From the IMG/VR virus record IMGVR_UViG_3300026483_000038, positions 1-24,527 of that record: a DNA stretch of 24,527 nucleotides; one strand, given 5' to 3'. Every line of letters begins with the position of its first letter. Within the stretch, counting starts at the first letter, position 1. Below, piece by piece: positions 1 to 24,527 of this stretch. The position numbers and the translations under genes were made by a program. Source of the DNA: a virus. The notes beneath the pieces are model-generated. The model ran no database searches. It saw nothing but the letters and a program-made list of their open reading frames with translations, and had not been told where the DNA came from.

Positions 1-25
1 GCCGCTTTTCTTTCTAAAGCATTTT

Positions 26-229
26 TCAGCCTCTTGCAAGCGAGGTCTTAGAAGCTTCGCTCAGTCGATACCATCCGCAGCGCAGGAAAACGTCGCCGTC
101 ATCGTCCATCTGGTGCAGCGTGTCCTGCACGGCTCTATGAGGCAAGCCCAACTCCCGCGCGATCATATCGGTGTTGGCCGCAGGGATGATGCGGAGATAG
201 GACAGGATGGTCAGGCGCATGTCATCCAT
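26..229 (-). CDS. Small winged-helix-like DNA-binding protein
   Basis: This 67-residue protein looks like a compact winged helix-turn-helix. An opening helix (MRLTILSYLRIIP) is followed by a helix-turn-helix-like stretch at about residues 20-42 (TDMIARELGLPHRAVQDTLHQM) and a short beta wing (GDVFLRCGWYRLSE). Such proteins are usually transcription regulators or DNA-replication accessories. Its start overlaps the stop of the upstream nuclease-like gene by eight bases, so the two are probably translated from one message. A second in-frame ATG lies three codons in (position 220). Nothing in the sequence identifies the operator or target. It could also be a structural DNA-binding protein; the fold call is by eye only. 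Confidence 0.6.
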   Translation of the reverse strand: MDDMRLTILSYLRIIPAANTDMIARELGLPHRAVQDTLHQMDDDGDVFLRCGWYRLSEASKTSLARG

Positions 230-512
230 CGCAGGGAACCCCCTTCACCATTCGCGCGAACAGCTTAACATCGGTGCTGGTGCGCAGGACCGTAGCATCG
301 CCCCGCCAGTGCGCGAGGAACTCAAGCTGCGCCTCCGTCAACCTGCCCTTTTCCGTCTTGATCTCGACTAGGTAGGTTCGGCCAGCATAGCCCACCAGCA
401 GATCGAGCGGCTGATCCATCATGTAAACGCTGAACCCGTGCGCGCGCAGTTCCGCGACCAGATCCGCCTCGTTGGCGTCCCGGCGGTTCTTATGGCGTCC
501 CCTAAATCCCAT
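222..512 (-). CDS. PD-(D/E)XK nuclease-like protein (VRR-NUC type)
   Basis: A 96-residue protein with the pattern seen in small phage VRR-NUC / Holliday-junction-resolvase-like nucleases: an N-terminal RRDANEADLVAELRAHG helix, then LDLLVGYAGRTYLVEIK, carrying the acidic residue and the E-x-K pair of the PD-(D/E)XK fold, followed by GRLTEAQLEF with the conserved glutamine. The usual Pro-Asp is replaced by Leu-Asp just before LLVGY. It would act on branched or nicked DNA during recombination or replication, which fits its position back to back with the recombination operon. I chose the ATG at 512 because homologous proteins begin just before the RRDANEAD motif and a GAGG lies upstream. An alternative ATG at 542 adds ten residues. 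Confidence 0.72.
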   Translation of the reverse strand: MGFRGRHKNRRDANEADLVAELRAHGFSVYMMDQPLDLLVGYAGRTYLVEIKTEKGRLTEAQLEFLAHWRGDATVLRTSTDVKLFARMVKGVPCDG

Positions 513-583
513 ATCTCTGCCCTCTTTGTTCGTTGCTTGCATCGTATCTCATCTCTCTTTTTTTCGTTAGCTGCATTTTTCTG

Positions 584-621
584 TTTACAAGCGCACTGGT
601 AGCGCGGTATCAAGAACCAGT
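584..621. promoter_or_regulatory. Candidate divergent promoters with overlapping inverted repeat
   Basis: The 96-126 bases between the divergent genes hold a plausible sigma70-type promoter for the plus-strand operon: TTTACA (584-589), 18 bases, then TATCAA (608-613). Read on the minus strand the same two hexamers become TTGATA and TGTAAA with the same spacing, so one pair of boxes could serve both directions. An inverted repeat, ACTGGT (595-600) and ACCAGT (616-621), spans the plus-strand -10 region and is a candidate operator. The match is moderate and no transcription data exist here. Confidence 0.45.
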
Positions 622-638
622 CAAGAGAGGTATGTAGA

Positions 639-869
639 ATGACACGAACAGCAAAATACGCAAGCGACGACATTGAAATCGACTATACCGCAGAGACGGA
701 GACCGACGACTACGGTGTGCCAGGATCGCCTACATGGGAAGTCGTCAAAGACAGCACAATCGACGTGCAGTCGATTACAATCCTCGGCGTAGACGTAAAC
801 GTCATGTCACTGCCGAAAGACTTGCGCGACGCGATCCACAGCATGTGCGACGGACTGGAGTTTGAATGA
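639..869 (+). CDS. Hypothetical protein, first gene of recombination operon
   Basis: A 76-residue acidic protein that I do not recognise. It has a ribosome-binding site AGAGAGG eight bases before the ATG. The N-terminal half is rich in Asp, Glu and Thr (DDIEIDYTAETETDDYG) and the C-terminal part predicts a short helix (LPKDLRDAIHSMCDGLEFE). It is the first gene after the divergent promoter region and overlaps the next small gene by ATGA, so it is translationally coupled to the ERF operon. Acidic small proteins in early phage operons are often anti-host or accessory factors, but nothing in the sequence shows this. Confidence 0.7.
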   Translation: MTRTAKYASDDIEIDYTAETETDDYGVPGSPTWEVVKDSTIDVQSITILGVDVNVMSLPKDLRDAIHSMCDGLEFE

Positions 870-1015
870 TGAACCGCGAATGGGACCGAGCCTATTGCAT
901 CGGGCAAATCCAAGCGATCGTCCGCGAGAGTAGCCACGCAACAGCAGGGGAAATGGTTGAGCAGGTGCGCAAGGCACTTGCTGACCTTAACAACAAACAG
1001 GAGACACAGAAATGA
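866..1015 (+). CDS. Small hypothetical protein (49 aa)
   Basis: A 49-codon ORF, probably all helix, containing MNREWDRAYCIGQIQAIVRE followed by TAGEMVEQVRKALADLNNK. Its ATG overlaps the upstream stop (ATGA at 866-869) and its own stop overlaps the ERF start (ATGA at 1012-1015), so it fills the gap exactly and keeps the coupled chain of the operon intact. Four-base overlaps at both ends are strong support for a real gene. I recognise no family. A second ATG follows immediately at 869. Confidence 0.7.
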   Translation: MMNREWDRAYCIGQIQAIVRESSHATAGEMVEQVRKALADLNNKQETQK

Positions 1016-1626
1016 CACAGCACAAAAACGTATACACCGCACTAGCTTCGGCGCAGTCTGAGATGGGGCCTGTGGTCAAAGGGACGGTGAACCCCCACTT
1101 TCGCAGCAAATACGCCGACTTGGCGGACGTGATGCAGGTCGCACTACCAGCCCTGAACCAAAACGGGGTTTCGGTTTGGAGCAGCATCGTACCCATAGAA
1201 GGCACCAACATGATGCGCACCACTCTGAGCCACGGCGAGAGTGATACGCACATCTTTTGCGACGTGCCGCTTATCGTGTCCAAAAATGACATGCAGGGCC
1301 TTAAATCTGCCACAACTTACGCAAAACGCGTGGGCGTAGAAAGCCTTTGCGGGATAGCCGCTGAAGATGACGACGGCAACGCAGCATCAAAAGCTGCACC
1401 GAAGCGCGAAGCGCCCAAGCCGCCCGAGGTTGACCCGCAGGCAATCAAGCAAGCCACAGAATATCTCGCGCAGGCTGACAGCTTGGATGACCTGAAAGAC
1501 CGCTGGTCAAACTTGCCCAAGCCTACAGCCGCGCACGCTGATGTCGTCGCAGCTAAGAACGCAGCAAAAAAGAACCTGACCATGCCGGACAATTCCGACA
1601 TCGGTGATGACCAAATTCCATACTAG
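1012..1626 (+). CDS. erf: ERF-family single-strand annealing protein
   Basis: A 204-residue ERF-superfamily recombinase. These proteins form rings on single-stranded DNA and anneal complementary strands in phage recombination and genome circularisation. The ERF core is at about residues 1-125: VYTALASAQSEMGPVVKGTVNPHFRSKYADLADV near the N-terminus, the glycine- and serine-rich middle (NGVSVWSSI), and DMQGLKSATTYAKRVGVESLCGIAAEDDDGN, the typical end of the domain. The rest (about 130-204) is an Ala/Pro/Lys-rich linker and a short acidic C-terminal tail ending DIGDDQIPY, a layout that in other annealing proteins contacts SSB. It sits in a coupled operon with other recombination genes. Confidence 0.92.
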   Translation: MTQHKNVYTALASAQSEMGPVVKGTVNPHFRSKYADLADVMQVALPALNQNGVSVWSSIVPIEGTNMMRTTLSHGESDTHIFCDVPLIVSKNDMQGLKSATTYAKRVGVESLCGIAAEDDDGNAASKAAPKREAPKPPEVDPQAIKQATEYLAQADSLDDLKDRWSNLPKPTAAHADVVAAKNAAKKNLTMPDNSDIGDDQIPY

Positions 1627-1637
1627 GAGAGAGCAAA

Positions 1638-2318
1638 ATGAGCAACATCGGACACAACAATCCGCCTGACCCAATCGACGTGGCACTTGCGCCCTACGCT
1701 GATGTCATCGAGGAAGCAGGCAACTGGCTTGACGGGGAGCCAGTGCAGTACGAGTACCAGCTAAAGGCCACGGATGCTCTGCTAAAATCTATAAAGTCCG
1801 CGATCAAGGACGTTAAAAACGCTCGCGACGATGCTACCAAGCCGCTGCATGAGGCATGGAAAGCAGAAGTTGCACGGTGGAAGCCGACCCAAGATGACCT
1901 TGACCGCGTAGCCAAAGGCATCGTCGCAGCGCAAGACCCATTCAAACGCCACCTTGCCGCGCAAAAGGAGGCTGAAAAGCGTGCAGCATGGGAGGCCGCT
2001 GAGAAGGCCAAGCGAGAGGCGATGGAGGCCGCACGCGCCGCTCAGGCGTCAGATATCCAAGCGCAGCGAGATGCCGCTGAGAAGGCCGCTATGGCGCAGC
2101 AGGCGGCGCAGGAAGCCAGCGCCAAGCAAAAAGACACGGTGAAAGGAATGCGCACGGTTCATCGCTATGAAATTCAGGACCACCGCGCAGCACTGCATTG
2201 GATCGCGCAGAACGACCGGGACGCAATGACCGCCTTTATTGAAGCGTATATCGACAAGCATCACAAAGGAACAGAGATTGAAGGTGTGAAACGCTGGACG
2301 GAAAAGGAAGCCTTCTGA
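1638..2318 (+). CDS. Coiled-coil phage protein, ERF-associated
   Basis: A 226-residue protein with a globular N-terminus, a long highly charged Ala/Glu/Lys/Gln-rich segment at about residues 105-170 that should form a continuous helix or coiled coil, and a conserved-looking C-terminal segment (VHRYEIQDHRAALHWIAQNDRDAMTAFIEAYID). Genes of this composition are common directly after erf in phages of alphaproteobacteria, and a role as an accessory to annealing or as an SSB/helicase partner is plausible but unproven. An AGGAGAG ribosome-binding site precedes the ATG. Its stop overlaps the next start (TGATG). Confidence 0.75.
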   Translation: MSNIGHNNPPDPIDVALAPYADVIEEAGNWLDGEPVQYEYQLKATDALLKSIKSAIKDVKNARDDATKPLHEAWKAEVARWKPTQDDLDRVAKGIVAAQDPFKRHLAAQKEAEKRAAWEAAEKAKREAMEAARAAQASDIQAQRDAAEKAAMAQQAAQEASAKQKDTVKGMRTVHRYEIQDHRAALHWIAQNDRDAMTAFIEAYIDKHHKGTEIEGVKRWTEKEAF

Positions 2319-2770
2319 TGCCGACTAAAATCATCCGCGAACCCGGGCACGTTGACGCGCTGTCGGTGTTGCTGCGGGGGCGCAAGCTGCCCCTGACGGT
2401 GACATGGACGCAAGGCGCGCAACGCTCTCACATTCAGAACAGGCTGGCGCAGCGATGGTTTACTGACATTGCTACCCAGCTTGGCGATCAGACCCACGAG
2501 GATGTCCGCGCAGAGTGCAAGCTACGCTTTGGCGTGCCGATACTGCGGGCTGAGAACGAGGCGTTCCGAGTGTCATATGACAGGGTTATGAAGCACCTGC
2601 CATACGACCAGAAACTAGACGCGATCAAGGACTTTGACTTGCCAGTGACGCGGCTGATGACCGTCAAGCAGATGACTGCGTTCATGGATGAAATGCAAAA
2701 ACACTGTCTGGCGCAAGGCGTGCACCTGACAGATCCAGAAGCCCTACGCTATGAACAGGAGTTCACATGA
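2318..2770 (+). CDS. NinB-like recombination protein (tentative)
   Basis: A 150-residue basic protein whose motif order resembles the lambda NinB/YbcN type: LPLTVTWTQGAQRSHIQNRLAQRWF, in which RS-x2-QN-x-L-x3-W parallels the RSLDQNRKLW stretch of NinB, then AECKLRFGVPIL and DFDLPVTRLMTVKQMTAFMDEM. NinB (Orf) helps load recombinases on SSB-coated DNA, which fits its place behind erf. The C-terminal half differs from NinB and the family may simply be a conserved phage DUF. It overlaps its upstream neighbour by one base and the next gene by ATGA. Confidence 0.6.
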   Translation: MPTKIIREPGHVDALSVLLRGRKLPLTVTWTQGAQRSHIQNRLAQRWFTDIATQLGDQTHEDVRAECKLRFGVPILRAENEAFRVSYDRVMKHLPYDQKLDAIKDFDLPVTRLMTVKQMTAFMDEMQKHCLAQGVHLTDPEALRYEQEFT

Positions 2771-3027
2771 AACCCAAGCTAACACGATCACGATGGCTGA
2801 CGCTTAAAAAGCTGGCCAAGGTGCAAGACACCGCGTTCACGTCCATCGAGACGGGCGTGCATGGGTCTGCGCTTCTAAGCCTCGCGGAATGCGGCTGGCT
2901 GGAACAGGCCGATCCACCGAAAGACAAGCCATTCGAAATTGCAACGCGCGGAAACCATTGGCGCGTGACAACCACCGGGCGCGAAGTCATCGCCGCCCTT
3001 CCATCAGAGCCACCACGGAGAACATGA
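2767..3027 (+). CDS. Hypothetical protein, possible winged helix
   Basis: An 86-residue basic protein. KPKLTRSRWLTLKKLAKV predicts a helix, followed by HGSALLSLAECGWLEQADPP and a strand-like segment NHWRVTTTGREVIAALP. The ending (W-R-V-T-T-x-G-R-E-V-I) is typical of the wing of small winged-helix proteins in phages. It lies inside the recombination operon with ATGA overlaps on both sides. DNA binding is inference from the predicted fold. Confidence 0.65.
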   Translation: MKPKLTRSRWLTLKKLAKVQDTAFTSIETGVHGSALLSLAECGWLEQADPPKDKPFEIATRGNHWRVTTTGREVIAALPSEPPRRT

Positions 3028-3272
3028 CCATGACAGACACATTCGCAGTCACCGCCGACGAACTTCGCCAGATCGTCGAACGCATTGAGCATCAAAACGC
3101 GGCCATCGCTGACGAAACCGAAGCCCGCAAGGAAGTCTATGACGAAGCCAAGTCTCGCGGATACTGCACCAAGACCATCCGCAAGATCGTCGCGCTGCGC
3201 AAAAAGGAAGCGGATGAGCGCGCCGAGGAAGAAGCGATAGAGGAACTGTACCGCGAGGCTCTTGGTTTATGA
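3024..3272 (+). CDS. DUF2312 / GapR-like nucleoid-associated protein
   Basis: An 82-residue protein matching the DUF2312 (GapR) family: ADELRQIVERIEHQNAAIADETEARKEVYDEAKSRG, then YCTKTIRKIVALRKKEADERAEEEAIEELYREALG. GapR of Caulobacter is a dimeric or tetrameric coiled-coil protein that binds overtwisted AT-rich DNA ahead of replication forks. The family is characteristic of Alphaproteobacteria, which supports the host assignment. The phage copy lies in an early recombination operon, so it may adjust DNA topology during phage replication or compete with host GapR. The ATG at 3024 continues the ATGA overlaps of this operon; an ATG at 3030 has better ribosome-binding-site spacing (GGAG at 3017-3020). 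Confidence 0.85.
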   Translation: MTMTDTFAVTADELRQIVERIEHQNAAIADETEARKEVYDEAKSRGYCTKTIRKIVALRKKEADERAEEEAIEELYREALGL

Positions 3273-3463
3273 TACGCTGGCTCTTAACCCCAATCATGCG
3301 GCCTATCGCTCGCCGTAAGCTGAATGCGCTATATGCGGAGCGTGAACTTTTCAACCAAGCCATAGAACGCGCGCGCAAAAGCAAAAAAAAGGTCTCGTAC
3401 CTATACCAAGAGGTCAAGTTCATCAGCGCAGAGTGCCACCGCTGGGAGAAATGGTTCCAGTGA
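3269..3463 (+). CDS. Small basic hypothetical protein
   Basis: A 64-residue strongly basic protein (MIRWLLTPIMRPIARRKLNA at the start, then ERARKSKKKVSYLYQEV and HRWEKWF). It is predicted to be mainly helical with an amphipathic N-terminus. The start overlaps the GapR-like stop by ATGA, and its own stop overlaps a GTG that is the likely start of the next gene. No family is recognised. The charge and position suggest a nucleic-acid or membrane-surface partner, but this is not shown. Confidence 0.65.
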   Translation: MIRWLLTPIMRPIARRKLNALYAERELFNQAIERARKSKKKVSYLYQEVKFISAECHRWEKWFQ

Positions 3464-3807
3464 AGCGTTCACCGCTCAAACAAAAAACACCCCTACGCAA
3501 AGTCTCGGCCAAGCGTAGGGCCTACAGGGCCTCAGAGGCGGGTCAGGAAGCCCTAGAGTATATGCGACGGGTAAAGGCCCTACCGTGCGTTATATGCGGC
3601 TCTCCGCCGCCCTCCGACGCTCACCATTGCATTCACGAACGTTACGGCAGCCGGAAGGCCAGCGACTTCGATGTGATACCGCTGTGTCGGGAGTGTCACT
3701 TAGACGGCCCGGAAGCGATCCACAACGGCAAACAGACTTGGCGCGACAAGCACGGACCCGATCACGGATATTTGCCTTTGGTGAAGCGACTGCTTGGTGA
3801 TATGTAG
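3460..3807 (+). CDS. Ref-like HNH nuclease (RecA-dependent type)
   Basis: A 115-residue protein with the layout of phage Ref-type HNH nucleases. A basic leader (KRSPLKQKTPLRK) is followed by LPCVICGSPPPSDAHHC with Cys43, Cys46 and His55-His56, then RKASDFDVIPLCRECH with Cys76, Cys79 and His80, and EAIHNGKQTWRDKHG. P1 Ref is a RecA-dependent endonuclease; the leader and the paired zinc-knuckle cysteines fit that family. I chose GTG at 3460 because it forms a GTGA overlap with the upstream stop and starts right at the KRSPLK leader. An ATG at 3433 is upstream in frame but inside the preceding gene, and an ATG at 3451 is too close to its GGGAGA. It is the last gene of the plus-strand operon. Confidence 0.82.
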   Translation: MKRSPLKQKTPLRKVSAKRRAYRASEAGQEALEYMRRVKALPCVICGSPPPSDAHHCIHERYGSRKASDFDVIPLCRECHLDGPEAIHNGKQTWRDKHGPDHGYLPLVKRLLGDM

Positions 3808-3809
3808 GA

Positions 3810-3851
3810 GGCGCGCGGCGTGGTCCCCCTCCCTTGCCTGCGTCGCGCGCC
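3810..3851. terminator. GC-rich hairpin between convergent operons
   Basis: The 51 bases between the converging Ref-like and endolysin genes contain a perfect 8-bp inverted repeat, GGCGCGCG (3810-3817) and CGCGCGCC (3844-3851), around a C-rich loop. The position suggests a two-way transcription stop. Neither strand has a U-tract after the stem, so it may be a weak or factor-dependent terminator. Confidence 0.5.
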
Positions 3852-3858
3852 CCATAAA

Positions 3859-4311
3859 TCAATTCAGCTCCCAGTGGACGGCATCAATGAATGGCCGTTT
3901 GCCTTGAGACCTGCGCAGGTCGATGTAACTGTTCATCGCGTCCTCCATCGTGCCGTCCCAAAAACGAATGTCCGGGATGTGCCAAGCCGCCCCCCAACGC
4001 AGATCAACGGATTTGACCACAGCGCCCTCTTTCATGGCGTCAGCGATGTCGTCGTATAGGTTTAGCTCCCACGACACGCGCGGGCCGATGTAGGCGACCA
4101 GATCAACAGCGCGGCCCTCAAGGTGCTTGGAGTTCATCGTCTGGCTGGCACCGCTGGCCACAAGGGCCTTTTGCTCTGCTACGGTGCGCACGCCGCACGT
4201 CACGCCAAAGTCAATCTTTGTGACCGTGATGGCGTATTTCACGACTTCGACTAAATCTTCATCCACGCCAGCCAATCGGCTCAGGCTGCGCTTCGATAGG
4301 CTGAAACCCAT
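3859..4311 (-). CDS. M15-family peptidase endolysin (L-Ala-D-Glu endopeptidase type)
   Basis: A 150-residue zinc peptidase of the M15 (VanY-like) class that would cut the peptide stem of peptidoglycan at lysis. It carries FGVTCGVRTVAEQKALVASG, then SKHLEGRAVDLVAY with zinc ligands His63 and Asp70, and at the extreme C-terminus IDAVHWEL with the third ligand His146 and the catalytic acidic residue nearby. No signal peptide or membrane segment is seen, so it needs a holin to reach the wall. The start at 4311 follows the upstream stop by one base with GGAGA upstream. Longer in-frame starts run into the spanin gene. It is the last gene of the late operon. Confidence 0.9.
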   Translation of the reverse strand: MGFSLSKRSLSRLAGVDEDLVEVVKYAITVTKIDFGVTCGVRTVAEQKALVASGASQTMNSKHLEGRAVDLVAYIGPRVSWELNLYDDIADAMKEGAVVKSVDLRWGAAWHIPDIRFWDGTMEDAMNSYIDLRRSQGKRPFIDAVHWELN

Positions 4312-4312
4312 A

Positions 4313-4651
4313 TCAATGTCTCCGCTTAAATAATCTGCGCACGCCGCGCCCGATTTCATTAGGGCTAGGTGCAAGCCACCCTAACACGAGCGCGACAATC
4401 AGCCAAATTGGAACCCGATCATTGTTGATCGTCACAGCGTCCACTTGATCCGCCTCCACATCTCGCGTCGTGGTCACCACATCACGGCCCGCGGTTGTTC
4501 GAGTCTGCTGCGCCACCGCTTGCTGCACGTTCTCGCGCCCGACCTGCGTATTGGCTGCGACGTTAGGTCCACCGCCGAGCATCCCGATGGGCAGCTTACC
4601 GCAGCCCGTCAGAGCGATCAGAAGGCACACTAGAGCTAGATGCTTTGCCAT
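4313..4651 (-). CDS. Probable unimolecular spanin lipoprotein
   Basis: A 112-residue protein with a lipoprotein signal MAKHLALVCLLIALTGC (lipobox LTG-C, Cys17), a Gln/Thr/Val-rich middle (ENVQQAVAQQTRTTAGRDVV), a C-terminal membrane segment at about 81-94 (PIWLIVALVLGWLA) and a basic tail RRLFKRRH. An outer-membrane lipid anchor plus a C-terminal inner-membrane anchor is the design of unimolecular spanins (T1 gp11 type), which fuse the two membranes at the last step of lysis. It starts inside the holin-like gene and is followed by the endolysin. The start at 4651 is chosen because it places the signal sequence at the N-terminus. Confidence 0.72.
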   Translation of the reverse strand: MAKHLALVCLLIALTGCGKLPIGMLGGGPNVAANTQVGRENVQQAVAQQTRTTAGRDVVTTTRDVEADQVDAVTINNDRVPIWLIVALVLGWLAPSPNEIGRGVRRLFKRRH

Positions 4652-4832
4652 TGACGTATATCCCAAAGAAACCTGCGCCTGCACCAACGATGACGCTGAC
4701 AAAGCCTGCCTGCGCGTTTGTCGGGTCAGGCAGCGCCATAAACCATTCGGTAGTGCGGTAGAAGGCGATCCCGTAAAGCGTGATGATGAGCCGTGGCCAG
4801 ATGCGCCAGCGGTTCAGCCACTCCGGTGTCAT
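4596..4832 (-). CDS. Holin candidate, two membrane segments
   Basis: A 78-residue membrane protein. The first hydrophobic segment is at about residues 13-33 (PRLIITLYGIAFYRTTEWFM), followed by a short loop LPDPTNAQAG and a second glycine-rich segment at about 43-60 (GFVSVIVGAGAGFFGIYV), ending in a polar Ser-rich tail. Size, topology and position in the lysis cassette fit a class II holin. It overlaps the upstream membrane-protein gene by ATGA and its 3' end contains the start of the spanin gene. Which of the two small membrane genes makes the lesion cannot be told from sequence. Confidence 0.68.
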   Translation of the reverse strand: MTPEWLNRWRIWPRLIITLYGIAFYRTTEWFMALPDPTNAQAGFVSVIVGAGAGFFGIYVNGKASSSSVPSDRSDGLR

Positions 4833-5068
4833 TTTCCGACTTTGGCGATCAGCGCCTTGATGTCATCGCGTATCTCGCCCAGCATCTTGTTCGTGTCCAC
4901 GCGCGACTGACGGGACATTTCCAAGTCCTCTTTGCGCTGCGACCAGAGCCGCTTGATCTCTTTGTTGTTCTCGATAGACCGACCCTCAAGCCGGATCAGC
5001 CAGACCAGAAACGCAATGAAACCGACAACGATTGGCCAGAGTGTTTTGAGCAGGGATAGAGTGTCCAT
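4829..5068 (-). CDS. Small membrane protein with cytoplasmic coiled coil
   Basis: A 79-residue protein with one N-terminal membrane segment (about residues 10-26, LWPIVVGFIAFLVWLI) followed by a charged helical region (LEGRSIENNKEIKRLWSQRKEDLEMSRQSRVDTNKMLGEIRDDIKAL). This resembles XhlA-like or accessory-holin proteins, in which a coiled coil follows a single membrane anchor. A GAGG ribosome-binding site precedes the ATG. It overlaps the next gene by ATGA, putting it in the lysis cassette; an antiholin or holin role is possible. Confidence 0.65.
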   Translation of the reverse strand: MDTLSLLKTLWPIVVGFIAFLVWLIRLEGRSIENNKEIKRLWSQRKEDLEMSRQSRVDTNKMLGEIRDDIKALIAKVGK

Positions 5069-5077
5069 AGGTCAGCC

Positions 5078-5401
5078 TCACGCAATATCTCGGATAATTT
5101 CGACCCGCACATATCCGTCATTCGGGAATGTCTCGATTGTGCCATCAACATATGTGACTTCAAATTCAGCTTGGAATGAGCCGATTGTGTCGGTGTCTAG
5201 CGCGTCCCAATCGTATTGAACAGTTCCAGCAGCGGGGGTTACGATAGATGCCGAAGCGTCAACCTTTGTGATGCTAGAACTGATTGCACTCATATGAAAG
5301 CGAACAGAAGCGCCAAGAAGGTTGATTGCATTTCCAGATGCATCCTCGAGCGTAGCCAGCATCGAAGGGCTTGTGTCGTTTTGCTTGATGTAAAAAACCA
5401 T
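5078..5401 (-). CDS. BppU-like baseplate/fibre N-terminal domain protein
   Basis: A 107-residue protein resembling the N-terminal domain of the BppU family (upper baseplate proteins of lactococcal phages), an Ig-like beta fold: MVFYIKQNDTSPSMLATLEDASGNAINLLGASVRFHM, then TPAAGTVQYDWDALDTDTIGSFQAEFEVTYVDGTIETFPNDGYVRVEI. The domain normally attaches a receptor-binding protein to the tail tip; here it stands alone. The start at 5401 overlaps the stop of the repeat protein (TAATG), which decides it over the upstream in-frame ATG at 5437. Confidence 0.75.
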   Translation of the reverse strand: MVFYIKQNDTSPSMLATLEDASGNAINLLGASVRFHMSAISSSITKVDASASIVTPAAGTVQYDWDALDTDTIGSFQAEFEVTYVDGTIETFPNDGYVRVEIIRDIA

Positions 5402-6477
5402 TATGCCGCCTCGTTTGCTTGCTGCGTCACAATACACGCATTTGGCCCAATCTTCACTAGGGCGACGTTATTTGAAGGATCAGAAATGCTGATCGACCTT
5501 CTAGCGCTTCCATTGACATATGCTGGCCCAAACACAGGCGCACCTGTCACAATGCTGTCTGCGCTGAGGATTACCGTGACATCCATAACAGATGGCTGAA
5601 TTACAGGTGCGCCAGCCAAAACATTATCGGCCTGCAACTCGTGTTCTTGCTCGATGGTAGAGGCGTCAACAATGGGCGCGGCTGTCGTGATGTCATCGGC
5701 GCTCAAAACATGGACAACAATCGCTGTGGGGCTTCCAACAACGGGCGGCTGGGTGGTGATGTTAGCCGCTGTCAGAACTTCCACCTGCGCAATGACAGAT
5801 GCAGAAATGACAGGCGCGCCGCTTGCGATACTCACTGGCGCAAGGTCATGCTCTTGCTCAATCGTCGGTTGTCCGACCCTTGGGAAGTCAGCCGTTATCG
5901 GGTCAGCGTTTAGCGTTTCACGCTCTGACATTGTAATCGCAGGAACAACAGCGTTGCCCGTCGCAATGTTGTCGCCGTTTAGATTTTCATCTTGCTCGAT
6001 TGTGGCTGTCGCAATGACGGGTGCGCCCGACAAAATCGGATCAGCCGCAAAGGTCTCGTCCTCTGACATTGTGATTGCGGGGACAACTGGTTGACCTGTA
6101 ATAATTGCCACTGGTGAGAGTTCATGCTCTTGCAGTAGGTCAGAGGCTTGTACTGTAGGCTGACCAGTAGTGGTTGGGTCAGCAGAGAAAGTCTCTTCTT
6201 CAGAAGCACTGATAGCTGGCACTACAGGTTGGCCGGTTGTAATGCTGTTTGCCGGTAGGATGTGTGTCCGAACAAGCGTTGACAACGGAACGACTGGTAA
6301 CCCTGTCGTCAAGCCATCGGCTGTAAGGCCGTGTTCCTGAGCTACAGTAGAACTATCAACAACAGCTTGACCCGTGACAATGCCATCAGCATTTATGGGG
6401 TAGACGATAACCGCCCCATCATCAGCCAGAGGCGCAGAGGCTAAAGGCGCAGAGGCTAGAGGCGAAAATCCAAGCAT
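5401..6477 (-). CDS. 23-residue-repeat tail or fibre protein
   Basis: A 358-residue protein almost entirely made of tandem repeats. The first 30 residues include a small direct repeat (SAPLASAPLA). From residue 31 to 306 there are twelve repeats of exactly 23 residues, with a consensus like D-x-I-x-T-G-x-P-V-V-x-x-x-T-x-x-x-x-x-x-L-x-A, and a partial thirteenth followed by a non-repetitive C-terminus (GSARRSISISDPSNNVALVKIGPNACIV). This suggests a regular beta structure forming a rod or fibre. The gene lies among tail-fibre genes and is coupled to the BppU-like gene, so a structural or adsorption role is likely but no family is certain. Confidence 0.75.
   Translation of the reverse strand: MLGFSPLASAPLASAPLADDGAVIVYPINADGIVTGQAVVDSSTVAQEHGLTADGLTTGLPVVPLSTLVRTHILPANSITTGQPVVPAISASEEETFSADPTTTGQPTVQASDLLQEHELSPVAIITGQPVVPAITMSEDETFAADPILSGAPVIATATIEQDENLNGDNIATGNAVVPAITMSERETLNADPITADFPRVGQPTIEQEHDLAPVSIASGAPVISASVIAQVEVLTAANITTQPPVVGSPTAIVVHVLSADDITTAAPIVDASTIEQEHELQADNVLAGAPVIQPSVMDVTVILSADSIVTGAPVFGPAYVNGSARRSISISDPSNNVALVKIGPNACIVTQQANEAA
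5560..6387 (-). repeat. Twelve tandem 69-bp coding repeats
   Basis: This stretch encodes twelve consecutive 23-residue repeats (69 bp each) with no insertions or deletions. Neighbouring copies have diverged; alternating copies look more alike (for example the PAITMSE-type and the TIEQEH-type units), as expected of an old two-unit duplication. Confidence 0.8.
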
Positions 6478-6494
6478 TTAGATGTAGCCTGACA

Positions 6495-6797
6495 TTAGTT
6501 AGGTTCCCTGCTGGCCTGCGCTGCCGCCTCGACTTCCGCCTGACGTTCGACTTCCACCTGACGCTCGGCTGCGGTCTTGACCCAGCCCTGTGCGAAGGCC
6601 AGCGTGACCATTTCGTCTTTCGCGTTGGGGATTTGAATTCCAGCTTCTAGGCACTTGGTCACTGTGATCCCTACAATCTCGTCTGTGGCGAGGCGCGCGC
6701 GTTCGTGGACCGAGTTGTCGATCCAATCCTGCTGCGACAACGCTGCGTAGGACAGTGCCGCGTCTTCGGCGGGGGTGAGGGTGACGGTGTAGTTCAT
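6495..6797 (-). CDS. Hypothetical phage protein, tail-fibre cluster
   Basis: A 100-residue protein: MNYTVTLTPAEDAALSYAAL at the start, WIDNSVHERARLATDEIVGITVTKCLEAG in the middle, and a charged Ala/Glu/Val-rich C-terminal helix (AAERQVEVERQAEVEAAAQA). Small proteins with this start are common beside fibre genes of marine and alphaproteobacterial phages, but I know of no assigned function. I chose the ATG at 6797 because AAAGGA lies just upstream; the in-frame ATG at 6836 would overlap the preceding gene. Confidence 0.7.
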   Translation of the reverse strand: MNYTVTLTPAEDAALSYAALSQQDWIDNSVHERARLATDEIVGITVTKCLEAGIQIPNAKDEMVTLAFAQGWVKTAAERQVEVERQAEVEAAAQASREPN

Positions 6798-6814
6798 AGT
6801 TATTATCCTTTCGG

Positions 6815-7567
6815 TTATCCGAGGAGAAAGCCACAAAAATTGGAGTATAACCCAGAGCCAAACAGACTTGGCGCATTGTAATCAGACGAAATGTAGATAT
6901 CAGCGTAATCACCAACAGACATAGCCATGATAGATGTGATACTACAGTTTTCCCAAGCGTCGCTATTATTGAAATGGCTCACCTTCACATCCGCGCCATT
7001 TTTCCGAAGATTCATAGACCCGAGTTGCAGTCTTCCTGATGCATCCCCCAAGATGCCGTTTGCGCCAAAGTAATAATTGCCCGAAACAGGCGCAGTAAAT
7101 CTTCCTGTGGCGCTGCTGTAATGGCCCCCAATATTTGTTTCTATATTGTTCCAAAGTACAACTGCATTTCTAACATCGCCAGATGTTAAAGTTGCTTGGA
7201 ACGCAGCGCCAAGCGTGGGTATTCCAGACAGGTCACTATAAGCGCCCGTAGTGGCAACTGTCGCCAAGTCTGAAGGCTGCACAATGTCTTCACCAGACGC
7301 AGTGATGTAGACCACCGCATCGCCTGAAAGGTTCAGCAGAGAGCCTGTAGAGCTTTCACCAAGAACACGAGTGAGAGTGCCAGCAGAGTAAGTGCCAGAG
7401 CCGATTTCCCACGCATTGCCATCCTCAATGGTGTAGCGACATACATCAGAGTTGACGACACCAGCGGCAGAAAAGGATTGGTAGCCAGCAACAGCAGTAC
7501 CAAGTGTGATATTACCAGTACCTGTTGTTGAGGTGCTGACTTTAGCTCTGTTTGCGAAAGTGACCAT
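6815..7567 (-). CDS. Tail fibre protein with C1q-like C-terminal domain
   Basis: A 250-residue protein. The N-terminal half (about 1-100; [20 protein letters not shown], then [20 protein letters not shown] and [20 protein letters not shown]) is the usual tail-attachment module of phage fibres. The linker [20 protein letters not shown] is typical of fibre shafts. The C-terminal part ([19 protein letters not shown]..., [30 protein letters not shown]) has the strand pattern of C1q/TNF-like trimeric heads. This head would be the receptor-contact domain. It follows another small tail protein gene with GAGG ahead of its ATG. Confidence 0.8.
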
Positions 7568-7584
7568 ATGTCAGCACCTCTTTA

Positions 7585-7956
7585 TTAAACGGGGTCAGGG
7601 ATACCGATAGAAACGGCAGAAAGCGTGAATGTGTTTCCCGTTGTGACAGACTGCGAAGCCGTCAAAGAACCCGTCGCCAGCAAGCGGCTGTTGACAGTAT
7701 CAACGATAGCGTAGTGAGTAGCTGTGCCTGTGCCTGTGACAGAACCATCAGCGATAGCTGCTACGACAACCTCACGACCGCCACCTGAGCGATCCTGTGG
7801 GGCACCAATGCTAAGGCTTGTGCTGTGGCCAAGGGCGTAGGTCACGTTAGCTTCAGTGAATGTTGTAGCCTCTTGTGAGGTGCTGATGATTTTGTTTGCT
7901 TCTGTGTCGAGAACGGTGAGGCCGTTGTCAAACACGCGGTCGTTGAGTGTAGCCAT
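7585..7956 (-). CDS. Small tail-associated protein
   Basis: A 123-residue beta-rich protein (MATLNDRVFDNGLTVLDTEANKI at the start; ATHYAIVDTVNSRLLATGSL and TLSAVSIGIPDPV towards the end). Proteins of this layout are common in phages of marine bacteria between the host-specificity and fibre genes and are assumed to be tail-fibre components or decoration. A strong AGGAGG lies seven bases before the ATG, directly after the stop of the small membrane-protein gene. No catalytic motif is seen. Confidence 0.7.
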   Translation of the reverse strand: MATLNDRVFDNGLTVLDTEANKIISTSQEATTFTEANVTYALGHSTSLSIGAPQDRSGGGREVVVAAIADGSVTGTGTATHYAIVDTVNSRLLATGSLTASQSVTTGNTFTLSAVSIGIPDPV

Positions 7957-7967
7957 TTGTCGGCCTC

Positions 7968-8111
7968 CTATTGAAAATACTCGCGCATCATAGCACGAAA
8001 TATCTGGCGAGTTAAGCGGGCGTTGGTCTCATCCGATTGAGACTTGGCCCACCAAACAATGAAGCCGACAACCCCCGTAAGGATCGTGTTCCAGATTGCA
8101 TCCATTTCCAT
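7968..8111 (-). CDS. Small single-pass membrane protein (47 aa)
   Basis: A 47-codon ORF encoding MEMDAIWNTILTGVVGFIVWWAKSQ, then charged residues and LTRQIFRAMMREYFQ. It has one predicted membrane segment (about residues 8-22) with a charged helical C-terminus. It starts on the stop of the micro-ORF (TAATG) and ends eleven bases before the next ATG. Small proteins beginning like this (acidic residue, A-I-W-N, Gly-rich membrane helix) recur in phages. An accessory holin or membrane-anchor role is possible but unproven. Confidence 0.65.
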   Translation of the reverse strand: MEMDAIWNTILTGVVGFIVWWAKSQSDETNARLTRQIFRAMMREYFQ

Positions 8112-8164
8112 TAGTAAGAGCCTTCTAGCCAGTATTCCGGCTCAACGTAATATGGCAGAGACAT
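8111..8164 (-). CDS. 17-residue micro-ORF
   Basis: ATG to TAA encodes MSLPYYVEPEYWLEGSY. An AGAGG lies eight bases upstream and the stop overlaps the next start (TAATG), so translation coupling is likely. The peptide is rich in Tyr, Pro and Glu with no charge cluster. It could be a real microprotein or only a leader for the 47-codon gene. Confidence 0.45.
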   Translation of the reverse strand: MSLPYYVEPEYWLEGSY

Positions 8165-8167
8165 TGC

Positions 8168-8482
8168 TTATACCTCTGGATACGGATACCGCAGCTTGAT
8201 CTCAGCGATTAAATCTAGCCATTCCTGCTCAGTTGCCTTCCCACGCTGGTACTTAAAGAACATCGGGTCGGCCTCTGCGGTATATGCGGCCTGCCGTGCT
8301 GCCTTCTGCTGCTCAAGCGTGGGCGCTGGGGGTGGCGGCGGATCAAGCACGGGCTGTCCTGCCTCGATGGCCTCCATCACCATCTGGTAGTGGCGGTTGC
8401 CGCCTGCGTCTGGAACGGACAGCGTTTGACCGTTGAGAATGATATCGTAGCCTTGTGGGGTTTTTATGATTTGGGTGATCAT
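8168..8482 (-). CDS. Small tail-fibre-linked protein (XkdW-like)
   Basis: A 104-residue protein with an N-terminal beta hairpin (IIKTPQGYDIILNGQTLSVPDAGGNRHYQMVMEAIEAG), a proline run PPPPPAP, and a C-terminal helical part (LEQQKAARQAAYTAEADPMFFKYQRGKATEQEWLDLIAEIKLRYPYP). The second half is the pattern of small proteins placed behind phage fibres that are often called fibre-assembly or XkdW-like. Its ATG is three bases past the fibre stop, so it is coupled to the fibre gene. A chaperone role for that fibre is a reasonable inference. Confidence 0.7.
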   Translation of the reverse strand: MITQIIKTPQGYDIILNGQTLSVPDAGGNRHYQMVMEAIEAGQPVLDPPPPPAPTLEQQKAARQAAYTAEADPMFFKYQRGKATEQEWLDLIAEIKLRYPYPEV

Positions 8483-8485
8483 GGC

Positions 8486-9505
8486 TTATAACTCCGCGTC
8501 TGCTGTGTAAGTTATCACAATTTCTTGACTGGCAGCTGTCGATGAGAACCCAAAACTAAAACCATCAAGCGAAGGAAAGATATTGGTAATCACTGGGCCT
8601 GTCGCCACCCCACCTGTTTTGGTGAGACCGAGAGTTGCGGTAGCTCTTTTAGAAACCCTATAATATACTTGGCCCCTTTGGACCGCAGATGCGGACGAAC
8701 CATAAGATACGCCATGTCCGCCGCCAACCTCATAATACCGCTGACACAGCGCCAACTCGGTTCCCACGGGTCTGCGCTCAAACGGTGTGGCGACGGAGCC
8801 TGCTTCGAGTTGCACATCGGTAAACGTGCCGCTGCTAAAGCGAACCGTCGCATTGGTATTGGCTGTCAGAGTGACAGTATCACCGCTGGACTTGGTAACG
8901 CCACCAACCGTACATGTGGCAGTGCCGGTAAAGCTGATAACGTAAGTGCCGCCGACGATGTTAGCACCTTCAATTACCTGCTCAACACCGCCAGCAGGTG
9001 CCGTCATCGTGACGCCCGCATTCGTACCGGTGTATGTCAGGTTTTGGCCGCTCGCCACCACTCGCCAGCGATCAAGAGTGTATTCGTTTGCCCCGCCAGT
9101 TGCCGTGGCACTAACATAACCGCGCTGGTTGATTCGACCAGAGCCGTTGATAATAAGATTGCGTCCGCTGAGAAATTGCGTGGCGTTTAGGTTGTCCGTG
9201 GACCCTGTAAAGCCGTCCAGATTGTTCAACTCGGCAGCCGTTGCGGTAATTTCTGCCCCGGCGATTGTCGGAATCAGTTCGTCTGTCGTTTGGTTCAAAA
9301 AGGCAAAATCAATCCACGCATCGTTATTAGCGTTGCGCATCTTGAGAATGTTGTTCGCAGTATCATACCACCACTGATAAGCGTAGGTGGTCGCTGGAGC
9401 GGTTGCGCCTGACGAGTTAGAACCAAGCGCCAGCAAGGCGGAGTTCAAGTCACTTCGAAATGACGGGAAGCCCTGATTGGCGATGTTGAAGTCATTTTGG
9501 CTCAT
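8486..9505 (-). CDS. Tail fibre / receptor-binding protein
   Basis: A 339-residue fibre protein. The N-terminal module (about 1-70; NDFNIANQGFPSFRSDLNSALLALGSNSSG, then YQWWYDTANNILKMRNANNDAW) binds the tail; the TTDELIPTIAGAEITATAAELNNLDG segment is a typical shaft repeat; the C-terminal domain (RNLIINGSGRINQRGY, YTLDRWRV, GTFTDVQLEAGSVATPFERRPVGTE, CQRYYE) is the jelly-roll carbohydrate-binding-like module shared by many phage and prophage fibres. It is expected to recognise surface glycans. It overlaps the gpJ-like gene by ATGA. Confidence 0.85.
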   Translation of the reverse strand: MSQNDFNIANQGFPSFRSDLNSALLALGSNSSGATAPATTYAYQWWYDTANNILKMRNANNDAWIDFAFLNQTTDELIPTIAGAEITATAAELNNLDGFTGSTDNLNATQFLSGRNLIINGSGRINQRGYVSATATGGANEYTLDRWRVVASGQNLTYTGTNAGVTMTAPAGGVEQVIEGANIVGGTYVISFTGTATCTVGGVTKSSGDTVTLTANTNATVRFSSGTFTDVQLEAGSVATPFERRPVGTELALCQRYYEVGGGHGVSYGSSASAVQRGQVYYRVSKRATATLGLTKTGGVATGPVITNIFPSLDGFSFGFSSTAASQEIVITYTADAEL

Positions 9506-12393
9506 GTCAATTCCTTGCCATATCCTTTCGCCACATAGTCAATCGTGGTCGGGTTTGTGCTTACAGATGCACCCGTAAATGTGGTAATTGTGAAACCGCT
9601 ACGGCTTTTTCCAGAAATAACATATCTGTCACCATCTGCCAAGGTTGCAGCTATTCCAAGCGCGGGCACAGCCTTAAACGCTGCTGGAAACGTGACAGCG
9701 AGGGACTCAGTGTAGGTCAGATCGTCTTGAGCCTCTAAACGGTCAGGCATGTCCACTTCAACGCTTAACTCACGAACGGCGGGCGCGTTGCCGCCGCTTG
9801 TGCTTTCCAAGACAGCCCTGAAACGCAATGCGCGGGCGCTGATGTCACCCACGATAAAGTCACGCCAATCAGACCAAACAGGCGAGCCAGCAGGGTCGTC
9901 ATTGGTGGTTGATACCTGTGTCCTTACGGATGTCGTGTCAAACTGACTTGGATCACCGTCGAAGTCTCCTGCGCGCGCATCAAACAATCCCAGAGCAGAG
10001 TCGAAATCATTTATGTAATCCAAGAAGTCCAGCAACATGGAAGTCGTGACGCGGCTAACATACTCTTCACCAAGGTCAATGTATTCGTCAAACTGATATG
10101 TCCCTGATGCAGACACCGTGCCAAAGCCACCGTCAAACAAGCCCAACGCATCGTCAAAGTCGCCAGATGCTTCGTCGAACAAAAGCGATGTATCCAGCGT
10201 AATGAAGTTGGACGCATCATCGTTTACGACAGAAACGCCATCCCTTACCCCCAAGAAATTTGGATGTTCGTCTTGCGTCTCAACCACATTCAGAGAGTCT
10301 ATGTCTGCAACATTCGTATCAATGACAATGCTTGCGGCATTTGAACTTGATATATCCAGCTTGTCTACGGCCTTGATGAAGTATGTTCCTGTTTGGGCGG
10401 GGACCGTTGCCGTGTTGGCAGGTCTTGAAATGCGCTGGACAAGATCAACAGACTTTTGATATTTAGCCCCGCTTGTGAGCGACGAATACCGCAGCTTGTA
10501 ATGAGATAGATCAAGGTCGCTAACAGGCGTCCAGCTTAGGTGCAAAGTGTTGCCCACGACATTGGCAGAGAAGTTTGTCACATCCTCTGGCACCTGCTCA
10601 AACAGGGTCGCATAGAAGTTTGTAATGGTATTGAACGGGCCTCTGACGCCAAAGACGTTGATCGCCCTTGCGCGGACATCAAACAGCCCGTCAGACACGC
10701 CAATCGCTTCAAAGCGACCACTGCCCGATTGACCAAGATTAATGAACTCTGTTTCGTCAGCCCGTTTGAACTCCACCTCAAACCTGTCAACAAACGGGCT
10801 ATCTGCCACCACATCAATAATCAGCGCACCCACTACTTGCTGGTTGGCAACGCGCAACTCAGTGCTAAGCGAAATGCCTGCGGCAGGCGCGACCAACGGC
10901 GACGGCAACGAGGTGTTGTTGCTGATTATCGCCGATTCTTCAGCGTTCCAATCAAAAGCCGCCTCGGATGTCTCGCGCAGCGTCAACGTCACGCGCAGAT
11001 CGCCCGCCTCACCGTTAGGGCCGAACTTCCAGGCGGCCACCTCAAACTCTTTTTCGTCCCATCCGTATCGGTCAATCGTCAGCGCGATGATTTCGCCAAC
11101 CTCAACATCAAGCGCGTTTAGCCCAAAGTCCGCAGTGAATGTCATTTGCTCGCGTGCGCGGAACAGGGTCAGCTTGGCAATGCGTTGCGCTGTGGCGCCA
11201 CTTGTGGTTAGCGGTAGCTGCATGTCCAGAGCGGTTTCGTCGCCACCGTCCTCAGTCTCAAACACTGACGACGTGAATGGAGGGTAGTCAACCGTGACCC
11301 AGCGAGAGTCCGCGTCGTTAAACGTGCCTTGCACCGCATTAAACTGATCCCGCAGATTGGCTCGCGTATCCAGCGAGATGTTGCTGCGCAGGTCGTCCAG
11401 CGTGAGAACCTTGGTCGGAGCCACATAGTCAGCCGCGATCAACTTCCATTTGCCAGCGCCCCAAAACAAAGTCCCGGCGCAGGATGTCATCATGCGTCCC
11501 AAGATGGTTGAATGGCTTTCACCCGCCGTTATGACGCCGTTCATCATGTAGCGTTTTTCAGTCCCGCCGCCTGACAGCGTGATGTTCTCATCGCACACGT
11601 TAGCCGCCACAGAGAACGCTGTGTTGTCCACATCGCTGTCTTGTAGGCCGTAACCGCTGGTGATGTAGTCACGCACGCACAGAGCCGCGTTTGCGCTCCA
11701 TGCCGTCGTGTCGCTGCGAGGATCGTAAACCTTCTTGCCCTTCACAACCGCTGTCACAAGAGGCAGGCCATTGGCGAACACGTCCTGATCGTACTCATAG
11801 CGAACGTAGAGATAGGCGATGCCGTTGCCGACAAACGCGCCTGTCACTTGCTCGCTCTCAGCCAGCAGGTCTGCGTCCGGTGTCGTCTGATCGCCTAAAT
11901 GCTTGCGGATGCGGATTTTGTCTTTCCACTTGCCATCCACCAAGCCTGTGCTGGCGTTCCACGTCACAACTTCATCGTTGATGTAGATGTCGCCGATTTC
12001 CTCGACCTCATGCCCCGCAATGGCGATGATCTGATGCAGGAACTCATTATTGTTGCCCGTGCTCTCATAGTACGTCACCGTTCCGCCGACGCGGGCCTGT
12101 CCGTAGATAAACTGGTGAGGCGATACCGCGTCCTTGCGGTTGACCAAGATGCCGTTGGAGTCAAGCGCGCCGAAGTCGGGCTTGGGGGCTAAAGCCTGCA
12201 ATGCCCAAGATGTGACAACTGTAATTGCTAAATAGCCGACGATTCCTGCAACGGTAGCGCCAAATGCAACAGTTGTTGCGGCAAGAGCCGTGGACCCGCC
12301 AAGACCTGTAACAATGGCTGTACCGATAGTAGCCGGATCACGCGGGGACCGATCCCAATCAGCATGGCGCATTACATTGTAAGGAACTTTCAT
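9502..12393 (-). CDS. gpJ-like host-specificity / tail-tip protein
   Basis: A 963-residue central tail-tip protein of the lambda gpJ type. A hydrophobic glycine/alanine-rich region near the N-terminus (about residues 20-65, VTGLGGSTALAATTV... AITVVTSWALQAL) matches the lambda I/J junction region. The J core (FIYGQARVGGTVTYYES, YDPRSDTTAWSANAALCVRDYI, DVEVGEIIALTIDRYGW) follows. Fibronectin-III-like segments lie in the C-terminal half (DVTNFSANVVGNTLHLSWTP). Near the C-terminus an FD-x-ALGLFD motif occurs twice. I start at ATG 12393, which overlaps the upstream stop by ATGA; a GTG at 12402 is an alternative. It probably forms the tip that contacts the host and anchors fibres. Confidence 0.9.
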   Translation of the reverse strand: MKVPYNVMRHADWDRSPRDPATIGTAIVTGLGGSTALAATTVAFGATVAGIVGYLAITVVTSWALQALAPKPDFGALDSNGILVNRKDAVSPHQFIYGQARVGGTVTYYESTGNNNEFLHQIIAIAGHEVEEIGDIYINDEVVTWNASTGLVDGKWKDKIRIRKHLGDQTTPDADLLAESEQVTGAFVGNGIAYLYVRYEYDQDVFANGLPLVTAVVKGKKVYDPRSDTTAWSANAALCVRDYITSGYGLQDSDVDNTAFSVAANVCDENITLSGGGTEKRYMMNGVITAGESHSTILGRMMTSCAGTLFWGAGKWKLIAADYVAPTKVLTLDDLRSNISLDTRANLRDQFNAVQGTFNDADSRWVTVDYPPFTSSVFETEDGGDETALDMQLPLTTSGATAQRIAKLTLFRAREQMTFTADFGLNALDVEVGEIIALTIDRYGWDEKEFEVAAWKFGPNGEAGDLRVTLTLRETSEAAFDWNAEESAIISNNTSLPSPLVAPAAGISLSTELRVANQQVVGALIIDVVADSPFVDRFEVEFKRADETEFINLGQSGSGRFEAIGVSDGLFDVRARAINVFGVRGPFNTITNFYATLFEQVPEDVTNFSANVVGNTLHLSWTPVSDLDLSHYKLRYSSLTSGAKYQKSVDLVQRISRPANTATVPAQTGTYFIKAVDKLDISSSNAASIVIDTNVADIDSLNVVETQDEHPNFLGVRDGVSVVNDDASNFITLDTSLLFDEASGDFDDALGLFDGGFGTVSASGTYQFDEYIDLGEEYVSRVTTSMLLDFLDYINDFDSALGLFDARAGDFDGDPSQFDTTSVRTQVSTTNDDPAGSPVWSDWRDFIVGDISARALRFRAVLESTSGGNAPAVRELSVEVDMPDRLEAQDDLTYTESLAVTFPAAFKAVPALGIAATLADGDRYVISGKSRSGFTITTFTGASVSTNPTTIDYVAKGYGKELT

Positions 12394-12812
12394 CAGACCC
12401 ACGCCTTCGCAATATCAGTCACAGGCATGTATATCACACCTTGCCGCGAAAGAAACGCCGCCTTAATTCCAACGCATATACCCATGCCGAAGCCAATCCC
12501 CCATTTCTCCGCCTTTTCCGTCACAACAAGCGCGCCCCTTGGCGGAACCCGACCCGCCCGCGTTAGCTTCTGATCCACGCCCTCCTCAAACGAAAAGAAC
12601 CCGAACTCATTGCGAAGCTGATCCTTGCGCATAGGGCGCTCACCGTAGGCTGTCTGGATCATGTAGCGGCCAAGCCAATCATCGGCCCACCCGCGCCCAT
12701 ACATGGCCCGCCACGCGCCGTTAGTGAACGTCAGGCAGTCATGGTGCCCCCACTTGAAAGGAACATCTCTGACGGCCCGCAGATAGGCGTTTAGCTGCTT
12801 TTGCGGCCCCAT
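12393..12812 (-). CDS. DUF6950-like tail protein (NlpC/P60 relative)
   Basis: A 139-residue protein with the signature FKWGHHDCLTFTNGAWRAMYG, the Cys and surrounding pattern of the DUF6950 group, distant relatives of NlpC/P60 tail peptidases. It occupies the slot of lambda gpK and GTA gp14 just before gpJ. In GTA-like systems the homologue is a cell-wall peptidase of the tail tip. The candidate catalytic Cys is Cys26; His24 and His25 precede it in the motif and later histidines are not obvious, so peptidase activity is uncertain. It overlaps its upstream neighbour by 22 bases. Confidence 0.75.
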   Translation of the reverse strand: MGPQKQLNAYLRAVRDVPFKWGHHDCLTFTNGAWRAMYGRGWADDWLGRYMIQTAYGERPMRKDQLRNEFGFFSFEEGVDQKLTRAGRVPPRGALVVTEKAEKWGIGFGMGICVGIKAAFLSRQGVIYMPVTDIAKAWV

Positions 12813-13342
12813 AATATCTCCGCATCTTGAATAAGCGCAACATAGTCGAAAAATGTATCGCCCGAATACCGCGCCTTTTGGTTCTCGCTGGTATAGCGGC
12901 GCGCCGATGACCGATCAGCCTCGACTAGCTTGCTATCCACCAAGACAGTGACCGTGCCAGTTTCCGCGCTGTCCTCAATCGTCATTTTGTTGAGGCTGCC
13001 CGTGAAAACCTCAACCACATCCGAGACAGAGGCGTCACCGAAATAGACCCGGCACTTGCGCCGCTGGTAAGGCTCTTGCAGCGCCATGCTGATGACCGCG
13101 CCAGAAATGCCGCTGAGGCTGATCGTCAGCGCTTTGGCCGACAGGTCGTTCACTTCCTCAAGGCCGCTGATAGAAATCAGTTCACCTGCGCCGATATATG
13201 TCTCCCCGCCAATGTCACGATCCCCGTATCCGCTCCAAAAGCGAAGCGGCGCGCTGTCCAGCATAAACTCAACAGCGAAGTATGGGTGCGCAGTCTCGCC
13301 AGACCATGCCGTGATAAGCGATGACGGAACTGTGCGGCTCAT
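12791..13342 (-). CDS. Tail hub-like protein (GTA gp13 / DUF2163-like)
   Basis: A 183-residue protein: MSRTVPSSLITAWSGETAHPYFAVEFML at the start; RFWSGYGDRDIGGETYIGAGELISISGLEEV; LSAKALTISLSGISGAVISMAL; and a C-terminal DKRTIED-type strand set around VEVFTGSLNKMTIED. The order matches proteins found between the distal tail protein and the peptidase in lambda-like and GTA-like tails (gpL / GTA gp13 positions). The ATG at 13342 overlaps the upstream stop by ATGA; the upstream in-frame ATG at 13399 lies in the previous gene. Confidence 0.75.
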   Translation of the reverse strand: MSRTVPSSLITAWSGETAHPYFAVEFMLDSAPLRFWSGYGDRDIGGETYIGAGELISISGLEEVNDLSAKALTISLSGISGAVISMALQEPYQRRKCRVYFGDASVSDVVEVFTGSLNKMTIEDSAETGTVTVLVDSKLVEADRSSARRYTSENQKARYSGDTFFDYVALIQDAEILWGRKSS

Positions 13343-13956
13343 ATTGCCTCCATAGCGCCAAACGTGATGCCGTAGGTTGACGCCTCGCTGACGTTCCAAG
13401 ATTGCTGGTTTGAGGCAAGGCGGAAGTTTCCAACCGGATTGTTAACAGTGATGCTACCGGATCTTGTTCCACGAACGCCGGGCCACACCTCAAGCGTCAC
13501 GTTGCCCGACGCATCCGTGCTGGCGTTTTGCAAAACCTGATGCAGCGTTGCCGTTGATGCTGCGCCGATCTGGATGTAGTCGCCAGCAACAAGCCAGTTT
13601 GTTTGACTTGTCGCAGCGCCCGTCACGTCAATAGTTTCGCCCGTTTGATCTGTGATGACGGGAGTGCCAAGAGATGTATTTGCCGAACCCTGCGGTGCTG
13701 TGCATGTCGGGTCGCCAATCAAGAAGCGCCCCGTCTGCCCCTTGAGGCTCACAAGCCACGCGATCCAGATGTTTGCGTCCTCACGACGCATTTGCGGCAG
13801 AGTTACATCGACCTGCCACATCTGCCCAGCGTAGGCGTGAGCCTGACCCGAGAACGTAAACGGGGACATGCTGTAGGCGACAGCGTTTACCGCGGTCAAT
13901 TCAACCGTGCGAGGCGTGACGTGCGTTGGAAGTGTCAAAGGATATTGAATAGCCAT
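13339..13956 (-). CDS. Distal tail protein-like (gpM / GTA gp12 position)
   Basis: A 205-residue beta-rich protein: IQYPLTLPTHVTPRTVELTAVNAVAYSMSPF, then WQVDVTLPQMRREDANIWIAWLVSLKGQTGRFLIGDPT, and VGNFRLASNQQSWNVSEASTYGITFGAMEAI. The motif W-x-V-x-V-x-L-P-x-M-R-R-x-D-A is typical of the proteins immediately after the tape measure that form the distal tail ring. TAATG overlap with the tape-measure stop shows coupling. The exact family (DUF2460-like or other) is not certain. Confidence 0.75.
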   Translation of the reverse strand: MAIQYPLTLPTHVTPRTVELTAVNAVAYSMSPFTFSGQAHAYAGQMWQVDVTLPQMRREDANIWIAWLVSLKGQTGRFLIGDPTCTAPQGSANTSLGTPVITDQTGETIDVTGAATSQTNWLVAGDYIQIGAASTATLHQVLQNASTDASGNVTLEVWPGVRGTRSGSITVNNPVGNFRLASNQQSWNVSEASTYGITFGAMEAI

Positions 13957-15893
13957 TATGCAAAAGACCTTCCGTAAGAGCCGCCACGCAGCTTGGCATC
14001 GGCAACAGCAGACTTCGCGCTCTCTGCGATCTGCGGCATGAGTTGCTTAATCTCGGTGCGGACGGTTTGCTGCACGCCTGTGCTGACGTTGATGTTTTGC
14101 ACAACGGTCACACCTGAGCCGCCGCCGCCCTGCATTTGCTTTGTCTGCGCAGTAGTCATAATGCGGCCATTTTGCTGCGGTACAAACAGTTCGCGGCCAT
14201 GCTCGCCAACAACCGTAGGAGATCCAGATTGCACCGTCCCGCCGTGCGCAGCCGCTCCGAAAGCACCGAAGGCCGCGCCCAAGATGCCCCCACCGCCTGC
14301 CCCAAACGAACCGACAAGCCTTTGAACCACAAGCACTCGAAACAGTTCTTTAATGATGTCGGCTGCCATAGACTTGAACGCGTCTTTAGCGCTCATCGTG
14401 CCGTCAATCATACCCATGAACGCGTCCTCCATGCGGCTCTCAACCATGGCCATCGTGCTTTCAAGGTTGTCAGCATCAAAGCCAAGCTGCTGTAGAGCCG
14501 GTGAAGCTGCAATCATTTCGTTCAGCATCCGAACATAGGCGTCGCGTGCGCTTTCGGCCTCATCTGCAATCTTGCGAGTGCCAGAAGCCGCTGCCGCTAC
14601 GGGATTCAAGATTTTGCTGGCTGCAATAGCGGCTTCGCCATAAGCGTCAACAGTCTCAAAAATGTTGTCCATCATCTCATCAGTAATCTCAACGCCGCTA
14701 GCGTAGAGGTCATTGATAAGCTGCGTCTCACGCGCCTCTTTCAATTTGCTGATGCGAATTCTTTCGCGATCTTCGGCAGACATTGCACGCAACCTTGCCT
14801 GCTCGCGCATTTCCTCTGTTTCCGCCTGCAATCCAGAAAGACCTTCGACAACAGCCTGACCAGATGCCCTTTGCGAAATAACAGCTCGCAGGTTTGCCTC
14901 TGCCGTTGCCAAATCATTTGCTGACTTGGCTGCCGCGTCAGAGTCCTCTCCCATGTTTTGCAAATTGGATGAGTGCCGCATTTGAGCGACGTTGAACGCG
15001 TATAGCTCTTTTTCTAGCCCTTCATACTCGCCCGCCAATTCTCTCAACTGGTCAGCGGCTTCAGTCGATACAAACTCAGGGATGTCATAATTGATGATTT
15101 TGTTTGCGGCAGAGGCTAGAGACGCTAGACCCTGCGCGCTGCTGACAAGCAATGGCGCAAGATTGATAAGCGCAGATGACAATTCCGCATTGATAACACG
15201 CGACATAAGGTCAAGCTGCGTCTGAGCATCCTCAGCGCCTCTAATCAAGTCCTCGTCAATCACAACACCAAGTTGGCGGGCTTCCGCTTGCATCCGCGCC
15301 ATGCCATCAGCGCCTTCACGCAGAAGGTTCAACATCGGCGCGCCACTGCGGCCAAATAGCTGCGTTGCAATCGCCGTCTTTTCCATAGGAGTCGGCAGCT
15401 TGTTTATTTCCTCAGCGATAGCGCCCATTGCGCCATCCAAGCCAAGGTTGATTAGGTCGCGCGCGTTCAAGCCAAGAACTTCCAAGGCGTCCTTTGCCGT
15501 GCCGATGCCTTGAGTGGCCTCAGCCAAGCCCTTGCCTAATTTCTCAATGCTGTTGTCTAGAGAGCCTTGAGCGACGCCTGCGCTTTCAGCGGTAACACGC
15601 AAAAGCTGCAAGGCGTCAGTCGTGATGCCAATTCTGTCGGCAGTCTTGCCAATCTCGTCGAGCTGTGAGGTTACGCTTTTAACGCTTGCGACAAGAGCGC
15701 CCGCAGATAAAGCAGGCAGAAAAGCAGCCACAGACTTTGACAGCGCGCCAAACGCCTTCGATGTCTTGCCCAGACTTTTGTTAGACTGCTTGGAGAAACG
15801 CTCAACCCGGCGCTGGTTACGTTCCATTGCCCGTGCGAACTCTTTGTCCTTGGCGGAAAGAATGATGTTCAGCTGCTCTGCACTAATTGCCAT
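13956..15893 (-). CDS. Tape measure protein
   Basis: A 645-residue tape measure protein. The N-terminus (MAISAEQLNIILSAKDKEFARAMERNQRRVERF) and a long helical stretch are followed by a hydrophobic part (FGAGGGGILGAAFGAFGAAAHGG) and the characteristic C-terminus (GSPTVVGEHGRELFVPQQNGRIM, VVQNINVSTGVQQTVRTEIKQLMPQIAESAKSAV), the lambda-type TMP end. Tape-measure length sets tail length; 645 residues implies a rather short tail, roughly 100 nm at 1.5 Angstrom per residue. It overlaps the chaperone ORF by 11 bases. The siphovirus-type tail inference rests mainly on this gene plus the tube gene. Confidence 0.92.
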   Translation of the reverse strand: MAISAEQLNIILSAKDKEFARAMERNQRRVERFSKQSNKSLGKTSKAFGALSKSVAAFLPALSAGALVASVKSVTSQLDEIGKTADRIGITTDALQLLRVTAESAGVAQGSLDNSIEKLGKGLAEATQGIGTAKDALEVLGLNARDLINLGLDGAMGAIAEEINKLPTPMEKTAIATQLFGRSGAPMLNLLREGADGMARMQAEARQLGVVIDEDLIRGAEDAQTQLDLMSRVINAELSSALINLAPLLVSSAQGLASLASAANKIINYDIPEFVSTEAADQLRELAGEYEGLEKELYAFNVAQMRHSSNLQNMGEDSDAAAKSANDLATAEANLRAVISQRASGQAVVEGLSGLQAETEEMREQARLRAMSAEDRERIRISKLKEARETQLINDLYASGVEITDEMMDNIFETVDAYGEAAIAASKILNPVAAAASGTRKIADEAESARDAYVRMLNEMIAASPALQQLGFDADNLESTMAMVESRMEDAFMGMIDGTMSAKDAFKSMAADIIKELFRVLVVQRLVGSFGAGGGGILGAAFGAFGAAAHGGTVQSGSPTVVGEHGRELFVPQQNGRIMTTAQTKQMQGGGGSGVTVVQNINVSTGVQQTVRTEIKQLMPQIAESAKSAVADAKLRGGSYGRSFA

Positions 15894-16077
15894 CTACTTG
15901 CCTCACAAGTTCGCGGTATTGCTCTGAACTCATGGCCTCCGAACCAGCTTTTTTAGGGCTGTGCGCGTCGGTCCAGCCTTGGAAAACAAGCCATGTGTCT
16001 TTCGGCAGCATATCACGGATTTCCTCAGGACGTAACCCGATCACAATTCCGTTGGCAATCAGGCCGCGAACATTCAA
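15883..16077 (-). CDS. Tail assembly chaperone T part (made by -1 frameshift)
   Basis: A 64-codon downstream reading frame (NVRGLIANGIVIGLRPEEIRDMLPKDTWLVFQGW...) of a tail assembly chaperone pair. It has no ATG before the internal MLPK; its first in-frame candidate at 16077 is TTG. The frame is open upstream only as far as the A9 run, where a TGA closes it, so it is best read as the -1 frameshift extension of the upstream chaperone. The fusion would run from 16448 to 15883, about 188 residues. This mirrors lambda G and G-T. The product would bind the tape measure before the tail tube forms. Confidence 0.8.
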   Translation of the reverse strand: MNVRGLIANGIVIGLRPEEIRDMLPKDTWLVFQGWTDAHSPKKAGSEAMSSEQYRELVRQVDGN

Positions 16078-16448
16078 TCGGTCTGGCTTAGGTCCGCCTC
16101 GGTCTTTTTTTTTGCGTCATCCATCGCGTCCGGCATAAACGCCACGCCCACGATCGCCTGCGCCACCTGATAAAGACGCATCAGGTCGTCGGGATTGCAC
16201 TCAGAGACAATCTTGTCCGCCTCGTGGTCCTTATTGCCTGCGCCGACCAAGCCAAGCGCCACGATGTCCCGAACCTCAGTAGATGTCGGCTTTTTGCCGC
16301 GCCCAAAGAACCCGTCCCACAAGTCAAAGATGCCTCGGTGCTTGTCCTCAAACCGCTCAATCTCACGATTGCGCAGAACAAACGTATAAGAGGTGCTGCC
16401 GATATACTCGACAACACCCCCACGCGGCGCTTCAGCCGTGATGCTCAT
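16074..16448 (-). CDS. Tail assembly chaperone (GTA-like)
   Basis: A 124-residue protein resembling gene-transfer-agent family tail chaperones (MSITAEAPRGGVVEYIGSTSYTFVLRNREIERFEDKHRGIFDLWDGFF). It has a strand-rich N-terminus, a helical middle (PTSTEVRDIVALGLVGAG), and ends DDAKKKTEADLSQTD. The Lys run is coded by nine adenines that form a slippery site. It would recruit tube subunits to the tape measure. It overlaps the tail-tube stop (TAATG). Confidence 0.8.
   Translation of the reverse strand: MSITAEAPRGGVVEYIGSTSYTFVLRNREIERFEDKHRGIFDLWDGFFGRGKKPTSTEVRDIVALGLVGAGNKDHEADKIVSECNPDDLMRLYQVAQAIVGVAFMPDAMDDAKKKTEADLSQTD
16105..16113 (-). promoter_or_regulatory. A9 slippery site for -1 programmed frameshift
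   Basis: Nine consecutive adenines on the coding strand (KKK codons near residue 113-115 of the chaperone). A -1 slip reads KKK-DRGGPKPDRL and enters the downstream chaperone frame, which is closed by a TGA two codons before the run. This is the arrangement that requires a slip here. No clear downstream pseudoknot was searched for. Confidence 0.78.
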
Positions 16449-16873
16449 TAGGCAGCCGTGAACGTGACGACGCCATTGCTTTCGAGGCTGATGCTGTAGG
16501 TCACACCGCCTTCAGTCTCGCCGCCGAACTCAAGCGACGTGATGCGGAACCCGCCAGCGTATGTACCAAAGTCAGGCACAACAATTTCAAAGTTGCAGGC
16601 GTTGTCCGCAGCCATTGCGACTGTGTTCATGCGCGCTTCTGCGGTGCTGTCCTCAAAGAAACCATCGCCGGAGACAGAGACATTTTTCAGACCTGCCAGC
16701 GTTTCAGTCCACAGAGCGCCCCCGGGCGTCGTGCAGTCTGGCGTAGTCACGTCGATGGACGAATTGTTCACCGTCAGAGATTTAGAGTTAAGACCGCAAA
16801 GATTTGCAAATGCTTCCGATGCTTCGCCATCGCCGATTTTGACCAGCAGGGCGCGTCCAAGTTGTTTAGCCAT
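16448..16873 (-). CDS. Major tail tube protein
   Basis: A 141-residue tail tube protein of the TP901-1 / GTA gp9 group: MAKQLGRALLVKIGDG, LCGLNSKSLTVNNSSIDVTT, GGALWTETLAGLKNVSVSGDGFF, FEIVVPDFGTYAGGFRITSLEFGGETEGGVTYSISLESNGVVTF. The conserved glycine pattern and length fit the family, whose subunits stack as hexamer rings. A strong AAAGGAGG lies a few bases before the ATG, as expected of a highly expressed structural gene. A stem-loop with a motif shared with the capsid leader precedes it. Confidence 0.88.
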   Translation of the reverse strand: MAKQLGRALLVKIGDGEASEAFANLCGLNSKSLTVNNSSIDVTTPDCTTPGGALWTETLAGLKNVSVSGDGFFEDSTAEARMNTVAMAADNACNFEIVVPDFGTYAGGFRITSLEFGGETEGGVTYSISLESNGVVTFTAA

Positions 16874-16888
16874 GATGGCCTCCTTTAA

Positions 16889-16907
16889 GAGCGCTTGCCC
16901 ACAGCGC
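16889..16907 (-). promoter_or_regulatory. Stem-loop in tail-tube leader, shared motif
   Basis: In the 39-base gap before the tail-tube gene there is a 5-bp stem (GCGCT 16891-16895, AGCGC 16903-16907) containing the 13-base motif gagcgcttgccca (16889-16901, plus strand) that also occurs before the capsid gene at 20225-20237. Confidence 0.5.
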
Positions 16908-16912
16908 GGTAT

Positions 16913-17332
16913 TTAGGCGATTTCTTCAAGCATAGCCTGAAGCGCGATAACAGCCGTGTAGCCACGACCCTCAGCATCTCTTGTAACCGAAAACGTCTGG
17001 AATATCAATTCGACCAGCGTGAACCCCGTGACCGTGACCGCCGTTTCCTGACGGTGCAGCGCTGCCTTCACCGCCTCAACAATCCGCGCCGCCTCGACCC
17101 GCCCCGAAGCGCTCCGAGAATTAGCCTCAAGAGAAACCGAAACCAGAGAACCCTCAAGCGTGTCAGTGTCAAACGCAACAGGGGTAATCTCACCAAAGCG
17201 CAGGTACGGGAATACAACGTCCTGTGGGGGCTCATCATAGACGCGCGATGACACAAGGTCCGTCACATCAGAGTTGGCCACCAGAGCGGCGCGCAGGCCT
17301 TTCTGCAATGCTAGGACAAAGCCATCAGCCAT
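16913..17332 (-). CDS. DUF3168 tail completion protein
   Basis: A 139-residue DUF3168-type protein: FVLALQKGLRAALVANSDVTDLVSSRVYDEPPQDVVFPYLRFGEITPVAFDTDTLEGSLVSVSLEANSRS, GRVEAARIVEAVKAALHRQE and GRGYTAVIALQAMLEE. The VFPYLRFGE strand and length match the family, which forms the tail terminator ring that joins tail to head. It stands between the HK97 gp10-like gene and the tail tube, the usual slot. It overlaps the upstream gene by eight bases. Confidence 0.85.
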   Translation of the reverse strand: MADGFVLALQKGLRAALVANSDVTDLVSSRVYDEPPQDVVFPYLRFGEITPVAFDTDTLEGSLVSVSLEANSRSASGRVEAARIVEAVKAALHRQETAVTVTGFTLVELIFQTFSVTRDAEGRGYTAVIALQAMLEEIA

Positions 17333-17723
17333 TGGTTGCCTCCTTGATGCCGCGACGAATAGCAGCCTTCATGCTTTTTTTGAATTTTGGGCCTTGCTGC
17401 CTTTGAGCAAGTCGAATGTAGGGCTGCGCTGCGGTTGTGCCGCGATCTCCTTTTTTTCGGCCAAACTCAACCGCTCTTGCTTTGATCTGCGCCTCTTGTG
17501 TTGGCGGAGCAGCTTCAACGGAACCGATATATTCATCAGGGCGCTTTTCATATTTCGTATGAATCCACCCCTTCAGCTCTCCGCTTGCAACAGGCACAAG
17601 GCTGCGCGCCATGCGTGCTGCGGCCTCAGTGTTGCGGCGAATAGATTTAACCATCTGTTTCTCAACAGCCTCAGGCATACGGTCAAACTGCTTCGATAGC
17701 TTTTTCGCGCCAGTGACCCTCAC
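17325..17723 (-). CDS. HK97 gp10-like tail completion protein
   Basis: A 132-residue basic protein of the HK97 gp10 family: MRVTGAKKLSKQFDRMPEAVEKQMVKSIRRNTEAAARMARSLVPVASGELKGWI, then the typical end with EFGRKKGDRGTTAAQPYIRLAQRQQGPKFKK and IRRGIKEA. The A-x-x-x-V-P-V-x-S-G-x-L motif and the AQPYIRLA motif near the C-terminus identify it. It is required to complete the head-tail interface. It overlaps the upstream head closure gene by four bases. Confidence 0.88.
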   Translation of the reverse strand: MRVTGAKKLSKQFDRMPEAVEKQMVKSIRRNTEAAARMARSLVPVASGELKGWIHTKYEKRPDEYIGSVEAAPPTQEAQIKARAVEFGRKKGDRGTTAAQPYIRLAQRQQGPKFKKSMKAAIRRGIKEATNG

Positions 17724-18058
17724 GATGCCACCCCGCGCTCAAGCAGGAACTCAATAACAGTGTCCTTCGCATCAATCTGCGTGACGTTCTTAATCGCCCA
17801 CGTTGTGTTGCGAATATAAACCCTGTCCGCCGATGTAATGCCGCTTGTGAAGCTGTCAGAGCGGCAGCGCATAGTCGCCATGCCCACGTCCAGCAGTGCG
17901 CCACCCTCGATCTTTTCCTTGCCCGTGCGCTCGCGCATATCAGCCGCGCGCGTGCCAAGATTGGCCCATCCTGAATAGACGTTGCCATAGTCGTCAACCG
18001 CCCCCTCAGAGAGCCGCTGAAAGGTCGCCTTTTCGCGGTATAGGCCAGCCTTAACCAT
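17720..18058 (-). CDS. Head closure / head-tail adaptor protein
   Basis: A 112-residue protein of the head-tail joining family (SPP1 gp16 / HK97 gp7 position): GLYREKATFQRLSEGAVDDYGNVYSGWANLGTRAADMRER..., then SFTSGITSADRVYIRNTTWAIKNVTQIDAKDTVIEFLLERGV. The REK-x-T-F-Q start, the DDYGN turn and the I-x-x-R-x-x-x-W segment are the standard marks. It would form the ring that closes the portal channel. It overlaps the upstream connector by eight bases and the downstream gene by four. Confidence 0.85.
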   Translation of the reverse strand: MVKAGLYREKATFQRLSEGAVDDYGNVYSGWANLGTRAADMRERTGKEKIEGGALLDVGMATMRCRSDSFTSGITSADRVYIRNTTWAIKNVTQIDAKDTVIEFLLERGVAS

Positions 18059-18653
18059 ACCAAGTCTCGCGGTGCATGTTCAGAAGGGCTTCATAGCCAA
18101 ACGGGATGTTGGATAGCTCATCGAAGCCCGTCTGCTCGCGGTTGTCATACCAGTGACCGACCATCAGCATCATCGCATGGCGGATCGTCTCAGGAACGTC
18201 TGTTGTCGCATCACCGTAGCCCACGACGTACTCCACCTTGATCGCGTCGGGCCGATCCTGTGTGACAGGCCAGTTCTGCCCAGACTTAGGCCCAATCGTC
18301 GTCGCTGAACCCGTCCCAAACACCTCATAATTGCTCAAGGTGTCGGTCTGCAAAACGCCATCAACGTCGTAATACTTAACCGCAGTCACCGATTGGATTG
18401 GCCCAAGCGTCAGGCGGATGCTCTGCGTTGGGTTTGGCCCAATCCACTGGCCCCAAGTCTGCGTAATCATTGCTTGCCCAAGTGCGCCCTTGGCGTCGGT
18501 GTAAGCCACAGCCACGTTGATCAGACGGGTCAAAATCACGTCATCGTCAGAACTTTCAACGCGCAACTGCTCCTTCGCCTCAGAAAGCGTTATCGGCGTC
18601 GTTGCTGGTGCCGTGACAAGCTGCAATGCGTTGAAATTCTGCAATGGCTGCAT
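18051..18653 (-). CDS. HK97 gp6-like head-tail connector
   Basis: A 200-residue connector (gp6 / phiE125 gp8 type): LVTAPATTPITLSEAKEQLRVESSDDDVILTRLINVAVAYTDAKG, IRLTLGPIQSVTAVKYYDVDGVLQT, and a conserved C-terminal helix VPETIRHAMMLMVGHWYDNREQTG. The PITLSEAKEQLRV motif and HWYDNRE are diagnostic. It sits on the portal vertex. GAGGAAT precedes the ATG. It overlaps the head closure gene. Confidence 0.88.
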   Translation of the reverse strand: MQPLQNFNALQLVTAPATTPITLSEAKEQLRVESSDDDVILTRLINVAVAYTDAKGALGQAMITQTWGQWIGPNPTQSIRLTLGPIQSVTAVKYYDVDGVLQTDTLSNYEVFGTGSATTIGPKSGQNWPVTQDRPDAIKVEYVVGYGDATTDVPETIRHAMMLMVGHWYDNREQTGFDELSNIPFGYEALLNMHRETWYG

Positions 18654-18658
18654 GGTTT

Positions 18659-18856
18659 CTATTCCTCAGAGACCGCTTTGCGCGTGGTCGTTTTCTTAAC
18701 GGCGCGCTCAACCTTGGCAGCGGGTGCTGCGACAGCCTCAGCGATACCAGCCGCGACAAAGCGTTGGGCCTCTGCCGCGTTGCAGTCAATCACATCGCCA
18801 ACGTTGTGCGAAAAATTGATGCCAGCCATCGAGGTGAGCAATTTAACCTTTGGCAT
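18659..18856 (-). CDS. Small conserved head protein
   Basis: A 65-residue protein (MPKVKLLTSMAGINFSHNVGDVIDCNAAEAQRFVAAGIAEAV, then a Lys/Ala-rich tail). Its opening K-V-K-L-L-T-S-M-A-G is widespread in small proteins encoded between capsid and connector genes of HK97-like phages; no function is established. A strong AAAGGAGG ribosome-binding site follows the stem-loop downstream of the capsid gene. Confidence 0.72.
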   Translation of the reverse strand: MPKVKLLTSMAGINFSHNVGDVIDCNAAEAQRFVAAGIAEAVAAPAAKVERAVKKTTTRKAVSEE

Positions 18857-18871
18857 GATCTGCCTCCTTTG

Positions 18872-18921
18872 GGTCAGCTTGGGAAGTGGGGCGAACTTGC
18901 CGCCCCACCGAAAAGCTGACC
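18872..18921 (-). terminator. Two-part stem-loop directly after the capsid gene
   Basis: Directly after the capsid stop there is a stem with arms GGTCAGCTT / AAGCTGACC (9 bp) enclosing a second, coaxial stem GTGGGGCG / CGCCCCAC (8 bp) around a 7-base loop. No U-tract follows; the ribosome-binding site of the next gene starts immediately. It may be an mRNA-stability or partial-termination element that raises capsid over downstream products. Confidence 0.6.
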
Positions 18922-20175
18922 TTAGGCAGCGGCCAGTGCGAGGTGCTTGATGGCTGCGGTGTTCGTCAGCACACCGTCGAAGCGGATGTAGCCGAGAATA
19001 CCGAAGTCTGGTGCGAAGCGCTCGCGTGCAACGTAGAGCGAAGGTGCGCCCACTTTGCGGACGTAGAACTTCGACATGTCACCGAACAGCATGACCTTGG
19101 AGTCAACACCGGAACCCACGTTGTCCATCGCTTGGTTGACAGCGATGCTGTAGCCCAAGAGGCCCTGCGGGATGCCAGCCTGATAGTTGCCCATCTGCCA
19201 GAGGTAGTTGCCGTCGCCGTCTTTCAGCTTGCGCACAGCGGCCAAGGTGGCGTCCGCCATCATGATCGCAGTGTTGGGCGAGGAGCGGTAGGCAGGATCG
19301 ACAGCGTGGATCAGGTCGATGATCTCGTCAGCAGTGATGGCGTTGGTTGCGGCTGCAACTTTACCTTCTGCCGAGTTGGTCACGATGCCTTCAACATCCG
19401 AGGAACCGGAGCCAGTTGTCAGCTTGCTGTTGGCGATGCGGCCAAGGCGCTCACCAAGCAACTCACCGAGCAGGCTTTCCATGTTCATGATGCTGTCTGC
19501 GTTCAGTTCTGCGGACCAACGAAGCCACTCAGAATCGAAGGCAAACGCGCCAAGCGACTTCTGACCGAAGGTCACGTCTTTGCCACCGTCGTCGGTTGGC
19601 TGCGTGCCTTCTGTGTGAGCCTCTGCGGTGACAGCAGTGTCGTCAACAGTTGGGATGTTGAACGTGCGGCCATCGGCGGAGTTGATAACGGTGAACAGGT
19701 CGTTGCCATACATCGGGCCTGTGGCAATCATCGCTTTTTCAATGAAAGTCGCCAGTTCCGTTGGGACAGTAAAGCCACCAGCAGTCGTGGTGCCGCCAGT
19801 TTGCACACGATGCTCTTTGAGAACATTGCGCACTTCGTGGTCAACAAAGCCTTCACCACCAGCAGCGATCATTTCAGCGAACGCAGCGCGGTAGTCCATT
19901 TTGAAACCTTCGTCCACTGCGGGAGCGGAACGGTTTTCAAAAGTAGGGCGGCGGTCGAGGTCAACAGCATCGCCAGCGCGAAGTGCTTTTTCAACCTTGT
20001 CCATGCGGTCTGCGCGTGCAGCCAGCTTGTCGTGGTCTGCCATCATGGCGTCAAACTCACGCTCGATCTCAGCGGCGCGGGCTTCGTCTGTTGCGTCGGT
20101 TACTTCCGACAGCTTAGAGCGGGCCTCGGTGGCGATGTTCGCCATTTGCTCCCGCAGGGTTTTAATATCAGCCAT
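18922..20175 (-). CDS. Major capsid protein, HK97 fold
   Basis: A 417-residue HK97-family capsid protein. The first ~100 residues are a charged coiled-coil scaffold (delta) domain (MADIKTLREQMANIATEARSKLSEV, AAEIEREFDAMMADHDKLAARADRMDKVEKALRAG) expected to be removed by the neighbouring protease. The fold proper starts near GGTTTAGGFTVPTELATFIEKAM, with the P- and A-domain marks NIPTVDDTAVTAEAHTEGTQPT, LRWSAELNADSIMNMESLLGELLGERLGRIANSKLTTGSG, GYSIAVNQAMD and VMLFGDMSKFYVRKVG. A GGAGG precedes the ATG. This is normally the most abundant product of such operons. Confidence 0.93.
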   Translation of the reverse strand: MADIKTLREQMANIATEARSKLSEVTDATDEARAAEIEREFDAMMADHDKLAARADRMDKVEKALRAGDAVDLDRRPTFENRSAPAVDEGFKMDYRAAFAEMIAAGGEGFVDHEVRNVLKEHRVQTGGTTTAGGFTVPTELATFIEKAMIATGPMYGNDLFTVINSADGRTFNIPTVDDTAVTAEAHTEGTQPTDDGGKDVTFGQKSLGAFAFDSEWLRWSAELNADSIMNMESLLGELLGERLGRIANSKLTTGSGSSDVEGIVTNSAEGKVAAATNAITADEIIDLIHAVDPAYRSSPNTAIMMADATLAAVRKLKDGDGNYLWQMGNYQAGIPQGLLGYSIAVNQAMDNVGSGVDSKVMLFGDMSKFYVRKVGAPSLYVARERFAPDFGILGYIRFDGVLTNTAAIKHLALAAA

Positions 20176-20224
20176 TTTAGGCCTCCATCTAAGGGAACTG
20201 GTCTGTCATCACGACGATCAGTCC

Positions 20225-20244
20225 GAGCGCTTGCCCAAGGCGCT
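20225..20244 (-). promoter_or_regulatory. Stem-loop in capsid leader, shared motif
   Basis: In the 105-base gap between protease and capsid genes there is a stem AGCGC (20226-20230) / GCGCT (20240-20244) with a 9-base loop. It contains the 13-base motif gagcgcttgccca (20225-20237, plus strand) that is also in the tail-tube leader. The rest of the gap shows nothing else apart from the capsid ribosome-binding site. Confidence 0.5.
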
Positions 20245-20280
20245 GGGAAGGGCAAAACAGCGGGAGTCCGCCGTTATCTG

Positions 20281-21219
20281 TTACAGCTTGGCCTTCATGC
20301 GAAGGCGACGTGCTGCTTGTGTTTTAATTTGCTCAGAACGGTGCGCCTCAAGAGAACGCAAACCAATTTCTGTTCCGCTATATGCGGGCGTCGTGACAAT
20401 CGCCACGTCGTGCAACTGTAGGTCGCGGATCATGCGCTTCGGCATGTCGCCGCTGTCGTCCCATTCCTGCCGCGTAGGCACAAAAGCAAACGACATCTTG
20501 TCCAGATCGCCGCGCTTCATCTTGGGGACAATGCTGCGAACATCCGGGTCAGAGCCGTCAAGTTCCGTCTCCATATATAGACCGCGCTCATCTTCAGTCA
20601 GGCGAAGAGTGCCAGACCGCGTGCGCGCAAGAGGCAAGCCTTCATGATTGATAAGAAACACCACGTCATCCTGACGCTCAATCGCGCTTGCAAACGCGCC
20701 GCGCTCGATCACCTCGGTGAACATGCCTGCAATGTTTGTTTCCTCACCAAAGACAGCCGCGTAACCGGAAACCCGGATCGCTTGATCATCGTCCTCACGA
20801 ATTTCGAGAGGCTGCGCACCAGCGCGGATTTCACGTTGAGCCATGTTGGCCTCCATATCTTTTGCCGAATGTAACACAGAACCATCACCTGCGTCCACAC
20901 AGCCCCGCTCATCGTCCTCTTGGGCCAAGATACGACTAGCCCACGACTGGCCTGCGTCACCAGACCAAAGCGCCCACGCGATGCGCCCGTTGCTTGGGTA
21001 GCCATCTTCACCGGGTCTAAAGCCTTCTGCTTCCTTGTTGACCTCATGGCGCGCAAAAAAACTATTCATGCGCCGAACGGTGTCCATGCTCAAGTTCTTA
21101 CCATTCGAGATGTCACGCGCGCGAGCGATACCGACCTCAGTGCCACCACGGCCAAACTCACGACGCCAAGCAAGGCCGCGTTCGGCCTCCTCGCGCATAG
21201 CCTCATTCGGTGTCGGCAT
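20281..21219 (-). CDS. HK97 prohead protease with extra N-terminal domain
   Basis: A 312-residue protein. The first ~105 residues form a separate domain (EEAERGLAWRREFGRGGTEVGIARARDISNG, LSMDTVRRMNSFFARHEVNKEAEGF, GRIAWALWSGDAGQSWASRIL), a known helical module attached to some phage proteins. The protease core begins near residue 126 (MAQREIRAGAQPLEIREDDD). It carries the catalytic His192 in INHEGLPLART and Ser243 in KMSFAF, as in HK97 gp4. The start at 21219 overlaps the portal stop. A second start with GGAGG five bases before ATG at 20844 would make a core-only protease. It cleaves the capsid delta domain. Confidence 0.88.
   Translation of the reverse strand: MPTPNEAMREEAERGLAWRREFGRGGTEVGIARARDISNGKNLSMDTVRRMNSFFARHEVNKEAEGFRPGEDGYPSNGRIAWALWSGDAGQSWASRILAQEDDERGCVDAGDGSVLHSAKDMEANMAQREIRAGAQPLEIREDDDQAIRVSGYAAVFGEETNIAGMFTEVIERGAFASAIERQDDVVFLINHEGLPLARTRSGTLRLTEDERGLYMETELDGSDPDVRSIVPKMKRGDLDKMSFAFVPTRQEWDDSGDMPKRMIRDLQLHDVAIVTTPAYSGTEIGLRSLEAHRSEQIKTQAARRLRMKAKL
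20844..20854 (-). promoter_or_regulatory. Internal Shine-Dalgarno in protease gene
   Basis: GGAGG (20850-20854) lies five bases before an in-frame ATG (start 20844) that opens exactly at the protease core (MAQREIRAG). The signal is as strong as those of the capsid and tail-tube genes. A second translation product lacking the N-terminal domain is likely. Confidence 0.55.
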
Positions 21220-22429
21220 CAGGGCTTCCCGTCTGTTGAGTGATAGGCACAGTGGCACCTTGAACCATCAGACTGTCGCCACCTTCAGCCGGAGGCATGT
21301 TTTCGATAGTCCGAACCTCGTTGGGCGTGCGGATCGCGTTCTGAATTGTGGTCGCGTGCGCTTCCATACGGGTCTTGAAGTCACCGCGCAGAAGGCCATC
21401 AACATTAAACTCGACGTATTGCTTGGAACCGCGCGGGAACAGCTTCAGGTTCATCTCCTGCTCAACCTGCTCAATCCAGCGTTTCAGCGTGTGCTTGACG
21501 AACTGCAAATCCTGTTGCTCGGTGTTGCTGAACGTCCCATGCGTCAAATCTTGCAAGAAAACAGGCGGCAGGCTGTAAATGCGGGCGATCTGCTCGATGC
21601 TGAAGCGTTGCAACTCAATCAACTGCATTTGCTCAGGATTGAACCCGATTTGCTTCATCTCATGGCCCATCGGAAGCGCCATAACGGGCCGACCCTCACG
21701 CGCCAGCTTTGCCGTGGTCTTGGCCACGTCATCAGATGCCCGTGCAGCCGCAGCGCCGCTCTGGAACGGCCCTTGCAGCACAACAGGGGGGATACCACCG
21801 CTTTGGAACGCCTTGGCCCCGTAGCGGCTCGCTGCGATAGCCATGCCGATGGCGTCACGGTTGGTCGAGATAGGGCCGCGAACATCAACGCCGTTTGACT
21901 TGAGCATAAATGGAACGTCGATGACCTCGTTTGCCGCATAAGTCACGCCGTTGCAGATATACACCCTGATCTGACGCTTGCCTTCGGTGCGATGCTCGAC
22001 GCGCGTTTTCTGCGGGTCAAGCGGCCACAAGTTTTTGACAGCGCCACTTCCTGAGCGCTCAATATAGGTCACGCAGCGCCCGCCAGTGAACACTTGGTCG
22101 AACATATACTTGCGCCACTCAAACGACGACATGCTGTCGTTGGCCACGTCGTGCAGGATGCCCTCAAGCGGACCTGTTGCGCGCTGACGCCCCTTGGATG
22201 TCTTGCGGTAGACGTGCAGCGGAAGGCCAGCCAGCGTGCCGCTAAGAAAGTTGACCGCAGCCCAGACAGCAGGAACGCCTAGAGCGGTGTCAGTGTTGAC
22301 CGTCACACCAGCGGACGCAGTTAGTTCACCCCAACCCATCACTTGCAGAAAGTCCTCTGCCGAGACAGGAGCGTTAGGGTTTTCCAGATTGCGCGTCTCC
22401 GCTTTGCGGAAGCGGTCAAATAATGCCAT
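21203..22429 (-). CDS. Portal protein, HK97 family
   Basis: A 408-residue HK97-type portal: an opening MALFDRFRKAETR; ALGVPAVWAAVNFLSGTLAGLPLHVYRK; TYIERSGSGAVKNLWPLDPQKTRVE, and EVIDVPFMLKSNGVDVRGPISTNRDAIGMAIAASRYGAKAFQSGGIPPVVLQGP. The C-terminal half has the clip and wing marks ELQRFSIEQIARIYSLPPVFLQDLTHGTFSNTEQQDLQFVKHTL. It is the dodecameric DNA channel and terminase docking site. I chose ATG at 22429 because GAGGA lies eight bases upstream; an ATG at 22456 adds nine residues. The protease gene overlaps its 3' end by 17 bases. Confidence 0.92.
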   Translation of the reverse strand: MALFDRFRKAETRNLENPNAPVSAEDFLQVMGWGELTASAGVTVNTDTALGVPAVWAAVNFLSGTLAGLPLHVYRKTSKGRQRATGPLEGILHDVANDSMSSFEWRKYMFDQVFTGGRCVTYIERSGSGAVKNLWPLDPQKTRVEHRTEGKRQIRVYICNGVTYAANEVIDVPFMLKSNGVDVRGPISTNRDAIGMAIAASRYGAKAFQSGGIPPVVLQGPFQSGAAAARASDDVAKTTAKLAREGRPVMALPMGHEMKQIGFNPEQMQLIELQRFSIEQIARIYSLPPVFLQDLTHGTFSNTEQQDLQFVKHTLKRWIEQVEQEMNLKLFPRGSKQYVEFNVDGLLRGDFKTRMEAHATTIQNAIRTPNEVRTIENMPPAEGGDSLMVQGATVPITQQTGSPDADTE

Positions 22430-22486
22430 CACGAGCGTCCTCGATGTTTGCAGCAAATTAGCACATCAGGCGCTCATGGTAAAGGC

Positions 22487-22497
22487 AGGGCGGTCTT
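22487..22497 (+). repeat. Inverted copy of the array 9-mer
   Basis: The plus strand here reads GGCGGTCTT from 22489, the array punctuation element in the opposite orientation. On the minus-strand transcript it becomes AAGACCGCC, perfectly complementary to the element that opens module B2 (23198-23190), and its 3' neighbour CGCCCTGCC is complementary to GGCAGGGCG units in both arrays. Confidence 0.55.
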
Positions 22498-22501
22498 AGC
22501 C

Positions 22502-22619
22502 GCGCCCACCTCGCCATGGCTTACCTAAACACAACACGCAACGACACATCTCGACCGCCAAGCCTCGCCCTGCCGCGCCCAGCCTTACCTTGCCCTGCCT
22601 CGACCGCCTTTCCTTGACC
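22502..22619 (-). repeat. Pentamer array A (GGYNN units with 9-mer punctuation)
   Basis: Non-coding tract directly after the 161-residue gene. On the minus strand the G of each unit recurs every five bases. A 9-mer GGCGGTCGA begins at 22608 and again at 22559, and a degenerate copy GGTGGGCGC at 22510, all exactly 49 bases apart. The first interval holds eight clear pentamers (GGCAG, GGCAA, GGTAA, GGCTG, GGCGC, GGCAG, GGCGA, GGCTT); the second holds eight degraded ones that keep G at position 1 in seven of eight. Bases 22620-22630 and 22430-22501 around it hold only spacers, the portal leader and an inverted 9-mer (22487-22497). Confidence 0.85.
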
Positions 22620-22630
22620 AGTGCGCCCGC

Positions 22631-23116
22631 TTATGCGGACTGCACCACACCGCGCTTGGGCGCAGCGATTTCCTCTAAAGCAAACAGTTCGTTTTCATCA
22701 AACGCGCCTGCATAACGATCTAGCCAAGACCTTAAAGCAACCGCGCCTTGCCTGCGTAATTCAGCCATTGCCTCCGGATCGTCTGGATCAAAACGCGTAT
22801 ATCCGCCGCCATGCTTTCGACTTGCCATTGGCGACACATAAGCCGGATATTCCCGCTCAGTGATTTGAACCACATTCGCTTCCGTGGTTTCGACCTTGGC
22901 TTTGATCCGAAGCCCGCTTGCCATTTTGCGTGCAAGATGGATGCGGTGCTGACGTGCCGCTTCGGCATCATCAATGCCAAAGAACCAATCATAAGCTTCG
23001 TGATCCGGCTGGCCTTCCAGCCAGTCAATGAACTCAGACGCGACAAACATATTGCGCCCGCTCTCCGACAAATACCCATCAATGATGCGCTGCCGATCTT
23101 TACTTGTAAAAGCCAT
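22631..23116 (-). CDS. Conserved hypothetical protein between two pentamer arrays
   Basis: A 161-residue protein with no recognised function: RQRIIDGYLSESGRNMFVASEFIDWLEGQPDHEAYDWFFGIDDAEAARQHRIHLARKMASGLRIKAKVE, then ITEREYPAYVSPMASRKHGGGYTRFDPDDPEAMAELRRQGAVALRSWLDRY. The N-terminal part is helical; a Gly-rich loop KHGGGYTRF and a second helical part follow. It looks conserved and soluble, with no membrane or signal segment. GAAAGGG lies before the ATG. It sits exactly between arrays A and B and downstream of the RAMP-like gene in one transcription direction, suggesting it belongs to the same module. Confidence 0.78.
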   Translation of the reverse strand: MAFTSKDRQRIIDGYLSESGRNMFVASEFIDWLEGQPDHEAYDWFFGIDDAEAARQHRIHLARKMASGLRIKAKVETTEANVVQITEREYPAYVSPMASRKHGGGYTRFDPDDPEAMAELRRQGAVALRSWLDRYAGAFDENELFALEEIAAPKRGVVQSA

Positions 23117-23141
23117 TTGTCTTCCCTTTCTGTTTTGCAGT

Positions 23142-23272
23142 GGACCGCCATGCCAAGCCCGAACTCACCCGACCAAAACAGACCTCACCAAGACCGCCTT
23201 TCCTCGACCGCCAAGCCGCGCCCAGCCGCGCCCTGCCTTACCGTGACAAGCCTCGACCGCCTTACCTTGACC
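23142..23272 (-). repeat. Pentamer array B (GGYNN units with 9-mer punctuation)
   Basis: Non-coding tract between the RAMP-like gene and the 161-residue gene. On the minus strand, 9-mers of the form GGCGGTCNN begin at 23261, 23212, 23198 and (partial) 23149. Spacings are 49, 14 and 49 bases: nine plus eight pentamers, nine plus one pentamer, nine plus eight pentamers. Module B1 units are GGCTT, GTCAC, GGTAA, GGCAG, GGCGC, GGCTG, GGCGC, GGCTT; B2 units are GGTGA, GGTCT, GTTTT, GGTCG, GGTGA, GTTCG, GGCTT, GGCAT. The first 70 bases match array A without gaps at 62 of 70 positions. Confidence 0.87.
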
Positions 23273-23276
23273 GCGT

Positions 23277-23296
23277 GGGGCGACCTAAGCCGCCCC
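23277..23296 (-). promoter_or_regulatory. GC hairpin at head of array B
   Basis: Eight bases after the stop of the RAMP-like gene, an 8-bp stem GGGGCGGC / GTCGCCCC (one G-U pair) closes a TTAG loop. No U-tract follows, so it is not a standard terminator. It immediately precedes the pentamer array and could mark the 5' end of an array RNA or block exonucleases. Confidence 0.55.
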
Positions 23297-23304
23297 CGCC
23301 AATA

Positions 23305-24063
23305 TCATGCCGCGCGCTTTTCGCGCTCCTCTTGCAGCATTTCCATAAGTTCTTCGGTTTCGTCATCGTAGCATTCTGGGTTATCCAGCGCCGCCTGCTG
23401 CACATCGCGCGCCTCTGCGGTGATTTCATCCCAGTATTCTTGGAAGTCACCAAGATCATCGCCTGCGACCGAAAATGTGCCAAACGATCCGCGCCCCTTT
23501 TCTTGCCGAAAGTCACCGATCCCAACAATCGCGCCCGCGTTTTGCAGCAAAGAAACAATGCTGTGCGCGCTCAGTGTCGGCGTAACATAGGCAATATCAA
23601 CCTCTGCCACCCAGCGAGGCAAAAAAGCCCGCGTGCGAACGTCCGGCGTTTTGTTCATATCGGCCGATCGCACAACGTCCATTTTGAGATAAGGCTTGCC
23701 CCAGACTTGAATTTTCATTTCTGGCAAAAAAATCAAACGCTGCACGCTTGTCTTTGTGACGCCAGGCGTTTCCAAAGCCGCCGTTGCCATTGCGCCCTTT
23801 ACGCCCGGCGCTGGGAAGCAAAGCAGGGTTTCGCCGTCGCGCTTACGATAGGCGCTGTCACGGTATTCTTGCTCTGGATCGTGCTTAATTTCTTTGCGCT
23901 CGGCTGCGGTTTTTTTGCCGCCGCCGATCAGCAAAGACCGCTTGGCCTTGGCACTCATTGCGTTGAAGTAAAGCGGCGTCGATCCAATCATGCGCAGCTT
24001 AACGCGTCCCTGCTTGAGCGCGTCAATGTGAAGTGTTCCAGCTTCTGCTTTTTTGATAGCCAT
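23305..24063 (-). CDS. RAMP-like (Cas7/Cas5-type) protein
   Basis: A 252-residue protein of unknown function with three features typical of RAMP-superfamily RNA-binding proteins. The first is an opening strand and polar loop (KLRMIGSTPLYFNAMSAKAKRSLL, residues 22-45), like the I-x-x-x-S-P-L of RAMPs. The second is FPAPGVKGAMATAA at 83-96, parallel to the P-G-s-s-L-K-G-a-l-R motif. The third is a glycine-rich loop near the end of the fold, GIGDFRQEKGRGSFGTF at 181-197. A charged helical tail follows. I start at MAIKK (24063) with AAGGA upstream; an ATG at 24105 would add 14 residues. No CRISPR genes are visible. It is followed at once by a hairpin and pentamer array B. Confidence 0.6.
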   Translation of the reverse strand: MAIKKAEAGTLHIDALKQGRVKLRMIGSTPLYFNAMSAKAKRSLLIGGGKKTAAERKEIKHDPEQEYRDSAYRKRDGETLLCFPAPGVKGAMATAALETPGVTKTSVQRLIFLPEMKIQVWGKPYLKMDVVRSADMNKTPDVRTRAFLPRWVAEVDIAYVTPTLSAHSIVSLLQNAGAIVGIGDFRQEKGRGSFGTFSVAGDDLGDFQEYWDEITAEARDVQQAALDNPECYDDETEELMEMLQEEREKRAA

Positions 24064-24118
24064 GTTGTGCATCCTTGTCTTGCGGACGCACGTCGCCTGT
24101 CGCATTATGCAATCAGGT

Positions 24119-24176
24119 CAACCGTGCATTCCGGTTGGCTTAGAGAAGGTTAAGCGGCTGCAACCGCCACCTTCTC
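24119..24176 (-). promoter_or_regulatory. Two consecutive hairpins in leader of RAMP-like gene
   Basis: Between terL and the RAMP-like gene (174 bases) lie two inverted repeats. The first in transcription order is GAGAAGGT / ACCTTCTC (24143-24176) with an inner GCGG / CCGC stem. The second is CAACCG / CGGTTG (24119-24137) with a 7-base loop. Neither is followed by a U-tract. The terL-proximal 60 bases (24180-24237) are AT-rich and may hold a promoter, but no convincing -35/-10 pair was found. They probably shape a structured leader or processing site. Confidence 0.5.
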
Positions 24177-24237
24177 GAACACATAAACATGAAAATTATT
24201 TTTCTGCAAGAACTATTTTTCCAGAATAGTATTTTTC

Positions 24238-24527
24238 TCACGACTCCAATTCAAACGCTGGATCATCCCAAGGCGATGAAGCCGTGACTGCCTCGACCAT
24301 AGCCTCGCTGCCCAGCGCCATAGCCAACGCAACCAGCCCGTCAATCCGACCGATAGACTTGGCCTTGTTTAGCTTCCTGTTGCCCGCCGGATCGCGTTCT
24401 GCAATCGCATTGGCCGCGCACATGTTCAGGACCGGGTTGTCACCGTGCGCCAGCTTATGATCGACCACCAGACGCTCCAGCTTGTCCACAGCGGGTGCCA
24501 TGTCCTTAAAGCCCTGACCGAACGGTT
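24238..24527 (-). CDS. terL: Terminase large subunit, C-terminal part (runs off the window)
   Basis: The frame enters from the window edge with no start inside. Visible residues begin PFGQGFKDMAPAVDKLERLV, then HGDNPVLNMCAANAIAERDPAGNRKLNKAKSIGRIDGLVALAMALG. The GQGF-x-D-M motif, the NP-V-L-x-M-x-x-x-N segment and the K-S-x-x-R-I-D-G-x-V-A-L-x-M-A motif are the classic end of HK97/lambda-like terminase large subunits (the nuclease-domain C-terminus). This end closes the nuclease fold and contacts DNA or portal. The stop at 24238 is followed by 174 bases of structured, AT-rich leader before the RAMP-like gene. Confidence 0.93.
   Translation of the reverse strand, partial: PFGQGFKDMAPAVDKLERLVVDHKLAHGDNPVLNMCAANAIAERDPAGNRKLNKAKSIGRIDGLVALAMALGSEAMVEAVTASSPWDDPAFELES

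Follow-up and report, generated by a model that had tools for sequence, protein, structure and literature searches.

Two gaps between genes on the minus strand of a virus fragment (IMG/VR record IMGVR_UViG_3300026483_000038; the whole stretch analysed, 24,527 nucleotides, is referred to as the window) are filled with G-initial pentamers, and this raises the question of what such arrays are for in a phage genome. On the minus strand the order is terL C-terminus, vipr, array 1, a gene for a 161-aa protein, array 2, portal, protease and capsid. The portal, protease and capsid genes are of HK97 type, as in a tailed phage, and a tRNA search of the window found none. Elsewhere in the window, the gene of an Erf-like single-strand annealing protein precedes one of the exonuclease family (PHROG 10477; 1012-2318, plus strand), and a 358-aa open reading frame of short degenerate repeats (~A..ITTG.PVV..ST..QEH.L) lies amid the structural genes (5401-6477, minus strand). 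The features of the locus are as follows.

23305..24063, minus strand: vipr, predicted RAMP/Cas7-like guide-RNA-binding protein of 252 aa, counted from an inner ATG (the longer open reading frame starts at 24105)
23273..23299, minus strand: GC-rich hairpin between the vipr stop codon and array 1 (-23.1 kcal/mol, z -4.1 against shuffles)
23143..23275, minus strand: array 1, putative vrRNA array, with GGCGGTC marks at 23261, 23212, 23198 and 23149, the last closing the array (23149-23143)
23213..23261, minus strand: guide module g1, NN string GA-TT-AC-AA-AG-GC-TG-GC-TT
23150..23198, minus strand: guide module g2, NN string TT-GA-CT-TT-CG-GA-CG-TT-AT
22631..23116, minus strand: gene of the 161-aa companion, candidate vipr-accessory protein (vap) by its association with vipr loci
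22504..22622, minus strand: array 2, with GGCGGTC marks at 22608 and 22559; a degenerate starter at 22622, then g3, then a decayed module
From 22608, minus strand: guide module g3, NN string GA-AG-AA-AA-TG-GC-AG-GA-TT
22483..22512, minus strand: hairpin that closes array 2 and lies upstream of the portal gene (-18.7 kcal/mol, z -1.9)

Both gaps follow one grammar, GGCGGTC-NN-(GGY-NN)n. Array 1 consists of a degenerate 14-nt starter at 23275, a module of nine dinucleotides at 23261, a 14-nt short unit at 23212 and a second module of nine dinucleotides at 23198. Each of the two arrays opens with a 14-base doublet whose first punctuation is degenerate (CGCGGTCAAGGTAA at 23275, ACTGGTCAAGGAAA at 22622), and the 14-base unit also recurs in relatives. 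The sequence-only reading had reported four intervals of 49 bases and one of 14. Three of the former are exact (23261-23212, 23198-23149 and 22608-22559, each 9+8x5, with a G at the start of 24/24 pentamers), and the 14-base spacing is found at 23212-23198. The fourth (22559-22510), already flagged there as degenerate, holds one T-start pentamer and ends in GGTGGGC at 22510, so that the module at 22559 is a decayed one. The periodicity itself, which had been proposed as a check at lags 5 and 49, was measured as GG-GG autocorrelation and compared with that of 1,000 dinucleotide shuffles. Array 1 scored 13 at lag 49 (5.0 in shuffles, none of 1,000 as high) and 14 at lag 5 (6.8 in shuffles, 3 of 1,000 as high); array 2 scored 11 at lag 5 (3.3 in shuffles) and 9 at lag 49 (2.5 in shuffles), with no shuffle out of 1,000 as high at either lag. 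The pentamer arrays are thus real, and on both strands of the rest of the window no period-5 GG score came near the arrays' 9 (elsewhere at most 5).

The protein encoded next to array 1 points to the kind of system involved. A profile built from 43 homologues matches PDB entry 36pp, 'SUSP1 Vipr protein' (E 1.3e-4), across the G-loop NAG..GIGDFRQEKGRG. An AlphaFold2 model (pLDDT 85.9) has its best fold matches in Csm3, type VII Cas7 and Cas7-11, with E values from 1.8e-5. By profile comparison, the RAMP-like protein of the window is a homologue of the solved SUSP1 Vipr. It belongs to PHROG 4652, where its function is unannotated. Relatives in bacterial records are mostly alphaproteobacterial (Pararhodobacter, Aureimonas, Bradyrhizobium, Microvirga; also Rhodobacterales), and distant homologues come from phages of Gordonia and Mycobacterium and from Pseudomonas phage LESphi2. 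A blastn search of the window's arrays against phages gave weak matches only, among them mycobacteriophage Donkeykong (NC_051648.1, 37101-37164) and its relatives, near a distant vipr homologue that is annotated as hypothetical protein (locus L301); this suggests, at the level of sequence similarity, that mycobacteriophages may carry VIPR arrays.

VIPR (Viral Interference Programmable Repeat) is described in the preprint PMC13142463 as a newly reported RNA-guided DNA-recognition code that is said to predate CRISPR and to comprise seven types, with SUSP1 / P. fulva as the type II reference. Vipr is presented there as a RAMP ancestor, and its vrRNAs, made of alternating GGY and NN, bind DNA through NNxNNxNN targets (PMC13142463). 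We consider that the present locus is a VIPR, arranged as vipr, vrRNA array, accessory gene and vrRNA array between terL and portal, and put the probability of this reading at about 0.92.

The companion gene is less easily placed. Its product falls in no Pfam family, NCBIfam and PADLOC gave nothing significant, and its model, with helices around a two-strand beta hairpin, matches no fold in PDB; of 39 homologues, 12 match PHROG 15946, function unannotated. Its link to the arrays is nevertheless close. Relatives with the flanking genes and no tract would have spoken against the sequence-only reading, and in 23/23 loci first found via the 161-aa protein an array of the same grammar lies upstream of its gene, mostly unrelated in sequence. 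A scan of IMG/VR by grammar only, blind to any protein, returned 113 stretches, and most of the loci reached in this way adjoin a Vipr homologue. In a set of 138 loci (23 obtained via the 161-aa protein, a few from other records, the rest via the DNA pattern), 121 have a Vipr homologue and 112 a homologue of the 161-aa protein; this Vipr family as a whole is encoded in 566 viral stretches. An alternative layout was seen in L093, L110, L117 and L049, where the 161-aa homologue comes directly after vipr or overlaps it, and the array is downstream of both.

Module lengths were counted in 70 loci fetched via the Vipr protein alone, so that the census carries no bias from a DNA pattern. Phased modules were found in 60 of the 70, and the in-phase lengths were 44 (63 cases), 54 (52), 59 (43), 49 (32), 39 (29) and 64 (9); 65 more spacings were out of phase. 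The exact 49 bases that had been taken for a length-counted rule are therefore one case of a more general one: module length is 9+5k, where k lies in most cases between 6 and 10. Up to 30 GGCGGTC marks are borne by one array (L031), and 603 distinct modules were decoded in relatives. Among the first 485 modules, G occupies pentamer position 1 in 97% and position 2 in 78%, and position 3 is C or T in 94%. The interior dinucleotides of the relatives' modules hold 0.06 bit out of a possible 4, and the first and last about 0.5 bit.

The decoding rule was examined with 401 modules that have nine or more dinucleotides, searched against 2.8 Mb with permuted guides as decoys. When one base was skipped between dinucleotides there were 2 perfect and 4 one-mismatch matches, against 0 for the permuted decoys; skips of 0, 2 and 4 gave no excess over decoys in the same search, and a skip of 3 was left unscored, since every array then matches itself. 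Only the 1-nt-skip reading yields targets beyond decoys, a result that rests on about six of 401 guides. The clearest case is a 10-dinucleotide guide of a relative, L075, which has 23 exact matches in all of IMG/VR, every one in terL. Every match is in frame and places the skipped base on the third (wobble) position of a codon; together they represent 17 distinct 29-mers, variable at every skip position, which all encode one TerL motif, AILDEVGQVRGQQDAFIEAIET or near variants. No vipr was seen in any of the 23 target contigs, which are fragments, and the targeted terL was not found in guide-bearing loci in the DNA available, again fragments. Guides of L046, L036 and L177 match the adjoining terL site (IEAIETAQGAH), and the L036 matches include, with one mismatch, L237, a relative almost identical to the window. 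A 12-dinucleotide guide of L029 matches a capsid gene on the opposite strand with one mismatch. The terL and capsid identity of representative target genes was confirmed by Pfam. In L109, the module at offset 8302 on the reverse strand carries an 8-dinucleotide guide that is an exact match to the G-loop region of the L053 vipr and has 2 mismatches to its own vipr; VIPR-on-VIPR targeting is possible, and the 16 bases are too few to exclude chance.

These results bear on two other explanations. A Cas7-like protein adjoins the arrays, as would be expected if they were a degenerate CRISPR array with very short spacers. However, the arrays lack the direct repeats of CRISPR-Cas, which are about 21-37 nt long and separated by unique contiguous spacers; what recurs in them is a 3-nt GGY at steps of 5 nt, together with a 7-nt mark. 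The contiguous reading gave no target excess, and PADLOC recognised neither of the two flanking genes as encoding a CRISPR protein. We give this explanation practically no credence. The position between terminase and portal, and the resemblance of phased G-rich repeats to binding arrays, would suit a cis-acting DNA site, either for packaging (cos/pac) or as replication iterons, that is, repeated protein-binding motifs. Such a site is highly improbable, as the NN pairs are near random, modules turn over among phages with otherwise identical genes, and guides find terL targets under one decoding rule only; moreover, plasmids, among them the Sulfitobacter phage-plasmid NZ_CP136687 and the Paracoccus plasmid NZ_CP040759, carry vipr and the 161-aa companion outside any terL-portal interval.

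Several points count against the VIPR reading: no target was found for the window's three intact guides, one of its modules is decayed, the code test depends on a handful of guides, no conserved structured tail like that of the SUSP1 vrRNA was found, and the arrays fold no better than shuffled sequence. Searched as 18-base patterns, g1, g2 and g3 had 0 exact 1-nt-skip targets in IMG/VR. Missing targets are to be expected, because IMG/VR samples few phages, and the absence of any match to three 18-base patterns also indicates a low chance background. Allowing up to one mismatch in 397 genomes from the family of a Pararhodobacter genome gave 2, 4 and 0 candidate targets for g1, g2 and g3; these were rejected as chance matches because they are near control levels and lie in unrelated genes. 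Few modules, one of them decayed, and intact guides lacking targets are also what a decayed, non-functional VIPR remnant would show. This we regard as unlikely. The vipr and 161-aa genes are intact, and nucleotide-identical copies occur in other contigs that diverge by 1-3% in terL and portal; in L007, where both genes are likewise identical to the window's, another module, of 59 nt, stands in place of g1. Identical genes in diverged lineages, together with a module that differs between two of these lineages, suggest that the VIPR has remained in use.

The hairpins at the ends of the arrays raise the question whether the RNA acts on its own transcript. Comparable hairpins of about 8 bp follow vipr in many relatives, with a different stem sequence and often with GGTCAAGG next, and a consensus from a rough alignment retains only 4 core pairs, 2 of them with double changes; the post-vipr hairpin is possibly an array leader. 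The hairpin of array 2 is less distinctive, as 10 of 200 shuffles fold equally well. Flanking stable hairpins, and the fact that array 1 stops immediately ahead of the 161-aa gene's ribosome-binding site, could be explained by a cis-regulatory leader RNA for translation of this gene and the portal, having no targets in trans. Within the arrays, however, folding does not go beyond composition (z -0.4 and -0.7 against shuffled sequence), a search of Rfam gave no match, the places where conservation would be expected of a riboregulator are hypervariable in sequence, and matches to the guides of relatives lie in phage genes. A leader RNA of this kind is very unlikely.

Composite guides formed by pairing across GGCGGTC did no better than decoys at gaps of 0-12 over 379 junctions, so the mark appears to separate guides and behaves as punctuation between them. 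It is conceivable, and we put it forward with some doubt, that GGCGGTC is a new, explicit form of punctuation giving a self-delimiting, non-contiguous array with freely variable guide lengths, joined to an accessory protein of a new family and to guides against conserved terminase and capsid motifs of competing phages.

Under the VIPR reading, the arrays would be transcribed from the minus strand. The GGY triplets would be scaffold positions gripped by Vipr subunits, as described for SUSP1 (PMC13142463), and the NN pairs would jointly specify a DNA target as NNxNNxNN, one base being skipped, as demonstrated for relatives, with GGCGGTC as the probable boundary at which one guide ends and the next starts. 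Binding and repression of genes have been demonstrated for other VIPRs, and such systems seem to serve viruses in competition with rival viruses (PMC13142463); by analogy, the Vipr complex would most likely bind and repress genes of competing phages. The targets identified for this clade, in relatives of the window, lie in the terL and major capsid genes of related phages, and since the skipped base falls at the codon wobble position, most synonymous changes would not permit escape. The sequence-only reading is thus partly supported. Its view of the tracts as code-like, neither CRISPR nor coding, read from the minus strand and linked to both flanking genes is upheld; a guide array in which GGY positions are the scaffold and NN positions give specificity is a better description than a scaffold, and the claim that no standard feature type applies gives way to a match with published vrRNA arrays.

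The VIPR mechanism itself is already published. The clade, the punctuation, the 9+5k spacing, the flanking hairpins, the accessory protein with no recognised fold and the targeting of terL and capsid are possibly new. For the 1-nt skip rule this is an independent computational confirmation, obtained in a clade distant from the E. coli and Pseudomonas examples already published. Furthermore, the locus, with its relatives in the hundreds, predicts exact targets in other phages, within terL and capsid genes, and the whole is a large natural set of multi-guide arrays for studying processing, punctuation and guide turnover.

Compared with known systems, the modelled Vipr fold is shared with the Cas7 family of Class 1 CRISPR (Csm3, type VII Cas7, Cas7-11), whereas here there are no CRISPR repeats, no other cas genes were seen alongside, and the guide is read non-contiguously. 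Differences from the published VIPRs are also evident. Vipr, which is described with an RRM core, a G-loop and a thumb (PMC13142463), has 252 aa here and 202 aa in the SUSP1 chain in PDB. The same source gives 9-16 repeats per vrRNA; taking a module as one vrRNA, the intact modules of the window have 9 dinucleotides each, and those of relatives mostly 7-12, reaching lower. In the SUSP1 and P. fulva clades the vrRNA has an invariable structured 3' tail (PMC13142463); here hairpins flank the arrays, and no conserved structured tail of the SUSP1 type was found, each module having no tail apart from GGCGGTC. Modules here are bounded by this mark at a spacing of 9+5k, and the 'staggered arrays with overlapping vrRNAs' mentioned for fig. 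S18 of PMC13142463 may be of the type seen here. The vap gene is predicted to interact with DNA (PMC13142463), whereas the accessory protein of the window is one with no known fold, and the targets are terL and capsid genes as opposed to satellites or lysogeny regulators. What is shared with VIPR is a RAMP-like Vipr with G-loop homology, phage-encoded arrays of GGY/NN pentamers with hypervariable NN, a candidate accessory gene and, as seen here in relatives, the 1-nt skip aligned with codon wobble and targets in other phages.
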